From NCBI RefSeq assembly GCF_000384155.1, contig NZ_KB913031.1, forward strand, positions 2,536,961 to 2,600,960: a stretch of DNA of 64,000 nt. The letters are read 5' to 3'. Numbering within the stretch: position 1 is the stretch's first letter; the number at the start of each line of letters is the position of its first letter. The position numbers and the translations under genes were made by a program. The DNA comes from Methylophilus sp. 42 (GTDB taxonomy: Bacteria; Pseudomonadota; Gammaproteobacteria; Burkholderiales; Methylophilaceae). This document shows, piece by piece, positions 1 through 64,000 of the stretch. Below the pieces are notes generated by a model. That model did no database searches, was not told where the DNA came from, and saw only the letters and a list, made by a program, of their open reading frames with translations.

Positions 1-734
1 CCCTGAATGCGGCATGAAAAGACGGCACGCTCATGGCAGACACCGCCGCCAGCGTATCGACATTGAGTTCATTGGCATACTCGGCGTGAATCAACCTAAG
101 CGCCTTGCTGATTTTGCCCATATTGTTGTGGGTGCTATGCGCTGCCAAAATGGCCGACGCTTGCGAAGACTGCAGGATACGATAATGAATCTCGCGGATA
201 ATCGCCTGTCCGAGTACGGCGGCTTCATTTTTAGATTGCAAGCACTCAAGCAATCGCACCACGGCATTCGACAGTTGCTTATCCAGCGGTGTCGAACTGA
301 TGCCACTTCTGCCGTTAATATTCATTGGCGTCGCATGCTCTACACTCAACAACAGCTCGGAAACCATAGACAGATTGATGCGGATGGAAATAGCGAGTAA
401 TGGCTCCTCGGCGGAGGCGATGGTTTCACTTTCAAATGGCAACGGCACCGACAGGATCAGGAACTGTTGCGGATTATATTGATAAACCTCACCGCCCAGG
501 TAGCCCACTTTGCGCCCTTGGCAGACAAACACAATACTCGGCTCATAAAATACCGGGCTACGCGGAATCGCCCGGTTCCAGCGCATGAGCTTGACGCCAT
601 CCAGCGCAGTCAGGGTAAATCCCTCTGTCGGTGTCAGTGCCGAAAGCAGCGTAATCGTGCGGTCTTTGTCGTGCGCATGCCAGCATTCGTTACCATTCAT
701 AATATAAGTGCGATTAAAATAAATAGGCATTCAT
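1..734 (-). CDS. AraC-family transcriptional regulator (C-terminus cut off by window edge)
   Basis: The frame is open from an ATG at 734 to the window edge, giving about 244 residues. An AGGAG-type ribosome site lies just upstream. The N-terminal ~190 residues look like the AraC_N effector domain (seen: RSPVFYEPSIVFVCQGRK, a stretch typical of YqhC-like members). The part near the edge (KISKALRLIHAEYANELNVD, then LAAVSAMSVPSFHAAF) is the first helix-turn-helix of an AraC DNA-binding domain. The second HTH lies outside the window. It is transcribed divergently from the PQQ dehydrogenase-like gene at 883, which makes that gene a candidate target (inferred). AraC proteins of this N-terminal type often respond to aldehydes or alcohols; the effector here is unknown. 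Confidence 0.85.
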
Positions 735-882
735 ATTACTCCTAATTAGCAATAACCATCACTACTGACATAGAATTAGGCAATCATTTCATATCTTTTA
801 ACTTTTCACGGCAGATACAACTGCTTACACTGGCCCTATTGCAGTTGGATTGATTGCAATACTTTTGGAGAAAGGGATACAA

Positions 883-2838
883 ATGAAAAAGAATCCACTG
901 ATCACAGGCCTGGTCAGCGCCATGTTCGCCACACTGGCCACCTCTGCCTGGGCAGATATTAACGATGTGCGCGCAAATTTGAGCAAACTGCATGTGCCGG
1001 AAGGCTTTCATGTTGAAGTCTACGCAGAAGTACCCGGTGCGCGCCAAATGGCGCTGGGCACCAACGGCAATGTCTACGTCGGCACACGCGGCAGCAAAGT
1101 ATACGCCGTGGTCGATAAAAACAAGGACCATAAAGCCGACCAGGTCGTCACTATTCTGGATGACCTGAGTGTAGGCAATGGCGTGGCCATGGTTGATGGC
1201 CATTTATATGTCGCTGAGCAACATCGCATCACGCGTTATGCCGCACCCGATTTCGATTTAACCCTGCCATTCAAGGCCATGCGTGAAGTCATTTACGACA
1301 AGTTGCCAGACAAGGCACACCACGGCTGGCGCTACCTGGCGGCAGGCCCGGACAACAAGTTATATGTCACCTTGGGTGCACCATGCAATATTTGTGACCC
1401 GGTCGGCATTGAAGCCTCGATTATTCGCATGAATCCGGATGGCAGCCAGGTAGAAACCTTTGCCAAAGGTGTGCGTAACTCGGTAGGCATGGACTTTCAG
1501 CCAGGCACCAACACCCTGTTTTTCACCGACAATGGTGTCGACCTGTTAGGTGCCGATGTGCCACACGACGAACTTAACGCGGCCCCTAAAGCCGGTTTGC
1601 ATTTTGGCTTTCCTTACTACGCCGGTGGCGATGCGCGTGACCCGAACTGGAAAAACAAAACGCCGCCAGCTGACGTGACCAAACCAGTAGCCGAATTCCA
1701 GGCACACACCGCCAACCTGGGCTTTAAGTTTTATACCGGCAAACAGTTTCCAGCCGAATATCAGGGCAATGCCGTGATTGCGCAGCATGGTTCCTGGAAC
1801 CGTAAAGTACCCGTCGGCTACCAGTTGGTACGCGTGACATTTGACGCCCAGCAGCAGGTCAAGGAAACCAAGCCATTTATCGACGGCTGGCTGAGTGCTG
1901 AAGGCGAAGTATGGGGCCGCCCGAATGATGTGCTGCAACTACCGGATGGCTCTTTACTGGTATCGGATGACTACAATGGCGTGATTTACCGTGTCAGCTA
2001 TGATGGTAAAACACATAGCGCAGCAGCACACGGTGCAGCATCTACTGCCAGCGAAGCCAACACCTTGAGCGGTTTTGTCATGCCGGAGTCTGTATTTGCC
2101 ACCCCGGAAGGCGTGACTTACGTCTCTGAAATTGGTGAATTTGGCAAATTGGGCGATGGCAAAATCACACGTATTGCCGCTGACGGTACACGTACTATCC
2201 TGGCGGATGGCTTAAACGACCCGAAAGGGCTGGATCTGTTTAATGGCCAGTTGTATGTGGCCGACATGGATCGTGTGGTACGCATTGACGCAGCTAGCGG
2301 CACCCAAACCGTGATTGCTGCGGCCAGTGCTTTCCCGCAAAAGCCAGTGTTTTTAAATGACATTGAAATCGACGGCCTGGGCAATGTATATGTGTCAGAC
2401 AGTGGCGATGACCACGGCAACGGTGCAGGCATCTTTAAGATTGCGCCAGATGGCAAACTGACGCAGGTGCTTAAAGCCAAAGCAGGCATCAAGCGCCCGA
2501 ATGGTTTACTGATGGATGGCCCGGATCGTTTACTGGTGGCTGATTTTGGCACTGGCAAACTATTCAGCGTGCAAATCGGTAGCAAAAAAACCAGCGTCAC
2601 CTTGTTGAATCAAGGCTTTGGCGGTGCAGATGGCCTGGTCAGAGATGCCAACGGCCTGCTGTATGTGAGCGACTGGGCAGGTGGTAATGTCTGGCAACTG
2701 ACTGAACCCAAAGCAACGCCACAACGCATTATTCAGGGGTATCAGTCCGCAGCAGATATCAGCCTGTCGGCAGATGGCAAATCACTGTTGATTCCTGACA
2801 TGAAAGCGGGCACTTTACACACCGTGCCGATTCATTAA
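883..2838 (+). CDS. Secreted PQQ-dependent sugar/sorbosone dehydrogenase-like protein with a second NHL-type propeller
   Basis: This 651-residue protein starts at ATG 883, 12 bases after a GGAG ribosome site; an upstream in-frame ATT at 850 has no such support. A signal peptide (about residues 1-24, ending SAWA) sends it to the periplasm. Residues ~30-390 resemble soluble aldose/sorbosone dehydrogenases that use PQQ: the HGWRYLAAGPDNKLYV block, GAPCNICDP, the GVRNSVGMDF block and VWGRPNDVLQLPDGSLLVSDD are family landmarks. Residues ~400-651 form a second set of beta-propeller blades with repeated LYVAD/VYVSD strands, resembling NHL/SMP-30 proteins. Classical soluble glucose dehydrogenases lack this second half. 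The substrate is unknown; sugar or aldehyde oxidation feeding the respiratory chain is an inference. It is divergent from the AraC regulator. Confidence 0.8.
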   Translation: MKKNPLITGLVSAMFATLATSAWADINDVRANLSKLHVPEGFHVEVYAEVPGARQMALGTNGNVYVGTRGSKVYAVVDKNKDHKADQVVTILDDLSVGNGVAMVDGHLYVAEQHRITRYAAPDFDLTLPFKAMREVIYDKLPDKAHHGWRYLAAGPDNKLYVTLGAPCNICDPVGIEASIIRMNPDGSQVETFAKGVRNSVGMDFQPGTNTLFFTDNGVDLLGADVPHDELNAAPKAGLHFGFPYYAGGDARDPNWKNKTPPADVTKPVAEFQAHTANLGFKFYTGKQFPAEYQGNAVIAQHGSWNRKVPVGYQLVRVTFDAQQQVKETKPFIDGWLSAEGEVWGRPNDVLQLPDGSLLVSDDYNGVIYRVSYDGKTHSAAAHGAASTASEANTLSGFVMPESVFATPEGVTYVSEIGEFGKLGDGKITRIAADGTRTILADGLNDPKGLDLFNGQLYVADMDRVVRIDAASGTQTVIAAASAFPQKPVFLNDIEIDGLGNVYVSDSGDDHGNGAGIFKIAPDGKLTQVLKAKAGIKRPNGLLMDGPDRLLVADFGTGKLFSVQIGSKKTSVTLLNQGFGGADGLVRDANGLLYVSDWAGGNVWQLTEPKATPQRIIQGYQSAADISLSADGKSLLIPDMKAGTLHTVPIH

Positions 2839-2847
2839 TTGCTAGTC

Positions 2848-2876
2848 AAAGCCCGGTGTTTCACCGGGCTTTTTTA
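2848..2876 (+). terminator. Rho-independent terminator after the PQQ dehydrogenase gene
   Basis: A 10-bp stem (AAGCCCGGTG / CACCGGGCTT) with a TTT loop is followed directly by a T-run, ten bases after the stop codon. Confidence 0.9.
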
Positions 2877-2978
2877 TTCCCCCAACCGTTAATCTCTATG
2901 TCACAATGCCAGGCACGGGCCTGCTAACCAGCGGCCTGAACTCGAAAAATACTTATCTTTTTTTGTTTGGAGACTTTC

Positions 2979-3266
2979 ATGAATAAACTGGTGATTGCCT
3001 TGTTGTTGTCTTGCGTCTGTATCTCTGCCAATGCAGGCCCGCAGCAGGAAAAAATGAAAACCTGTAATGCCGACGCCAAAACCAAAGCACTTGCAGGCGA
3101 TGAGCGCAAAGCCTTTATGAAAGAATGTTTATCTGCAGATGGCGCCAGTGCTGGCCTGACTGCACAGCAAAACAAAATGAAAACCTGTAATGCCGACGCC
3201 AAAACCAAAGCACTCGCTGGTGATGAACGTAAAGCGTTTATGAAATCTTGCTTGTCAGCCAAATAA
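2979..3266 (+). CDS. PsiF-family secreted protein with two tandem PsiF repeats
   Basis: This 95-residue protein starts at ATG 2979, eight bases after GGAG; the TTG at 2967 lies inside that ribosome site. A signal peptide (residues ~1-20, ending ISANA) is followed by two copies of a ~30-residue PsiF unit, each with MKTCNADAKTKALAGDERKAFMK and two cysteines. E. coli PsiF is a phosphate-starvation-inducible periplasmic protein of unknown biochemical role. The two repeats share 41 identical bases, so the duplication is either recent or homogenised. It stands alone between two terminators. Confidence 0.85.
   Translation: MNKLVIALLLSCVCISANAGPQQEKMKTCNADAKTKALAGDERKAFMKECLSADGASAGLTAQQNKMKTCNADAKTKALAGDERKAFMKSCLSAK
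3051..3214 (+). repeat. Intragenic tandem duplication inside the PsiF gene
   Basis: Positions 3051-3091 and 3174-3214 are identical over 41 bases, with a period of 123 bp (41 codons). Similarity continues beyond, with mostly third-position changes, through the GDERKAFMK codons. Confidence 0.9.
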
Positions 3267-3288
3267 TTTCAGCAATACACCCAACCAT

Positions 3289-3318
3289 CGCCTGTTGTCC
3301 TGCAACAGGCGATTTTTT
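3289..3318 (+). terminator. Rho-independent terminator after the PsiF gene
   Basis: The stem TCGCCTGTTG / CAACAGGCGA with a short loop (TCCTG) is followed by a T6 run. Confidence 0.85.
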
Positions 3319-3449
3319 ATTATTTTTTCAAATCCGTTCTAAAGTTTCTTTATATTCAGCCGTTAATTGAGTTAGCCCTTGTTGTAGCCGCTAAAACTGG
3401 CGTGCAAATACAAGGCCTCAATTGTGCTCCAATACTGGGACAGAATGGT

Positions 3450-5030
3450 ATGAATACCACTATTAAAAGACTGGCTGGCAAACTGATCCCCGCCGTTGCT
3501 GCGCTGACGCACCAAACAGCGGCGGCCGTACCAGCCCCTCTGGCAACCACACATACCAGCACCTCGTTTAACCACATGATGGTGACTACCAGCATCACAG
3601 CCGTCACGATCGTCTGCGTATTATTGCTGTATCAATTTTGGCGCTTCTACCAGCGCGCGCAGCGCCGGGAAGCTGACATTCGCCAGCAACTCTGGCGGCA
3701 GGCCAATTACGATTACCTGACGCAACTGCCTAACCGCTACCTGCTGCAAAAATGCCTGGAAGAAGCGATTATTGATTGCCAGCAATCGCAGCAACAATTG
3801 GGCTTATTACTGATTGACCTGGATGGCTTTAAGGATGTGAATGATATTGCCGGTCATGCGGTGGGGGATCGTTTGCTGCAAAACGCAGCGTTGCGCATAC
3901 AGTCTTGCGCGCGCAGTGGCAACACCACAGCCAAGCTGGGCGGGGACGAGTTTGTGGTGGTCATCCCCAAGCTTCGGGATATTCAGGTGTTACACGAGAT
4001 TGGCGCCAAGATTGTAGAAACCATACGCTCACCGTTTTACATTGAAGATAACCAATACTTTGTCACCGCCAGCATCGGCATTGCCGTGTTCCCCGACCAC
4101 AGCAGATCCGGCGAAGAATTAATGATGTTCGCCGATCAGGCACTTTACGCCGCCAAACGTGCTGGCAAAAATCAATATCAGTTCTTTACGCAAACCATGC
4201 AGCGGGAAATACGCGACCGTATTTCGCTCACGCATGACTTGCGCTCAGCTGTCGCCAATGGTGAGCTACATTTGGTTTACCAACCCATTTATCGCCTGAG
4301 TGACTTATGCCTGATTAAAGCGGAAGCGTTAATCCGTTGGCAACACCCGACACGTGGCGCCATCCCGCCTGATGTGTTTATTCCCTTGGCAGAAGAATCA
4401 GGTGTGATTATCGAAATTGGCAAATGGATTTTTGATGAGGTGCTCCATGACTTATCAGCCATTGACCTGTTACGCCTGCAAGGAACACAAATCAGCCTTA
4501 ATATTTCGCCCGTGCAATTTGCGCATCCACAACACCTGATGGCCTTTATCAAGCGCCTGCAACGTTCCAACATCCCATGCGAACGCTTTTGTTTCGAGAT
4601 TACTGAAGGCTTGTTACTGGAACCATCCAAAGTAACGCAAGACACTTTAAAGAACGTCAAGCACGCAGGCATCAAACTCTCGATAGACGACTTTGGCACC
4701 GGCTACTCTGCGCTCGGTTACCTCAAAAAATACCAGATCGACTACGTCAAAATTGATAAGTCATTTATTAAGAATCTGGAGGTCGACAATTATGATTTCA
4801 TTCTGTGCCGATCCATCATTCAGATGGCACATGAACTGAATATCAAACTGATTGCGGAAGGCGTGGAGAATGCCCGCCAGGAGAGCATTCTCAAAGTGAT
4901 TAACTGCGACTTTATCCAGGGCTTTTTGCATGGCAGACCCACCATGTTCAGCTCGCTGCTGGAGCAGGTCTACCAGCAGACTGCGCACCAGCGTGTGCAT
5001 AGCCTGATGAATAATGAAACCAAACATTAG
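3450..5030 (+). CDS. Membrane-anchored GGDEF-EAL protein (cyclic di-GMP turnover)
   Basis: This 526-residue protein starts at ATG 3450, after a GGGA ribosome site; an ATG at 3402 would add 16 residues without a clear site. One transmembrane segment (about residues 45-65, SITAVTIVCVLLLYQFW) anchors it. The GGDEF domain (~80-240) keeps the active-site motif in AKLGGDEFVVV. The product-inhibition site RxxD is altered to RSGN. The EAL domain (~260-510) keeps the EAL motif (KAEALIRW), the metal and catalytic residues around IDDFGTGYS and VKIDKSFI, and AEGVE. Both domains therefore look catalytically capable, with phosphodiesterase competence best supported. There is no PAS, GAF or other sensory domain, only the short N-terminal segment. 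Confidence 0.9.
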   Translation: MNTTIKRLAGKLIPAVAALTHQTAAAVPAPLATTHTSTSFNHMMVTTSITAVTIVCVLLLYQFWRFYQRAQRREADIRQQLWRQANYDYLTQLPNRYLLQKCLEEAIIDCQQSQQQLGLLLIDLDGFKDVNDIAGHAVGDRLLQNAALRIQSCARSGNTTAKLGGDEFVVVIPKLRDIQVLHEIGAKIVETIRSPFYIEDNQYFVTASIGIAVFPDHSRSGEELMMFADQALYAAKRAGKNQYQFFTQTMQREIRDRISLTHDLRSAVANGELHLVYQPIYRLSDLCLIKAEALIRWQHPTRGAIPPDVFIPLAEESGVIIEIGKWIFDEVLHDLSAIDLLRLQGTQISLNISPVQFAHPQHLMAFIKRLQRSNIPCERFCFEITEGLLLEPSKVTQDTLKNVKHAGIKLSIDDFGTGYSALGYLKKYQIDYVKIDKSFIKNLEVDNYDFILCRSIIQMAHELNIKLIAEGVENARQESILKVINCDFIQGFLHGRPTMFSSLLEQVYQQTAHQRVHSLMNNETKH

Positions 5031-5034
5031 GGCA

Positions 5035-5061
5035 GAAAAAAGGGTGCGCATATGCGCACCC
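5035..5061 (-). terminator. Terminator of the ctaB-end of the haem synthesis operon
   Basis: A perfect palindrome GGGTGCGCATATGCGCACCC at 5042-5061 is followed on the minus strand by six T. It lies 20 bases past the ctaB stop. The same hairpin could also slow transcription from the plus-strand gene ending at 5030. Confidence 0.8.
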
Positions 5062-5081
5062 TGGCTACATTCACGATCAGG

Positions 5082-5978
5082 TTAGACCAGATAGTGATCC
5101 AGCAATAATGCCGCAAACATCAGGCTGAGATAAAGAATCGAATATTTAAAGGTTGTTTTAGCCAGTGCATCTGAATAATGACGATACAAGCTAACCACAT
5201 AATACATAAAAATAAGATTCAACACGGCAGCAGATGCCAGATACAACCAGCCACTCATGCCCAGGCCATAAGGCATCATAGAAACGACGACCAGAATGAC
5301 GGTATACAGCACGATATGCAGCAAGGTGAACTGCTCGCCGTGTGTCACCGGCAACATGGGCATGCCGACTTTGGCATACTCTTCACGACGGTATAAGGCC
5401 AGCGCCCAGAAATGCGGCGGCGTCCAGGCAAAAATAATCAGAAACATCACCAGGGATTCTGGAGACACGGTATTGTTCACTGCAGCCCAGCCCAGAATGG
5501 GTGGCATGGCGCCAGAAGCCCCACCAATGACGATATTCATCGGCGTGGCAGGCTTGAGGAATACGGTATAAATCACCGCATAGCCGACAAAAGTCCCTAA
5601 CGTTAACCACATGGTCAGCGGGTTGACCCAGTAATACAAAATGCTTAAGCCTATGCCGCCGAGCACACTGGCAAACAGCAGTGTTTCCATCTGCGACAGT
5701 TGACCAGTTGGCAAAGGCCGTGCACGGGTACGCGCCATCATGGCATCAATCTTATGCTCAATGAGACAGTTAAACGCCGCCGCCGCCCCCGATGCAAAGG
5801 CAATCCCCACCGTGGCGGCCAGCAATACCGAGAGCGGCACCATGCCTGGCGTCGCCATCAGCATACCGATAATGGCGGTAAACACGATCAATGCCGTCAC
5901 GCGCGGCTTGCATAGCGCATAAAAACTGCGCATCCCCATGCTGGCTGAGGCCAACTGTGTCATCCATGCTGCTTGCAT
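5082..5978 (-). CDS. ctaB: Protoheme IX farnesyltransferase (haem O synthase)
   Basis: This 298-residue polytopic membrane protein transfers a farnesyl group to protohaem, giving haem O, the precursor of the haem A used by the oxidase encoded nearby. The UbiA-family prenyltransferase motif is visible around residues 70-95: N, then [14 protein letters not shown], with the aspartates and arginines that bind the isoprenoid diphosphate. About eight or nine hydrophobic segments follow. The start at 5978 has an AGGGGAA ribosome site. It is the last gene of the SURF1-(SCO-like)-ctaA-ctaB run, 16 bp after ctaA. Confidence 0.95.
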
Positions 5979-5994
5979 ACTGTTCCCCTATTTT

Positions 5995-6978
5995 TTATAT
6001 GACATTTGATGATGTATTCAACAATCTGGCATTGATAGCTACCAGCCATACGCCCAATAACGCTGCCCCTGCGTTATGCAGCACCGCCAGCACCAACGGC
6101 AGTTGCAACAACAGGTTACCAACCCCAATCGCCACCTGGCACAGTACAATCGCCAGCAGCCCCCAGGCCAGGCCACGTGAAACAGGTCGTTGCAGCAAAA
6201 ATCTCACGCTCACCAGCATCCAGCCCAGCACAACGAATGCACCCAAACGATGTATCCATTGAATGGCTGTCAGCACATTAAGGTGCAACTGTCCGCCATC
6301 GCGACTTTCACCCAAAGCACGCGTGAGGTGAAATGCCTCGCCGACATCCATATCCGGCCACCACAAGCCATGGCAGGTCGGAAAATCCGTACAGGCCAAG
6401 GCAGCATAATTACTGCTGGTCCACCCTCCCAACAGCACTTGCGCGATCCAGATCAGCAACGCAACACGCAACCACCATTGCTGACTGCCAGGCAATGCAA
6501 TGTCCTGCTTGCTGCCATGACGAAAGGCAATCCAGCTCAGCAAAGCCAACGTCGTCATGCCGCCAAGCAAATGCAAGGTCACGATCACCGGCTTCAATAA
6601 CAAGGTCACCGTCCACATCCCCAGCAAGGCTTGCAGAACGATCAACACCACCAAGCCTGCCGACAACTGCCAGGCAGTTTTAAGCGTATGACGTTGACGA
6701 TATGCCAACACGGCCAGAGCCACCACCAGCAAGCCCAGGCTGCCAGCCAGGTAACGATGTGCCATTTCCTTCCAGGCTTTGGCATGCACAACGGGCTTGT
6801 CGGGATACGCCTGCTGTGCCGACTGGATTGCAGATTCACTCTGCGGCACGGTCAACGCACCATAGCAGCCCGGCCAATCCGGACAGCCCAAACCGGCATC
6901 TGAAAGCCGTACATACGACCCCAGCACCACCACACAAAAAGCCACAATAGCAGCCAATACACTCAACGCTTTAAACAT
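5995..6978 (-). CDS. ctaA: Haem A synthase (COX15/CtaA)
   Basis: This 327-residue membrane protein oxidises the C8 methyl of haem O to a formyl group, giving haem A. About eight transmembrane segments are arranged as two four-helix halves. Paired histidines for haem occur in HRYLAGSLG and HLLGGM in the first half, and HRLGAFVVLG and HNAGAALLG in the second. The N-terminus carries the usual GCPDWPGCYG loop, with a matching CTDFPTCHG loop in the second half; these cysteine loops are a COX15 hallmark. It sits between the SCO-like gene and ctaB. Confidence 0.95.
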   Translation of the reverse strand: MFKALSVLAAIVAFCVVVLGSYVRLSDAGLGCPDWPGCYGALTVPQSESAIQSAQQAYPDKPVVHAKAWKEMAHRYLAGSLGLLVVALAVLAYRQRHTLKTAWQLSAGLVVLIVLQALLGMWTVTLLLKPVIVTLHLLGGMTTLALLSWIAFRHGSKQDIALPGSQQWWLRVALLIWIAQVLLGGWTSSNYAALACTDFPTCHGLWWPDMDVGEAFHLTRALGESRDGGQLHLNVLTAIQWIHRLGAFVVLGWMLVSVRFLLQRPVSRGLAWGLLAIVLCQVAIGVGNLLLQLPLVLAVLHNAGAALLGVWLVAINARLLNTSSNVI

Positions 6979-6981
6979 GTA

Positions 6982-7608
6982 CTAGCCTGCCCATGAAGCC
7001 TTTAACAATTTCACCAGATCCTTGCGTATCCACTTGGCCTCCATCTCGGGGCCATATTGCATCATGATATTACCCAGCGGATCGATAAAATAAACGCGTT
7101 GTGCATCCAGTGTATTCTGGCCACCACCACTCAGCATACTGCCCAACGCAGTCACTTGCTCAGGCGCACCATTAATAATCAGTAAATCAGGATAACGGGC
7201 ACGAATGGCGCTGGTGTCAGCCTGCTGTGTAATCAGCACGCGCTGCACACGTATCATGTCTTTGTATAACGAGACATAAATCTGCCGCATGTCGTACAAA
7301 CGCTGCATGCAAGGCGCATCACACTCGCGTGCGATCAGGGCGATATTCCATTTATCCTGCCAGAATGCCGGCAATGCCTGCTGCTGGTCACTCACCCAAT
7401 GGGTTGTATGGGCGATGGAAACGGGCGGTTGAATTAATTGACCATAGCTCTTGCCAGTAGGACGCCAGTCAAACTTGATCATCGCCACCACCACCAATAG
7501 CGGCACGGTAAAAAAGATCGCCAACAACAAAAAAATCATGCGCCCTTTGCGCTGCTGCACAGGATCCAGCACCACTAAAGGATTCGTTTCTTCATGGGTC
7601 ATATTCAA
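6982..7608 (-). CDS. Membrane-anchored SCO-like/thioredoxin-fold protein of the cox cluster
   Basis: This 208-residue protein has one N-terminal transmembrane segment (about residues 25-45) and a periplasmic domain. The domain contains CDAPC near residue 97, a Cx3C pair like the copper-binding pair of SCO proteins, and a C-terminal YFIDPLGNIMMQY stretch that matches the strand-turn-strand end of thioredoxin folds. It lacks a clear SCO histidine signature, so it is a divergent relative. Context (SURF1 overlapping upstream by 4 bp, ctaA 3 bp downstream) supports a role in oxidase assembly, possibly thiol reduction or copper delivery to CuA. A clear SCO protein is encoded separately at 35036. 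Confidence 0.75.
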   Translation of the reverse strand: MNMTHEETNPLVVLDPVQQRKGRMIFLLLAIFFTVPLLVVVAMIKFDWRPTGKSYGQLIQPPVSIAHTTHWVSDQQQALPAFWQDKWNIALIARECDAPCMQRLYDMRQIYVSLYKDMIRVQRVLITQQADTSAIRARYPDLLIINGAPEQVTALGSMLSGGGQNTLDAQRVYFIDPLGNIMMQYGPEMEAKWIRKDLVKLLKASWAG

Positions 7609-8330
7609 GCCCGTCTCTCCAACATTTGAGTCAATCCAATCACCAGGCTAGCTACAGCAAAACCAAACCACTGGTAAGCATAACTCAGGTGCTTTTCCAC
7701 TTGCCCGGCAGGCACATCCCAATGCCGCACATACCCCTCACCAACCGCTGGGGCGAGTTTGAGGATCACATCCGGGAAAATATAAGGCACATGCTGGCGT
7801 AAATAAGCAAAGTCGAGCACAGGTTGCACGGATTGCCAGGCCTGGCCAGGTTTATCCAGCCTGAAACCGACTTTGGTTTGCTGCCAGAACAAGCCCTTAA
7901 TCACTTGCTCAGCCTGCGTAGTGGAAATTTTTGGCGTTTGTTGATGATCAGTAAACCCGGCTATCCAGCCACGGTTTACCCAGATCACATGTTGTTGGTC
8001 ATTGAGCAAGAAAGGCGTAATGACATGAAATCCGGCTTGGCCTTGCTCCACCTGATTATCAAGAAAAAATGCATATTGAGGCAGGTAATGCCCTTTGAAT
8101 TCAACGGTCTGCAAATGCAAAGTTTCGACTTTAGCCGGGGAGTCCAAGTCTTGCGCTTGCGGCCAAACCGCATCGCCATGATGCGTCAATGCGCGGGTAA
8201 TTTCCTGCTTTTGTTCTGCCTTGTGCCATTGCCACAAGCCAAGCCGGACACAACCCCAGATTGCGACTACCATGACACACACCACCAGCCAGCGTACACG
8301 AACGACATAATTTCCCAAGGGTATTTGCAT
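7605..8330 (-). CDS. SURF1-family cytochrome oxidase assembly protein
   Basis: This is a 241-residue protein if it starts at ATG 8330. A TTG at 8360 would extend it by ten residues towards the divergent gene. It has two transmembrane segments, near residues 10-30 and near the C-terminus (WFGFAVASLVIGL), enclosing a periplasmic domain, the layout of SURF1/Shy1. WVNRGWIAGF corresponds to the conserved (V)NRGWvp motif, and HLSYAYQWF to the C-terminal YAxQWF motif. SURF1 is thought to help haem A insertion into subunit I. The stop overlaps the next start by 4 bp. Confidence 0.92.
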   Translation of the reverse strand: MQIPLGNYVVRVRWLVVCVMVVAIWGCVRLGLWQWHKAEQKQEITRALTHHGDAVWPQAQDLDSPAKVETLHLQTVEFKGHYLPQYAFFLDNQVEQGQAGFHVITPFLLNDQQHVIWVNRGWIAGFTDHQQTPKISTTQAEQVIKGLFWQQTKVGFRLDKPGQAWQSVQPVLDFAYLRQHVPYIFPDVILKLAPAVGEGYVRHWDVPAGQVEKHLSYAYQWFGFAVASLVIGLTQMLERRA

Positions 8331-8379
8331 TTTCCAGCTTACAGCCCATAATGTGATCAACTTAACGCGAGATCACATC

Positions 8380-8580
8380 ATGCTCATTAAAATTGTCACC
8401 ATTTTGATACTGATTGTCATTGTGGGCAGCCTGTTTTCCGCCTTGCTGTTTTTGCTCAAAGACAAGAGTGGTTCCGATCGCACCGTGAAAGCCCTGACCA
8501 TGCGTATCGGCTTATCCATCTTCCTGTTTCTGGCTTTGATTCTCGCAGCACATTTCGGCTACATAGGCCATACACTTTAA
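8380..8580 (+). CDS. Twin-transmembrane protein, DUF2909 family
   Basis: This 66-residue protein starts at ATG 8380. It has two hydrophobic segments (about residues 3-26 and 45-64) joined by a short charged loop (LKDKSGSDRTVKALTMR). This matches DUF2909, small proteins encoded beside coxC and SURF1 in many betaproteobacteria. It is the only plus-strand gene inside the cox locus, divergent from SURF1 by 49 bp and convergent with coxC. Function is unknown; a role with the oxidase is suggested only by position. Confidence 0.8.
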   Translation: MLIKIVTILILIVIVGSLFSALLFLLKDKSGSDRTVKALTMRIGLSIFLFLALILAAHFGYIGHTL

Positions 8581-8596
8581 CAATATTACGCTTGCT

Positions 8597-8625
8597 AAAA
8601 AAGGGCGCTCAATGCGCCCTTTTTT
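8597..8625. terminator. Bidirectional terminator between DUF2909 gene and coxC
   Basis: The symmetrical sequence AAAAAAGGGCGC-TCAAT-GCGCCCTTTTTT can end transcription from both the plus-strand gene and coxC. Confidence 0.9.
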
Positions 8626-8631
8626 CATTCA

Positions 8632-9564
8632 TCAGAGCATGTAAACAAAGATATACAGGCCCAACCACACCACATCCACAAAGTGCCAGTACCAGGCCAC
8701 ACCTTCAAAGCCAAAGTGATGCTCAGGCGTAAAGTGACCTTTAATACTACGCAGCCAAATCACGATCAGCATCAGGGTACCAATCGTCACATGAAAGCCG
8801 TGAAACCCTGTCAACATGAAAAATGTCGCACCGTAGGCGCCTGATTTCAGCGTCAAGCCCATTTCCGTGTAGGCATGATGGTATTCAGCCGCCTGACAGC
8901 ACAGGAAAGTCACACCGAGCGCAATGGTCAAAAACAGACCAATAATCAATTGTTTGCGGTTATTCTTGATCAAGCCCCAATGCGCCCAGGTAATGGTTGC
9001 GCCAGAACTGAGCAGCAGCAAGGTGTTAATCAGCGGCAAGCCACTCCATGACATCGGATGGAATTCAGGGTTGGGCTTATAAGCCTCACCAAGCACCGTA
9101 CCGCCAGGCCCTTGTGACGGCCACGCACTCAAAAAGTCTTTATACGGTGTAATATCCGGCGCATAGGAGGCCAGATCAGGCACCGACAGCACCCGCATAT
9201 AAAATAATGCACCAAAGAAAGCCGCAAAAAAGGCAACCTCTGAACAGATAAAGACGATCATGCCGATGCGGAAAGATTTATCTTCCCACTTTTTATATTG
9301 CCCGGTGATACTCTCAGTAACCACCGTGCTCAGCCACTTGAACATCATGGTCAGGATAATCGCCAGACCCAGATACATCATGTATTTGCCCGGGGTTGCG
9401 AGGTAAGACAGCGCCGGATTCTTGATGGAGCCATCCAGGCGCGTATCCGAACCGGTAACATTAAAAACAAAACCACTGGCCATAGACAGCAACCCGACAG
9501 AAATCAGTGCCGGATATATGCTGCCATGCGGGACAAAATAGTGATTTTCTGAATGACTAGCCAT
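8632..9564 (-). CDS. coxC: Cytochrome c oxidase subunit III
   Basis: This 310-residue protein has about seven transmembrane helices and typical subunit III blocks: the N-terminal HYFVPHGSIYPALIS, FICSEVAFFAAFFGA with its membrane glutamate, GFHGFHVTIGT, and the C-terminal AWYWHFVDVVWLGLY. It stabilises the catalytic core of the haem-copper oxidase in the inner membrane. A strong AGGGAG ribosome site precedes ATG 9564. The gene follows ctaG. Confidence 0.97.
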   Translation of the reverse strand: MASHSENHYFVPHGSIYPALISVGLLSMASGFVFNVTGSDTRLDGSIKNPALSYLATPGKYMMYLGLAIILTMMFKWLSTVVTESITGQYKKWEDKSFRIGMIVFICSEVAFFAAFFGALFYMRVLSVPDLASYAPDITPYKDFLSAWPSQGPGGTVLGEAYKPNPEFHPMSWSGLPLINTLLLLSSGATITWAHWGLIKNNRKQLIIGLFLTIALGVTFLCCQAAEYHHAYTEMGLTLKSGAYGATFFMLTGFHGFHVTIGTLMLIVIWLRSIKGHFTPEHHFGFEGVAWYWHFVDVVWLGLYIFVYML

Positions 9565-9609
9565 GCATTAACTCCCTATCCTTTAACTTATTGCTCATAA
9601 TTATTGTGT

Positions 9610-10146
9610 TTACTGACTTGCCGGAAAAAACGAATACGACAAGGTCATTTCTTGTACATCTTTTGGCAAATCGGCACTGACAAAAAACCGCAGTGGCAAC
9701 GCCTTTACTTCCCCAGGTTTGAGTGTCTGCCTGACAAAACAAAAACACTCAATCTTCTTCAAATGTGCCGATGCTTTGCCTGGCGTCACGCTTGGAATCG
9801 CCTGTCCGGCCACTTCCTCACTGGTAATATTCTTTGCTTCAAACATCACCGTGGTCACTTGGCCCGGATGCACGACCACACTGCTTTGCTTGGGGTAAAA
9901 ATTCCACCCCAGGCCGGGCATCACCGATGACACAAATTGCACCGTGACTTCACGCTTCAAATCAACAACCGCTTTGCTTGCGCTCTCAGCCGTATTGTTT
10001 GTTTTGCCATTCAAGCCTGTGACTGAGCAAATCACGTCATATAGCGGCACGAGTGCAAAAGCAAACAACAATGCACCAGCAATAATCCAGACTAATTTCA
10101 ACGCCAATTTTTTATTGGCTGCTACCTGCGCTTGCTCTAATGCCAT
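9610..10146 (-). CDS. ctaG: Cytochrome c oxidase copper chaperone CtaG/Cox11
   Basis: This 178-residue protein has one N-terminal transmembrane segment (about residues 18-38) and a periplasmic immunoglobulin-like domain. The copper-binding CFCF motif is present (IECFCFVRQTL), together with MPGLGWNFYP upstream. Cox11/CtaG delivers copper to CuB of subunit I. It lies between the 33-residue small protein and coxC. Confidence 0.95.
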   Translation of the reverse strand: MALEQAQVAANKKLALKLVWIIAGALLFAFALVPLYDVICSVTGLNGKTNNTAESASKAVVDLKREVTVQFVSSVMPGLGWNFYPKQSSVVVHPGQVTTVMFEAKNITSEEVAGQAIPSVTPGKASAHLKKIECFCFVRQTLKPGEVKALPLRFFVSADLPKDVQEMTLSYSFFPASQ

Positions 10147-10164
10147 AACCGTTGCAAGCGCCGC

Positions 10165-10266
10165 TTACTTCCAAATCGTAAACATCGAAATCAGGTACCA
10201 GATAATGGCCACTGCGGCTAACAGCCAGGCAATTTTCCGATTATTTGACTGCTTGGGATCACTCAA
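10165..10266 (-). CDS. Small single-pass membrane protein of the cox operon (33 residues, TTG start)
   Basis: Between coxA and ctaG a 33-residue frame begins with TTG at 10264-10266 and ends with TAA at 10165. It has a charged N-terminus (SDPKQSNNRK), one transmembrane helix of about 19 residues (IAWLLAAVAIIWYLISMF) and a short tail ending TIWK. An AGG about 12 bases upstream is the only ribosome site. The nearest ATG, five bases further upstream, is out of frame and stops after four codons. Small proteins of this shape at this position are known in betaproteobacterial cox operons as small assembly proteins. A coding role is supported by position and topology; the function is inferred. Confidence 0.75.
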   Translation of the reverse strand: MSDPKQSNNRKIAWLLAAVAIIWYLISMFTIWK

Positions 10267-10285
10267 AATACATCAACCTTTAAAC

Positions 10286-10314
10286 AAGCCAATCAATCAC
10301 AGACGGATTGGCTT
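10286..10314 (-). promoter_or_regulatory. Intercistronic hairpin downstream of coxA
   Basis: The 8-bp inverted repeat AGCCAATC / GATTGGCT with an 11-base loop lies 30 bases past the coxA stop and just upstream of the small assembly gene. It has no proper T-run in the minus direction, so it may stabilise or partly attenuate the transcript rather than end it. Confidence 0.4.
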
Positions 10315-10342
10315 TTGCTTCAAATTTACTTCAGCTTTGTCC

Positions 10343-11938
10343 TTACTTAACAACAGGCTGCTCAGTAAAGCTGTGGTATGGCGGTGGTGAAGGCAATGTC
10401 CACTCCAGCCCTTGTGCACCCTCCCAAACGTTGTCAGTGGCTTTCTTACCACCTTTGACACAGCTGAGAATAATGTACACAAACAGCAGTTGTGACAGGC
10501 CCAACACAAACGCGCCTACCGTAGAAATCATGTTGAACTCGGCAAACTGCAATGCGTAGTCAGGAATACGACGCGGCATACCGGCCAGGCCAACAAAGAA
10601 TTGCGGAATAAACGTCACGTTGAATGAAATAGCGGTTAACCAGAAGTGTGTTTTACCTAACTTCTCGTTATACATATGGCCGGTCATTTTTGGCAGCCAG
10701 TAGTACACACCGGCCATAATGCCCATGATGCCACCAGCGAACAGGGTGTAGTGGAAGTGCGCCACGACGAAGTAGCTGTTGTGGTATTGCGCATCCGCAG
10801 CCACGTCAGCCAGCACCAGGCCAGTCAAGCCGCCAATACCGAATAAAATGATCCAGCCGACAGTAAACAACATCGGTGTTTCAAAGCTCATGGAGCCTTT
10901 CCACATGGTGCGGATCCAGCAGTAGAACAACACGGCCAGCGGCAATGAAATCGCCATGGTGCTATACATAAAGTACAGCAAAGCTGGCACTGGCATACCG
11001 GCAGTAAAGAAGTGGTGCGCCCATACAACGACAGCCAAAGCACCAATAGACCACAATGAATACACTTGTGCTTTATAGCCATACATTGGTTTGCGGCTGA
11101 AGGTTTGCAGAATCTGAGGAATGAAACCCCACACCGGCAGCAACAGAATATAGACTTCAGGGTGACCAAAGAACCAGAACAAATGCTGGAACATGATTGG
11201 GTCACCGCCACCGGCAGCATCAAAGAAGTGGGTACCAAAGTGACGGTCGGTCAGCAACATGGTCACCGCGCCGGCCAACACTGGAATCGTCGCAATCAGC
11301 AAGAAGGCCGTAATTAACCAACCCCAGGCGAACATCGGCATTTTCATCAAGGTCATGCCAGGTGCACGCATATTGTAAATCGTCACAATAATATTAATAG
11401 AGCCTAATACTGACGAAATACCCAGCAAGTGCACGGCAAAAATAGCGAAGTCGACGCCAATCCCGCCTTGCACAGACAGCGGCGGATAAAAGGTCCAGCC
11501 AGTCGCTAATGCGCCGTCACCAACGCCAAACAACGCCAGCGTGAATGGCAGTGTGAGCAAAATAGCTGACGGTGGCAGAATCCAGAAGCCCCAGTTATTC
11601 AAGCGCGGCAAGGCCATATCAGGTGCACCGATTTGCAAAGGCAACATCCAGTTGGCAAAACCAGTAGCGGCTGGCATCAATGCCGCAAAAATCATGATCA
11701 GCGCATGCACGCCAATCAGCTGGTTAAAAAACTCAGGGTTCATTAATTGCAAACCCGGCTTGAACAGCTCGGCACGAATGCCCAAAATCATCGAACCGCC
11801 GACCAGAAACATCACCAGTGAAAAGGTTAAATACATGGTGCCGATATCTTTATGGTTGGTCGTCGTTAACCAACGCATAATCCCGGTCGGATGGTCGTCG
11901 TGATGCTCATCATGATGTGCTACGGTTGTAGTACTCAT
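10343..11938 (-). CDS. coxA: Cytochrome c oxidase subunit I
   Basis: This 531-residue protein has twelve transmembrane helices and holds haem a, haem a3 and CuB. Visible signatures include MRWLTTTNHKDIG at the N-terminus, FWFFGHPEVYILLLP (CuB histidine and the tyrosine cross-link region), WAHHFFTAGM (CuB histidine pair) and VVAHFHYTLF (haem ligands). This is the A-type oxidase pattern with both proton-channel regions. A GGAGAG ribosome site precedes ATG 11938. It follows coxB by 26 bp. Confidence 0.98.
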   Translation of the reverse strand: MSTTTVAHHDEHHDDHPTGIMRWLTTTNHKDIGTMYLTFSLVMFLVGGSMILGIRAELFKPGLQLMNPEFFNQLIGVHALIMIFAALMPAATGFANWMLPLQIGAPDMALPRLNNWGFWILPPSAILLTLPFTLALFGVGDGALATGWTFYPPLSVQGGIGVDFAIFAVHLLGISSVLGSINIIVTIYNMRAPGMTLMKMPMFAWGWLITAFLLIATIPVLAGAVTMLLTDRHFGTHFFDAAGGGDPIMFQHLFWFFGHPEVYILLLPVWGFIPQILQTFSRKPMYGYKAQVYSLWSIGALAVVVWAHHFFTAGMPVPALLYFMYSTMAISLPLAVLFYCWIRTMWKGSMSFETPMLFTVGWIILFGIGGLTGLVLADVAADAQYHNSYFVVAHFHYTLFAGGIMGIMAGVYYWLPKMTGHMYNEKLGKTHFWLTAISFNVTFIPQFFVGLAGMPRRIPDYALQFAEFNMISTVGAFVLGLSQLLFVYIILSCVKGGKKATDNVWEGAQGLEWTLPSPPPYHSFTEQPVVK

Positions 11939-11964
11939 AGTGCTCTCCTAAAATCGCTCAAATA

Positions 11965-13131
11965 TTATTCGCGTGCAGCTTTAACTTGCGCTGGCTGCAC
12001 CAGTGCATCCACAGCCGCCGTATTACCCAGCGCATTGCGCTCGTAGGTAATCACCGCAGCAATTTCCGTATCGTTCAATGTGGCTTTCCAGGCAGGCATC
12101 ACGCCTTTACCATTGAGCACACGATCCAGATGACTGTCTTTTTGATATTTGCCATCTGCGCCAAAAATCGGGCCGGTGGCGATTTTGCTGCCGGTGAGTG
12201 CCGGGAAAGCCGGAGGCAAACCTGCACCTGTCACCTGATGGCATACCGCACAGTTTTTCTCGTAGACCACTTTACCCTGAGCGACCAGTTCGTCTTTGGT
12301 CATCTCTTTGACATCATTCGCAGCTTTTTGCTCATCCTGTTTTTTGTTCGCCCATTGTGCGAACTCTTCTTTAGACACCGCATTCACCACCACTGGCATA
12401 TAGCCATGGCCTTTACCGCACAGCTCTTTACATTGGCCACGATACACGCCCGCCTTTTCAACCTGCACCCAGGTTTCACGGATAAAGCCGGGCACAGCCA
12501 CACGTGAAGAACCAAACTGCGGTACCCACCAGTTGTGTAACACGTCAGAAGCCGTCATCAGAATGCGCACCTTCTCGCCAACCGGCAGCACCAGCGGGTT
12601 ATCAACCTCTAACAGGTAATGCTCGCCTTTATCGGCTTCGTTATGCATTTGGTCATTGCTGGTGGCCAGGTTGCTGACGAACTTGATGCCTTTGGCGTCG
12701 CCATCCAGGTATTCATATTGCCAGCGCCACTGTGAACCAGTGATCTTGATCACCATGGTCGACTGGTCACGTGTATCTTCCATCATCACCACGCTGTGGT
12801 AAGCCGGAATCCCCATGATGACAAAGTCAATCAGCAGCAAAATCGCAAATGGAATCAGCGTCCAGAAAATTTCAACCGCAGTCGAAGGCGCCTTATCGGC
12901 CACAGGTTTGTAGCCCTTGCTGTGACGGTGAGTCACAATGGAATAAATCATGATAGCCAGCACTGCCACAAAGATGACGGCAGTAATCAGCATAAATTTG
13001 TTGTGTACGTGTAAGGTATCCAAAGCCATCGGCGTGACCGGCTCTGGAAAATTCCAGGTGAAGTCAGCACGTGCACTTAAAGACAAGAACAATGCAAACG
13101 CACCAACCCCGAGTTTCTTCATCCCTTGCAT
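11965..13131 (-). CDS. coxB: Cytochrome c oxidase subunit II with fused C-terminal cytochrome c domain
   Basis: This 388-residue protein starts at ATG 13131 (GGAG seven bases upstream; an ATG nine bases inside is less well placed). A signal sequence is followed by two transmembrane helices (about 45-65 and 85-110). The cupredoxin domain has the full CuA site, GQCKELCGKGHGYM. From ~280 onward there is a class I cytochrome c domain with CAVCH and a likely axial methionine in GKGVMPAWK. The fusion marks a caa3/extended subunit II, letting the oxidase take electrons through its own haem c. Confidence 0.97.
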   Translation of the reverse strand: MQGMKKLGVGAFALFLSLSARADFTWNFPEPVTPMALDTLHVHNKFMLITAVIFVAVLAIMIYSIVTHRHSKGYKPVADKAPSTAVEIFWTLIPFAILLLIDFVIMGIPAYHSVVMMEDTRDQSTMVIKITGSQWRWQYEYLDGDAKGIKFVSNLATSNDQMHNEADKGEHYLLEVDNPLVLPVGEKVRILMTASDVLHNWWVPQFGSSRVAVPGFIRETWVQVEKAGVYRGQCKELCGKGHGYMPVVVNAVSKEEFAQWANKKQDEQKAANDVKEMTKDELVAQGKVVYEKNCAVCHQVTGAGLPPAFPALTGSKIATGPIFGADGKYQKDSHLDRVLNGKGVMPAWKATLNDTEIAAVITYERNALGNTAAVDALVQPAQVKAARE

Positions 13132-13151
13132 CTAATCGCTCCAAAATCCAG

Positions 13152-13613
13152 TTATTTAGTTTTCAGAAGTACCCGCTTGAGATGAGACGCCACTTGTTCG
13201 CGTTGCGCGTTGTCCATGGTATCTCGACCAAACTCAACCTCTTGATGATGGGACCCAATCCACAGTGACGTTTTACCGTTCTCACCTTCCCTGAGCGTTA
13301 TCCGGGTCCAATAGGATTGAAAGCGAACGTGTTTTATTTCTCCCAACACACTTTGCTCGATTTCAACCTGATCCTGAACGAAAGTAATTTTTTCGTAATC
13401 ACTGCTGTGACGCAATACCACCACAAACGCCAGAACCACCAACACTAATTCCAAGCCAGCAAACGGCAACACCATCCAAGCACCTACATGCAAAAAAGCT
13501 AAAGCAATCAGCCCCGAAAACACCACCAGACTCAACAACAACTTGCATACACTTTCTGTAGAAGCGGATGCATTCGGCCTTGTGATGCATTGTGTTTCGC
13601 AAATAGATAACAT
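13152..13613 (-). CDS. DUF2244 membrane protein preceding coxB
   Basis: This is a 153-residue protein with ATG 13613 as the likely start; an in-frame codon at 13643 would add ten residues. It has two transmembrane segments (about residues 25-70) and a C-terminal cytosolic beta-rich domain with FQSYWTRITLREGENG and LWIGSHHQEVEFGR. These fit DUF2244, a family found upstream of coxB in many alpha- and betaproteobacteria. Function is unknown. It heads the cox operon, with a 20-bp gap to coxB. Confidence 0.8.
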   Translation of the reverse strand: MLSICETQCITRPNASASTESVCKLLLSLVVFSGLIALAFLHVGAWMVLPFAGLELVLVVLAFVVVLRHSSDYEKITFVQDQVEIEQSVLGEIKHVRFQSYWTRITLREGENGKTSLWIGSHHQEVEFGRDTMDNAQREQVASHLKRVLLKTK

Positions 13614-14214
13614 GCTTGCCAACCCAAATTTAGCTTGTAGCAACTAAATTACGTTTAGTTACAAATTTGTTACATGTTGTAAATTAGCACAAGACCAACC
13701 TAGTGACAAGACAAAAAATCGGGATTACCCCTGTCATCAATGTAAATTTATGGTGAGTTGGGGTTAAAGCGACGCGGTCAAAAAAGCGCATAAAATACTG
13801 GACCAGACTAGTCCAACGAGCATTCTGAATACTGCCGGAACAACGAAGAAGCGATGTGGATGAGTAGTGAAAAAATGTTGTTGCGTATCACCCAAGCAAC
13901 TACTTTTTCGGGGGGAGATTTTGCACGCCATCACCAATCAAGCATGTTTGAATCAAAAAATATGACGACTGCATGCAAAAGTTTTTTGTGGTAGATTCTT
14001 AATCGTATCCCGATGTCATCGCGCAATCTTGCCTACACCAGATTAGCGACAGATGAGGCGCAGCAAGCCATTGGGACCGTTTTTTGTGTGAATGAATTAG
14101 CAATGCAAGTAGTTGTGGCAAGCCATCATCAAGAGCTTTTCAGCTTTAAAGATCGGTCATGCAATCTGCAAGCACTGATTGATGGCAGCCATCATTTTAA
14201 AAGGGGCTAAACAC
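13614..14214. other. 600-bp gene-free stretch upstream of the cox operon
   Basis: No convincing gene is seen. The frame at 14013-14210 has no ribosome site or family resemblance. The region is AT-rich near 13640-13700, where the promoter of the minus-strand cox operon is expected. A 5-bp inverted repeat (TGGAC/GTCCA, 13799-13815) and a GATGG/CCATC repeat near 14174 are visible, but neither can be assigned to a known regulator. Confidence 0.5.
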
Positions 14215-15000
14215 ATGAACATTAACCATATACCCGCCACAAAAGTCCGTGCTGACGACGGTATTTCCATCCGCCAAGTTGGCACCAACATCATTCTAGA
14301 CTGGCTGCATGCAGGCGTAACCGACATCCACCTCGGCGGCCGCGCCAGTCTTTTTTACGGTATCATTTTCGCCGCCATCGGCGTCATCATACACACCGTT
14401 TTTGCTGACAATTACTGGCTACTGGCCGGGGTATCAACCGGCTTCTTTTTGCTAGGCCCATTCCTGGCGGTCGGGCTATATGACTTAAGCAGACGCATAG
14501 AATCCGGCGAACGACCTTCACTTCGCCCCACCCTCACCGCATGGCTACCCAACCTGCTCAATATCACCCTGTTCACAGGACTACTGATTTTTGTTTTTCT
14601 CAGCTGGGTGCGTCTTTCAATGAGTATATTCGCGCATTACTTTCATGATGCACTACCCACTTTTGCAGATGTAGTCATCAACGTATTCACCTTCAAGCAA
14701 CCCACGTTCCTGTTCGTTTATTTTTCTGCCGGTGCCGTGTTTGCCGCTTTTATTTTCAGCATCAGCGTCATCGCCATGCCCCTCATGCTAGACCGTAACG
14801 CCAGCGCCTGGACCGCAGCCATCACCAGCCTGCGCACCTGTGCACATAATCCGGTGCCCATGCTGCTATGGGCATTCTGTATTGTCGTCCTCGTGGGATT
14901 TGGCCTGGCGACCAACTTTTTGGGATTGATTTTAACTATGCCAGTGGTTGGGCATGCTAGCTGGCACGTTTATCGCGACCTCATCGCAATAAGAAATTAA
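14215..15000 (+). CDS. DUF2189 integral membrane protein
   Basis: This 261-residue protein starts at ATG 14215, with AAGGGG ten bases upstream. About six hydrophobic segments are seen. The N-terminal RQVGTNIILDWLHAGVTDI and the following LLGPFLAVGLYDLSRRIESGE are the features of DUF2189 proteins. The function of this family is not established. It is monocistronic and ends at a weak hairpin at 15051. Confidence 0.75.
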   Translation: MNINHIPATKVRADDGISIRQVGTNIILDWLHAGVTDIHLGGRASLFYGIIFAAIGVIIHTVFADNYWLLAGVSTGFFLLGPFLAVGLYDLSRRIESGERPSLRPTLTAWLPNLLNITLFTGLLIFVFLSWVRLSMSIFAHYFHDALPTFADVVINVFTFKQPTFLFVYFSAGAVFAAFIFSISVIAMPLMLDRNASAWTAAITSLRTCAHNPVPMLLWAFCIVVLVGFGLATNFLGLILTMPVVGHASWHVYRDLIAIRN

Positions 15001-15050
15001 TCCCGACCTCGTAATCAGTTGGTGGAGCAGCCAACTGAAGCACCATATAA

Positions 15051-15083
15051 AAAAGGCCTAGACGATCATCATCTAAGCCTTTT
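15051..15083 (+). terminator. Probable terminator after the DUF2189 gene
   Basis: The imperfect stem AAAAGGC-TAGA / TCTA-GCCTTTT with a 9-base loop is followed by AATTTTTT. Confidence 0.6.
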
Positions 15084-15132
15084 AATTTTTTGTACTTTTT
15101 GAGTCCTCTTCGTGCTACTTGAGAGTAATACA

Positions 15133-15154
15133 TGGTGCGGGAGCCTGAACCGAA
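15133..15154 (-). other. Degenerate copy of the tRNA-Leu 3' end (possible attachment site)
   Basis: On the plus strand this segment reads TGGTGCGGGAGCCTGAACCG. It aligns with the last 23 bases of tRNA-Leu (TGGTGCCGGGAGCCGGAATC from 17274) with one deletion and two mismatches, in the same orientation. A repeat of the tRNA 3' end at the distal edge of an insertion is the usual outcome of tRNA-targeted integration. No integrase gene is seen, so this is a proposal. Confidence 0.4.
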
Positions 15155-15292
15155 TGTTGCACCAAACACTAATATTTAAGCCACTCTAAGGAATTTATAA
15201 ATATTTGTTACCCCAATTGAATAAAAGTCACACTTTCTTTAGATCCAACTCACGGCCTATTTTCAAAATGAAAATGGAACATGACAGGCCAT

Positions 15293-15316
15293 AAAAAACC
15301 CGCCTCTCGCGGGTTT
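15293..15316 (-). terminator. Terminator of the HEPN operon
   Basis: The stem AACCCGC / GCGGGTT with a CTCTC loop is followed by six T in the minus direction, 28 bases past the HEPN gene stop. Confidence 0.85.
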
Positions 15317-15343
15317 GATCAAAGTAAGTACTAAGTTTATTAC

Positions 15344-15727
15344 TTATATATTCTGGAAAATCTTATTTGTATTTGCAAATACTACATTCACGTGTTTGTC
15401 AGTGATTTCCATCTGTAGATCATAATCCACATTTCGACGGTTAAAAAGTTGGCCCTTTAAAAAATGTGCAATCAGTAAAGATTTTGAATGATTGTCATCT
15501 GTTTTCGGAATGTTAGGGTGGTTGAGCATATGTTGAAGATTTTCATGCACGCCACATTTCTCTTTTGTAATGCCTGGCTTGGCCAATTTTGAATGAAATT
15601 CAACAGCCCCATGATAACAGGCATAATAAGCACGAGAAATGGCGCTCCTGAAATCAGCTTCTGTTGCATTGCATTTGTTTTTAATATCATTTGCTGATGC
15701 CAGCAAATCATTAGCACAAACTGGCAT
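15344..15727 (-). CDS. HEPN-domain protein (UPF0332-like), second gene of a two-gene AT-rich operon
   Basis: This is a 127-residue, mostly helical protein. SAISRAYYACYHGAVEF (about residues 29-45) and the C-terminal RRNVDYDLQMEIT stretch match the two conserved helices of HEPN proteins of the UPF0332 type. HEPN domains are often RNA-cleaving toxins or parts of defence and stress systems, but many are not catalytic, and the canonical Rx4-6H motif is not evident here. Its ATG overlaps the stop of the upstream gene by one base, so the pair is translationally coupled. The sequence is clearly more AT-rich than the housekeeping genes around it, suggesting horizontal acquisition. Confidence 0.65.
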   Translation of the reverse strand: MPVCANDLLASANDIKNKCNATEADFRSAISRAYYACYHGAVEFHSKLAKPGITKEKCGVHENLQHMLNHPNIPKTDDNHSKSLLIAHFLKGQLFNRRNVDYDLQMEITDKHVNVVFANTNKIFQNI

Positions 15728-16494
15728 TAGATCGCCTCAACACTCATATGCAAAGCGTCTGGGAATGCCCCATATTTTTGTATCGATCTTGAAACCGATT
15801 CAGCATAAATATCAGCTGCAACATTAGGATCAGTTTTAACTCTAAAAATTATAAAAACAGTATGCGGATGCCAATTGTTTTGATTATCTCCGATTAAAAC
15901 TGTTGGATTATATTCACCAATCATCAATCTACGCTCACGCAATACCTCACCAAATACATCTGCATATTTGGCAACTTCAGCGTCAGTAATGTTTGCCGAC
16001 TCCAATATCGCACTAGCTCTTTCGGCCAAGGAAATATCTTTGTCTGCGAATTCTAATTTAAGCTTCAATGATTCCTTGATTAGCTTGTTTAATTTGATGA
16101 AAGCTAGGCAGTTATACCCACCAAGAATTATTTCATATGGTTCTAATTCGTTTTTAGCAATAATAGATTCGTAGTAGCCAATCGCTTCACTATATAAGTA
16201 ACTGTTTGATAAAACGATTGCTGAATTGTAATAAAGGCTTTGGTAGCTTTCTGGCGGAATGCCGTTCATCACACGAACGTGATATTTAACATTTTCAAAA
16301 TCACCAATTAAGAAATTTAAGCTAGCTTTATGTAGATGCGCTCGACTAGCATCTACTTTCATTAGCTTATCAACATCTGCATTCAATTGCCTTATAACAA
16401 AAGAATCGGCAGGTATATGCTCAAATTGAAAAATCAGATTTCTGATTTTGTCTGTTAAATCTTTATCAATAGTCTGTGGTGCAGTAGCTACCAT
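15727..16494 (-). CDS. Uncharacterised helical-repeat protein coupled to a HEPN protein
   Basis: This 255-residue protein is not recognised. Residues ~20-150 look like TPR-type helical hairpins, with repeated pairs such as ASRAHLHKASLNFLIGDFENV and YYNSAIVLSNSYLYSEAIGYYESII. The C-terminal ~80 residues look alpha/beta, with NNWHPHTVFIIFRV and a closing GAFPDALHMSVEAI. It has no signal peptide or membrane segment. It is first in an operon whose second gene encodes a HEPN protein, overlapping by one base, in an AT-rich patch between tRNA-Leu and its degenerate 3'-end copy. A regulator, antitoxin or sensor of the HEPN protein is a possibility, not shown. Confidence 0.6.
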   Translation of the reverse strand: MVATAPQTIDKDLTDKIRNLIFQFEHIPADSFVIRQLNADVDKLMKVDASRAHLHKASLNFLIGDFENVKYHVRVMNGIPPESYQSLYYNSAIVLSNSYLYSEAIGYYESIIAKNELEPYEIILGGYNCLAFIKLNKLIKESLKLKLEFADKDISLAERASAILESANITDAEVAKYADVFGEVLRERRLMIGEYNPTVLIGDNQNNWHPHTVFIIFRVKTDPNVAADIYAESVSRSIQKYGAFPDALHMSVEAI

Positions 16495-17215
16495 GTTCTG
16501 AATTAATTTTTTTGTGTACTAATTTAAGCAGTCTAGCATGCTAAGCATATATCCTTGAATTAGCAATAGTACAGACAGACTAATTTATAAGTCAGTTCAA
16601 TGATTTACATACCTTGCAGCATTTTAAAAGTCCGTCGCTATTAACATGATTAACGGTAAAAATAGGCTTTTATGTAGGCTCGTATTCCCAAAATCAAAAT
16701 ATGCTCACCCCAAATACCTTTTACTACTATATATGGTGGTGACCACCCATCGACCACCTGAATGACCACCCCACAGCACTAAGAGTATCTAGCTTGATAT
16801 CACGGTTCGAATTACCCGCAGTAGATGAAACCCTAGGAAGGACCCAAAAACATTGTTGCTGATTTAAGTCACAAACACCTTGACTATAAAGCCCCAGGGG
16901 TTATACCCCCCCTCCCCCTGTAACTCCCGCACGAAAAAATTTTGTTAAGCCCTCGGTCTAGACAAAACAAGTTGAGGACTGGTACCCGCACCTACCATAG
17001 CTTTCTTCTACGGTTAGGTAAGCCGCTGGATATTTATGAGCCAACCTTTGATGCAATTTCATTAAGGTAGGCTATCGGCGGGTTTTGCATTGCGTAATGC
17101 TGTATCTGAGAGTGCCATTTCGGGGTAACTCCAAATGAGGTAAGTTTTATTACCTCACAAGCTACCCCTGCTTAATACTGGATGTCAAACGACGACTTTG
17201 GACTGCTCTGGGCAC
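16495..17215. other. 720-bp gene-free stretch between the HEPN operon and tRNA-Leu
   Basis: No coding frame is supported. The sequence is heterogeneous: an AT-rich promoter-like part near 16500-16620, a run of GGTGG/CCACC motifs around 16734-16775, and a C-rich tract near 16907-16920. It looks like decayed or non-coding DNA at the edge of an insertion. No integrase remnant was recognised. Confidence 0.4.
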
Positions 17216-17248
17216 AAAAAAGCCCGTAAGTCATTGATTTACGGGCTA
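17216..17248 (-). terminator. Terminator of tRNA-Leu
   Basis: The stem AGCCCGTAA / TTACGGGCT with a GTCATTGAT loop is followed by T6 in the minus direction, 26 bases past the CCA end of the tRNA. Confidence 0.85.
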
Positions 17249-17273
17249 AATTGAATCACTTTGTACAACTTCT

Positions 17274-17358
17274 TGGTGCCGGGAGCCGGAATCGAACCGG
17301 CACGCCTTGCGGCGCTGGATTTTGAGTCCAGTGCGTCTACCAGTTCCGCCATCCCGGC
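17274..17358 (-). tRNA. tRNA-Leu (anticodon CAA)
   Basis: This 85-nt tRNA folds with acceptor stem GCCGGGA / TCCCGGC, an encoded CCA end, and anticodon stem CTGGA / TCCAG around loop CTCAAAA (anticodon CAA, reading UUG). The variable arm is extended (GCGCCGCAAGGCGT), as in class II tRNAs, and the T loop is GGTTCGATTCC. Its 3' end may have served as an integration site for the AT-rich segment below it. Confidence 0.97.
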
Positions 17359-17371
17359 ATGGGATATAATG

Positions 17372-17400
17372 TTGGACATCTCAAAGACAGCTATTATAAC
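17372..17400 (+). promoter_or_regulatory. Predicted sigma-70 promoter of queA with a near-leaderless transcript
   Basis: TTGGAC (17372-17377), a 17-base spacer and TATAAC (17395-17400) fit sigma-70 boxes with one mismatch each. Transcription would begin about 17406-17408, only about eight bases before the queA ATG. This agrees with the absence of any Shine-Dalgarno sequence there. Confidence 0.45.
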
Positions 17401-17414
17401 CATAATTTTGATTT

Positions 17415-18455
17415 ATGAAAACTCTAGATTTCGATTTTTATCTTCCCGCACACTTAATTGCACAACATCCTCTACCCAACCGTTCAGAAAGCCGCCTGCT
17501 GGAAGTCAATGCCATACAACAGACTATACAGGACAGTTATTTCCGCCAGATTGCCGACCATTTTGAAGCTGGCGATGTGCTGGTCCTCAATGACACCAAG
17601 GTGATCAAAGCCAGGCTGTTTGGGCAAAAAGCCACCGGCGGCCAGATTGAGGTGATGATAGACCGCGTACTGTCTGAACAAGAGGCTTATGCGCAAATCA
17701 AGTCTTCGCGCTCGCCCAAAGCGGGCAGTTTGTTGCATTTGTCGGGCGACTATCAGGCTGAGGTGTTAGGCAGGCAGGCCGATATGTTTCATATCCGCCT
17801 GCTGGGTAATGAGTCCTGGTATGACTTTTTGGAGCAATATGGCCAGTTGCCGCTGCCGCCTTACATTGAGCACAAGGCGGATGCCGCAGATGATACGCGC
17901 TATCAAACCGTGTTTGCCAAGCATGCGGGGGCGGTGGCGGCACCGACAGCTGGCCTGCATTTTGATGAGGCCTTGTTACAGGCGCTCATCAACAAAGGCG
18001 TACATGTGCGATACGTGACGCTGCATGTGGGTGCAGGCACATTCCAGCCGGTGAAAGTGGACAATATTGCCGAGCATCATATGCATAGTGAGGTATATCA
18101 TTTGCCTGAGGAAACGATTAGCACGATTCTCAACGCGCGCGCCAGTGGCAAGCGCGTCACAGCGGTAGGCACAACCTCGCTGCGCACACTGGAGAGTGCG
18201 GCGCATGTGGGTAAGCTATTTGCGCATCATGGTGACACCAATATTTTCATTACGCCTGGGTTTGAGTTCAAGCTAGTGGATAGATTAATCACCAACTTCC
18301 ATCTGCCGAAAAGCACTTTGATGATGCTGGTATCCGCATTTGGCGGCTATGATTTGATGCGCAAGGCTTATGCACATGCGATTGATCAGTCTTACCGTTT
18401 TTTCAGTTATGGCGATGCCATGCTGATTACGCGCGCGCCGTCAGCAAAATCTTAA
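17415..18455 (+). CDS. queA: S-adenosylmethionine:tRNA ribosyltransferase-isomerase
   Basis: This 346-residue cytosolic enzyme makes the epoxyqueuosine side chain at position 34 of tRNAs with GUN anticodons, using AdoMet as ribosyl donor. It matches QueA throughout: an N-terminal FDFYLPAHLIAQHPLPNRSESRLL, GDVLVLNDTKVIKARL, HAGAVAAPTAGLHFDEALL, THVGAGTFQPVK-like VTLHVGAGTFQPVKV and ITNFHLPKSTLMMLVSAF. The length is normal. It begins 57 bases from tRNA-Leu, divergently, with no visible ribosome site. Confidence 0.97.
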   Translation: MKTLDFDFYLPAHLIAQHPLPNRSESRLLEVNAIQQTIQDSYFRQIADHFEAGDVLVLNDTKVIKARLFGQKATGGQIEVMIDRVLSEQEAYAQIKSSRSPKAGSLLHLSGDYQAEVLGRQADMFHIRLLGNESWYDFLEQYGQLPLPPYIEHKADAADDTRYQTVFAKHAGAVAAPTAGLHFDEALLQALINKGVHVRYVTLHVGAGTFQPVKVDNIAEHHMHSEVYHLPEETISTILNARASGKRVTAVGTTSLRTLESAAHVGKLFAHHGDTNIFITPGFEFKLVDRLITNFHLPKSTLMMLVSAFGGYDLMRKAYAHAIDQSYRFFSYGDAMLITRAPSAKS

Positions 18456-18511
18456 ACTTACACGTTAAAATAGAGTCTATCAATCACCAATAAAAACAGG
18501 ATGACGGAGAT

Positions 18512-19384
18512 ATGCAATTCACCCCAAAAACGTTGAGCGCACTGGCACTCTCTTGCCTGACGCTCATCGCCCATGCTGAGATTTTGCCCGAGGCAGAAGT
18601 CGGCGTAAAAATCCCACTGACTAAAAAGCCGACTACGCGCCCGATGGCCGTGGCTTATTTACCCAGCAATCAACACTACTACATTGCTGATGGTGGATTG
18701 GCGCCGATGGGCAGCGAATTTGAAGCGCCGATTTCAAAATCTGAGGTGCATGCGTTTACGGCGGATGGCAGCTATGTCAACTCGGCCAAACCTGGCTATG
18801 ACAATCGTTCACTCTATTACAACCCGAACTCCGGTAAGCTGGAAACCATTACCTATAATATTTCCAGCGCAGTAGGCTTTTCACCTAATACCGGCATTTA
18901 CAGCCTGGATGTCGGTGATAAAGGCGAGCTGTTAGGGACTTCGGGCGACGTCGCCCAGTTCAACCCGGCCTTTGGCGATGCGGGCACCATGCCCAGCTAC
19001 GACCCAGTGAGCAAACACTATTATGCCAAACAGGATAGAGGCAACCTGGTATTTGTCGTCGACTCCAAGCAACGCGAAAAACTGCAGGAAATCAAACTCG
19101 ACTTTGCCAAAGCACAAGTGATGCACGACGATGTCAGTGATCATTACATTGCCTTTACAGGCGTGGCTGGCAATGAGCTAGCCTTGCTGGATATCGATCA
19201 TAAAGCCGTATTGATTTTTGACTTGAATGGTCAGTTTGTCGGCAGAAGTGCGCTGCCTGCAACGATGAAGCTACGCTCACAAAACCACTTTAATGGTCTC
19301 GGATATACCAACGGCATGATGTTTGTCTACCACGAACCAGAAGGTGAGTTTGGTACCTACTATGGCTTTAAAATCGTCAAATAA
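18512..19384 (+). CDS. Secreted protein of unknown function, beta-propeller-like
   Basis: This 290-residue protein starts at ATG 18512, with GGAGAT upstream. A signal peptide (residues 1-22, ending LIAHA) is clear. The mature part has repeated strand-turn motifs (AVAYLPSNQHYYIADGG, IYSLDVGDKGELLGTSG, LVFVVDSKQREKLQEI, LIFDLNGQFVGR) that suggest a six- or seven-bladed propeller of the SMP-30/NHL type. No enzyme family is recognised. It is monocistronic and ends at a strong terminator. Confidence 0.75.
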   Translation: MQFTPKTLSALALSCLTLIAHAEILPEAEVGVKIPLTKKPTTRPMAVAYLPSNQHYYIADGGLAPMGSEFEAPISKSEVHAFTADGSYVNSAKPGYDNRSLYYNPNSGKLETITYNISSAVGFSPNTGIYSLDVGDKGELLGTSGDVAQFNPAFGDAGTMPSYDPVSKHYYAKQDRGNLVFVVDSKQREKLQEIKLDFAKAQVMHDDVSDHYIAFTGVAGNELALLDIDHKAVLIFDLNGQFVGRSALPATMKLRSQNHFNGLGYTNGMMFVYHEPEGEFGTYYGFKIVK

Positions 19385-19401
19385 GTTTGAACGCCAATAA
19401 T

Positions 19402-19430
19402 AAAAAACCGCGCATAAGCGCGGTTTTTTA
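19402..19430. terminator. Bidirectional terminator
   Basis: AAAAAACCGCGC-ATAA-GCGCGGTTTTTT lies between the convergent genes ending at 19384 and 19448. Confidence 0.9.
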
Positions 19431-19447
19431 TTATCTGTTTTATTCGG

Positions 19448-20089
19448 TTATTGACTGGCAACATTCAGCTTGGGTGTATCTAAAGCAGGCGCATAATGCC
19501 AGTGATTACGCCAGGCACCCACTACCAGGTTCGGGTAATCAGGCTTGCCCAGGCTACCGTTATAACGACCCAGCGCACGATAATAATCGCCGCGTTCAAT
19601 ATCCAGGTAATGGCGCAAAATAGTACAGCCGTAACGCAGGTTTAAACGCATATCAAACAGATTGTGCTCGTTGACACCAATCGACTTCACCCAGAATGGC
19701 ATCACCTGCATATACCCACGGGCACCTACGCTGGATACCGCATACTTTTTAAACCCACTTTCAACGTGAATCAGGCCCAACACCATTTGCGGATCCAGCC
19801 CTGCACGTGTGGCTTCGTAGTGTACAGACTTAAGGAAATCTTCACGATATTGCGCATCAGGCATACGCTTGGCTAGGCGGGCGGACATGTCCTGCAACCA
19901 TTGTTGTGCCGACAGCTCGTTATCAAATAACAATCGCGGCGCAGCTAGGTCGCTGACTGACTTTTGCATCAACGCCTTGACGCTATTGGCAAGCGGCTCC
20001 TCTTTTTGGTTGCCAGCCATAGTCGGCGCTGACCATGCACACAGGCCGGCCAGCAAAAAGGCAAACAAAAAGAAGAATGCTTTTTTCAT
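19448..20089 (-). CDS. Lytic transglycosylase (SLT-domain protein)
   Basis: This is a 213-residue protein if it starts at ATG 20089; an ATG at 20113 would add eight residues ahead of the hydrophobic segment. The signal peptide (KKAFFFLFAFLLAGLCAW) places it in the periplasm. The SLT domain (about residues 90-195) keeps the catalytic glutamate in GLIHVESGFKKYAVSSVGARG, followed by YMQVMPFW and LRYGCTILRHYLD. It cleaves peptidoglycan glycan strands to 1,6-anhydro ends. It lies downstream of proS on the same strand. Confidence 0.9.
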   Translation of the reverse strand: MKKAFFFLFAFLLAGLCAWSAPTMAGNQKEEPLANSVKALMQKSVSDLAAPRLLFDNELSAQQWLQDMSARLAKRMPDAQYREDFLKSVHYEATRAGLDPQMVLGLIHVESGFKKYAVSSVGARGYMQVMPFWVKSIGVNEHNLFDMRLNLRYGCTILRHYLDIERGDYYRALGRYNGSLGKPDYPNLVVGAWRNHWHYAPALDTPKLNVASQ

Positions 20090-20153
20090 TGCGTCTATTG
20101 TAATCAAATTCATCCCGCCACAGGCGCCAAACAGAGGGATGAAATCCCTCTAA

Positions 20154-21863
20154 TTACTGACCAAGTTTGTCACGCAAAAAGGTCACACAATCAGTCACTT
20201 GCAAGTTTTGTGCCTCAGCATCGGTACGGCCCTTATATTCGACTTTGCCTTCAGCCAAACCACGGTCACCAATCACCACGCGATGCGGAATACCCATGAG
20301 GTCGCTTTCGGCAAACATGACACCCGGGCGCTCACCACGGTCATCCAGCAACACATCCACACCCGCTTGTTGCAACTGGGCATAGAGGTCAAACGCGGCC
20401 TGTTTTACTGCGTCGCTCTTGTCGAGGCCAATCGGGCAAATCACCACGGCAAACGGCGCCATACTCAGCGGGAAAACAATACCTTTTTCGTCGTTGCCCT
20501 GCTCAATCGCAGCACCGACGATACGTGACACGCCGATGCCATAACAGCCCATTTCCATCACTTGCGTCTGACCATTTTCGTCCAGGTAAGTCGCCTGCAT
20601 GGCTTCGGAATATTTGGTACGCAACTGGAAAATATGGCCGACTTCAATCCCGCGACACAAATCCAAAGTACCCTTGCCATCCGGGCTGGCATCGCCAGTC
20701 ACCACGTTACGGATATCTGCCACGATGGCTGGCTCTGGCAAATCGCGGCCAAAATTCACACCTGCCAGGTGAAACTTAGGTTTATTGGCGCCACAAACGA
20801 AATCACTCATGAGTGTCACGGTTCTATCGGCCACTACGCGCACATTGGCGTTAACGCCAACCGGGCCGATAAAGCCAGGCGGGCAACTCAAGTTGGCACG
20901 GATTTCTTCTTCGGTCGCCAGGCGGAAGTCCTTCACGCCATCTATCTTGCCAAACTTCACTTCGTTAAGCTGGTGGTCGCCACGCAACAAGGCCAGGGTA
21001 AATACGTCATCCACCATCAGCGCAACAGATTTAACGGTTTTGCTCACTGGCACATCCAGCAACTTGGCGACGTCTTCGCAGCTTGTTTGCTTAGGCGTAT
21101 CGACCTCGCGCATGCTTTCGCTGGCGGCCGCACGGCTACCGGTAGCAACCGCCTCGGCCAACTCGACGTTGGCGGCGTAGTCAGACTGCTCGCAATAGGC
21201 CAGTGCATCTTCGCCGCTATCTGCCAGCACGTGAAACTCTTGTGAGCCATCACCGCCAATGGCGCCAGAGTCGGCCTTCACTGCACGGAACTTCAAGCCC
21301 AGGCGCGTGAACACATTGCTGTAAGCCGTGTGCATGCTGTTGTAGGTATTCACCAGACAGTCTGCGCTGGTATGGAAAGAGTAGGCATCTTTCATCAAAA
21401 ACTCGCGCGCGCGCATCACACCAAAACGTGGGCGGATCTCGTCACGGAACTTGGTCTGGATCTGGTAGAAATTCAGCGGCAACTGCTTGTAGCTGCTGAT
21501 TTCCTTGCGCGCGATGTCAGTAATCACTTCCTCATGCGTTGGGCCAAAGCAGAAATCACGCTCATGACGGTCCTGGATTTTCAGCATTTGTGGACCAAAC
21601 ACCGCCCAGCGGCCGGTTTCCTCCCACAACTCTTTTGGCTGCACGGCAGGCATCAGCAACTCCAGCGCGCCAGCCTTGTTCATCTCATCACGCACGATGT
21701 TTTCTACCTTGCGCAGTACACGCAAACCCAGCGGCATCCAGCTATACAAACCGCTGCCCAGCTTTTTGATCAGCCCGGCACGCACCATGAGTTTGTGGCT
21801 GATCAGCTCGGCGTCGGAAGGGGCTTCTTTTTGGGTAGCAATGAAAAATTGTGAGGCGCGCAT
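20154..21863 (-). CDS. proS: Prolyl-tRNA synthetase (bacterial type with editing domain)
   Basis: This 569-residue class II synthetase has the class II core at residues 1-230 and 390-470, with motif 2 region [26 protein letters not shown] and motif 3 region [17 protein letters not shown]. Between them, at ~240-390, sits an INS editing domain that hydrolyses Ala-tRNAPro. The anticodon-binding domain closes the protein ([15 protein letters not shown]-like region near residue 520). Length and order are those of the standard bacterial-type ProS. Confidence 0.98.
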
Positions 21864-21930
21864 AAAATAACTTTTAATTAGAATCTGAAAGCGCGATTTT
21901 AGCCTTAAACCAGGGCTTAGTCACTCGCGC

Positions 21931-22569
21931 TTATTCGGTGGAATGGTCGTTTGGTGCTTCTCGATGCAAGATGGGGCTATCAGTAGGAATATAGCCCTCC
22001 TTCCACTGCGCCATGGGCACTATCGTTGCCGGGTAACCATTATCGTAAAACCAGCTGTCGACGGCATATTCAGCTTTGCTGTCGACCTCTTTAATCACAG
22101 CAGCGCTATGCGGCCAGCCGGTCAAAAAGAACTTGCGTGTACGTGTGTCTAAAATCTGGTGAAATTGCATCAGGCCAGCCTGCTGAATCAACCGCATATA
22201 GGTAGTGCTGTTGATCGCTTCGTCGTTACAGTCCTGCTGATGCAGGTAGCCGCTGTTATTGAACGTGCCGGCGCGATCAGCGGCAGTGCCTGTCTTGGTG
22301 CCGACAATATCCTCCAGCACACCGATGGCTTGCGCGATGGCTGCGCGCTCAATTTCGGCTGTTTGCGGGGATGGGATAAATAGCCTGGTGACGTTGTCCC
22401 ATTCGGCTGGCGTCAGCCTAAGCACATCAGAATGCGTGCATCCCCCGCCCTGGCAGATTTCAAACGATCCTAGCGAGGGAGTGCTATGGTAAATACGGTT
22501 GATATCGTTAAGGTCTGCGTAGGCCGACAGAGTAAAACTAAAGAATAAGCACGCGATTAGGTAACTCAT
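21931..22569 (-). CDS. Secreted protein of unknown function
   Basis: This 212-residue protein probably starts at ATG 22569, since a signal peptide begins there (SYLIACLFFSFTLSAYA). That start lies 32 bases inside the end of the upstream TPM gene. Conserved-looking blocks include SLGSFEICQGGGC, DCNDEAINSTTYMRLI and AVDSWFYDNGYPATIVP; three cysteines could form disulfides or a thiol active site. No family is recognised. Its overlap with the TPM/LemA genes suggests one transcript. Confidence 0.65.
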   Translation of the reverse strand: MSYLIACLFFSFTLSAYADLNDINRIYHSTPSLGSFEICQGGGCTHSDVLRLTPAEWDNVTRLFIPSPQTAEIERAAIAQAIGVLEDIVGTKTGTAADRAGTFNNSGYLHQQDCNDEAINSTTYMRLIQQAGLMQFHQILDTRTRKFFLTGWPHSAAVIKEVDSKAEYAVDSWFYDNGYPATIVPMAQWKEGYIPTDSPILHREAPNDHSTE

Positions 22570-23047
22570 TACGCGGAACAGCTTCTGGCGGAAAATGTGT
22601 TGCCAGCTGCTCGCCAATCGTTTGTATGCCATACACCACACCTGCTTCAAACTGCCCACTTCTGAACATCCCTTCCATGTGCTGGCAAATGTGCTGCCAC
22701 CCAGCCTCTCCTACATGCCGGTGTATGCCGCGGTCGGCCACAATTTCAACATCATGGTCAGCCAGCAGCAGGTAAATTAACACGCCATTGTTATGCTCGG
22801 TATCCCAAATATTGAAATGGCCGAATAAATTGATCGCACGTTGCCTTGGCGCCAATCTCCGCAGAATAGCATAGGTGGGTAAACCAGACTCGATCACCAC
22901 CCGGATTTCACCCGCATGATGATGCTCGCTTTGTGCAATGGCCAATTCAATCTGCTTGAGTGAATGCTGCGGAAACAAGGCTTTCACATGCCTAGGATGA
23001 CTCCAGGCATGTTTGAACCAGCGTTTGAACGGGTGTACAGGTTTCAT
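22538..23047 (-). CDS. Cytoplasmic TPM-domain protein
   Basis: This 169-residue protein contains a TPM (TLP18.3/Psb32/MOLO-1 phosphatase-like) domain, with HHAGEIRVVIESGL and NNGVLIYLLLADHDVEIVADRGI. Unlike its neighbour it has no signal peptide and no glycine-rich tail. Paired TPM genes after lemA are common in proteobacteria; the role in membrane quality control is not firmly established. The stop overlaps the next gene's start region. Confidence 0.85.
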   Translation of the reverse strand: MKPVHPFKRWFKHAWSHPRHVKALFPQHSLKQIELAIAQSEHHHAGEIRVVIESGLPTYAILRRLAPRQRAINLFGHFNIWDTEHNNGVLIYLLLADHDVEIVADRGIHRHVGEAGWQHICQHMEGMFRSGQFEAGVVYGIQTIGEQLATHFPPEAVPRNELPNRVLIL

Positions 23048-23064
23048 ACGACTCTCAATATTGA

Positions 23065-23934
23065 TTACCAGTCACCGGAGGCACCACCGCCACCAAAGCC
23101 ACCGCCGCCGCCACTGAAAATGTCCGGGCCACGGCTACCACCGGAGTAACCGCCAAAGCCACCAGGATACGCGCCATAGGATCCGCCACCACGCCCGCCC
23201 ATGGCCAGCGTGAACACAAATGCTGCCAAACCGATCAGCCCCATAATCAAGGCTGTCGCGCCTAACCAACCCGCCAAGCCACCCAGCAAACCGCCGGTCA
23301 CCAGGCTACCAGGAAAATCACCCAGCATGCCCTTGAAGATGGCGCCGCCGATAATCGCAGCAAACATCAGGATAGGCAGCATACTCATCCAGTCATCTGC
23401 ATGTGCCTGACGCGCTTGTTTGGTGGGCGCAGGTAACTGCTCGCCCTGAATCAGCTTGATCAAGGTATCCGTCGCCAGATTCAAACCCTGGTAAAACTGG
23501 CCTTGCTTGAACGCAGGTGTAATTTGCTCGCTGATGATACGCTTGGCAATCGCATCTGGAATCGCGCCCTCGAGGCCATAACCGACCTCAATACGCATTT
23601 TCCTATCGTTTTTGGCGACAATAATAATCACGCCGTCATCCTGCTTTTCGCGGCCCACTTTCCAGGCATCAGCCAGGCGGATGCCAAACTGCGAAATTTC
23701 TTCTGGCTGCGTGCTAGGCAATAACAGCACAGCCACTTGGGAGCCAGACTGCTGTGAGAACTGGCTAAGCTTCTGACTCAGGGCGGCTTGCTCCTCAGCG
23801 GACAAGGTCTGTGTCAAATCCGTCACTGCGCTTTGCAGTGGCGGAATATCGACCAGGCCATCGGCTGCCTGGCTGCTTGCGATGCCAAACAGCACGCAGC
23901 AGACAAGCAGGAGTGATTTCCAGCAAGCGGTCAT
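23065..23934 (-). CDS. TPM-domain membrane protein with glycine-rich C-terminus (YgcG-like)
   Basis: This 289-residue protein has a signal peptide (about 1-23, ending SSQAA) and a periplasmic TPM domain (~35-155: SQQSGSQVAVLLLPSTQ, DDGVIIIVAKNDRKMRIEVGYGLEGAIPD). Two transmembrane segments follow (~185-245), then a tail very rich in glycine (GGRGGGSYGAYPGGFGGYSGG). This is the YgcG architecture. It starts 8 bases after lemA, the usual partner. Confidence 0.9.
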   Translation of the reverse strand: MTACWKSLLLVCCVLFGIASSQAADGLVDIPPLQSAVTDLTQTLSAEEQAALSQKLSQFSQQSGSQVAVLLLPSTQPEEISQFGIRLADAWKVGREKQDDGVIIIVAKNDRKMRIEVGYGLEGAIPDAIAKRIISEQITPAFKQGQFYQGLNLATDTLIKLIQGEQLPAPTKQARQAHADDWMSMLPILMFAAIIGGAIFKGMLGDFPGSLVTGGLLGGLAGWLGATALIMGLIGLAAFVFTLAMGGRGGGSYGAYPGGFGGYSGGSRGPDIFSGGGGGFGGGGASGDW

Positions 23935-23942
23935 GTTAGCGA

Positions 23943-24539
23943 TTACTTACCATCACCAAAGTCAACTTTAGGCGCCGTTGAAATCGCTTTTTCATTTTCA
24001 ACTGTAAATGATGGCTTAGGCTGATAACCAAACATCATGGCAGTTAAATTATTAGGGAAACTACGTACGGACACGTTGTACTGCTTCACAGACTCAATAT
24101 AACGGTTACGGGCGACTGTTACACGGTTTTCAGTACCCTCGAGCTGAGCCTGCAAATCGCGGAAGCTGGCATCCGCTTTCAGGTTAGGATAGTTTTCAGA
24201 CACCACCATCAGACGCGACAAGGCACTGGTCAGCTGGCCTTGTGCCGCCTGGAATTTGGCAAACGCATCCGGGTCATTCAGCAACTCAGGCGTGACCTGC
24301 ATACTACCCACTTTGGCACGTGCCTCGGTCACTTCAGTCAGCACTTTTTCTTCATGGCTGGCGTAGCCTTTCACGGTAGACACTAGGTTAGGCACCAAAT
24401 CCGCACGGCGCTGATACTGGTTCAATACCTCAGACCAATTGGCCTTGGTTTCTTCATCCAGACTTTGAAACTGGTTATAACCACAGCCAGACAGGCTTAG
24501 GGTAGCTACCAGCAATAGCATATTTAATAATCGACGCAT
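23943..24539 (-). CDS. lemA: LemA-family lipoprotein
   Basis: This 198-residue protein has a lipobox (LSLSGC, cysteine at residue 19), so it is probably lipid-anchored rather than single-pass as in many LemA proteins. The helical LemA core is clear: NQYQRRADLVPNLVSTVKGY, LMVVSENYPNLKAD and ARNRYIESVKQYN. LemA proteins form helical bundles and are linked to TPM/HtpX-type membrane stress genes. It heads the lemA-TPM-TPM-unknown run. Confidence 0.92.
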   Translation of the reverse strand: MRRLLNMLLLVATLSLSGCGYNQFQSLDEETKANWSEVLNQYQRRADLVPNLVSTVKGYASHEEKVLTEVTEARAKVGSMQVTPELLNDPDAFAKFQAAQGQLTSALSRLMVVSENYPNLKADASFRDLQAQLEGTENRVTVARNRYIESVKQYNVSVRSFPNNLTAMMFGYQPKPSFTVENEKAISTAPKVDFGDGK

Positions 24540-24616
24540 GTCAGACTCCAGTCAAAAAACATAAATTCATCATAAAACCACATCTACTTTATAGATGCGG
24601 GCTAAAAGGCATTTCT

Positions 24617-25270
24617 TCAAGCAGTCACTGCTGCATGCCTGGCCAGCAACAAACACACATCCTGCCAGACTTCACGCTTTAACAAGGAATTTTCCAGCAT
24701 GGCCTGTGGGTGATGAGTAATCACCACCAGCATGTCGCCATAAGTCAATATCTGACCACGAACAGCAGCTATTTCCGCATGATTTGTCGCTAAAAACTGA
24801 TTTGCCTGTTCCAGACCAAACAATACACAAAAGCGGGTGTTCACTTGTGTCAACTGTAACGGCTGTTGGTACAGCGATACCTCCTCAAGCGGCAGTTGCA
24901 AGGCACGCAAAATATTTTGCAACAACTGCTGACTCGGCGCATCACTGGCGTGCGGGCAATAAAGCAGCCACGGCGTTTGCACCAACGGCTCAGCAGCCGC
25001 TTCCGGCAAATTGGGCTCGCTCAATTCAGGCGATGCATCCAGTGGCGCTTGAAGCCTCTCCGCGAGGGATGCTTCAATATTCAGCCCTTCTGTTTCATCT
25101 TCGACAACAGGCGCAGAGACTGGCGCGGCGGTGGCCGCTATAGCAGCTTCCAGCGTGACAACGGGTTCTGCAATCGTCACTGGCGACAAGCTTGCAGGCG
25201 CAGGCAAGCGTGCACGCCAGACTGGCAACAACTCCAGTTCCCGCAACATGTCTTCACGGCTTAAACTCAC
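24617..25270 (-). CDS. HolD-like (DNA polymerase III psi subunit) / UDG-fold protein
   Basis: This 217-residue protein has an N-terminal motif SREDMLRELELLPVWRARLP, a low-complexity Ala/Pro/Glu linker (~25-95), and a C-terminal ~115-residue domain. The ends resemble E. coli HolD: the start matches its QLQQLGITQWSLRRP, QNILRALQLPLEEV matches its DVLRALTVSPDQV, and LENSLLKREVWQDVC matches its TARAALWQQIC. Position supports this, as E. coli holD is next to rimI. The HHP-x-LL end also recalls family 4 uracil-DNA glycosylases, which often follow rimI in betaproteobacteria. The glycosylase Fe-S cysteines and GEAPG active site are absent, so enzyme activity is unlikely. Confidence 0.5.
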   Translation of the reverse strand: MSLSREDMLRELELLPVWRARLPAPASLSPVTIAEPVVTLEAAIAATAAPVSAPVVEDETEGLNIEASLAERLQAPLDASPELSEPNLPEAAAEPLVQTPWLLYCPHASDAPSQQLLQNILRALQLPLEEVSLYQQPLQLTQVNTRFCVLFGLEQANQFLATNHAEIAAVRGQILTYGDMLVVITHHPQAMLENSLLKREVWQDVCLLLARHAAVTA

Positions 25271-25283
25271 CAGGCACTCCTGT

Positions 25284-25745
25284 TCATAATGCCAACCCCA
25301 TTAATACAGCATCTTCGCGGCCAGTTTTGGTGGGATAGTAATTGCGGCGCACGCCCATCTCACAAAATCCCATAGATTCATACAAGGCAATCGCCTTGGT
25401 ATTGCTGACGCGCACCTCAAGAAACATATTAGCCGCTTGATGACGCTGCGAAACATCGACCATATGCGCCAACAAAGTACGTCCAAGGCCCTGGCCCTGA
25501 AATGGCTTGGCAATGCTGAGATTGAGCAAATGCGCTTCGTCCAGCACCATCATCACCAAGGCATAGCCAACAATATCCTCGGCAATCTCCATCACCCAGG
25601 CACTATACCCGGCATTGAGTGAATCGTTGAAGTTTCCCAATGTCCATGGATGACTATAAATCGTCGGCTCAATCCGGCTAATCGCAGCCAGGTCGTCATA
25701 AGACATCGGGCGGAACGTGACGTGCTGTTGGGGCAAGGCGCTCAT
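25284..25745 (-). CDS. rimI: Ribosomal protein S18-alanine N-acetyltransferase
   Basis: This 153-residue GNAT-fold enzyme acetylates the N-terminal alanine of ribosomal protein S18. The acetyl-CoA loop is seen as PFQGQGLGRTLL (Q/RxxGxG/A), followed by the C-terminal NTKAIALYESMGFCEMGVRRNYYP. It starts 5 bases after tsaB and is followed at 13 bases by the HolD-like gene. Confidence 0.93.
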   Translation of the reverse strand: MSALPQQHVTFRPMSYDDLAAISRIEPTIYSHPWTLGNFNDSLNAGYSAWVMEIAEDIVGYALVMMVLDEAHLLNLSIAKPFQGQGLGRTLLAHMVDVSQRHQAANMFLEVRVSNTKAIALYESMGFCEMGVRRNYYPTKTGREDAVLMGLAL

Positions 25746-25750
25746 ATCAG

Positions 25751-26452
25751 TTACAGCGTTTGCCCTTGCGCACGCTCAGCGGCCGTCAAGGCGACACGGT
25801 TACGTATATACAATGGTGCGGCCTCATGCGCAGCCTGGGTATCGCCCGCTGCAAACAATGGCTGCGCCAACGTCAGCAGCGCGCTAGCCTTAGGCATCAA
25901 TTCCGGACACACACTCACCAGTTGGCCGCTATATTTTTCTGACAACACTTGCTCAAACACACGCCAGCCAGACCCTGCGCCCAGCCAGTTCGCACCTTCC
26001 ACAGCAGGCACATCTTGCGGCTTGCACACCACAGGCGGCAAAACCTCTTGCCAGCCATCGGCTTGCCGCACAAATGCCGCATGATAGACCTCACCCATGC
26101 GCGCATCCAGGCATACCAGCACCTTTTCAGCCTGCGCCTCTTGCCAGGCAGTCTCCGCCACCGCCAGCACAGAACTGATGCCGACTACTGGCAGATCAGC
26201 GCCAAATGCCAGCCCCTGCGTCACACCTACAGCCACACGCACGCCGGTAAAAGCACCAGGGCCAGTGCCATACACAATGCCATCCAAAGCGCTCAGCTGG
26301 ATATTTGCCTGCGTCAACAAACGCTGAATTTCAGGCAGGATACGTTGCGATGCCGCAGGGCCGGTGACTTCATCAAATGTGTGTAAGCCGGCCCCCGTTT
26401 GCAAGGCCAGTGACAGTGTTTCGGTGGAGGATTCGAGTGAGAGTAAATTCAT
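25751..26452 (-). CDS. tsaB: tRNA N6-threonylcarbamoyladenosine biosynthesis protein TsaB
   Basis: This is a 233-residue protein if it starts at ATG 26452; an adjacent ATG at 26455 is equally possible. It has the ASKHA-type start NLLSLESSTETLSLAL, the dimer-interface block GPGAFTGVRVAVGVTQGLAFG, and CLDARMGEVYHAAF. TsaB is the non-catalytic partner of TsaD in making t6A37 in ANN-reading tRNAs. The operon is tsaB-rimI-HolD-like. Confidence 0.94.
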   Translation of the reverse strand: MNLLSLESSTETLSLALQTGAGLHTFDEVTGPAASQRILPEIQRLLTQANIQLSALDGIVYGTGPGAFTGVRVAVGVTQGLAFGADLPVVGISSVLAVAETAWQEAQAEKVLVCLDARMGEVYHAAFVRQADGWQEVLPPVVCKPQDVPAVEGANWLGAGSGWRVFEQVLSEKYSGQLVSVCPELMPKASALLTLAQPLFAAGDTQAAHEAAPLYIRNRVALTAAERAQGQTL

Positions 26453-26560
26453 CATAGCGGCAACCAAGGCGTTATTTTGCCACAAGCAAGGCCGCTCAGG
26501 CAGCGATTACTGCAGATAGTACTCCCTTGAGCTAACGTTAAACCGCATGTTAAAATAAAT

Positions 26561-26579
26561 AATAATCAATCTCATTATC
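26561..26579 (-). promoter_or_regulatory. Fur-box-like sequence upstream of the PEP-CTERM gene
   Basis: Read on the minus strand the segment is GATAATGAGATTGATTATT, which matches the 19-bp Fur consensus GATAATGATAATCATTATC at 15 of 19 positions. It lies 42-60 bases before the ATG at 26621, where a promoter is expected. The match is on an AT-rich background, so it is only suggestive. Confidence 0.4.
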
Positions 26580-26620
26580 AAGTTGATTACTAATTATAAT
26601 TTTCACGAAGAGGACAACAC

Positions 26621-27298
26621 ATGTATCGTCATTTATTTACCAGCCTGGCGTTGATCGCCACCATGAGTTTTGCCGGGCAGGCAGCCGCGTTAACCACCCC
26701 ATACACCGAAACCTTCACAGACGGTCTTTCCGGCTGGACGACCGGCAGCAACCCTAACCAGATTGTTGCCAACGGTGGCGCGGATGGTGGTGCCTACCTC
26801 AGCACAACTGCCAGCCCGACGGCCAGCGCCTTTGGCTCGGTAGCCGTGTTATTCCGCTGCGAGAGCGCAGCTTGTAGCGATGGCGCTTTCCAAGGTGACT
26901 GGCGTGACGACCTGGTATTTAGCTGGTACTTCCGCCACGATGCCGATATCGCCCTGCAAGCCTATGCCCGTATTGCCGCCCCGTCCAACAACCCTGGCGC
27001 CAGCGCGATTGTTTCCACCTGGGTAGAGCCTAACACCTGGACGCGCATTGACCTGGTCATTGACCCATCCAACCCGGCATTCACCAGCTTCTCAGGCCAA
27101 TCATTTGATGCGGTATTTGATGAGGTAGGTCGCGTTCAGCTTGGCATCAGCCTGCCAGCAGGGTTCAGTGGCAGTAACCTGCGTTTTGACCTGGACGCCG
27201 TGAGCATTTCTACGGTACCAGAACCGGAAACCTACGCGCTGATAGGCGCTGGTTTATTGTTGATGGGTGCTGCTAGCCGTCGCCAGCGCAAACAATAA
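26621..27298 (+). CDS. PEP-CTERM sorting-domain exported protein
   Basis: This 225-residue protein has an N-terminal signal peptide (about 1-23, ending GQAAA) and a typical PEP-CTERM tail: VPEPETYALIGAGLLLMG, then the basic ASRRQRKQ. Such tails are processed by an exosortase during export to the cell surface or matrix. The middle (residues ~25-195) is beta-rich with two cysteines (CESAAC) and an FSWYFRHDADIALQAY stretch, resembling carbohydrate-binding/jelly-roll domains; no ligand can be named. A GAAGAGG ribosome site precedes the ATG. No exosortase is in the window. Confidence 0.88.
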   Translation: MYRHLFTSLALIATMSFAGQAAALTTPYTETFTDGLSGWTTGSNPNQIVANGGADGGAYLSTTASPTASAFGSVAVLFRCESAACSDGAFQGDWRDDLVFSWYFRHDADIALQAYARIAAPSNNPGASAIVSTWVEPNTWTRIDLVIDPSNPAFTSFSGQSFDAVFDEVGRVQLGISLPAGFSGSNLRFDLDAVSISTVPEPETYALIGAGLLLMGAASRRQRKQ

Positions 27299-27311
27299 CT
27301 GGTGTGATCTG

Positions 27312-27359
27312 AAAAAGGCGTTATCTCCAGCGAATATGCTGAGGGGTGACGCCTTTTTT
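27312..27359 (+). terminator. Terminator after the PEP-CTERM gene
   Basis: The outer stem AAAAAGGCGT / ACGCCTTTTTT encloses a loop with its own short CAGC/GCTG hairpin. The T-run follows. Confidence 0.75.
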
Positions 27360-27415
27360 GTTGTTTGATATGTGAATGATTTGGCTGTAATGTTGGCTGA
27401 GTTATGTACGGTTTC

Positions 27416-28070
27416 TTTCGCCTTGTCGGCGAGTCACTTTCTGATGCTTGCCCCTCAGAAAGTAACCAAAGAGGAGGGCACCCAGCCATCACGGCCTACG
27501 GCTCCCTTGCGTTGCTCAACAAAATAAGTCGGTCACGAAACTCAACCTGGCAGCTCACACAAAACGTGAGCTGCTGCGGGATTCGAACAGTCGCTCCCTC
27601 TTCTCTTATTTTGTTTCCGCTACTCAGCGTGATGGGATGGGACTTATCTCATCTAACTTGCATGGATTTAGTTTGGACGGTTTAAAAACCGGATTCTTTT
27701 GTTAAACCTGCTAAACGGTGGCGCTCGCGGGTGTTCGGGGTCCCCATCTGCCGCGCCGAGCAACGCAGGGTTGACGGGAGTCTTCGGCCATCGGCTGTTT
27801 GAGCTCCGCAACAAGCCACGTCTTGTGTGGCTTGTCAGGGCGAGTTTCGATGGACGCCCGGTAAGCCGAGTAGCGCAGGATAAAAGCGGAAGCTGGGGTG
27901 TCTTGTTCTTTGCCTTCTTTCTTATGGACAAGCATAAGAAAGAACGGTCGCCGAAAGGGCGAAATAGATCAATCATAGAATAGTCTTCGCTTTGGGCAAG
28001 CAAAGAAAAGTAACTCGCCGAAAAGGCGAAACAAAACACTAACCAAAACACAAACCTAAGAATGACCTTC
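27416..28070 (+). repeat. Near-palindromic intergenic element, copy 1
   Basis: About 650 bp between convergent genes. The left end TTTCGCCTTGTCGGCGAGTC mirrors the right end (reverse complement GTTTCGCCTTTTCGGCGAGT). Just inside the left end is the hairpin CTTTCTGATGCTTGCCCCTCAGAAAG. The core runs from GGGGTCCCCATCTGCCGCGC (27737) through AGGGCGAGTTTCGATGGACG (27837). The right end is double: an inner terminus at about 27949-27966 and an outer one at 28012-28033, with the outermost AAGAATGACCTTC at 28058-28070. Long open frames on both strands are by-products of the repeat. Confidence 0.85.
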
Positions 28071-28089
28071 TTAGCCCATCCACACCAAG

Positions 28090-28899
28090 CTAGTAACTAT
28101 GCCTACCCTCAGGAAAGCTCCCCGCCTTCACCGCCTGCACATAATCCACCACCGCCTGCTGCACACTCCCCGCCTGCTGCAAGAAATTTTGCGCGAACCT
28201 TGGTGCTTTGTAGTCTTGTGGGGCTTTATCTGCCGGACCAGTATATATCCCTAATAAATCCTGCAACACCAGCACCTGGCCACTACAGCCTGCGCCTGCG
28301 CCTATGCCTATCGTTGGCACACCAATGTGCTGTGTGATATGCGCAGCCACCGCCGCAGGCACCATCTCGAATAGCACCATATCCACCCCGGCACGCACCA
28401 TGGCTTGGGCATCATCCAGCATGATTTGCGCGCTTTCTTCAGTCTTACCCTGAATTTTATAGCCGCCCAGCTTTTCGACTGACTGCGGCGTAAAGCCCAG
28501 ATGCGCACATACTGGCACGCCATTGTCGACCAGGTAACGTGCGGTCTCAACCATGTTGCCGCCACCTTCGATCTTGACGATATGCGCACCTGCCGCGATC
28601 AGTGTCTGTGCATTGGTGAGTGCTGTCGCCTGATCATGCTCATAACTGCCCGCTGGCATGTCGCTCATGATCACAGTGGCGGGTGCGCCTCTGGCCACCA
28701 GGCGGGTGTGATAAATCATGTCTTGCATGGTCACTTCCAGCGTATTGGTCGCGCCTTGCACGACCATGCCCAGGGAGTCCCCCACCAGCAAGACATCCAC
28801 ACCAGCCAATGCCAGCAATTTGGCAAAGGTGGCGTCATAGCAAGTGAGCATGGCAATTTTTTCGCCCGCACCTGCTTTTGTGAGAAGGGTATTCAGCAT
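28090..28899 (-). CDS. panB: 3-methyl-2-oxobutanoate hydroxymethyltransferase
   Basis: This 269-residue TIM-barrel enzyme transfers a hydroxymethyl group from methylene-THF to ketoisovalerate, the first step of pantothenate synthesis. Visible blocks are KIAMLTCYDATFAKLLALAGVD, DVLLVGDSLGMVVQG (metal-binding aspartate), AAGAHIVKIEGG and PTIGIGAGAGCSGQVLVLQDLLG. It is the last gene of pcnB-folK-dNK-panB. Its stop lies 20 bases from repeat copy 1. Confidence 0.97.
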   Translation of the reverse strand: MLNTLLTKAGAGEKIAMLTCYDATFAKLLALAGVDVLLVGDSLGMVVQGATNTLEVTMQDMIYHTRLVARGAPATVIMSDMPAGSYEHDQATALTNAQTLIAAGAHIVKIEGGGNMVETARYLVDNGVPVCAHLGFTPQSVEKLGGYKIQGKTEESAQIMLDDAQAMVRAGVDMVLFEMVPAAVAAHITQHIGVPTIGIGAGAGCSGQVLVLQDLLGIYTGPADKAPQDYKAPRFAQNFLQQAGSVQQAVVDYVQAVKAGSFPEGRHSY

Positions 28900-28961
28900 C
28901 TGTTTCCGCCATCAACCTGCCAACACGGGCCGATGATAGTGACCCATACCGCCAGGTTGAA

Positions 28962-29600
28962 TTAAAAGTTGGGGTTAAAGTATTCGCGGCTGCTCTTAAT
29001 CTGGCCAATACGCTCGATCAGCAAGTTAAACGCTTCCGGGTCTTTAATAATATTGAGCTTTTCGTTATTCACAATCAGCAAAGGTGAGGCATCGTAGCCG
29101 TGAAAAAATTCACTATAAGCCTCAGCCAGGCGGGCAATATACTCACGCGGCATATCTTGCTCGTAGCTGATATTGCGCTCCTCAATGCGATCCATTAAGG
29201 CGTCCACCGGCGTTTGCAGATACACCACCAGATCTGGCTTGGGTGCTTTGAGTTGCAGGTGCTGATAGATCTGGTGATACAGAGAATACTCTTCATCATC
29301 CAGGTTCAGGCGTGCAAACAGCGGGTCTTTTTCGAGAAAGAAATCAGACACCGTAGGCTGGCCAAACATATCACGCTGCGCCATATCTTCAATCTGGCGC
29401 GAACGCTGAAACAGGAAGAATAACTGCGTTGGTAAAGCGTAACGCTGGGCATCCTGATAAAAACGGGTCAAAAACGGATTGGCCTCAGCCTTTTCAGACA
29501 GTAGCTCGACTGAAAACTGATCGGCCAGCATCCGGGCCAATGTGGTTTTGCCACTGCCTATCGGACCTTCAATAACGACATAAGGAAAGCGGGTAAACAT
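28962..29600 (-). CDS. Deoxynucleoside kinase (dNK/dGK family)
   Basis: This 212-residue P-loop kinase has the Walker A motif EGPIGSGKTTLA at residues ~9-20. It has the DRS-like catalytic region around FFLFQRSRQI and a LID with arginines in EERNISYEQDMPREYI. Family members phosphorylate deoxyadenosine or deoxyguanosine for dNTP salvage; the base preference cannot be read from sequence. It lies between folK and panB, a known betaproteobacterial arrangement. Confidence 0.88.
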   Translation of the reverse strand: MFTRFPYVVIEGPIGSGKTTLARMLADQFSVELLSEKAEANPFLTRFYQDAQRYALPTQLFFLFQRSRQIEDMAQRDMFGQPTVSDFFLEKDPLFARLNLDDEEYSLYHQIYQHLQLKAPKPDLVVYLQTPVDALMDRIEERNISYEQDMPREYIARLAEAYSEFFHGYDASPLLIVNNEKLNIIKDPEAFNLLIERIGQIKSSREYFNPNF

Positions 29601-29622
29601 GGTGATTGCTCGTTCAGCGGAT

Positions 29623-30108
29623 TCAATTCGGATTCAGTTTGCGCACGTCATCGTGCTTGTGTTTTGCTGTCCATTCTACAACAGTCTTTCCTTGTGGCAG
29701 CATAAAGTCGGGCACAATTTCAGCCAGCGGCAAAATGACAAAGCCACGTTCATGCATGCGCGGATGCGGTAATTTCAATAACTCGGTATCCAGTTGCATG
29801 CCGTCATAATCCAGCAAGTCGAGGTCCAAAATGCGAGGCGCATTAAGGAATGGACGCTCACGGCCAAACGTCTGCTCAATATCCAGCAATAACTGCATCA
29901 ACTGCGGCGCCGGCATCTCGGTCGCCACCTGCACCACCGCATTGATAAAGTCAGGCTGGTTATCATAGCCTACCGGTGCCGTAGCATACAGGCTGGAAGC
30001 ACACATCAAGGTCAACCCTGGCGTACTGGCCAACACCGCAATCGCTTTGCTGACCTGTGTTTCTGGCTGCTGCAAATTACTGCCCAGCGCAATCAACGCA
30101 ATGGCCAT
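29623..30108 (-). CDS. folK: 2-amino-4-hydroxy-6-hydroxymethyldihydropteridine pyrophosphokinase
   Basis: This 161-residue enzyme transfers pyrophosphate from ATP in folate synthesis. It shows IALGSNLQQPE at the start, FINAVVQVATEMPAPQLMQLLLDIEQTFGRER and PRILDLDLLDYD (the two magnesium-binding aspartates), then PHPRMHERGFVILPLAEI. The start overlaps the pcnB stop by one base. Confidence 0.96.
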   Translation of the reverse strand: MAIALIALGSNLQQPETQVSKAIAVLASTPGLTLMCASSLYATAPVGYDNQPDFINAVVQVATEMPAPQLMQLLLDIEQTFGRERPFLNAPRILDLDLLDYDGMQLDTELLKLPHPRMHERGFVILPLAEIVPDFMLPQGKTVVEWTAKHKHDDVRKLNPN

Positions 30109-31454
30109 TAAGCCAAGTCTCCGCCCACAGACTTTTTCTTGCGTGGTTTGCGACGGCGCTTTTTCGGGCCGCTTTCCGGTAATAACATCTCGGTACGTTC
30201 ATCGGTACCAGCATCGGCAAAGCGCGTCCACCAGTCGCCCAACTCCTGTGGTAACTCTCCGGAAGCACAGCGTAACAGCAAGAAGTCATACCCCGCGCGG
30301 TATTTGGGGTTAGTTAACAAGGCATAAGGGCGCTTGCCAGAGCGCTGCTCAAAGCGCGGCTGCATCACCCAGATTTCTTTCATAGTCGCAGTATAGCGAT
30401 TATGAATCGCCATTTTCTCGGCCTGCTTGTCGATCACTTCATTCATCGCCTCATGCAAGGCAGGAATCATATGCTCGCCGCGCTTCTGGTTTTCTTGCCA
30501 TGCTTGCAGCACCTCGTGCCACAGCAAGGTAGCGAACAAAAAGCTAGGGTTAGAGGACTTGCCAGACAAAATGCGCTCATCGGTATTTTTAAGCGCCAGC
30601 ATGACAAATTTTTCGCCAAGTGGCTGCTCGAGCACCACATCCAGTAAAGGCAACAAACCGTGGTGCAACTGCTGCGCACGTAAAGCGTTAATGCTCTCGA
30701 TGGCATGGCCGGACAAGAACAGTTTTAACATCTCGTCAAATAAGCGGCTGGGTGGCACATCCTCCAGCAGATCAGCCAATTTGCGTATTGGCGCTTCTGT
30801 AGAACGCTCCAGCTTCAAGCCCAACTTGGCCGACAAGCGCACCGCGCGCAACATGCGTACCGGGTCTTCCTGATAGCGCGTGACAGGATCGCCAATCATG
30901 CGCAGGGTTTTGGCGCGCACATCAGCCACACCATGATGAAAATCCAGCACTTCCTGACGCTTGGGGTCGTAATACAAGGCATTGGCGGTGAAGTCACGGC
31001 GCACAGAATCTTCCTCAATACTACCAAACACGTTGTCACGGATGATGCGGCCGCTATCGTTGGTTTCAGCGTCACCATCGCTTAAGTGATGACCACGGAA
31101 AGTAGAGACTTCTATCGTCTCATGCCCCCATAACACATGTACCAGCCGGAAACGACGACCGATAATGCGCGAGCGTCGAAACACCTTATGCACCTGCTCA
31201 GGCGTCGCATTGGTTGCCACGTCAAAGTCTTTAGGCGGATGATTGAGCAGCAAGTCGCGCACGGCACCACCGACGATATAGGCCTGGAAACCGGCCTTCT
31301 GCAATTGGTCGCAGGTCTTCAGTGCGGCCTGGCTAATATGCTTCTGGTTGATCTTATGCTTGCCTACCTGGATGACTTGCGCCGCAGGAAGTTGGGTGTG
31401 GGTATTCGCGCTGGCACGACGACGGAATACTTTTTGCAGTAATTGTTTAATCAT
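30108..31454 (-). CDS. pcnB: Polynucleotide adenylyltransferase (poly(A) polymerase I)
   Basis: This is a 448-residue protein if it starts at ATG 31454; an ATG six codons upstream is possible. The class II nucleotidyltransferase signature is complete: YIVGGAVRDLLL, then DFDVATNA with the metal-binding DxD, and FRRSRIIGRRFRLVHV. VTRYQEDPVRMLRAVR marks a PcnB rather than a CCA-adding enzyme. The lysine/arginine-rich end (KKRRRKPRKKKS) probably binds RNA. It polyadenylates RNA and so promotes decay. First gene of pcnB-folK-dNK-panB. Confidence 0.95.
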   Translation of the reverse strand: MIKQLLQKVFRRRASANTHTQLPAAQVIQVGKHKINQKHISQAALKTCDQLQKAGFQAYIVGGAVRDLLLNHPPKDFDVATNATPEQVHKVFRRSRIIGRRFRLVHVLWGHETIEVSTFRGHHLSDGDAETNDSGRIIRDNVFGSIEEDSVRRDFTANALYYDPKRQEVLDFHHGVADVRAKTLRMIGDPVTRYQEDPVRMLRAVRLSAKLGLKLERSTEAPIRKLADLLEDVPPSRLFDEMLKLFLSGHAIESINALRAQQLHHGLLPLLDVVLEQPLGEKFVMLALKNTDERILSGKSSNPSFLFATLLWHEVLQAWQENQKRGEHMIPALHEAMNEVIDKQAEKMAIHNRYTATMKEIWVMQPRFEQRSGKRPYALLTNPKYRAGYDFLLLRCASGELPQELGDWWTRFADAGTDERTEMLLPESGPKKRRRKPRKKKSVGGDLA

Positions 31455-31490
31455 TCGTTTTTTGCATTTCAAGCGCCGGCCAGGGCCACG

Positions 31491-32042
31491 CTATAGTTTA
31501 TGTTGGTTATTCCACAATACGTCCGGCACACCTGCCTGCCGGTTAAGCGTGCGACAGAGGACAAACAGTAAATCAGACAATCGGTTCAGGTATTGCAAGG
31601 CCACAGCGGTGACCGGCGATTGCGCATGCAGTGCATGCAACACGCGCTCGGCACGCCGACAAACCGTACGTGCCAAATGACACACCGCGGCTGCACGGCT
31701 GCCACCCGGCAAAATAAATTCTTTTAACGGGCTAAGCGCTTCGTTCCAGGCATCCAGCGTCAGTTCTAAAAACGTGACCCGACCCGCCTGTATAAAGTGA
31801 TGCCCTGGCATACATAATTCACCACCCAGGTCGAACAAATCATGCTGAATCGCCAGCAAGCTGTCACGCACATCGTCCGCCAGGTCTTCTACCAGCAACA
31901 TACCGAGCACGGCATTCAGCTCATCGACATCGCCCATGGCCTCCACGCGCAAATCAGATTTTGCCACGCGCGAGCCATCGCCCAGCCCGGTTGTGCCGCT
32001 ATCGCCAGTACGCGTGTAAATCTTGCTCAGCCGGTTGGCCAT
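31491..32042 (-). CDS. PduO-type ATP:cob(I)alamin adenosyltransferase
   Basis: This is a 183-residue protein with ATG 32042 as start (CAGG nine bases upstream). It has the N-terminal ATP-binding motif IYTRTGDSGTTGLGDGSRV, VDELNAVLG, FILPGGSRAAAVCHLARTVCRRAER and the closing YLNRLSDLLFVLCR. It makes adenosylcobalamin from cob(I)alamin in the cytosol. No B12 synthesis gene lies nearby; it precedes pcnB and is divergent from murI by 62 bp. Confidence 0.95.
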   Translation of the reverse strand: MANRLSKIYTRTGDSGTTGLGDGSRVAKSDLRVEAMGDVDELNAVLGMLLVEDLADDVRDSLLAIQHDLFDLGGELCMPGHHFIQAGRVTFLELTLDAWNEALSPLKEFILPGGSRAAAVCHLARTVCRRAERVLHALHAQSPVTAVALQYLNRLSDLLFVLCRTLNRQAGVPDVLWNNQHKL

Positions 32043-32104
32043 GCCTGACACCTGTCTAAAATCCGATATAATCCCCCCATTATAAATCATACCGTGCCAT
32101 TTCG

Positions 32105-32887
32105 ATGTGCCCAGCGATTGCAGTCAATGCCCCCATTGGGGTGATGGATTCCGGGGTCGGCGGCCTCAGTGTGCTAAAACACCTCACCCGCCAACTGCCA
32201 CACGAGCATTTCATCTACTTTGCTGACAGCGCTCACGCCCCTTACGGCAACAAATCAGCCAGCGAGATCCAACAGCGCTGCACCATTATTGCCGACACGC
32301 TGATTGCTCACGGCGCCAAAGCCCTAGTCGTCGCCTGCAACACCGCCACCGCCGCCGCCATTAGTAGCATGCGCCAACATTACACCCTGCCGATTATCGG
32401 CATGGAGCCCGCCGTTAAACCCGCGGCAGCCGCCAGCAAAAACGGCATCATCGGCGTACTCGCCACCACCGGCACTCTGCAAAGCGCACAATTCGCCGCA
32501 CTGCTCGAACATTACGGCCAAAACGTGCAAGTTGTCACACAAGCCTGCGTTGGCCTGGTGGAATGCATAGAACAAGGCCAGCTCAACACCCCACAGACGC
32601 TGGCGCTACTGCAGCAATACTGCCAACCACTCATGGCCGCAGGGGCGGATACCATTGTGCTGGGCTGCACGCACTACCCGTTTGTACGTCAATATATTCA
32701 AGAGATTGTTGGGCCGGATGTCACCTTGATCGATACCGGCTCTGCAGTGGCGAAGCGTTTGCAACAGGTGTTAGAGCAAAGGCAAATGCTTAATGCAGCA
32801 ACGGAAGCTGGCGATTATGTGTTTTTAACGAGTGGGACGAAAGAAACGCAGCGGGTAATGCAACAACTGTGGAGGCAAACTGCCTAG
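32105..32887 (+). CDS. murI: Glutamate racemase
   Basis: This 260-residue cofactor-independent racemase supplies D-glutamate for peptidoglycan. The catalytic cysteine pair is visible in VVACNTATAAA (about residue 79) and VLGCTHYPF (about residue 190), with GVMDSGVGGLSVLKHL and FADSAHAPYGNKS in front. No strong Shine-Dalgarno is seen at ATG 32105. It runs convergently towards repeat copy 2. Confidence 0.96.
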   Translation: MCPAIAVNAPIGVMDSGVGGLSVLKHLTRQLPHEHFIYFADSAHAPYGNKSASEIQQRCTIIADTLIAHGAKALVVACNTATAAAISSMRQHYTLPIIGMEPAVKPAAAASKNGIIGVLATTGTLQSAQFAALLEHYGQNVQVVTQACVGLVECIEQGQLNTPQTLALLQQYCQPLMAAGADTIVLGCTHYPFVRQYIQEIVGPDVTLIDTGSAVAKRLQQVLEQRQMLNAATEAGDYVFLTSGTKETQRVMQQLWRQTA

Positions 32888-32958
32888 TTCAGTTTGAAAT
32901 GTAGTAGAAAGTAACTCTGCTGAGTTTGGATGCCTTGGCAAATCTCTGAAACATTTTA

Positions 32959-33568
32959 TTTCGCCTCTAGGCGAGTCACTTTCTGATGCTTGCCCCTCAG
33001 AAAGTAACCAAAGAAGAGGGCACCCAGCCATCACGGCCTAACGGCCCCCTTGCGTTGCTCAACAAAATAAGCGGTCACGAAACTCATCCTAGCGGGCTGC
33101 ACACTACGCAGCCCACCGCGGGACTCGGACAGTCGCTCCCTCTACTCTTATTTTGTCTCCGCTACTCAGCGTGATGAATGGGATTTATCTCGCCAAACTC
33201 ACATTGGCGAAGTTTGGACGGTTCAAAAACCAAATTCGTTTATTAAAACTACCAACCATTGCGCTCACCTGGTGTTCGGGGTCCCCATCTGCCGCGCCGA
33301 GCAACGCAGGGTTGACGGGAGTCTTCGACCATCGGCTGTCTGAGCTCCGCAACAAGCCACGAAGTGTGTGGCTTGTCAGGGCGAGTTTCGATGGACGCCC
33401 GGCAAACCGAGTAGCGCAAGGAAGAAGCGGAAGCTGGGGTGTCTTGTTCTTTGCCTTCTTTCTTATGGACAAGCATAAGAAAGAATGGTCGCCGAAAAGG
33501 CGAAATAGATAGTTCATCAAACAACCTTCACTTTGAGCAGCAAAGAAACTCGCCAAGAAGGCGAAACA
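32959..33568 (+). repeat. Near-palindromic intergenic element, copy 2
   Basis: About 610 bp between convergent murI and the zinc-finger gene. It starts with TTTCGCCTCTAGGCGAGTCA and the same CTTTCTGATGCTTGCCCCTC hairpin as the other copies. It closes at GCCAAGAAGGCGAAAC (33553-33567), with an inner terminus at about 33489-33507. Most of it is colinear and highly similar to copy 1. Weak similarity to the outermost end of copy 3 (GAAAGTAACTCT, 32907-32918) suggests the original element began earlier. Confidence 0.85.
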
Positions 33569-33720
33569 ATACGCCTCACCAAAGCACAACTTTTACAACA
33601 CATCCAAATAAAGCCTAAACGCTGCCCTACACCACAATCAATCCAACAAGCACAGGCTATTCAACCATCCAAAGAATCATTTTTTCAAACTTGCCCAATT
33701 CACGTGCAAAACCCACAAAC

Positions 33721-33748
33721 AAAAAACCCACGCAATGCGTGGGTTTTT
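33721..33748 (-). terminator. Terminator after the ilvE/zinc-finger genes
   Basis: AAAAAACCCACGCAATGCGTGGGTTTTT is a 7-bp GC-rich stem (CCCACGC/GCGTGGG) with A/T tracts on both sides, five bases past the stop at 33753. Confidence 0.85.
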
Positions 33749-33752
33749 CTAC

Positions 33753-33941
33753 TTAATGGTGATGCACCTGCGTCCCCGGCTTCAACTTATATTTAGCCCC
33801 GCAATACGGACAAGACACTTGCCCCGTTTTCGCCACATCCAGAAATACCCGTGGATGTGCATCCCACAAAGGCGTATCTTTGGTTGGGCAATGCAATGGC
33901 AAGTCTTTGCCGTCTACTTCAAACTCTTTGACATCAGACAT
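33753..33941 (-). CDS. Small CHCC-type zinc-finger protein
   Basis: This 62-residue protein has the zinc-finger CHCC pattern: LHCPTKDTPLWDAHPRVFLD and VSCPYCGAKYKL supply cysteine, histidine and a CxxC pair. The fold is shared with the mitochondrial complex I subunit NDUFS6. Betaproteobacterial members commonly follow ilvE, as here (46 bp downstream). The exact role is unknown. Confidence 0.85.
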   Translation of the reverse strand: MSDVKEFEVDGKDLPLHCPTKDTPLWDAHPRVFLDVAKTGQVSCPYCGAKYKLKPGTQVHHH

Positions 33942-33987
33942 TCAAACTCTCCAGCAAACAGGCGCGTAATTGATTAAACCTGATAAA

Positions 33988-34923
33988 TTAAACCAATGTC
34001 AGCCAATGTGCGTACTTGGCATTTTTGCCTTTCACCACATCGAAATACAGGCTTTGCAGTTTTTCGGTGATCGGGCCACGAGTGCCTTCGCCAATCGCAC
34101 GGTTATCCAGTTCACGGATAGGTGTGACTTCAGCAGCGGTGCCGGTGAAGAAGGCCTCGTCAGCACTGTAGACTTCGTCACGCGTAATGCGTTTTTCGAT
34201 CACTTCCAGGCCCAGCTCGACTTTTGCCAGGTGAATGATCGTGTCGCGGGTGATGCCTTCCAGCGCTGAGGTCAGGTCTGGCGTATACAACTTGCCGTTA
34301 CGGATGATGAAAATGTTTTCACCGGAACCTTCAGCGACGAAACCGTCTACGTCCAGCAACAATGCTTCCTGGTAACCATCTTGTGCGGCTTCCTGGTGGG
34401 CCAGGATGCTGTTCATGTAGTTGCCGTTGGCCTTGGCCTTACACATGGTGATGTTCACGTGGTGACGTGCAAATGAAGACGTCTTCACGCGGATACCTTT
34501 GGTGATGGCTTCTTCACCCATGTATGCACCCCAGCTCCAGGCGCCGACAATCACGTGCGTGGACAGGGTTTTGGCGGAGATACCCATGGCCTCTGCACCG
34601 TAGAACGCCATCGGGCGCAGGTAAGCAGATTCGAGCTTGTTTTCACGCACAGCGGCTTTTTGCGCTTCAGAAATCGTCTCTTTATCAAACGGCATTTTCA
34701 TACCCAGGATATGCGCACTGCGGAACAAGCGGTCGGTATGCTCTTTCAGGCGGAAAATAGCGGTGCCTTTGTCAGTTTTGTAGGCGCGCACGCCTTCAAA
34801 CACGCCCATGCCATAGTGCAAAGTGTGGGTTAACACGTGGGTAGTGGCATCACGCCAGTTGACCATTTTGCCGTCGTACCAGATAACGCCGTCACGGTCT
34901 GCCATCGAACTCGGTATTGCCAT
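33988..34923 (-). CDS. ilvE: Branched-chain amino acid aminotransferase
   Basis: This 311-residue PLP enzyme of fold type IV carries out the last step of leucine, isoleucine and valine synthesis. Landmarks are HYGMGVFEGVRAY, the region of the PLP lysine in KANGNYMNSILAHQEA, EGSGENIFIIRNGKLYTPD and FFTGTAAEVTPIRELD. GGGCGAG precedes ATG 34923; a downstream ATG at 34905 is less likely. Confidence 0.97.
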   Translation of the reverse strand: MAIPSSMADRDGVIWYDGKMVNWRDATTHVLTHTLHYGMGVFEGVRAYKTDKGTAIFRLKEHTDRLFRSAHILGMKMPFDKETISEAQKAAVRENKLESAYLRPMAFYGAEAMGISAKTLSTHVIVGAWSWGAYMGEEAITKGIRVKTSSFARHHVNITMCKAKANGNYMNSILAHQEAAQDGYQEALLLDVDGFVAEGSGENIFIIRNGKLYTPDLTSALEGITRDTIIHLAKVELGLEVIEKRITRDEVYSADEAFFTGTAAEVTPIRELDNRAIGEGTRGPITEKLQSLYFDVVKGKNAKYAHWLTLV

Positions 34924-35035
34924 TTAAACTCGCCCTTAATCCGTCAGTCATCAAAAACCAGTATTGTAAACTAATCTGTGCCCTTTTCGCCTATGCTAGA
35001 ATCCATTTCAATGATGATTTACAAGGATTTTTTGC

Positions 35036-35626
35036 ATGCAACTGCGTTTTAAGTGGGTTTACCTGGCCTTCGTACTGCTGGCCACACTATTGACCGCCTG
35101 CCAGCAAGGCGGTTCTGCCAGTTTTATCGGCACCGATTTGACCGGCACCCAGTTTGGCAAGCCGCTGTCCCTGACCGACCATACCGGCACGTTGCGCAGC
35201 ATGAATGACTTTAAAGGCAAGGTGGTAGTGCTGTTCTTTGGTTACACGCATTGTCCTGACGTCTGTCCGACCACCATGTCTGACCTGAAAAAAACCATGC
35301 AATTACTGGGAGAAAAGTCCAACGACGTGCAGGTGCTGTTTGTCACAGTCGACCCGGCACGTGACACACAGGAAGTGCTGGCGCAGTTTGTGCCGGGCTT
35401 TGACCCGCGATTTATCGGCTTGCGCGGCACAGAAGCCGAAGTCGCCGCCAACCTAAGTGAATACAAAGTGTATGCCGCCAAAGTCAGCGAGCCGGGCAAA
35501 TCCGGCTACACCATGGACCACAGCGCAGGCCTGTATGTCTTTGATAAAACCGGCGCGCCGCGCATTTACCTTGGCTACGGAGAAAAACCGGAAAATATTG
35601 CGCATGATTTACAGTTGTTGCTGTAA
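35036..35626 (+). CDS. SCO1/SenC-family copper chaperone lipoprotein
   Basis: This 196-residue protein has a lipobox (LLTAC, cysteine at residue 22), so it is anchored to a membrane facing the periplasm. The thioredoxin-fold domain has the copper-binding CPDVCPTTM and the distal histidine in TMDHSAGLYVFD, so it is a complete SCO. It probably loads CuA of the oxidase encoded at 11965, or maintains its thiols. It is monocistronic; the divergent SCO-like gene at 6982 may have a different task. Confidence 0.93.
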   Translation: MQLRFKWVYLAFVLLATLLTACQQGGSASFIGTDLTGTQFGKPLSLTDHTGTLRSMNDFKGKVVVLFFGYTHCPDVCPTTMSDLKKTMQLLGEKSNDVQVLFVTVDPARDTQEVLAQFVPGFDPRFIGLRGTEAEVAANLSEYKVYAAKVSEPGKSGYTMDHSAGLYVFDKTGAPRIYLGYGEKPENIAHDLQLLL

Positions 35627-35736
35627 GTCTTGAATGCTGTCAGGAATCTCTCCCGCCAACCACATCAAGAACGATTTTCATTTAGATTTTTATTTAAAAT
35701 AATATTTAAAATCAAACAGTTACGTTAATATTTTAA

Positions 35737-35764
35737 TTGCATCATTTCTGCTTTCCTGTATGAT
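35737..35764 (+). promoter_or_regulatory. Predicted sigma-70 promoter of the bacterioferritin operon
   Basis: TTGCAT (35737-35742), 16 bases, then TATGAT (35759-35764), 33 bases before ATG 35797. The upstream 80 bases are very AT-rich, resembling an UP element or a nucleoid-protein site. AGGAG serves translation of the first gene. No good Fur box is seen here. Confidence 0.5.
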
Positions 35765-35796
35765 GGCTGCATCAAAAATGCAAACAGGAGCCGACA

Positions 35797-36285
35797 ATGA
35801 AAGGCGATAAAAAAATTATAGACATTTTGAATGACTTGCTGGCGGGCGAATTATCCGCCACCGACCAATACCTCACTCACGGTGAAATGTATGCTGACAT
35901 GGGGCTCAGCGTGATCTCGGAGCGCATTTTGCATGAGTCCCTGCATGAGCGCGAACATGCCCGTGCACTGATTCAGCGCATTTTATTCCTCGAAGGCAAA
36001 CCCAACCTGGCCAAACGTGATGCACTCACTATCGGCAAAGATGTGAAGTCCATGCTGGAGTCTGACCTGGCGCTGGAATATACCGTGGTCAAACATTTGA
36101 AAAAAGCCATTGAGGCTTGTGAACAGGCACAAGACTTCGTCAGCCGCGAAATGCTGCTGGTTCAGCTGGATGACACCGAAATGGATCATGCTTACTGGCT
36201 GGAAAAACAACTGAGCCTGATCAAACTGGTCGGCATGGAAAACTATTGCCAAAGCCAAATGAATAACAGCCCGGCGGCAGGATAA
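35797..36285 (+). CDS. bfr: Bacterioferritin, ferroxidase-type subunit (lacks haem methionine)
   Basis: This 162-residue four-helix protein is close to E. coli Bfr. Its ferroxidase ligands are all present: E18, E51, H54, E94 and an ExxH pair near 128-131 (TEMDHAYWLE). The haem-ligating methionine 52 is replaced by arginine (HEREHARAL). Subunits like this, comparable to Neisseria BfrA, oxidise Fe(II) but cannot bind haem between dimers by themselves. It is followed after 9 bases by a second bacterioferritin with the opposite set of changes. Confidence 0.92.
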   Translation: MKGDKKIIDILNDLLAGELSATDQYLTHGEMYADMGLSVISERILHESLHEREHARALIQRILFLEGKPNLAKRDALTIGKDVKSMLESDLALEYTVVKHLKKAIEACEQAQDFVSREMLLVQLDDTEMDHAYWLEKQLSLIKLVGMENYCQSQMNNSPAAG

Positions 36286-36294
36286 GGAGTTCGC

Positions 36295-36771
36295 ATGAAA
36301 GGCGATAAACAAATCATCGTCACCTTAAATAAGGTGCTTAAAAATCAACTGACCTCAATTAACCAGTATTTTTTACATGCACGCATGTTTAAAAAATGGG
36401 GTCTTGAAAAACTCAACGATTACCAATACAAGCAATCCATCCGCGTGATGAAAGAAGCTGATGAAGTGATTGAGCGCATTTTGTTTCTGGATGGTCTGCC
36501 CAACCTGCAAAATTTGGGCAAGTTGCTGATTGGTGAAGACGTGGTGGAATGCCTGCAAGGCGACCTCAGCTTCGAAAAAGAAGTGCAACACCCGCAACTG
36601 GTAGAAGCCATTGCTGAAGCAGAAAAACTGCAAGACTACGTGACGCGCGACTTGCTGACCGAGTTGCTGGAAGCCTGCGAAGAAGCCGTCGACTGGCTGG
36701 AAACCCAGCAACGCCTGATCACAGACGTGACCTTACCAAACTATCTGCAATCACAGATTGAATCCGAGTAA
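36295..36771 (+). CDS. bfr: Bacterioferritin, haem-binding subunit (ferroxidase site lost)
   Basis: This 158-residue protein keeps the haem-binding methionine 52 ([10 protein letters not shown]) but has lost most ferroxidase ligands: Q18, V51 and E54 replace E, E and H, and the ExxH motif is CEEA ([13 protein letters not shown]). E94 remains. It would bring haem into a mixed 24-mer and permit iron release through the bfd product. The ribosome site is AAGGAG. This matches the two-subunit bacterioferritins known from Neisseria gonorrhoeae and Magnetospirillum. Confidence 0.92.
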
Positions 36772-36800
36772 CGCCCGCTGCGTTGCTAAGCCTTTGAATT

Positions 36801-36822
36801 AAGCCGCGAAAGCGGCTTTTTT
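36801..36822 (+). terminator. Terminator after the bacterioferritin pair
   Basis: The stem AAGCCGC / GCGGCTT with a GAAA tetraloop is followed by T6. Confidence 0.9.
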
Positions 36823-36848
36823 CTTGGCTGTCAGGAACCAATTTGACC

Positions 36849-36884
36849 TTGACAAACTCTCAATAAATGATAATAATTATCATT
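36849..36884 (+). promoter_or_regulatory. bfd promoter with an overlapping Fur box
   Basis: TTGACA (36849-36854) is followed after 17 bases by AATAAT (36872-36877). The palindrome AATGATAATAATTATCATT (36866-36884) covers the -10 element and closely matches the Fur consensus. Iron-loaded Fur should block this promoter, so bfd would be made in iron scarcity, when iron must leave bacterioferritin. Confidence 0.75.
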
Positions 36885-36904
36885 AGTAATCCTAGAGAGG
36901 CAAT

Positions 36905-37132
36905 ATGTACGTTTGCGTGTGTAATGCAGTCACTGAGCGTCAAGTTCACCAGGCGGTGAGAAATGGTGCAAAAACCGTGAAGCATTTGAAAGAACAATTA
37001 GGCGTTGGAGCGGAATGCGGCAAATGTGCCAGCTGCGCGAAGGCCTGCCTGAAAGAAGCGCACGCAGAACAGCATCCTGGCCTGGTTAAAAAACTGATTC
37101 AGTTAACACCCGTACAATTGGGCGCTGCCTGA
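36905..37132 (+). CDS. bfd: Bacterioferritin-associated ferredoxin
   Basis: This 75-residue [2Fe-2S] protein has the Bfd cysteine pattern: YVCVCNAV at the start and CGKCASC in the middle. Bfd reduces the ferric core of bacterioferritin through its haem and so mobilises iron. A GAGAGG ribosome site and a Fur-type promoter precede it. It lies directly after the two bacterioferritin genes but has its own promoter, so storage and release can be regulated oppositely (inferred). Confidence 0.95.
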   Translation: MYVCVCNAVTERQVHQAVRNGAKTVKHLKEQLGVGAECGKCASCAKACLKEAHAEQHPGLVKKLIQLTPVQLGAA

Positions 37133-37145
37133 TTCATCCAGTTTC

Positions 37146-37173
37146 AAAAAAAGGGGCTTCGGCCCCTTTTTAT
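37146..37173 (+). terminator. Terminator after bfd
   Basis: AAGGGGC-TTCG-GCCCCTT with a stable TTCG-type loop is followed by TTTA, 14 bases past the stop. Confidence 0.9.
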
Positions 37174-37246
37174 TTCACCAAACATGCTTTGCTGCTAGCC
37201 GCATTGCCTACTACAATCTGCGCTTGTCCATCATTTCCTCATAGGC

Positions 37247-38170
37247 ATGGCAAACCCCTCAAGCACCAAATTAGACTGGCGCACATTAGTTTTATTATTG
37301 CTACCGCCGCTGTTCTGGGCCGGTAACTTTATCGCTGGACGCGCTGTCAGCGCCGATGTGCCGCCCGTCGCTTTATCACTGATTCGCTGGGGGCTTGCCA
37401 CACTCTGCCTGCTACCGTTTGCACTCAAGCCTTTTTTACGCGATCGCGCCCACTACCTGGCTTATCGCTGGCATGTGCTGGGCACAGCTGTTACTGGCGT
37501 TGCCACCTTTAATTTGCTGGTATATTGGGGCTTGCATACGACCAGCGCCACCAACGGCATTATCCTCAATTCATTTATTCCATTCCTGGTGGCAATTTTT
37601 GGCTTTCTGCTTTATCGGCAACATTTGCCGGGCAATCAATTACTCGGGCTACTGGTCTCACTCGCTGGTGTACTCACCGTTGTCTCTCACGGCGATTTGC
37701 AGGTACTACTCACACTGGCCTTTGCACCCGGCGACATAATTATCTTTTTAGCCATGATTTGCTGGGCACTATTCACTGTGTGGCTGAAACAGATTCCTGC
37801 CACGATAGACCGCAGCGGACTGATGCTCTGCCAGGTGCTCATCGCTTTAGCATTGCTGCTACCGCTCTATGCTTGGGAAAGCCAAACCACCACTACCCAT
37901 ATCGAGCACGCGCAGACAATATGGACGCTGCTATATATCGGTATTTTCCCGTCGGTGATTGCCTTTCTGGCCTATGCAAAGGCGGTCAGTCTGGTGGGCT
38001 CGGTACGTGCCAGTGTCTTTATTCATGCCATGCCGATTTTTGGCTCGCTGCTTTCCAGCCTGCTGTTAAAAGAACCCTTTCATGGCTATCAACTGCTGGG
38101 CATGCTGACCATCTTTTGCGGTATCTGGCTAGCAAACAGACAGGCAAACACATCCCCCACCAAACTTTAA
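37247..38170 (+). CDS. EamA/DMT-family transporter
   Basis: This 307-residue inner-membrane protein has about ten hydrophobic segments in two EamA repeats: LPPLFWAGNFIAGRAVSADVPP in the first, and IIFLAMICWALFTVWLKQIPA in the second. The family exports varied metabolites; the substrate cannot be told. An AGG lies close before the ATG. It is monocistronic. Confidence 0.88.
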   Translation: MANPSSTKLDWRTLVLLLLPPLFWAGNFIAGRAVSADVPPVALSLIRWGLATLCLLPFALKPFLRDRAHYLAYRWHVLGTAVTGVATFNLLVYWGLHTTSATNGIILNSFIPFLVAIFGFLLYRQHLPGNQLLGLLVSLAGVLTVVSHGDLQVLLTLAFAPGDIIIFLAMICWALFTVWLKQIPATIDRSGLMLCQVLIALALLLPLYAWESQTTTTHIEHAQTIWTLLYIGIFPSVIAFLAYAKAVSLVGSVRASVFIHAMPIFGSLLSSLLLKEPFHGYQLLGMLTIFCGIWLANRQANTSPTKL

Positions 38171-38236
38171 ACATTTAAAAAGGTCTGTTTTTATAGACCA
38201 GCTTTGACAGCCTATTTACCCATGAGGAGAAATGAA

Positions 38237-38743
38237 ATGTCGATCACGCTTAATCCGGCACTCGACCTGGCTTTGGAAAGAGAAGTCGATGTATCCCCAG
38301 CGGAAATCTGGCAGGCATGGACAACGCCTGAGCATCTTAAAACCTGGTTCTGTCCACGCCCCTGGAAAACGGTAGACTGCGAAATCGACCTGCGGCCAGG
38401 CGGAGTCTTCCGCACCACGATGCAATCTCCGGAAGGGCAGAGTTTCCCTAACAGCGGCTGCTATCTGGAGGTCATCCCCAACCAGAAACTGACTTGGACC
38501 AATGCCCTTGAAGCCGACTTCAGGCCGGTAAAAATTCCCGAGCAAACGCCTGGACATGAGTGTGCTGAACTGATGATGACGGCCAGCATTGTATTGACGC
38601 CTACAGCTCGCGGGACGTTATATACAGCATACGCCTTGCATGCAGATGCCACGTCTAAACAACGTCACGAAGCCATGGGATTTCAGGAGGGTTGGGGAAT
38701 CGTACTCGACCAGCTAGTGGCCGAAATCAAAAAAGCCAGGTAA
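38237..38743 (+). CDS. SRPBCC (AHSA1-like) domain protein
   Basis: This is a 168-residue protein with ATG 38237 as start, eight bases after GAGGAG; upstream in-frame ATGs lie before or in that site. It is a helix-grip protein of the AHSA1/START-like superfamily with [47 protein letters not shown] and the closing [18 protein letters not shown]. Members bind hydrophobic ligands or act in resistance; the function here is unknown. Confidence 0.88.
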
Positions 38744-38755
38744 ACGGCAATACAC

Positions 38756-39469
38756 TCAGGCCATGCGATGCAATATTGGCGACAGCGCTTTTAAATCCTT
38801 CTCGGCCTGCACATAGCGTGGGAACAGGCTGGCCTGTACGGCATAAAACCTGGCCGAATGGTTCATTTCTTTCAAATGTGCCATTTCGTGGCAAACGACA
38901 TATTGAATGACATGGGGCGGCGCTTGAATCAAGCGCCAGTTCAAGCGGATTTGCTTGCGGCTATTACAACTGCCCCAGCGCGACCTGGCATTGGAAAGCC
39001 CGACAGCGCTGACTTTCTCGCCCATTTGCGCGGCGATAAGTTCCACCCTACGCGTAAAATCCGGTAGCGCTTGTTGCGCGTACCATTGCAATACTTTGCG
39101 TGCGACAAAGGCTGGCTGGTTGATCTGCGGCGATCTGACCAGCAATTGATTGCCTTGCAGTGTCACCGCTTTATTGGTGGCATGATGTTGTAGCGTCAAC
39201 ACAATATCCTGTCCCATAAACAACAGCGGCTCGCCATCCTGCCATTGCATGGGCGCGACCTGATTGGCTTCACGCAAAGCCAGTTTTTGCTGTATCCAGC
39301 CGGATTTTTCTAATAGAACTTGCTGCAGCTGCGTGGCTGAAATACGTTTTGGGGCGTGTACCACTAGGCCATTGGCGGTAATTTTAAGGCCGATGGTTCT
39401 GCGTGCGCGCAGGTCGAGCAGGTATTGGATGCTTTGCCCATTAGGCAATTGCAAGCGTTGCTCAATCAC
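38756..39469 (-). CDS. YgjP-like M48-type metallopeptidase
   Basis: This 237-residue protein starts with GTG at 39469. It has the zinc motif HEMAHLKEMNHSARFY (HExxH with a third ligand) and NARSRWGSCNSRKQIRLNWRL, both typical of YgjP/DUF45 peptidases. Its start overlaps the plsC stop by 4 bp, so it is coupled to the gmhB-plsC run. The substrate is unknown. Confidence 0.88.
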   Translation of the reverse strand: MIEQRLQLPNGQSIQYLLDLRARRTIGLKITANGLVVHAPKRISATQLQQVLLEKSGWIQQKLALREANQVAPMQWQDGEPLLFMGQDIVLTLQHHATNKAVTLQGNQLLVRSPQINQPAFVARKVLQWYAQQALPDFTRRVELIAAQMGEKVSAVGLSNARSRWGSCNSRKQIRLNWRLIQAPPHVIQYVVCHEMAHLKEMNHSARFYAVQASLFPRYVQAEKDLKALSPILHRMA

Positions 39470-40179
39470 AGGTTCAGCATCTCGGCTTCAATCCAGTCTT
39501 CAACCTGTTTATTGACCGCATCTGGCTTGAGGCCTTTGGTATCAATGGGTTGGCCAATGACCACCTGGATCACACCTGGATATTTAAGGATGGAGTTTTT
39601 GCGCCAGAAGCGCCCGGCATTATGTGCGACCGGCACCACGGTGGTTTCGCTATGCGATGCCAGCCAGGCGCCACCGATATGATATTTACCACGATGACCA
39701 GGTGCTGTACGCGTACCTTCCGGAAAAATCACCACGCTTAACCCTTGCCGCAAACGGTCTTTGCCATTGTTGACCAGTTTTTTCAATGCCTCGCGGCCAG
39801 CACTGCGGTCAATGGGGATCGCATCCAGCGCCCAGAATGCCCAGCCCAGAAAAGGGATCATCAGCAACTCTTTTTTCATCACCCAGATTTGCGGCGGAAA
39901 AATACACTGCAAGCCTATGGTCTCCCAGGCGGACTGATGTTTAGCCAGAATAATATGCGCGCTGGCAGGAATATGCTCATGCCCGGTCACTGCATAATGC
40001 AAATTGCAGGTCACCTTGAGCCACCACAACACGCTATACGCCCAGCCACTGACCCAACGCGAACGCGTCACTGCCGGTAGCGGAATCAGCAAAATCGCCA
40101 GTAATGAAAATGGAATCGTCAGTGCAAACAACCCCGCATAAAACAGCAAGGCGCGCACATACAACACGGCTTTTTGCAT
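39466..40179 (-). CDS. plsC: 1-acyl-sn-glycerol-3-phosphate acyltransferase
   Basis: This 237-residue membrane-associated enzyme acylates lysophosphatidic acid. It has two N-terminal hydrophobic segments. Block I is KHQSAWETI, where the usual HX4D is HX4E, a variant common in betaproteobacterial members; block III is FPEGTRTAPG. The start overlaps the gmhB stop by one base. Confidence 0.9.
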   Translation of the reverse strand: MQKAVLYVRALLFYAGLFALTIPFSLLAILLIPLPAVTRSRWVSGWAYSVLWWLKVTCNLHYAVTGHEHIPASAHIILAKHQSAWETIGLQCIFPPQIWVMKKELLMIPFLGWAFWALDAIPIDRSAGREALKKLVNNGKDRLRQGLSVVIFPEGTRTAPGHRGKYHIGGAWLASHSETTVVPVAHNAGRFWRKNSILKYPGVIQVVIGQPIDTKGLKPDAVNKQVEDWIEAEMLNL

Positions 40180-40721
40180 TATTTGTCACCTGCAATAATG
40201 TCTTGAACAGCAGCGGCCAGATCGGCAACGACGATGGTGCTTTCGGGGACGTCAGCCAGGTTATAGGTTTCTTCGCCTTTACCCGTGCGCACCAGATAGG
40301 GCTGGCAACCGGCTTTGGCAAACGCCTGCAAATCACGCAACGCATCGCCCACGCCAGGCACCTTGGTCAGCTCGACATTAAAACGGCGGCTGATCTCCTC
40401 CAGCATACCGGTATTGGGCTTGCGGCAATCGCAATGATCGTCGGCGGCATGCGGGCAGTAAAACACGGCATCAATGCGGCCGCCCACCTGCGCCAGCGCT
40501 TTATGCATTTTGTCGTGAATGGCATTCAGCGTGGCCATATCGAAATAGCCACGCGCAATGCCGGATTGATTGGTCGCCACGGCTACGCGATAACCATGCT
40601 GGTTGAGCCGCGCAATCGCTTCCAGGCTGCCAGGAATCGGAATCCACTCGTTGGGATTCTTGATAAAGGTCGCGCTGTCGCGGTTAATCACGCCGTCACG
40701 GTCAAGAATGACTAATTTCAT
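40179..40721 (-). CDS. gmhB: D-glycero-beta-D-manno-heptose-1,7-bisphosphate 7-phosphatase
   Basis: This 180-residue HAD phosphatase removes the 7-phosphate in ADP-heptose synthesis for the LPS inner core. It shows LDRDGVINRDSATF (nucleophile and acid), ATNQSGIARGYF, and a zinc-binding loop with YCPHAADDHCDCRKPNTGML. This loop distinguishes GmhB from histidinol phosphatases. It lies 24 bp after glyS. Confidence 0.94.
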   Translation of the reverse strand: MKLVILDRDGVINRDSATFIKNPNEWIPIPGSLEAIARLNQHGYRVAVATNQSGIARGYFDMATLNAIHDKMHKALAQVGGRIDAVFYCPHAADDHCDCRKPNTGMLEEISRRFNVELTKVPGVGDALRDLQAFAKAGCQPYLVRTGKGEETYNLADVPESTIVVADLAAAVQDIIAGDK

Positions 40722-40745
40722 GCATAAACTCCTGACGGCAAGAGA

Positions 40746-42842
40746 TTAACTGGCCAACTTGGACAAGTCAGCGACACGATTCATGGCCTGATGCAAGGTC
40801 GCTAGCAAGCCCAGACGATTGGCTTTTAATGCCGGATCATCTGCATTCACCATCACAGCATCAAAAAACGTATCAACAGGGGCCTTCAACACCGCCAGCG
40901 CTTGCAAAGAACCCGTGTAATCGCCGGTTTCAAACAGCTGATCCGCTTTAGGCTTGGTGGCAGCCAGCGCCTGATGCAAGGCTTGTTCAGCTGGCTCTTG
41001 CAACAATTCTGCCTTCACTTCAGCTTTCACGTCGCCTTCCACCTTTTTCAGGATATTAGACACGCGCTTGTTGGCAGCCGCCAATGCTGGTGCTTCGGCC
41101 AGGTTGGCAAACACCTGTACCGCACTCAAACGACGAGGCACTTCAGCCAACTGATTCGGTGACAATGACAATACCGCATCGACTTCTTGCGCACTCGCGC
41201 CCTGGTCACGCAGATTCACCGCCAAACGGTCAAAACAGAATGCCTTGATGGCTTCAGCCACTTCTTGGCCGCCATTGAACACACTCAGGGTTTGTGCAAT
41301 CAACTGGTCAAACGCCAATGGCAAATCGGTTTCCATCAGCATGCGCAAAATGCCCAGTGCCTGCCTACGCAAGGCAAACGGATCCTTGTCACCCGTCGGT
41401 TTTTCACCGATGCTGAACAGGCCAACCAGCGTTTCCAGTTTATCTGCCAAAGCCACCACCACACCGACCTGGCTACGCGGCAATTCGTCACCGGCAAAGC
41501 GTGGACGGTAATGGTCTTCAATCGCATAGGCCACATCATCGGCCAAACCTTCATGCTGGGCGTAGTAACGGCCCATAATGCCCTGCAACTCGGGGAACTC
41601 ACCGACCATATCGGTCAGCAGGTCAATCTTGGACAAACGTGCGGCTTGCGCCACTTTGGCGACAAAACCGTCACCGCCAATCTGCTGGGCAATGGCAGAC
41701 GCAATCGCCACCACGCGCTCATTGCGCTCACCTTGTGAACCCAGCTTGTTGTGGTAAACCACCTTACCCAGGCCTGGCAAACGGCTTTCCAGCGTCTTCT
41801 TACGGTCCTGGTCGAAGAAGAATTTAGCATCGGCCAAGCGTGGACGCACCACACGCTCATTACCGCCGATGACCTTGCTGGCATCAGCGGGATTGATGTT
41901 AGAGACGATTAAAAACTTATTCGTCAGCTTGCCGCTCGCATCCAGCAACGGAAAGTATTTCTGGTTGGCCTTCATGGTCAGGATCAGGCACTCTTGCGGC
42001 ACTGCCAGGAACTCTTCTTCAAACTGGCCGAGCAATACGTTAGGACGTTCCACCAGCGCAGTGACTTCATCCAATAAGGCATCGTCTTCAATCGGCTTCA
42101 GGCCCTGTTTATCAGCCGCAGCTTGCAGCTGCTTTACAATTTCGGCACGACGCGCATCAAAACTGGCAATCACCGCCCCTTCGTCCGCCAATTGCTGGGC
42201 ATAGGTATCGGCAGAGGTGAGCGTGACCACAGGCTGCTTCGCCTCGAAGCGATGCCCTTGTGTGGTGTTGCCCGCAGATAAGCCTAATACTGAGATCGGC
42301 ACGACCTCGTTGCCATGCAAGGCCACCAGGCCATGTGCCGGACGCACAAAATTCACGCTCTGCCAGCCATCGTTGATTTGATAGGTCATGACTTTAGGAA
42401 TAGGCAATTTTGCCAACGCCTCATCAATGGCCTTTTGCAAACCCTCGGACAATGTTGCCCCAGCTTGCGTAGCATCCAGGAACAGGATATCGGCCTTGCC
42501 GTCGTGCTCTTTGCGCAGCTTGGCAACTGCGCTTTCATCCTCACCCAATGCCTGCAATTTCTTCAGCAAAGCAGGCGTCGCGTTGCCATTGGCACCCAGG
42601 CCCACGGTGGCGGGCATCAGTTTTTGCGCGACTTGCTTGTCTGCTGCTTTGGCAGACACATGGGTGATATGCGCCGCTAAACGACGCGGAGAGGCAAACG
42701 TTGTAACCGTACCATCCACCAGCAAACCAGAGGCCGTTAAGCTTTCAGCCAACACGCCACTGAAAGACTCGCCCAGTTTTTTCAATACTTTTGGTGGCAG
42801 CTCTTCTACAAATAATTCAACTAACAGGTTGCGGGTACTCAT
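40746..42842 (-). CDS. glyS: Glycyl-tRNA synthetase beta subunit
   Basis: This 698-residue beta subunit of the tetrameric bacterial glycyl-tRNA synthetase binds tRNA. It has the N-terminal [77 protein letters not shown] and a C-terminal helical anticodon-binding part. The ATG overlaps the glyQ stop (ATGA). Confidence 0.98.
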
Positions 42843-43783
42843 GCGGCGGCTTTCTTGTTTTGTTCTGCTTGTTCGCTCTCAATCTTGGCGATGACTTCAT
42901 CAGCCCAGGCTTTAGGCGCCATCGGGAAGCCCAGTCGGGCGCGGCTATCGAGGTAACTGGCGGCCACAGCGCGGGCCAGGTTACGGATACGGCCAATATA
43001 AGCCGCACGTTCGGTAACGGAAATGGCACCACGCGCATCCAGCAGGTTAAAGGTATGCGCCGCTTTCAACACTTGCTCGTAAGCAGGCAAAGCGAGCTTT
43101 ACTTCCATCAGGTGCTTGGCCTGTTTTTCATAAGCATTAAATGCCGTAAACAGGAAGTCAGCATCCGAGTGCTCAAAGTTATAGGTCGATTGCTCAACCT
43201 CATTTTGGTGGAACACGTCACCGTATTTGACGCCAGGCGAATACTCAAGGTCATAAACATTTTCTACGCCTTGCAGATACATGGCCAAACGCTCCAGGCC
43301 ATAAGTAATCTCGCCGGTAATCGGCTTACAGTTAATGCCGCCGACTTGCTGGAAGTAGGTAAACTGCGTCACTTCCATGCCATTGAGCCAGACTTCCCAG
43401 CCCAGGCCCCAGGCGCCCAACGTCGGGTTTTCCCAGTCATCTTCGACAAAGCGAATATCGTTTTCCTGCAGGTTAAAACCCAGTGCTTCCAGTGAACCCA
43501 GATAGAGTTCGAGGATATTCGCCGGCGCAGGTTTCAACACCACCTGGTATTGGTAGTAATGTTGCAGACGGTTAGGGTTCTCACCATAACGGCCATCTTT
43601 CGGGCGGCGGCTGGGCTGCACATAGGCAGCTTTCCAGGGCTCAGGGCCCAATGCGCGTAAGAAAGTTGCGGTGTGGCTGGTGCCTGCGCCCACTTCCATA
43701 TCGTAAGGTTGCAACAAAGTGCAGCCTTGTTTGTCCCAGTATTCCTGAAGCTTTAAAATAATTTGTTGAAAGGTCAGCACCAT
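42839..43783 (-). CDS. glyQ: Glycyl-tRNA synthetase alpha subunit
   Basis: This 314-residue class II catalytic subunit has [17 protein letters not shown] at the start, [44 protein letters not shown], and the glycine-binding [20 protein letters not shown]. The length is slightly above average because of a charged C-terminal tail. It forms an operon with glyS. Confidence 0.98.
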
Positions 43784-43933
43784 CGCGCCTGATCCGGTTG
43801 ATTGTAAAACGAATATTTTACCTGATTCAGACAGGGTTAAGAAATCGCATTGCAGCGCCGTTGAAAGAGTTGAATGGTTTTTTTACGGTTTTTTGCGATT
43901 GTGGCATCACGCAAAGTTTGATAGATTATGTAC

Positions 43934-44368
43934 ATGAAATCCTACCGCACATGGGTATTGTTGCTGACGTTATGGTTTGCCTTGCTGCAAACCATTGCGC
44001 CGCTGTTGCACGCCCATGCCGCAGGCGACACCGCGGCCGATGATGGTCCGCATATGCATATGGTGGATATTCCGGCACTGCATGCCGAAGCACAGGATGC
44101 CAAGCATCCGTTTCACTGGCATATGCATTCCAGCAAATCGCATGGGCAAATCATAGGCCTGGGCCAAGCCATCAGTGAAAGCAATACACTGTTATCCTTG
44201 ATCGATGCTTACGCCAGCCTCTGGCTAGCCGCCCTGCTGCCTGCCCTATTTTTGCTATCGTTATGCCTGCTGGTACCACGTCATCAATACCAGCGACAGC
44301 AACACGACAGTGCCCTTCATCCGTCCCCGCTTAGCCGCCATAACCCTCGCGCGCCGCCTCACGCCTGA
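43934..44368 (+). CDS. His-rich exported protein preceding the metal efflux operon
   Basis: This is a 144-residue protein if it starts at ATG 43934; an ATG at 43928 is an alternative. It has an N-terminal signal or anchor (WVLLLTLWFALLQTIAPLL), a stretch with many histidines (LLHAHAAG, PHMHMVDIPALHAE, HPFHWHMHSSKSHG), a second hydrophobic segment (~95-118) and a histidine-containing tail. This suggests periplasmic binding of Zn, Co, Ni or Cu. It lies 63 bp before the RND genes, so a role in sensing or buffering their substrate is likely. No defined family is recognised. Confidence 0.65.
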   Translation: MKSYRTWVLLLTLWFALLQTIAPLLHAHAAGDTAADDGPHMHMVDIPALHAEAQDAKHPFHWHMHSSKSHGQIIGLGQAISESNTLLSLIDAYASLWLAALLPALFLLSLCLLVPRHQYQRQQHDSALHPSPLSRHNPRAPPHA

Positions 44369-44431
44369 ACAAACACCTAACGCATCGGTTGGCAATCGCC
44401 ATCCATTTGCCTGTTTTGTTCAGGAGAATCT

Positions 44432-45712
44432 ATGTTTCATCTATCTCGGGGAGTGCTTCACTCCCGGTTAATCGCATGCGGCATATGGCTGATGATGAGC
44501 CATGCCATGCCTGCCATGGCCGAAAGCATGGCCAACCTGGCCAGCGATCACGAGGACACCGTTTCAACCAACCCGCGTTTAAGCCTGCATGAAGTATTGC
44601 AGCAGGTCGTCGCTATCCATCCGCAACAGTCCTTGCTGGCCGCCCACCAGCAAATGGTGCAGGCACGCAGAACCATGGCCAATAGCTGGCTGCCACAAGC
44701 CCCTTCTGTCGGCTTTTCACATCAAAACGACGCTTTAATGAGCAATCGCGACGAGCGTGAGTGGCAGGCGCAAATGCAGATCCCAATCTGGTTACCTGGC
44801 CAGCGTCAGGCGCGCAGCCAGGTCGCCAGCCTGGCTGACGACAGCCTGTCACAAGACCGGGCTGGCTTACAGCAACTAGCCGCAGATCTGCTACGCAATG
44901 CTGTGTGGGATATCGCTTTGCGCCGCAATGACGTCAGCCTGGTGGAAAACCGCCGCGACACCATGCGTAGTATTGCCGAAGATGTACAAAAACGCTTTAA
45001 GGCCGGTGAAGTAGCCAGGCTGGACGTGATGCAGGCGGAACAGGAAACCCTGCAAGCCGAACGCCAGCGCGTGACAGCGCACGCTGAGCTCATGCATGCG
45101 CAGTTCCGCTACCAGCAACTCACCGAACTGAGTGAAATGCCTGCCAGACTGGAAGAACCGTTGTCTACGCGTGAAGACTACGCAGACTCGCCTTACTGGC
45201 AAGCCGCACAAGCCAGGCTCAAACTGGCTGAAGGCCAGCGTGACTTAACAGCAATTGAACAACGGCAAAACCCGCAACTCACGCTCAGCACACGTACCAT
45301 CCAGGGCGGCTTTGATTATGCCTATAACTCCAGCATGGGTGTGGCCATTAATATTCCGCTGCAAAGCGAAGTGCACCGTGCACCCTTGCTGGCTAACGCC
45401 GAGCAAAACATAGGCGATGCCCGCAGCCAACTGGAGACCTTGCGCCGCCAGCTGGAAAACAACCTGCACGAAGCCGAGCATAACCTGCATGTCAGCCGCC
45501 AGGAACTTACCCTGATTCAACAGCAACAAGCCATCGCCAGCGAAAACGCAGCCCTGGCACGCAAAGCCTACCGTTTAGGCGAACTCGATCTCAACCAATT
45601 ATTACGCCTGCAATTACTGGCCTTTGAAGCTGAACGCAGCTTGAGCAGCCAGCAGCTACAAGTGCAATGGAACATTGCCAAATACAACCAGGCCGTAGGA
45701 GTCCTGCCATGA
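44432..45712 (+). CDS. TolC-family outer membrane channel of a metal RND pump (CzcC/CusC type)
   Basis: This 426-residue protein has an N-terminal signal (ending PAMA). The rest is a long helical outer membrane efflux protein with paired repeats: VQKRFKAGEVARLDVMQAEQETL in the first half and ARKAYRLGELDLNQLLRLQLL in the second. CAGGAG precedes ATG 44432. The stop overlaps the next start by 4 bp. It forms the outer channel of the tripartite pump. Confidence 0.92.
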   Translation: MFHLSRGVLHSRLIACGIWLMMSHAMPAMAESMANLASDHEDTVSTNPRLSLHEVLQQVVAIHPQQSLLAAHQQMVQARRTMANSWLPQAPSVGFSHQNDALMSNRDEREWQAQMQIPIWLPGQRQARSQVASLADDSLSQDRAGLQQLAADLLRNAVWDIALRRNDVSLVENRRDTMRSIAEDVQKRFKAGEVARLDVMQAEQETLQAERQRVTAHAELMHAQFRYQQLTELSEMPARLEEPLSTREDYADSPYWQAAQARLKLAEGQRDLTAIEQRQNPQLTLSTRTIQGGFDYAYNSSMGVAINIPLQSEVHRAPLLANAEQNIGDARSQLETLRRQLENNLHEAEHNLHVSRQELTLIQQQQAIASENAALARKAYRLGELDLNQLLRLQLLAFEAERSLSSQQLQVQWNIAKYNQAVGVLP

Positions 45713-46797
45713 AAAAAATGTTTTTTTTAACACTCTCAGCCTGCCTGTCGTTTCACACATTAGCAGAAACGCTGTTACCGCTCTCACCAGCACAATTGAC
45801 GCAGATGCAAGTGCAATGGGGACATTTGCAAACCCAACAAAGTGGATTATCCGCCAGCTACCCGGCCGAAGTGATGTTGCCACCAACGCAAACACGCGTG
45901 GTCACTGCCCCGCAAGGTGGCTTGATTACCAGGCTGGATGTCAGCGTGGGTGATACGGTCAAACAAGGCCAGGTCATCGGCCAACTCAGTAGCCCGGACC
46001 TGGTGGCCTTGCAAAGCAACTATTTGCAGAGCGACACCCAGGCCAGGTTGCACGAACAAGCCCTCAAACGCGACCAGGAATTGTTCAAGGATGGCATTAT
46101 TGCCCAGCGCCGTATGCAGGAAACACAAAGCGCCTATGAAACCAGCCAGGCATTGATGCACGAACGCAAACAGACCTTAAAACTGGCAGGCATGAGCGAG
46201 AGCCAAGTCCAGCAACTGGCGCAAAAGCGCAGCATGCAAAACGGCATGGCCATCGTCGCGCCGATCAGCGGACAGATCATGGAGCAGCAACAGCAGGTGG
46301 GCGCGCGCGTGGATATGGCGATGCCGATCTTCACCATCAGCAACCCAAAACCTTTGTGGCTGATGATACAGGTGCCGATTGCGCAAGCGCAGCAATTGAG
46401 TGCAGGGACAACGGTACGCTTACCCAAGCAAAACCTGACTGCCAAGGTCGACACGGTGTTACGTCAACTCAATAAAAATAACCAAACCACGCAAGTACGG
46501 GCGTCAATTAGCCAGGGCGCTGAACGGCTCTCCGTCGGGCAGATCGTCGATGTGGCGCTGGTTGAACAAACCACGCAAGGCAGCTTTGCCGTGCCGAGAA
46601 GTGCGGTGGCCAGGCAAGGCGAGCAGGCAGTCATTTTTGTACAGCAGCCCAAAGGCATCGCTGTGATCCCGGTCAAAGTCATCCTGGAGCAGGATCAGCA
46701 ATTAACCGTACGCGCCAGCTTGCGTGGTAATGAAACCATTGCCGTGCAAGGCGTGGCCGCCTTAAAAGGCCACTGGCTTGGATTGGGTGGGGAGTAA
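45709..46797 (+). CDS. Periplasmic adaptor (membrane fusion) protein of the metal RND pump
   Basis: This is a 362-residue protein with ATG 45709 as start, after GGAGTCC and overlapping the previous stop. It has a signal peptide (about 1-20), a lipoyl-like half motif (VTAPQGGLITRLDVSVGDTVKQGQVIGQLSSPD), a helical hairpin, IVAPISGQIMEQQQQVGARVDMAMPIF (second lipoyl half) and a beta-barrel. It lacks the CusB-type N-terminal methionine site, so a copper substrate is not indicated. Confidence 0.92.
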   Translation: MKKMFFLTLSACLSFHTLAETLLPLSPAQLTQMQVQWGHLQTQQSGLSASYPAEVMLPPTQTRVVTAPQGGLITRLDVSVGDTVKQGQVIGQLSSPDLVALQSNYLQSDTQARLHEQALKRDQELFKDGIIAQRRMQETQSAYETSQALMHERKQTLKLAGMSESQVQQLAQKRSMQNGMAIVAPISGQIMEQQQQVGARVDMAMPIFTISNPKPLWLMIQVPIAQAQQLSAGTTVRLPKQNLTAKVDTVLRQLNKNNQTTQVRASISQGAERLSVGQIVDVALVEQTTQGSFAVPRSAVARQGEQAVIFVQQPKGIAVIPVKVILEQDQQLTVRASLRGNETIAVQGVAALKGHWLGLGGE

Positions 46798-46800
46798 ACC

Positions 46801-49800
46801 ATGCTGGATTGGCTCATCGAAACCTCACTCAAGCAACGCTTGCTCATTTGCGTGTTTGCCATTGGCCTGCTGTTTGCTGGCTGGACTGCTTATCAAACCA
46901 TCCCGATTGATGCCTTCCCGGATGTGTCTGCCACGCAAGTGAAAATCATCATCAAGTCGCCAGGCATGACCCCGGAAGAAGTCGAAGCCCGTATCACGGC
47001 ACCGATTGAAGTGGAAATGCTGGGCATCCCCAAGCAGATCGGTTTACGCGCAGTGGCCAAATACGCACTGACCGACATCACGATCGATTTTGAGGATGGC
47101 ACGGATATTTACTGGGCGCGCCAACAAGTCACCGAGCGGCTGAATAACGCCTGGGCGAACCTGCCAGCAGAGATTTCCGGCGGCATCGCGCCAATGACCA
47201 CGCCATTGGGCGAGATGTTCATGTTCACCATTGAGTCAAACACGCTCAGCCTGCAGGAAAAACGCACACTACTGGACTGGGTTATTCGCCCACGCCTGCG
47301 CACGGTGCCCGGCGTCGCCGACGTGAATGCGCTGGGCGGGCTGGTACGCAGTTTTGAAATCGTACCCGACAACGCCCAATTGCAGGCACGCGGCATTGCC
47401 TTGAACGATGTACAAACCGCCATTAGCGACAACAATCACAACGATGGCGCCGGTCGCCTCAAAGATGGCGAAGAGTCATTACTGGTGCGCGCCGAAGGCG
47501 CATTTAAAACACTGGACGATGTGCGCAACACCGTGATCAAAGGTCATCAGGGCAGCCCGATACGCATTGCCGATGTCGCCGACGTACGTATCGGCGAATT
47601 GACACGATATGGTGCTGTGAGCCGTAACGGCAAAGGCGAAGCGGTGGAAGGCCTGGTGCTGGGCTTACGTGGTGCCAATGCGCGGCAGGTGGTAGAAGGC
47701 GTACGCACCAAGCTGGCAGAAATCTCGCCCAGCTTACCCAAAGACGTGAAGATAGAAGTGTTTTACGACCGCGGCAACCTGGTCGACCGGGCGGTGCATA
47801 CAGTCAACAAAGCGCTGCTGGAAGCCGTGATACTGGTGTTCGTACTACTGGTCTTGTTCCTGGGTAATCTCCGTGCCGCGCTGACGGTCGCCTGCGCGCT
47901 GCCACTGGCCATATTGGCCACCTTCGGGCTCATGCAGCGCTATGGCCTGTCGGCCAACCTGATGTCCCTGGGCGGGCTGGCGATTGCCATCGGCATGCTG
48001 GTCGATTCTGCCGTGGTCGTGGTCGAAAATATCGTCGAACATTTGGCACACACGCCAGCCACAAAAAAGCATAGCAAACTCGACACCATCCTCGCCGCCA
48101 TGCGTGAAGTCAGCATCCCGGTCAGTGCCGGCATTGTGATTATCATCACGGTGTTTGTCCCTCTGCTCACCTTGCAAGGGCTGGAGGGCAAACTATTTGC
48201 CCCTGTCGCCCTCAGCATCATGTTCGCCCTGGGCTCATCACTGCTGCTCTCACTCACCATCATCCCGGTGCTGGCGTCGTTTCTGATTAAGAATCAGGCC
48301 ACTACAGAGCCATGGCTGATCCGCCATCTCAACCGCTGGTACGCCCGCACCCTGGCTACCGCCATGCAGCATAAACGCCCTGTGTTGCTGGTGGCGGTCA
48401 TCCTACTGGTACTGACAGCGGTGGTATATCCATTAATAGGCAAAACCTTTATGCCGACCATGGACGAAGGCGATGTGATTATCGGCACCGAAAAACTGCC
48501 TTCGATTTCATTAGCACAAAGTGTTGCCACCGATAGCCACCTGCAACAAACTCTGCTGCAACAAGTGCCGGAAATCCAGGGCGTTTATTCCAGAGCCGGC
48601 TCGGATGAACTCGGCCTAGACCCCATGGGCATTAACCAGACCGACAACTTCCTGCTACTTAAACCGCGCGCGCAATGGCAAGTTGCCGATAAAGCAGCAC
48701 TGATCGAAAAACTGCGTCGTGTCATGCACGGCATCCCCGGTCTGGATTACAACTTCACGCAACCGATTGAAATGCGCGTCAATGAAATGATCCTCGGCGT
48801 ACGCGGAGATTTAGCCCTGAAGATTTTTGGCACCGACCTCAAAGTGCTTGACCAAAAGGCGCAGGCAATCATCAAGGTGCTGGAATCCATCCCCGGCAAC
48901 CAGGATGTGTATACGCCACAGAACAGTGGCGTGCAGTATTTGCAAATCAAGATAGACCGCGTCGCGGCTGGCAGGCTGGGACTCAGTATCGCCGACATCA
49001 ACACCCTGCTGCAAAGCCAGCTCGAAGGCAAACTGCTGGGCATCGTGCTCGAAGGCAACCGCCGCACGCCGATACTGCTGCGTGGCAGCCAGGTCGTGCG
49101 TGAATCCGCTTCAGACTTCAGCCAACTCATGCTCGCACTGCCACAAGGCGGCACCGTGCCACTTTCCAGCGTCGCGAATGTTGTGCGCGAAGAAGGCCCT
49201 GTCAAAATCGACCGTGAACGTGGCAACCGCATGGTCGTCGTCACCGCCAACGTCAAAGACCGCGACCTGGTGAGCTTTGTCGAAGAAGCCAAACAGAAAG
49301 TCACACAACAAGTCAAACTCCCCGAAGGCTACTGGCTGGTGTGGGGCGGCCAGTTCGAGAACCAGCAACGGGCTGCGGCGCGCCTCAGCATCGTTATCCC
49401 GATCGCGATTGTGCTGATTGCCCTGCTGCTATTCATGACCTTTGGCTCATTCCCCAAAGCGCTGCTGGTACTCGCGAATATCCCGTTCGCCATGATAGGT
49501 GGCGTGTTTGCGCTGTGGTTATCGGGTGAATACCTCTCAGTGCCCGCCTCCGTTGGCTTTATTGCTTTGCTAGGCATTGCTGTGCTCAATGGTGTAGTGA
49601 TGGTCAGCCATTTTCAGCAATTAGCCGAACAAGGCATGGATGCCAGCAAGATTGCCTATGAAGGCGCCAAACGCCGATTGCGGCCAGTACTCATGACCGC
49701 CAGCATTACCGCGTTTGGTCTGATTCCGTTACTGTTTGCCACGGGGCCGGGGGCGGAGATTCAACGGCCATTGGCGATTGTGGTGATTGGGGGATTGATT

Positions 49801-49875
49801 ACAGCAACGTTCTTGACGTTGTTTGTATTGCCGATTTTGTATCAGCACTTTTTTGGTTCAAAAAGTATGGATTGA
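46801..49875 (+). CDS. Heavy-metal efflux RND transporter (CzcA/CusA family)
   Basis: This 1024-residue inner-membrane pump has twelve transmembrane helices and two large periplasmic loops. The N-terminus IPIDAFPDVSATQVKI is typical of heavy-metal RND proteins. The TM4 segment reads GGLAIAIGMLVDSAVVVVENIVEH: it keeps one aspartate and the glutamate, but not the DFG aspartate of CzcA, and lacks the methionine pattern of CusA. The metal is therefore open. GLDPMGINQTDNFLLLKPR and AKRRLRPVLMTASITAFGLIPLL are further family blocks. It is last in the operon; the next sequence is repeat copy 3. Confidence 0.94.
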   Translation: MLDWLIETSLKQRLLICVFAIGLLFAGWTAYQTIPIDAFPDVSATQVKIIIKSPGMTPEEVEARITAPIEVEMLGIPKQIGLRAVAKYALTDITIDFEDGTDIYWARQQVTERLNNAWANLPAEISGGIAPMTTPLGEMFMFTIESNTLSLQEKRTLLDWVIRPRLRTVPGVADVNALGGLVRSFEIVPDNAQLQARGIALNDVQTAISDNNHNDGAGRLKDGEESLLVRAEGAFKTLDDVRNTVIKGHQGSPIRIADVADVRIGELTRYGAVSRNGKGEAVEGLVLGLRGANARQVVEGVRTKLAEISPSLPKDVKIEVFYDRGNLVDRAVHTVNKALLEAVILVFVLLVLFLGNLRAALTVACALPLAILATFGLMQRYGLSANLMSLGGLAIAIGMLVDSAVVVVENIVEHLAHTPATKKHSKLDTILAAMREVSIPVSAGIVIIITVFVPLLTLQGLEGKLFAPVALSIMFALGSSLLLSLTIIPVLASFLIKNQATTEPWLIRHLNRWYARTLATAMQHKRPVLLVAVILLVLTAVVYPLIGKTFMPTMDEGDVIIGTEKLPSISLAQSVATDSHLQQTLLQQVPEIQGVYSRAGSDELGLDPMGINQTDNFLLLKPRAQWQVADKAALIEKLRRVMHGIPGLDYNFTQPIEMRVNEMILGVRGDLALKIFGTDLKVLDQKAQAIIKVLESIPGNQDVYTPQNSGVQYLQIKIDRVAAGRLGLSIADINTLLQSQLEGKLLGIVLEGNRRTPILLRGSQVVRESASDFSQLMLALPQGGTVPLSSVANVVREEGPVKIDRERGNRMVVVTANVKDRDLVSFVEEAKQKVTQQVKLPEGYWLVWGGQFENQQRAAARLSIVIPIAIVLIALLLFMTFGSFPKALLVLANIPFAMIGGVFALWLSGEYLSVPASVGFIALLGIAVLNGVVMVSHFQQLAEQGMDASKIAYEGAKRRLRPVLMTASITAFGLIPLLFATGPGAEIQRPLAIVVIGGLITATFLTLFVLPILYQHFFGSKSMD

Positions 49876-49880
49876 TTGCT

Positions 49881-50493
49881 GAAGGTAATTCTTCTTTTTG
49901 GGTATTGTGCGTTTAAGTAACAGCTTATTTCGCCTCTAGGCGAGTCACTTTCTGATGCTTGCCCCTCAGAAAGTAACCAAAGAAGAGGGCACCCAACCAT
50001 CACGGCCTTACGGCTTCCTTGCGTTGCTCAACAAAGTGGGCGTCCATCGAAACTCGCCCTAGCGGCTTGCACACCCCGCAAGCCACCGCGGAACTCGAAC
50101 AGCCGATGGCCGACATCCCCCACTTTGTCTCCGCTACTCAGCGTGATGGAATGGGATTTATCTCACCAAACTGACATTGTCGAAATCTGAACGACTCAAA
50201 AACCGGATTCTTTTATTAAGCCCTCTAAACGATGGCGCTCACCTGGTGTTGGGGGCCCCCATCTGCCGCGCCGAGCAACGCAGGATTGGCGGGGGTAGTC
50301 GGCAAGCAACTGTCTGAGCTCCGTAGGAGCGAGTTTTTGATTGCCGCCCGACAATCCGAGTAGCACAGGAAACAAGCGGAAGTTGGGGTGCACTTTCTTT
50401 TGGTTACTTGTTCTTTGTGCAAGCAAAGAAAAGTAACTCGCCTAGAGGCGAAACAAAATGCCACTTAAACGCACAAACCTAAGAATTACCTTC
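49881..50493 (+). repeat. Near-palindromic intergenic element, copy 3 (most complete ends)
   Basis: About 613 bp filling the space between the RND gene stop (49875) and the lnt stop (50486-50488). Inverted ends: GAAGGTAATTCTT (49881-49893) pairs with AAGAATTACCTTC (50481-50493); then TTGTGCGTTTAAGT; then TTTCGCCTCTAGGCGAGT at 49928, matched exactly by 50437-50454. The right end reaches the last lnt codons. The left arm contains GGGCGTCCATCGAAACTCGC (50039-50058), the exact reverse complement of a right-arm stretch in copies 1 and 2. In this copy only one right terminus is present. Confidence 0.85.
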
Positions 50494-51964
50494 TAAACTC
50501 AATCAACAACAAGCCACCAATACTCAACACCAGAAACGCCCAGTTCCCCCAAAAAACATAAGGCGTCTGCCCCCGATAGCTCTGCGCTTCACCGGTCAAA
50601 ATCACCGCCTGATCATGTGCGGCATGCTGCAGTACCTGGCCATTTTTATCGATAATCGCCGTCGCCCCAGTATTGGTGCTACGCAATACCATACGCCCGG
50701 TTTCCAGTGCACGCACCTGGCTAAATTGCATATGCTGGTCCGCCGCAAACGATTGTCCGTACCAGGCATCGTTGCTGATATTCACCAGTAACTCGGCTTG
50801 CGGCAGTTGCTGGGCAATCTCTTCACCAAACACGTCTTCGTAGCAAATATTGACGCCAACTTTTTGCCCGGCAATCAGCAATGGCTGCTTTGAAGTGCCG
50901 CGTGATAAATCACTCAGCGGCATATGCAACCAGTCACGGTAAATCCAGCCGAAGACGCTTTTGAGCGGAATAAATTCGCCGAAGGGCACCAGATGGCTTT
51001 TGGAATAGGCTTGCGTTGGTGACGTACCGAGGCTGATTGCGCTATTAAAATATTCACCTTGTCTAGACTCAACGACGCCTACCAGTAAGTCGCCTTGCTG
51101 GTCGAGCGCATGTTGTTTAAGTGCATCCAGATACACTGGCGCCAGCTGTTCGAGCAACACCGGTAAAGCGGTTTCCGGCAAGACAATCAATTGCGCTTTG
51201 GCTTGCTGCACCATGTCGAAATATTGGCGCAAGGTCTGCTCAGCATGCTCGGGCGACCATTTGATGGTTTGGCTGATATTGCCTTGCAATAAAGCGACGC
51301 TGACCGGCTGACCCACAGCTTGGCTCCACGGCACTTGCGTGAGTGCGCTGCCGCCTACGAGCAACGCAACAAGGATACCCGCTGAGCGTAGACGCTGCTG
51401 AGTGGTGGCCAAGGCAAGTACACATGCGGCCAACAGCATCACCAATGCCGAGAGTCCATAGACACCCAGCACAGGTAGAAAACCTGCCAATGGACTGTCT
51501 GGTGCTTGACTATAGCCCAGCGTTAACCAGGGGAAACCGGTAAAAATCCAGCTGCGCACCCAGTCTGACAAGGCCCATAATAACGGCGCAGCCCATAACA
51601 AATGGCCCAGCCGCTTGGCCAGATAACCCGCAACTGCCGGGAACAGGGCCATAAACGCACACAGGCAGAAAGTGCAGAACCCGGCAAACCACCAGGGCAT
51701 GCCGCCAAAGGTATGCAGGCTGATATAAATCCAGTAGATACCAACACCATACAGGCCAAGACCAAAAGCCAGGCCCAGTTTAAATACGTGTGCAGGCGTT
51801 GCGGCTTGCTGCCATAAGCACAGCAAAGCGGCCAGGGTTAACCAGGGCAACCAGAACAGGCCATAAGGTGCAAAACCCAGCACCGTGAGTGCACCGATCA
51901 AAAGCGCCAGCGAGGCACGTTGCCACAACGGGGCATGGCTTACCCAGGCTTGAACAGAACTCAA
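50486..51964 (-). CDS. lnt: Apolipoprotein N-acyltransferase
   Basis: This 492-residue inner-membrane enzyme adds the third acyl chain to lipoproteins. It has about eight N-terminal transmembrane segments and a periplasmic nitrilase domain with the catalytic triad: glutamate in VLPETALPVLL, lysine in YSKSHLVPFGEFIP and cysteine in VNICYEDVFGEE. The start is TTG at 51964, overlapping the stop of the upstream deacetylase gene (TTGA). The last codons lie inside the terminal repeat of copy 3. Confidence 0.96.
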   Translation of the reverse strand: MSSVQAWVSHAPLWQRASLALLIGALTVLGFAPYGLFWLPWLTLAALLCLWQQAATPAHVFKLGLAFGLGLYGVGIYWIYISLHTFGGMPWWFAGFCTFCLCAFMALFPAVAGYLAKRLGHLLWAAPLLWALSDWVRSWIFTGFPWLTLGYSQAPDSPLAGFLPVLGVYGLSALVMLLAACVLALATTQQRLRSAGILVALLVGGSALTQVPWSQAVGQPVSVALLQGNISQTIKWSPEHAEQTLRQYFDMVQQAKAQLIVLPETALPVLLEQLAPVYLDALKQHALDQQGDLLVGVVESRQGEYFNSAISLGTSPTQAYSKSHLVPFGEFIPLKSVFGWIYRDWLHMPLSDLSRGTSKQPLLIAGQKVGVNICYEDVFGEEIAQQLPQAELLVNISNDAWYGQSFAADQHMQFSQVRALETGRMVLRSTNTGATAIIDKNGQVLQHAAHDQAVILTGEAQSYRGQTPYVFWGNWAFLVLSIGGLLLIEFRR

Positions 51965-52791
51965 TGCAGGCCTTTCACTGGCTGGATATCCGCCATGGAC
52001 AGCCAGGCAGAGAAGTCAGCCGACTGCATGACTTGCCATTCAATCATTCTGGCGATGGCAATCGGGTCATGCGGATCAATGACTTGCGTGGGACGCGCCG
52101 GATGACACATGAGCACGGGTGGCAGGTCTTTTTCAGAGATGAGCAGTTGTTTGAGCTGCCTGGCCCAATATAGCCAACGTGCCTGATAGGCCGCCGCATC
52201 GCCCTGAAAATCGTAGACGCCCAGCAATACAGGCGAAACGCGGAACCCGGCGGCCTTGGCAAGCTGTTTTAATTTTTCTGCGCCTAGCCAATGGATAATA
52301 CGGGCTTTGAGGCCACTGCCCACGGGAGGGCTGGAAATACGCAACCACGGCCGCTCGCTAAGCGGCAAGTGGCTGTATCGATGTTGCAAAATGGTGAGCA
52401 GTGCCTCGCGGATGATGGGCAGCTGATGGACGTGTAAATGGCCATCAATATAATCCGGCGGCGTATGCAACGCATCCTCAAAAGCATCCAGCTGTTGCTT
52501 GATATTGGCCATCACCTTTTGCGTGCTAAGCAAGCCAGTCAAGCTACGTAACACCAGCACTGGGTGAGAGACTCGCATGCTGCGCGAAAACTGGGTAAAG
52601 TCGAGGTGCAGGCCAAGGTCCGCCTTGGTGCGCAGTTGCGGGGTGAGCTGCCGGGCACTCTCCGGCCAGCGCGGGCTGAGCGTCATGCAAGAGGTGGCAG
52701 TCAATATGCCACGCTCAATCAGCGTCAAAATGGCAGCATCAATCGCGGCCGATTGTGCATAGTCATCGGCACAAATAATAACCTTAGCCAT
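51961..52791 (-). CDS. ChbG/HpnK/NaxD-family carbohydrate deacetylase
   Basis: This 276-residue cytosolic protein has the YdjC-fold metal site: ICADDYAQS (DD pair), LGLHLDFTQF, and DGHLHVHQLP (HxxxH). Family members remove an N-acetyl group from small sugars or lipid-linked sugars. Its neighbours (GT2, GtrA, GT-C) match the set in which NaxD of Francisella and Bordetella deacetylates an undecaprenyl-phosphate amino sugar before its transfer to lipid A. HpnK of hopanoid clusters is a relative, but no hopanoid gene is near. NaxD-like function is inferred from context. Confidence 0.85.
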   Translation of the reverse strand: MAKVIICADDYAQSAAIDAAILTLIERGILTATSCMTLSPRWPESARQLTPQLRTKADLGLHLDFTQFSRSMRVSHPVLVLRSLTGLLSTQKVMANIKQQLDAFEDALHTPPDYIDGHLHVHQLPIIREALLTILQHRYSHLPLSERPWLRISSPPVGSGLKARIIHWLGAEKLKQLAKAAGFRVSPVLLGVYDFQGDAAAYQARWLYWARQLKQLLISEKDLPPVLMCHPARPTQVIDPHDPIAIARMIEWQVMQSADFSAWLSMADIQPVKGLH

Positions 52792-52799
52792 GTAACACC

Positions 52800-53174
52800 T
52801 TAATCATGCTGAAAAGCCCAGAAGCGGCTCAGCAGCCAGGTGCTGATTGCGATCAACACCATCACCACGCCAAGCGCAAACCAGAAAGGCAGCGGCGTGT
52901 AAGTCAATGCCAGCCACAACAAGGCCTGGTTGCCAAAAAAACCGAGCAAAGCCACTGCCAGAAACTTGAAAAATGCGGCAAGATGACTTGCCTGTGTGCC
53001 ACGAAACGACCAGCGGCGATGCCCGATATAACTCACAGGGAAGGCGCATAGAAAACCTAGCCAGTTGGCCTCAGCAGGCTGCCAGCCCCAGGCGTGCGTC
53101 AGCAATGCCACGATGTAATGCACGCCTGCAGCCAACGCACCCACACTGACAAACCCTAATACCGAGGCACGCAT
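52800..53174 (-). CDS. GtrA-family small membrane protein
   Basis: This is a 124-residue protein with ATG 53174 as start; the ribosome site GAGG overlaps the stop of the previous gene. Four transmembrane helices and FPVSYIGHRRWSFRG plus STWLLSRFWAFQ (basic residues after aromatic ones) are GtrA landmarks. GtrA proteins are believed to flip or aid polyprenyl-phosphate sugars across the inner membrane, which fits its place between the GT2 and the deacetylase genes. Confidence 0.88.
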   Translation of the reverse strand: MRASVLGFVSVGALAAGVHYIVALLTHAWGWQPAEANWLGFLCAFPVSYIGHRRWSFRGTQASHLAAFFKFLAVALLGFFGNQALLWLALTYTPLPFWFALGVVMVLIAISTWLLSRFWAFQHD

Positions 53175-53181
53175 CTTAACC

Positions 53182-54159
53182 TCAGGGCTGGTGACCGGAC
53201 GCAGCCGGTGCAACGACTTCAGCCACAATGTATGGCGGACGACCTTTGACTTCGTCATAGACACGGGCAAGGTATTCGCCCAGCACGCCAATAAATAACA
53301 ACTGCACCCCAGCGAAAAACATCATGCTGGCCACCACGGTCGGCCAACCAGGCACAGACTCATGGAAAAACAGGGCATCAATCACCACCACGGCACCATA
53401 GGCAAATGCCAGCAAAGCCAATGTCGCACCGGTTAAACTGGCCAGGCGCAATGGCAGGACGGAGAAACTGGTAATACCTGTCCAGGCCAGCGCAATCAAT
53501 TTGAGTTTTGAATAAGCACTCTCCCCGTGCAAGCGCGGCAAGGGTGTGTAAGGAATACCGATAGACTTATAACCCACCCAGGCGTAAATCCCTTTCATAA
53601 AGCGGTTACGCTCGGGCAAGGCGCACAAGGCATCAACCACTTTACGGTTCATGAGGCGGAAATCCCCGGCATCACGCGGGATTTCTACATGAGTACTGGC
53701 GCTCATCATGCGGTAAAACAGGCGAGAACCCCATAGCTTGAAGGAGGACTCCTGCGCACGGTCCTGGCGCACGGCATACACCATGTCGTAGCCTTCACGC
53801 CACTTTTCCAGCATGGTCAACATAAGCTCAGAGGCATGCTGGCCATCGGCATCCATGCAAATCACCGCATCGCCTTTGGCATAACTCAGGCCGGCGCTAA
53901 TGGCATTTTCTTTGCCAAAGTTTCGCGAAAACCTGACCAGGGTCACATGGCAATCCTCGACCAGAGACTGCACCACCTGTGCGGTTTGGTCACGGCTGCC
54001 ATCATCGACCACCACCATATCCCAATGCGGTGACATCTGCTGTAGCACGCCGCGGATATTTTGCAGTGTATGCGCAATGTTTTTTTCTTCATTGTAAGCA
54101 GGCACCATCACCGTGATATGCGGTTGGGCGGTGAGGCGGTGAGAGTCAACTGTCGTCAT
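53182..54159 (-). CDS. Polyprenyl-phosphate glycosyltransferase (GT2; FlmF/ArnC-like)
   Basis: This 325-residue GT-A fold enzyme has a GT2 catalytic domain (residues ~13-240) with VPAYNEEKNIAHTL, VVDDGSRDQTAQVV, the metal-binding MDADGQHASEL, and AGDFRLMNRKVVDAL. Two transmembrane helices follow at the C-terminus (~235-300), as in ArnC, GtrB and FlmF. Such enzymes load a sugar from a nucleotide donor onto undecaprenyl phosphate. The donor sugar is not deducible; UDP-GalNAc or UDP-GlcNAc would fit the neighbouring deacetylase. Confidence 0.9.
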   Translation of the reverse strand: MTTVDSHRLTAQPHITVMVPAYNEEKNIAHTLQNIRGVLQQMSPHWDMVVVDDGSRDQTAQVVQSLVEDCHVTLVRFSRNFGKENAISAGLSYAKGDAVICMDADGQHASELMLTMLEKWREGYDMVYAVRQDRAQESSFKLWGSRLFYRMMSASTHVEIPRDAGDFRLMNRKVVDALCALPERNRFMKGIYAWVGYKSIGIPYTPLPRLHGESAYSKLKLIALAWTGITSFSVLPLRLASLTGATLALLAFAYGAVVVIDALFFHESVPGWPTVVASMMFFAGVQLLFIGVLGEYLARVYDEVKGRPPYIVAEVVAPAASGHQP

Positions 54160-54206
54160 GGCAATCAGATTAGCAGGTTCGATACGGTTATTGTAGCGGA
54201 TTGCTA

Positions 54207-55835
54207 CTAGTTTTTGGCCGGAGTAGCCAGGCGGTCAGCGCCTTGTAAATGGCGACGGTCTTTAATCACCGCCAGCCACATGCCCTGCCGCTGTACGCCG
54301 CCAATCAGCTTGCCCTTCATGACTTCGTGGCAATGCATATTGGTGGTAGACAAGAAAAAGTCGGCCTCTTCCCAACGACGGGTCACACTAAAGCGGCCAT
54401 CGAGGTAGGGTTCTATTTGTGGCGTATCGACACAGGCCGCCACCCAGTAAGGTTTGTTGCGCGCAGGCAAATGCATCTCGGTGAGCTGATCAGTCGCCAC
54501 ACGTAAAGCACTGGACCAGTAATCGCCCTCCCACTTAAATTGGGCCTGGGTTTGATCGCCTGCCAGTCGGTTAAGTCTGGCGTATTGGTATGGATGCAAT
54601 TGCACAATATCGACCAAGGTCACCAGCATCAGGCCGCCAATCACGCCAGCCCAAATGGCCTGGTACGCGACTCTTGCGTTCAGATGACTGTGCGCCAATG
54701 CCTGCCAGACAGCCACGATCGCCCAGGCGGAGAAGATCGCTAACAAAGGCAATAAAAAGGTAAAGTGACGCACGCCGTTATACAAAGCAGGCCGGTCATC
54801 CATCACAAAGACGAGTGGAAACAAGATACCCACCAACAGGGTATACATGACCATACGCGTGCGCTGGTCAGCCAGCCGCAAGGCCTGGCGGCCAGCGAAC
54901 CACAGCAAAGGCAGGCTGAAGATGCCTAACAAAGCCGCCTCAGGTAATTTAACCGCCAGATACTGAAACAGGTAGCTGCGCGGCACTTCGCTGATGTTGT
55001 AGACCACGCCATTGGCAATGGTCTGCATATTAAAGTCAAAGTGCGAGAAGGACTTGGCGGCTTCCAGCAAATTGTCCGGCTCAATCACACTCCACGGCCA
55101 GCACATGGCCATGAATACAAATGCCAGCACGGCAGCCGGCAGCAAAACAACCACCATGCGCAGCAGGCGCGACCATATCGGCGTGCGTTCATATTTGTGG
55201 TCGAGCAATACACGCACAAGCACCAGCAACACCAGATAGATCACGGCAAAAGCGCCGCCAACGCGCAAGCCTAATGCGCCGCCGACTGCGAACCCAAGCA
55301 ATACAATCGCTTTGCCACTGACATTTTCCATATCACGTATAACCAGTGCTGTGGCATAGAGCGCCCACAACATGCACGTGGCGAACGGCACATCTTTGGT
55401 ATGGGTAAACATGGTGCCAGACCACGATACCGTGAGGAACAGCAGGGTCATGGCTAGCAATGCCAGGCGCTCGCCGCCCAGCAAATGCGCGAATCTGGAC
55501 ACGCCGTAAAAGCCCAGCAAACCAAACAAGGCCGAGAGCAAGTGACGTATATCCCAGATCATGATCGGGATATACGGGTCCAGCGCAGCGGCAATAATGT
55601 CAAACAAGCCGCCATACAGGTATAGATTTCGGTAGTGAAAAGCGTCCTGGTCTTTAAAACCGGACTGATACCAGTCGAGTAGCATTTGACCGTAAGTATG
55701 TTGTACATACTCGTCGTTGCTGATGCCGTGCTGGCGGAAAGTGAGGGCTACCCAAATAATTAATGCCAGCCAAAAGAAACGTATCAAGCAGCGATACGTA
55801 GCAGCTGAGCAAGCTTGGGTAAAAAGGTGTTTCAT
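54207..55835 (-). CDS. GT-C fold membrane glycosyltransferase (ArnT/FlmK-like)
   Basis: This 542-residue protein has about ten to twelve transmembrane helices and a C-terminal soluble domain (~430-542). The first periplasmic loop has the acidic motif ISNDEYVQHTYG expected of the catalytic Asp/Glu in GT-C enzymes using polyprenyl-phosphate donors. THTKDVPFATCMLWALY is another family-like block. It is first in the five-gene run ending with lnt. Transfer of an amino sugar to lipid A on the periplasmic side is inferred from the gene set; transfer to another acceptor is possible. Confidence 0.8.
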   Translation of the reverse strand: MKHLFTQACSAATYRCLIRFFWLALIIWVALTFRQHGISNDEYVQHTYGQMLLDWYQSGFKDQDAFHYRNLYLYGGLFDIIAAALDPYIPIMIWDIRHLLSALFGLLGFYGVSRFAHLLGGERLALLAMTLLFLTVSWSGTMFTHTKDVPFATCMLWALYATALVIRDMENVSGKAIVLLGFAVGGALGLRVGGAFAVIYLVLLVLVRVLLDHKYERTPIWSRLLRMVVVLLPAAVLAFVFMAMCWPWSVIEPDNLLEAAKSFSHFDFNMQTIANGVVYNISEVPRSYLFQYLAVKLPEAALLGIFSLPLLWFAGRQALRLADQRTRMVMYTLLVGILFPLVFVMDDRPALYNGVRHFTFLLPLLAIFSAWAIVAVWQALAHSHLNARVAYQAIWAGVIGGLMLVTLVDIVQLHPYQYARLNRLAGDQTQAQFKWEGDYWSSALRVATDQLTEMHLPARNKPYWVAACVDTPQIEPYLDGRFSVTRRWEEADFFLSTTNMHCHEVMKGKLIGGVQRQGMWLAVIKDRRHLQGADRLATPAKN

Positions 55836-55947
55836 GGGCTATTTAATCGTGAAAAATCAACACGCGCAAGCGTATCACGACACCCTGTCTGAGGATAGAG
55901 CGCGACCCCTGTCACGCTCAAATAAATCTTGGCCAGGCGAAAGCGGC

Positions 55948-56652
55948 TTAATTGCCAGGATCAGTATGCACTGAGAAGCGATAACCGGAACCACGCACGG
56001 TCTGGATCATTTCCTCATGCTTGGAAGCTACCAGTGCATTGCGCAGGCGGCGAATATGCACATCGACCGTACGGTCTTCGACAAACACGCGATCACCCCA
56101 TACCTTATCCAACAGCTGTGTGCGACTATGTACGCGCTCAGGATTGGTCATAAAGAAGTGCAACAATTTAAACTCGGTCGGGCCCAGCGGGATATGCACA
56201 TTATGGCCAGTCACGCGGTGTGTGGTCGGGTCCAGGTGCAAACCGGCGATTTCAATCGGATCATCAGTCATTTGCGGTGCGCGTCTGCGCAACACGGCTT
56301 TGATACGCGCATTCAACTCACGCGGGCTGAATGGCTTGGTCACATAATCATCTGCGCCTACTTCCAGGCCGCGTACTTTATCAAACTCATCGCCACGTGC
56401 AGTCAGCATGATAATCGGTACTTCTTTAGTCAGGCTGTCAGATTTCAGGCGGCGGGCAAACTCAATGCCGCTCATGCCAGGCAGCATCCAGTCCAGCAAA
56501 ATCAGGTCTGGCATGGTTTCACGCAACAACATTTGTGCATGTTCGACGCTGGTGGCACGGATAGCGTGATGCCCCGCCTGTTTGATATTTAACGCCAGCA
56601 ATTCCTGAATCGCCGGTTCGTCTTCTACCACCAAAATATTCGCTGCTGCCAT
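55948..56652 (-). CDS. phoB: Response regulator PhoB
   Basis: This is a 234-residue protein with ATG 56652 as start (GGGAG upstream). The receiver domain has EDEPAIQ, the phosphorylated aspartate in [12 protein letters not shown], and the T/K residues in IMLTARGDE and [11 protein letters not shown]. The winged-helix domain has [45 protein letters not shown] and VRGSGYRF. Length and motifs match PhoB, the phosphate regulator. No phoR follows (56 bases to the stop of the next frame, then the GT operon), so the kinase gene is elsewhere. Confidence 0.92.
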
Positions 56653-56823
56653 GACACTCCCTTTAAGCAATATGAGATCAAAGTATTGATTGAATGCTCG
56701 CCAGTTTATGAATGAATTATGACATTTTAATGACAACATCACATAAATTTAATTTTGCTGTTATTGCCTTTTAGGACAAATTGTAACAAGATGTAACGGC
56801 AAAAAATAAAGGGGTTTTTAATC

Positions 56824-58482
56824 TTGCTTAATCTTTCCAAAGAACACATCACCGCTGGCAGCCATTTCAATCGCTGGCTGGTACCACCGGCAGCACTGGC
56901 AGTACATCTCTCAATCGGCATGGCTTATGGCTTTAGCGTATTCTGGAAACCGCTGGGCAACGCGCTCACTGGGCCAGATGGCAAACCAGTGGCCGCCTGC
57001 GCCGCAGGGGCAAGCACCTTTGCCGATAAACTGGCAGGCACCGCCAAAGCGCTGACCGCTACTGACTGCAACTGGACCCAGTTTGACCTAGGCTGGATGT
57101 ATACCTTGTTTTTCGTCCTGCTGGGCTGCTCTGCTGCCGTCTGGGGTGGCTGGCTAGAGCGGGCAGGTCCGCGCAAGGCAGGCCTGGTTGCCATGCTTTG
57201 CTGGTGTGGTGGCTTGCTCATTTCCGCCCTCGGTGTTTATCAACACCAGCTATGGATGATGTGGCTGGGCAGCGGTGTCATTGGTGGCATAGGCCTCGGA
57301 CTGGGCTATATTTCCCCCGTATCCACCCTGATCAAATGGTTTCCTGATCGCCGCGGCATGGCCACAGGCCTGGCGATCATGGGCTTTGGCGGCGGCGCCA
57401 TGATAGGCTCACCGCTAGCCACCAAACTGATGAGTATATTTGCAACACCCACGGCACCCGGTGTGTGGCAAACCTTCGTCGTGCTGGCCCTGATTTACGC
57501 CGTCTTTATGACCTGTGGCTCACTGGGTTACCGCGTACCGGCCGCCAATTGGAAGCCTGCTGGTTGGACACCGCCAGACACCCAGCACAACCGTCTGGTC
57601 GCCACGCGCCATGTGCACCTGAAAAATGCGCACAAAACGCCGCAATTCTGGTTGCTGTGGCTGATCCTGTGCATGAATGTGTCTGCTGCCATCGGCATTA
57701 TCGGTGCCGCAGCGCCCATGTTGCAGGAAACGTTTGGCGGGGTGCTGATCGGCCAGCCTGCACTTGGGTTTGCCGAGATCAAGGCAGATGAAGCGCTGAC
57801 TGCCGCAGCGGCAGCGGTAGGCGCAGGTTTTGTCGGACTGATTTCACTGTTTAACATTTTCGGCCGTATCGGCTGGGCCACCTCGTCAGACAAACTGGGT
57901 CGCCAAACGACCTATTTCATCTTTTTTGTACTCGGCATCATGATGTATGTCTGCGGCACTTACGCAGCCAATCATCATCAACTGGCCTTGTTCCTGCTGG
58001 TATTCTGCATCATCGCCTCCATGTATGGCGGCGGCTTTGCCACCATTCCGGCCTATCTGGCTGATTTGTTCGGTACGCAGTTTGTAGGCGCCATTCACGG
58101 CCGCCTGCTCACCGCCTGGTCAACGGCAGGTATTCTGGGTCCGGTCATTGTCAACTACCTGCACGACGTGCGACTGGAGGCCAACGTCCCCTATGCCGAT
58201 ATTTATGCGCCGATATTTATGACGCTGGCGGCCTTGCTCGGTGTGGGCTTTATTGCCAACTTGCTGGTCAGACCAGTGGCTGACAAATACTTCATGTCAG
58301 ACAGCGAATTGGCAGCAGAGCAAAGTGGTGGCAAAAACACCACCCAGCAGGCTGTGAACATCAAGCAGGACGACCAGAAAACACCTGCCATTCTGGTCAA
58401 ACTGGCGTGGCTGGCTGTCCTGATTCCCATCAGTTATGGCATCTGGATGACGGTACAAAAAGCCTGGTCACTATTCGCATAA
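56824..58482 (+). CDS. OFA-family MFS transporter (oxalate/formate antiporter-like)
   Basis: This 552-residue protein starts with TTG at 56824, nine bases after AAAGGGG; there is no ATG until well inside the first helix. It has twelve to fourteen transmembrane segments with HLSIGMAYGFSVFWKPL, WFPDRRGMATGLAIMGFGGG and GGGFATIPAYLADLFGT. A large insert after the first helix (residues ~40-80, two cysteines) and a hydrophilic stretch before the last helix mark the OFA subfamily. Oxalate or formate exchange is only one possibility; in a methylotroph formate movement would be useful. Confidence 0.88.
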   Translation: MLNLSKEHITAGSHFNRWLVPPAALAVHLSIGMAYGFSVFWKPLGNALTGPDGKPVAACAAGASTFADKLAGTAKALTATDCNWTQFDLGWMYTLFFVLLGCSAAVWGGWLERAGPRKAGLVAMLCWCGGLLISALGVYQHQLWMMWLGSGVIGGIGLGLGYISPVSTLIKWFPDRRGMATGLAIMGFGGGAMIGSPLATKLMSIFATPTAPGVWQTFVVLALIYAVFMTCGSLGYRVPAANWKPAGWTPPDTQHNRLVATRHVHLKNAHKTPQFWLLWLILCMNVSAAIGIIGAAAPMLQETFGGVLIGQPALGFAEIKADEALTAAAAAVGAGFVGLISLFNIFGRIGWATSSDKLGRQTTYFIFFVLGIMMYVCGTYAANHHQLALFLLVFCIIASMYGGGFATIPAYLADLFGTQFVGAIHGRLLTAWSTAGILGPVIVNYLHDVRLEANVPYADIYAPIFMTLAALLGVGFIANLLVRPVADKYFMSDSELAAEQSGGKNTTQQAVNIKQDDQKTPAILVKLAWLAVLIPISYGIWMTVQKAWSLFA

Positions 58483-58542
58483 TCCGTAACGTAGCCGTTT
58501 GGGTTAAAATAGCGCTTTATGTTTTAACCCACGGACGCACAA

Positions 58543-58992
58543 GTGAACAAAATTGCTCAAAACCTGGACGGTAACGGTAAGAAAATCGGTATCGTTCTCT
58601 CCCGTTTTAATGAAAACATTGGCGCAGGCTTGTTGCAAGCCTGCGAACAGGAACTGCTCAAACTGGGCGTCAACGCTGAAGACATCACCCTCGCCACCGT
58701 ACCAGGTGCGCTGGAAACCCCTCTGGTGCTATTGCACATGGCCATGACTGAAAAATATGATGCCTTGATCGCGCTGGGTGCCATTATCCGTGGTGAGACT
58801 TACCACTTCGAAGTGGTTTCCAATGAGTCTGCACGTGGTATTTCAGAAGTACAACGCGATACAGGCGTGCCAGTTGCCAATGCAATCCTCACCACAGAGA
58901 ACGATGAGCAAGCTGAAGTGCGCGTAGTGGTAAAAGGCGCCGAAGCCGCCCAAGCTGCCATTGAAATGGCGAACTTAGTGAGCGCACTATGA
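58543..58992 (+). CDS. ribH: 6,7-dimethyl-8-ribityllumazine synthase
   Basis: This 149-residue protein begins with GTG at 58543. The active-site blocks are VLSRFNENIGAGLL, VPGALETPLVL and LGAIIRGETYHFEVV, with the catalytic histidine. It makes the direct precursor of riboflavin. Its stop overlaps the nusB start (ATGA), the standard ribH-nusB coupling. Confidence 0.97.
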   Translation: MNKIAQNLDGNGKKIGIVLSRFNENIGAGLLQACEQELLKLGVNAEDITLATVPGALETPLVLLHMAMTEKYDALIALGAIIRGETYHFEVVSNESARGISEVQRDTGVPVANAILTTENDEQAEVRVVVKGAEAAQAAIEMANLVSAL

Positions 58993-59468
58993 GTGAAGAT
59001 AAAGCAGCGGTGAGCCAGGAAAAAGCTGCGCCAGCCAAAAGCAAAGGCAGCAAAAACCGCCGCAAATCACGCGAACTGGCACTGAAAGCGCTCTACCGCA
59101 ACCGCATGAATGCCGGTGATGTGAAGCAACTGCGCCTGGACAGCCTGGATGACCCTGATTACTTCAAAGCCGACGAAACGTATTTCAAGCAATTGCTCAC
59201 TGGCGTGCTCGATCACACGACCGACATTGATGCCATGATCAGCCAGTTTATTGACCGCCAGCTGGAAGAACTGAGCCCGATCGAGCATGCCATTTTGCGC
59301 ATCTCCGGCTATGAGTTGATGTTTGATATCAGCATCCCCTACCGCGTTGCCATTAACGAAGGTGTGGAGTTGGCCAAAGCCTACGGCGGCATTGATGGCC
59401 ATAAGTACATCAATGGTGTACTGGATAAAATTGCTGCGCAAGTCAGACCGCACGAGTTTAAGCGCTAA
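58989..59468 (+). CDS. nusB: Transcription antitermination factor NusB
   Basis: This 159-residue protein has a lysine-rich N-terminal extension (about 25 residues), then the helical NusB fold: RRKSRELALKALYRN, PIEHAILRISGYELM, and the conserved IPYRVAINEGVELAKAYGG...YINGVLDKI. It works with NusE at boxA in rRNA operons. It overlaps ribH by 4 bp. Confidence 0.97.
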   Translation: MSEDKAAVSQEKAAPAKSKGSKNRRKSRELALKALYRNRMNAGDVKQLRLDSLDDPDYFKADETYFKQLLTGVLDHTTDIDAMISQFIDRQLEELSPIEHAILRISGYELMFDISIPYRVAINEGVELAKAYGGIDGHKYINGVLDKIAAQVRPHEFKR

Positions 59469-59494
59469 ACGCCTAACCCTATTTAACCAGCAAT

Positions 59495-59522
59495 AAAAAA
59501 GCCCTGCATACAGGGCTTTTTT
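59495..59522. terminator. Bidirectional terminator after nusB
   Basis: AAAAAAGCCCTG-CATA-CAGGGCTTTTTT serves both nusB and the convergent cyclase gene. Confidence 0.92.
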
Positions 59523-59548
59523 ATTGCGCAGCGTATGAGCACGGGCTG

Positions 59549-62389
59549 TTATTCAGAATAGACGTGGTAGCCATTGCGCCCGGCGCCTTTGGCTTCATAC
59601 ATGGCGATATCGGCCTGCTTCATCCACTCAGTCACCGTGACCTGCGCCCCTGCGGCACAAACAGCCACCCCAACACTCACGCCAATATGAATACTGCGTT
59701 CATTCACTTGCACCGGCAATACAAAGCTATTCAGGATCTTTTGCGCTACATGCTCTGCATCGTCACGCTGCGTGAGTTCTGGCAGCAGCATCACGAACTC
59801 GTCCCCGCCCAGCCTGGACACCGTATCACTTTGCCGCAAACAGCCCTGCAGTCGCGTGGAGACCTCTTTTAAAATCACATCGCCTACATCATGGCCGAGC
59901 GTATCGTTAATCTGCTTGAAATGGTCAATATCCAGGAACAGCAAGGCCGCAGCCTGTTTCGCATGCGGCAAGCGTGCATGCACCTGATGCAACCTGCTGA
60001 GTAACATCCGACGATTGGGCAGGCCAGTCAGTGCATCAAAATAAGCTTCTTGTGTAACTTCGTCATACTGATGCTTACGTGCCGTAATATCTTCGATCTG
60101 GGCAATAAAATATTGCGGCGCATCCTCATCATCGCGAAAAATAGACACCGACAATTGCACCCACACCACGGCTTGATCGCGACGGATATAACGTTTTTCC
60201 ATCTGATAGGCGTTTATTTTGCCATCTAGCAGTTGCTGCACATATTCCAGATCCTTAGCCAGATCATCGGCATGGGTGATTTCCTGGAATGTCGTCGCCA
60301 CGAGGGCCTCGTTGGTATAACCTACAATATTGCACAAGGCCTGATTGACCTTGGTGAAGCGGCCGTTCAGCGACACAATTGCCATACCAATCGGCGCAAA
60401 CTCCATAATCTCGCGGAAGCTTTTTTCACTGGCGCGTAACGCTGACTCTGTCTTTTTGCGGCTACTGATATCATCAAACACAACCACAGCACCGCAGACT
60501 TGTTGATCGCGAATAATCGGCACCGAGGTCACATCAATATGAATAGGCTGACCGTCCCGTCGCCAGAGCACTTCGTCCGAAGTTTTCACCGATTGCACAC
60601 TACTCATGACATTACATAGCAAGCACTCGTGCTCGGCATAATGCGAGTGATCTGCCTTTTTATAATGGAACAGGGCATGCGCGCTTTTCCCCATCAAATC
60701 GCGCTTGCGCCAATTCAACAGGCGTAATGCCTCTGGATTGATAAACGTGATCAAGCCAGACATATCCGTCACATAGATACCCTCACCCAAAGTATCGGTG
60801 ATCTCCTGGAACCTGGCGGCACTCTCCTTAAGCGCCAGGGTTTTTTCATTCACCTGCGCGACCACCCTGGCCGTATAGCCAGTACCCATCAACAAAATGG
60901 CCCCGACCAACCCGGTACAGAAGATACCCACCGCCAGCATGCTCCAGCTTTGCCAGCCTCGATGCTCGGCGTAATAACGGGCAGAGGGTGAGAGGTCTAG
61001 CCGGTAATGCTTGTCGCCAAACCTGAAGTCACGACTAAAGACAATATCAGACGATTGACCTGTTGTCGTGCCATAGACCACCGCCTGGCTTTCTTTTTCA
61101 ACCAAACGTACATTCAGCAGTGATTGCGACTGGGAGAATAATGCGCCAAAAAAGTCTTTGGAAACCAGTACCGTTTGCACGACACCATCATAGCGGTGTC
61201 CGTGCACGGGATACATCAACAGCAGACCATCCTCGCGGCCAGAGCTGAGGTAGAGTTTGATTGGCGAAGTCACCACTGCCCGGTTTTGTTTAAATGCTTG
61301 CAAGATGGTGATTTTACGATTATCCAGCGAAGCCAAATCAAAACCGATCACGCGCTGCGACTGCACAGTGGCTGGCTCAATGTAGGTCAATGGAAAATAA
61401 TAGGAGCGTGCCTTGGCACTCTGCCATCGGTTGCCTGCGTCTGGTTGCTTGATCTCAAACCCAGGGAACTCTAATTGCATCTCAGCGATAAAACTATCAC
61501 GCTTGGCGTGACTCACCCTAGGCACCCACTCTAGCGCATAAATCATCGGGTATTTGTCCAGCGTCACTTTGACAAAATTGTGAAAATCCTGCTGACTCAC
61601 ATCGGACTGCTGATAGGTAAACAAGGCACTAATTTGCGCCAACACGGCCTCTTGCGACTCCAGCCGCACACGCAGTTGCTCGGATAATTGGCTGGCGAGG
61701 CTCTCAAACTCGATCAGCGACTCCTTGCGTTCCCATTTACTGGCCGTAATAAAAGCCAACACCAGCAAGGCAAACAATATCAGCATGGGTACTGCTACCG
61801 TGTGCAGGCGTTTTCGCCACAATCGCCGCGGTTGACCAAGAGCCACCAGCGTCAATGGCAACATCACCATCAGCCCCAGAAAATCGCCCACCCACCACGA
61901 CAGCCAACTGGTTAAAACGCTATGCTGATCGACCAAGCCTAGCGTGAATAAACCGGCAACTGACAGGCTGGCACTAACCAGGCAAATCAGTGGCGCATAG
62001 AGCAAAAAGTAAATGACTTCTCTGGGCGCATCCAGTGTGGTGGGATAGGAAATCTTACGCCGCAGCCATGTGCCGCCGCATAATGCTTGTAGTGTGGAAG
62101 CGACTGCAATCAACAGTGCGACTGTCAGCCCGATCCGGCTGAAATGATGGCTGGCGCTGTAACCGACCCACAAGTTGAGTATCAACGATCCGCAAAAAAT
62201 CGCAGGCAGTACGCGCTGCCCAACAATAAAGGTCACCGCAATCGCGATACCAGCGGGCGGAAACATGGCGGAGGCATACCCTGGGGGGACGGCCAGCATC
62301 AAGCCCAGCTTGCCGGTGATGATGTAGATCAACACCAAGGCCAGACTAAAAAGAATGCGTTCGCGGTGAGTGGAAAGTCCTGGCAGCAT
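59549..62389 (-). CDS. MASE1-CHASE-PAS-PAS-GGDEF diguanylate cyclase
   Basis: This is a 946-residue protein from ATG 62389; a TTG at 62410 would add seven residues. The N-terminal ~300 residues form a MASE1 membrane sensor (GYASAMFPPAGIAIAVTF, about eight helices). A periplasmic CHASE domain follows (~230-440), then a further helix. PAS 1 (~545-665) carries a cysteine-containing HECLLC loop; PAS 2 (~670-790) has FAPIGMAIVSLNGRFTKVNQALC. The GGDEF domain (~795-946) has an intact active site (SRLGGDEFVML) and an intact RxxD inhibition site (RQSD, five residues before). No EAL domain is present. It should make c-di-GMP with product feedback. Confidence 0.93.
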   Translation of the reverse strand: MLPGLSTHRERILFSLALVLIYIITGKLGLMLAVPPGYASAMFPPAGIAIAVTFIVGQRVLPAIFCGSLILNLWVGYSASHHFSRIGLTVALLIAVASTLQALCGGTWLRRKISYPTTLDAPREVIYFLLYAPLICLVSASLSVAGLFTLGLVDQHSVLTSWLSWWVGDFLGLMVMLPLTLVALGQPRRLWRKRLHTVAVPMLILFALLVLAFITASKWERKESLIEFESLASQLSEQLRVRLESQEAVLAQISALFTYQQSDVSQQDFHNFVKVTLDKYPMIYALEWVPRVSHAKRDSFIAEMQLEFPGFEIKQPDAGNRWQSAKARSYYFPLTYIEPATVQSQRVIGFDLASLDNRKITILQAFKQNRAVVTSPIKLYLSSGREDGLLLMYPVHGHRYDGVVQTVLVSKDFFGALFSQSQSLLNVRLVEKESQAVVYGTTTGQSSDIVFSRDFRFGDKHYRLDLSPSARYYAEHRGWQSWSMLAVGIFCTGLVGAILLMGTGYTARVVAQVNEKTLALKESAARFQEITDTLGEGIYVTDMSGLITFINPEALRLLNWRKRDLMGKSAHALFHYKKADHSHYAEHECLLCNVMSSVQSVKTSDEVLWRRDGQPIHIDVTSVPIIRDQQVCGAVVVFDDISSRKKTESALRASEKSFREIMEFAPIGMAIVSLNGRFTKVNQALCNIVGYTNEALVATTFQEITHADDLAKDLEYVQQLLDGKINAYQMEKRYIRRDQAVVWVQLSVSIFRDDEDAPQYFIAQIEDITARKHQYDEVTQEAYFDALTGLPNRRMLLSRLHQVHARLPHAKQAAALLFLDIDHFKQINDTLGHDVGDVILKEVSTRLQGCLRQSDTVSRLGGDEFVMLLPELTQRDDAEHVAQKILNSFVLPVQVNERSIHIGVSVGVAVCAAGAQVTVTEWMKQADIAMYEAKGAGRNGYHVYSE

Positions 62390-62629
62390 TAAAAACAATT
62401 TCCAAACCAAAAACGATTTTCAAACATGAGGCAGAATCTAAAAACGGCTAACACTTACAGTACAAAACCAGTGGCATAAATTGATCATTGAAAAGCAATA
62501 TCTGCCATCCAGTGACAAGCTTAACACCCCGGTTCGACCCGTCATAACAGGAATTAAATCCCTAAATTGCGCTTTTTCTGCCCTATTGCCACACAAGCCA
62601 TTTGAGCTCGGCTAAATCAATGGCAAAAA

Positions 62630-63373
62630 CTAAGTCAGCAGCAAGGTATATGACTGTAAGCCATGCTGATCCCAACATGCGCACACGGCGTGATCATGCC
62701 AGTCACCCAGCACCATACGTTCGCAGGCATGGCCATCAATCTCCAGCCGATGGCGGCCAGGTCTATGCGTATGACCATGTAATAACACGTCCGGGTAATC
62801 ATATTCACGCAGCAAGGCGGCCACCGCTTCTGGATTCACATCCATGATATCCATGCCATACTTGCTTTTATTTTGTGTACTTTGCTGACGTGCCTGTTCG
62901 GCAAAGGCCAGTCGGGCGGGGAGCGGCTGTGCGAGAAAAGCCTGCTGCCATTGCGGTGTGCGTACCTGGCTGCGGAACTGCTGGTAAGCCACATCGTCGG
63001 TACACAAGGCATCACCATGGCTCAAAAGAATGCGTGTTTCGCCTAATGTCAGCAAGGTTGGATCAGGCAACAATTGCAAGCCACTGGCTTGCGCAAAACC
63101 TTGGCCAATTAAGAAATCACGGTTGCCATGCATAAAGTATAACTTCACGCCCTGGTCCGAGATCGCACGTAACGCTTGCACAATTGGCGCAAACTCCGCG
63201 CCGTGCTGCGGGTCAGCGAGAATATCATCGCCCACCCACACTTCAACAAAATCACCGAGGATATACAGCGCTTCAGCCGTCGTAACTTCCGTCCGCAGCC
63301 AATGCAAAAAAGCCTGCGTTACCGCAGGCCTTTGCGCACATAAGTGCAGATCAGAAATGATCCATGTGGTCAT
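62630..63373 (-). CDS. lpxH: UDP-2,3-diacylglucosamine diphosphatase
   Basis: This 247-residue calcineurin-like metallophosphoesterase makes lipid X in lipid A synthesis. Metal-binding motifs are WIISDLHL, GDFVEVWVGDD, FMHGNRDFLIG, LSHGDALCTDD and HGHTHRPGRH. It lies 3 bp after ppiB, the usual proteobacterial neighbour. Confidence 0.96.
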   Translation of the reverse strand: MTTWIISDLHLCAQRPAVTQAFLHWLRTEVTTAEALYILGDFVEVWVGDDILADPQHGAEFAPIVQALRAISDQGVKLYFMHGNRDFLIGQGFAQASGLQLLPDPTLLTLGETRILLSHGDALCTDDVAYQQFRSQVRTPQWQQAFLAQPLPARLAFAEQARQQSTQNKSKYGMDIMDVNPEAVAALLREYDYPDVLLHGHTHRPGRHRLEIDGHACERMVLGDWHDHAVCACWDQHGLQSYTLLLT

Positions 63374-63376
63374 GCC

Positions 63377-63871
63377 TTAGGCAACCACAACGGCTTTTTC
63401 AATGATCACTGGTTCCACTGGCACATCCTGGTGGCCAGCGCGATTGGTCGTTGGTACGGCTTTGATCTTGTCGATCACGTCCATGCCTTCAACCACTTTA
63501 CCGAAGACACAGTAACCCCAACCCTGGCTGGTCGGTGCAGTAAAGTTGAGGAAGTCGTTATCTTTCACGTTGATAAAGAATTGTGCAGACGCTGAGTCCG
63601 GCACCATGGTACGCGCCATGGCCAAGGTGTATTTGTCGTTAGACAAGCCATTGTCAGCCTCGTTTTTGATGGTTGCGTCGGTCGCTTTTTGCTTCATGTT
63701 GGTGTCAAAACCGCCACCCTGGATCATGAAGTCGTTAATCACGCGATGAAAAATCACGCCATCATAAAACCCTTTTTCAACGTAGCTCAAAAAGTTAGCC
63801 ACGGTAATCGGGGCTTTTTCTGCGTTGAGTTCAATCGTAATATCGCCAAAATTGGTAGTCAGTTTGACCAA
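63377..63871 (-). CDS. ppiB: Cytoplasmic peptidyl-prolyl cis-trans isomerase B (cyclophilin)
   Basis: This 164-residue protein has no signal peptide. Cyclophilin active-site blocks are [33 protein letters not shown] and [18 protein letters not shown]. It catalyses prolyl isomerisation in the cytosol. It follows the partial isomerase gene at the window end and precedes lpxH. Confidence 0.97.
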
Positions 63872-63916
63872 AATATTCTCCGTTTATTGAGGATGATGAT
63901 AGTTATTTACTAACCG

Positions 63917-64000
63917 TTACTTGCTAGTCACTATCGTTGCACGTTTAATGATGACCGACCGAATCGGCACATCGGAAAAGCCGCGTTGGTTGCCAGTAGG
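63917..64000 (-). CDS. C-terminal end of a second cyclophilin-type isomerase (partial)
   Basis: The last 27 codons of a minus-strand gene enter from the right edge and stop at 63917: TGNQRGFSDVPIRSVIIKRA is followed by a short tail. This matches the end of ppiB ([19 protein letters not shown]), so it is another cyclophilin, probably the periplasmic PpiA type. The start is outside the window, so localisation cannot be confirmed. Confidence 0.75.
   Translation of the reverse strand, partial: PTGNQRGFSDVPIRSVIIKRATIVTSK

Follow-up and report, generated by a model that had tools for sequence, protein, structure and literature searches.

Telomerase RNA pseudoknots and MALAT1/ENE form triple helices in which a loop of pyrimidines occupies the major groove of an A-rich stem, with a second stem alongside. 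Among bacterial repeats, the REPIN/BIME elements are presented in the excerpted text of PMC3116915 as intergenic inverted doublets with units of 20-60 nt and compensatory changes in their hairpins. In Pseudomonas fluorescens, the R200 and R26 repeats measure 320 and 352 bp, and intergenic repeats are biased towards a tail-repeat-tail arrangement (PMC2718517, in the portion available to us). Two RNA systems are also pertinent. CsrA/RsmA targets A(N)GGA where it lies in the loop of a hairpin, according to the relevant passages of PMC4066749 and PMC7366521, and TwoAYGGAY (Rfam RF01731) was described as probably an RNA, and not a cis-regulatory one, from the human gut, gammaproteobacteria and Clostridiales (Weinberg et al. 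2010, PMC2864571, in the part that deals with this motif).

We analyzed a repeat of Methylophilus sp. 42 that shares traits with each of these systems. Like REPIN/BIME (as excerpted), it forms intergenic inverted doublets with compensatory hairpin changes, but its halves are about 220 nt long, no RAYT is linked to it and its sites are fixed. Its size and site bias are similar to those of R200/R26 as far as these are described in the available text, the comparison being one of descriptions and not of sequences. In relatives of the element from other bacteria, the outward strand of the inner domain matches the TwoAYGGAY model next to the same end module, whereas the copies in the window (the whole stretch of 64,000 nucleotides that was analyzed) have neither AYGGAY loops nor a match; the accessible part of the TwoAYGGAY description (PMC2864571) mentions no end module, doublet form or conversion. 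The relatives resemble CsrB and RsmX/Y/Z in having ANGGA hairpins whose loops are constant while the stems vary freely, but the element is dispersed in many copies near gene ends, is not known to have a promoter or terminator of its own and is loop-less in Methylophilus. As in telomerase RNA and MALAT1/ENE, its pyrimidine loop is predicted to lie in the major groove of a stem beside a second stem; its triple helix differs in being bacterial and predicted purely from covariation. A search of main texts in the literature, which included the letters of the end motif, returned no description of the composite element. The earlier note knew of no functional description; for the inner domain of many relatives there is a partial one, in that it has CsrA-type hairpins and in some cases is TwoAYGGAY.

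Form, copy number and sites of the element

The earlier note had placed three copies in the window. All three are there, and the number proved to be an understatement, since a search of the source genome gave 61 matching places, some of them partial or overlapping. The features in the window are as follows:

27416 to 28031, plus strand: core of copy 1, with an extra right end (about 27985-28031)
32959 to 33566, plus strand: core of copy 2
49928 to 50453, plus strand: core of copy 3, the most symmetric of the three
49881 to 49900, plus strand: left outer inverted motif of copy 3, belonging either to the element or to its old target
50474 to 50493, minus strand: right outer inverted motif of copy 3

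Full cores start with TTTCGCC, mostly finish with GGCGAAA and are about 480-650 bp long. With up to 3 mismatches allowed, the window contains 3 occurrences of the end motif and 100 shuffles contain none. The inverted halves that had been noted are best seen in copy 3, whose arms comprise 58 nt (83% complementary) and 31 nt (77%) and whose outer pair (49881-49900/50474-50493) is 85% complementary; copies 1 and 2 have a different right end, which is extended. Folding of copy 3 gave z scores of -9.2 (plus strand) and -12.3 (minus strand), and 0/100 shuffles were as low. The proposal of a full-length palindrome was borne out insofar as one strand of copy 3 folds as a single long hairpin, but the conserved unit is the half, consisting of an end module and a branched domain, and not the full-length hairpin. 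Each copy is made of two inverted halves of ~220 nt without a common open frame, in many copies a left-half query hits the opposite end in inverted orientation, and at one locus of another genome (L044 in G011) the halves alternate in an array.

The outer inverted motif accompanies many copies, mostly 30-55 bp beyond the core and sometimes near 77. Within 5 mismatches, it was present on the right side of 50/87 copies and on the left of 25/87, compared with 3/174 in the control, and outer-like motifs are retained in the missing-copy allele of G021/G014. Other sites inspected in the source genome read as chance, and the motif was rejected as a free repeat. About 110 nt of the left flank of copy 1 (27200-27370, with a terminator-like hairpin) are common to another copy of the same genome, L019; the shared flank may reflect duplication of a gene end together with its element.

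Matching of flanks produced 29 site clusters, at least 2 of which merge more than one site, and 26 were present in more than one genome. Of 56 copies from four other species (15, 15, 15 and 11 from G008, G010, G002 and G005), sampled from places listed by similarity to copy 3 and hence leaning to good copies, 52 occupy sites also occupied in the source genome, and the remaining 4 share one site at which the source genome keeps only a remnant. Judged by their flanks, the sites of the element are old and fixed across species. In 101/104 pairs, orthologous copies resembled each other less than a copy resembled its best paralogue in the same genome, with the flanks of orthologous sites being 85% alike on average. 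The nearest neighbour of a copy was in the same genome in 51/81 cases (17.9 expected) and was the orthologue in 4. Greater likeness to paralogues than to orthologues at fixed sites is a mark of ectopic gene conversion, which very probably keeps the copies alike within each genome. The element is thereby a clear example from nature of how intergenic repeats, dispersed but fixed in place, evolve in concert. Flipped cores, present in 7/29 site clusters, are what recombination between the inverted arms would give.

Across the genomes shown, and over the part of the site compared, the RND-lnt site (that of copy 3) varies by species in its interior but retains its outer flank motifs. Two sites followed in nine genomes contained copies that were intact, partial, decayed or missing, and neither a clean empty site nor a target-site duplication was recognised at them. 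Plasmid or phage carriage was rejected, as the query matched no phage record and just 2 plasmid records, over 11-12% of its length. Two copies at the RND-lnt site of G005 (L294 and L229) have a short inverted piece between the left hairpin and the remaining half, which splits the end module.

The end module and the inner domain of each half

The element matches 20/22 genomes of the same genus, and a strict end pattern was found in 10/274 genomes of the class, source included. Among the matches listed, the end motif occurs in Pseudomonas, Xanthomonas, Lysobacter, Dyella, Methylobacter, Thiobacillus, Rhodoferax, Aggregatibacter, Methylophilus and others, and in at least 5 gut or rumen contigs, with L135 and L151 being weak. 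In 31 chosen genomes there were 1 to 25 matches each, and an inverted partner lay within 1.1 kb of 23/72 copies compared with 0/113 control stretches. The half recurs across Proteobacteria and in a few clostridial contigs. Three clostridial or gut contigs (L094, L130 and L157) have the end motif and a helix of 4 to 6 bp between loop and downstream sequence; NGGA hairpins were absent from them, and no CsrA match was found in their genomes.

The consensus of 36 aligned ends reads GGCGAG-T(T/C)ACTTT-stem-loop-stem-AAAGTAACCAAA-spacer, followed by the pairing partner of the loop. The hairpin loop pairs downstream in 56/94 hairpins (22.3 +/- 3.6 in shuffled sequences), 244/334 spacer positions mirror the purine strand of the stem (162.5 +/- 7.3 shuffled), and 157/169 purine-purine cells match A to A or G to G; these statistics ignore kinship, so the contrasts are too optimistic, yet the variants switch across many genera. 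On the opposite, outward strand, the order of the module is S2, pyrimidine loop, S1. The three covariations, in S1, in S2 and in the third strand, agree with an H-type pseudoknot that has a U.A-U/C.G-C triple helix on that strand, again with statistics that ignore kinship. This predicts a long bacterial RNA triple helix that is open to standard probing. In copy 3, the predicted parts are:

50389 to 50436, plus strand: proposed pseudoknot of the right end
50389-50393 with 50417-50421: S2 of the right-end pseudoknot, 5 bp
50394-50401: third strand of the right-end pseudoknot, with the triple code fitting at 8/8 positions
50404-50416 with 50425-50436: S1 of the right-end pseudoknot
49944 to 49996, minus strand: proposed pseudoknot of the left end, with an S2 of 5 bp and a partial triple match

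S1 length and S2 position are only loosely correlated (0.29), although their offset is 0 in 24/56. Among 162 Methylophilus ends, S2 was found in 102 (78 left, 24 right), 44 fell outside the search pattern and 16 were without S2. The earlier note had named covariation and cross-genome conservation as marks of a structured element, and a transposase or a coding pattern as evidence against it. The former two were found, in stems, S1/S2 and third strand (with kinship ignored) and in the same-genus genomes and other bacteria; the latter two were not found in the copies.

The branched inner domain of the relatives contains hairpins with NGGA loops, which are confined almost entirely to the outward strand. 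In 77 broad halves, 67 such hairpins were on the outward strand, 6 on the other strand and 5 in flanks. A set of 48 halves gave 66 versus 3, with 0.056 per half in shuffles, but is redundant within itself and with the first set; its 27 further distinct halves, which give the clean count, have 43 outward and 0 on the other strand. The loops are mostly CANGGATG and the stems vary around them. A CsrA match was found in 24/28 genomes whose copies carry loops and in 11/31 genomes without loops (p 1.5e-4), in a table of 59 genomes that was tallied by hand, omits G022 (copies unscored) and counts one genome twice (G049/G347). The beta and gamma lineages differ in CsrA, and kinship may explain part of this link. 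The four loop-bearing genomes without CsrA are drafts, one of them (G297) at 89% completeness and the other three metagenome bins, and 11 genomes with CsrA have loop-less copies. In the source genome, G008 and G010 there is no CsrA match, and the 164 Methylophilus halves contain just 1 outward and 3 sense NGGA hairpins and thus lack AYGGAY-type loops.

Scanning of 66 sources (L064 given twice), most of them without a match, detected RF01731 at the gathering threshold 16 times, 13 of them distinct, in relatives with the end module. All 16 matches have the end module on the 3' side of the RNA. This ties an orphan Rfam RNA, TwoAYGGAY, to CsrA by way of hairpin loops and co-occurrence. No TwoAYGGAY match at the gathering threshold was found in the window, in 49850-50520 (E 5) or in 17 own copies (E 1), and weak Rfam matches in copy 3 and own copies were rejected as far below threshold. 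By their ends and form, the window copies are assigned to the family of the element and not to Rfam TwoAYGGAY.

A candidate role in RNA, and the alternatives

We propose a noncoding element in which a structured module occurs as an inverted doublet. Read outward, each half would run from a branched stem domain through the H-type pseudoknot to a small hairpin (P1), with the pyrimidine loop of the pseudoknot held in the major groove of the long stem by U.A-U and C.G-C triples. The symmetry of the doublet means that transcripts reading through from one or the other of two convergent genes would end in this cap, the likely job of which would be to shield or define the 3' ends of the meeting transcripts. 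In lineages with CsrA/RsmA, the branched domain often has ANGGA hairpins and could dock CsrA, as sequence and co-occurrence suggest. The copies sit at old fixed sites and are homogenised by ectopic gene conversion with occasional flipping of the core, as comparison of the copies shows. The one-strand ANGGA hairpins, the pairing of the loop with downstream sequence, the triple code and the CsrA link argue for RNA. The whole chain, in which a gene-converted module at RNA 3' ends is represented in Methylophilus by a loop-less cousin of TwoAYGGAY, is on balance the probable reading, if by a narrow measure. We put forward more tentatively, as something close to an even chance, the broader picture of a dispersed, gene-converted RNA module ranging from Proteobacteria to Clostridia, which has a telomerase/ENE-like pseudoknot at its 3' end, would often serve as a CsrA dock with a TwoAYGGAY core where CsrA exists, and would have lost the loops but kept cap and fixed sites in the CsrA-less Methylophilus.

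Pairing in the stems is strictly Watson-Crick, with almost no G.U (38 G.T and 31 A.C among 5288 cells; 9 G.T and 13 A.C in the broad stems). Single mismatches on the sense strand are more often A.C than G.T (40 versus 21, and 70 versus 16 in Methylophilus), an excess that base make-up may explain. The scarcity of G.U leaves room for a role at the DNA level. The triples rule out G.U within S1 but leave it possible in the other stems, and intermediates can be erased by conversion. A REPIN- or MITE-like element that a nuclease had spread long ago by recognising its hairpins as cruciform or single-stranded DNA, and whose palindromes stay perfect through template switching and conversion without any RNA function, would account for this strict pairing. 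It would also account for the inverted doublets and the alternating array, which are known from REPIN/BIME (PMC3116915, as excerpted), and for a bias to convergent sites like that of Pseudomonas repeats (PMC2718517, in the available portion), and the mirror repeat could form H-DNA. We nevertheless consider this reading rather unlikely. A linked Y1 transposase was rejected for the loci searched, as the profile matched 1/103 loci, about 6.8 kb from the motif, and 5 copy-rich genomes (G003, G004, G008, G010 and G017) have no Y1_Tnp match; in addition, the sites are fixed over species, and one-strand ANGGA hairpins, Rfam matches and loop-downstream pairing are unexpected of plain DNA palindromes.

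The position of the element relative to genes bears on a further possibility, namely that it is a bidirectional terminator or insulator (e.g. Rho-dependent) where genes converge, acting through its C-rich, G-poor sense strand and not through the pseudoknot. The genes were called by an in-house codon score, so that single calls may err, and L029, L030, L031 and L056 were removed as duplicates before loci were counted. Of 87 loci in five genomes (one copy, L301 = L028, being counted twice), 53 lie between convergent genes, 25 between tandem and 3 between divergent genes, with 6 unresolved. In the source genome alone, 17/28 elements are at convergent sites (p 5e-8), compared with 46/347 gene pairs in the background. 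At tandem loci, both genes run opposite to the plus strand of the core in 19/25 (p 0.015, orthologues included), and in broad relatives a gene points at the half in 27/48 cases upstream and 33/48 downstream. Gene ends facing the element have fewer intrinsic terminators (15/121) than length-matched controls (25.9 +/- 4.0), and C exceeds G in 57/64 sense halves, as a terminator would have it. However, some genes flanking elements do have intrinsic terminators, one of the two sites followed across genomes (site 2) has a terminator both with and without the element, and the end module is unnecessary for termination, which makes this explanation quite improbable. There is next to no chance that the copies are protein-coding or gene remnants, since the frames of 119-134 aa that overlie copies 1 and 2 are open in just 4, 1 and 3 of 78 other copies and have substitutions spread nearly evenly across codon positions, by which coding is refuted for them and short open reading frames on such repeats become likely annotation errors.

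Two further repeats were seen in or beside copies from other species. A very long nested palindrome, possibly a second repeat, lies inside the branched domain of a half in G097 (L062). In addition, small palindromes, GTAGGGTGGGCAT-ATGCCCACGCGG and GTCATTCCGGC...GCCGGAATCC, adjoin many elements (e.g. L058, L336 and L341); they look like separate REP-type repeats.
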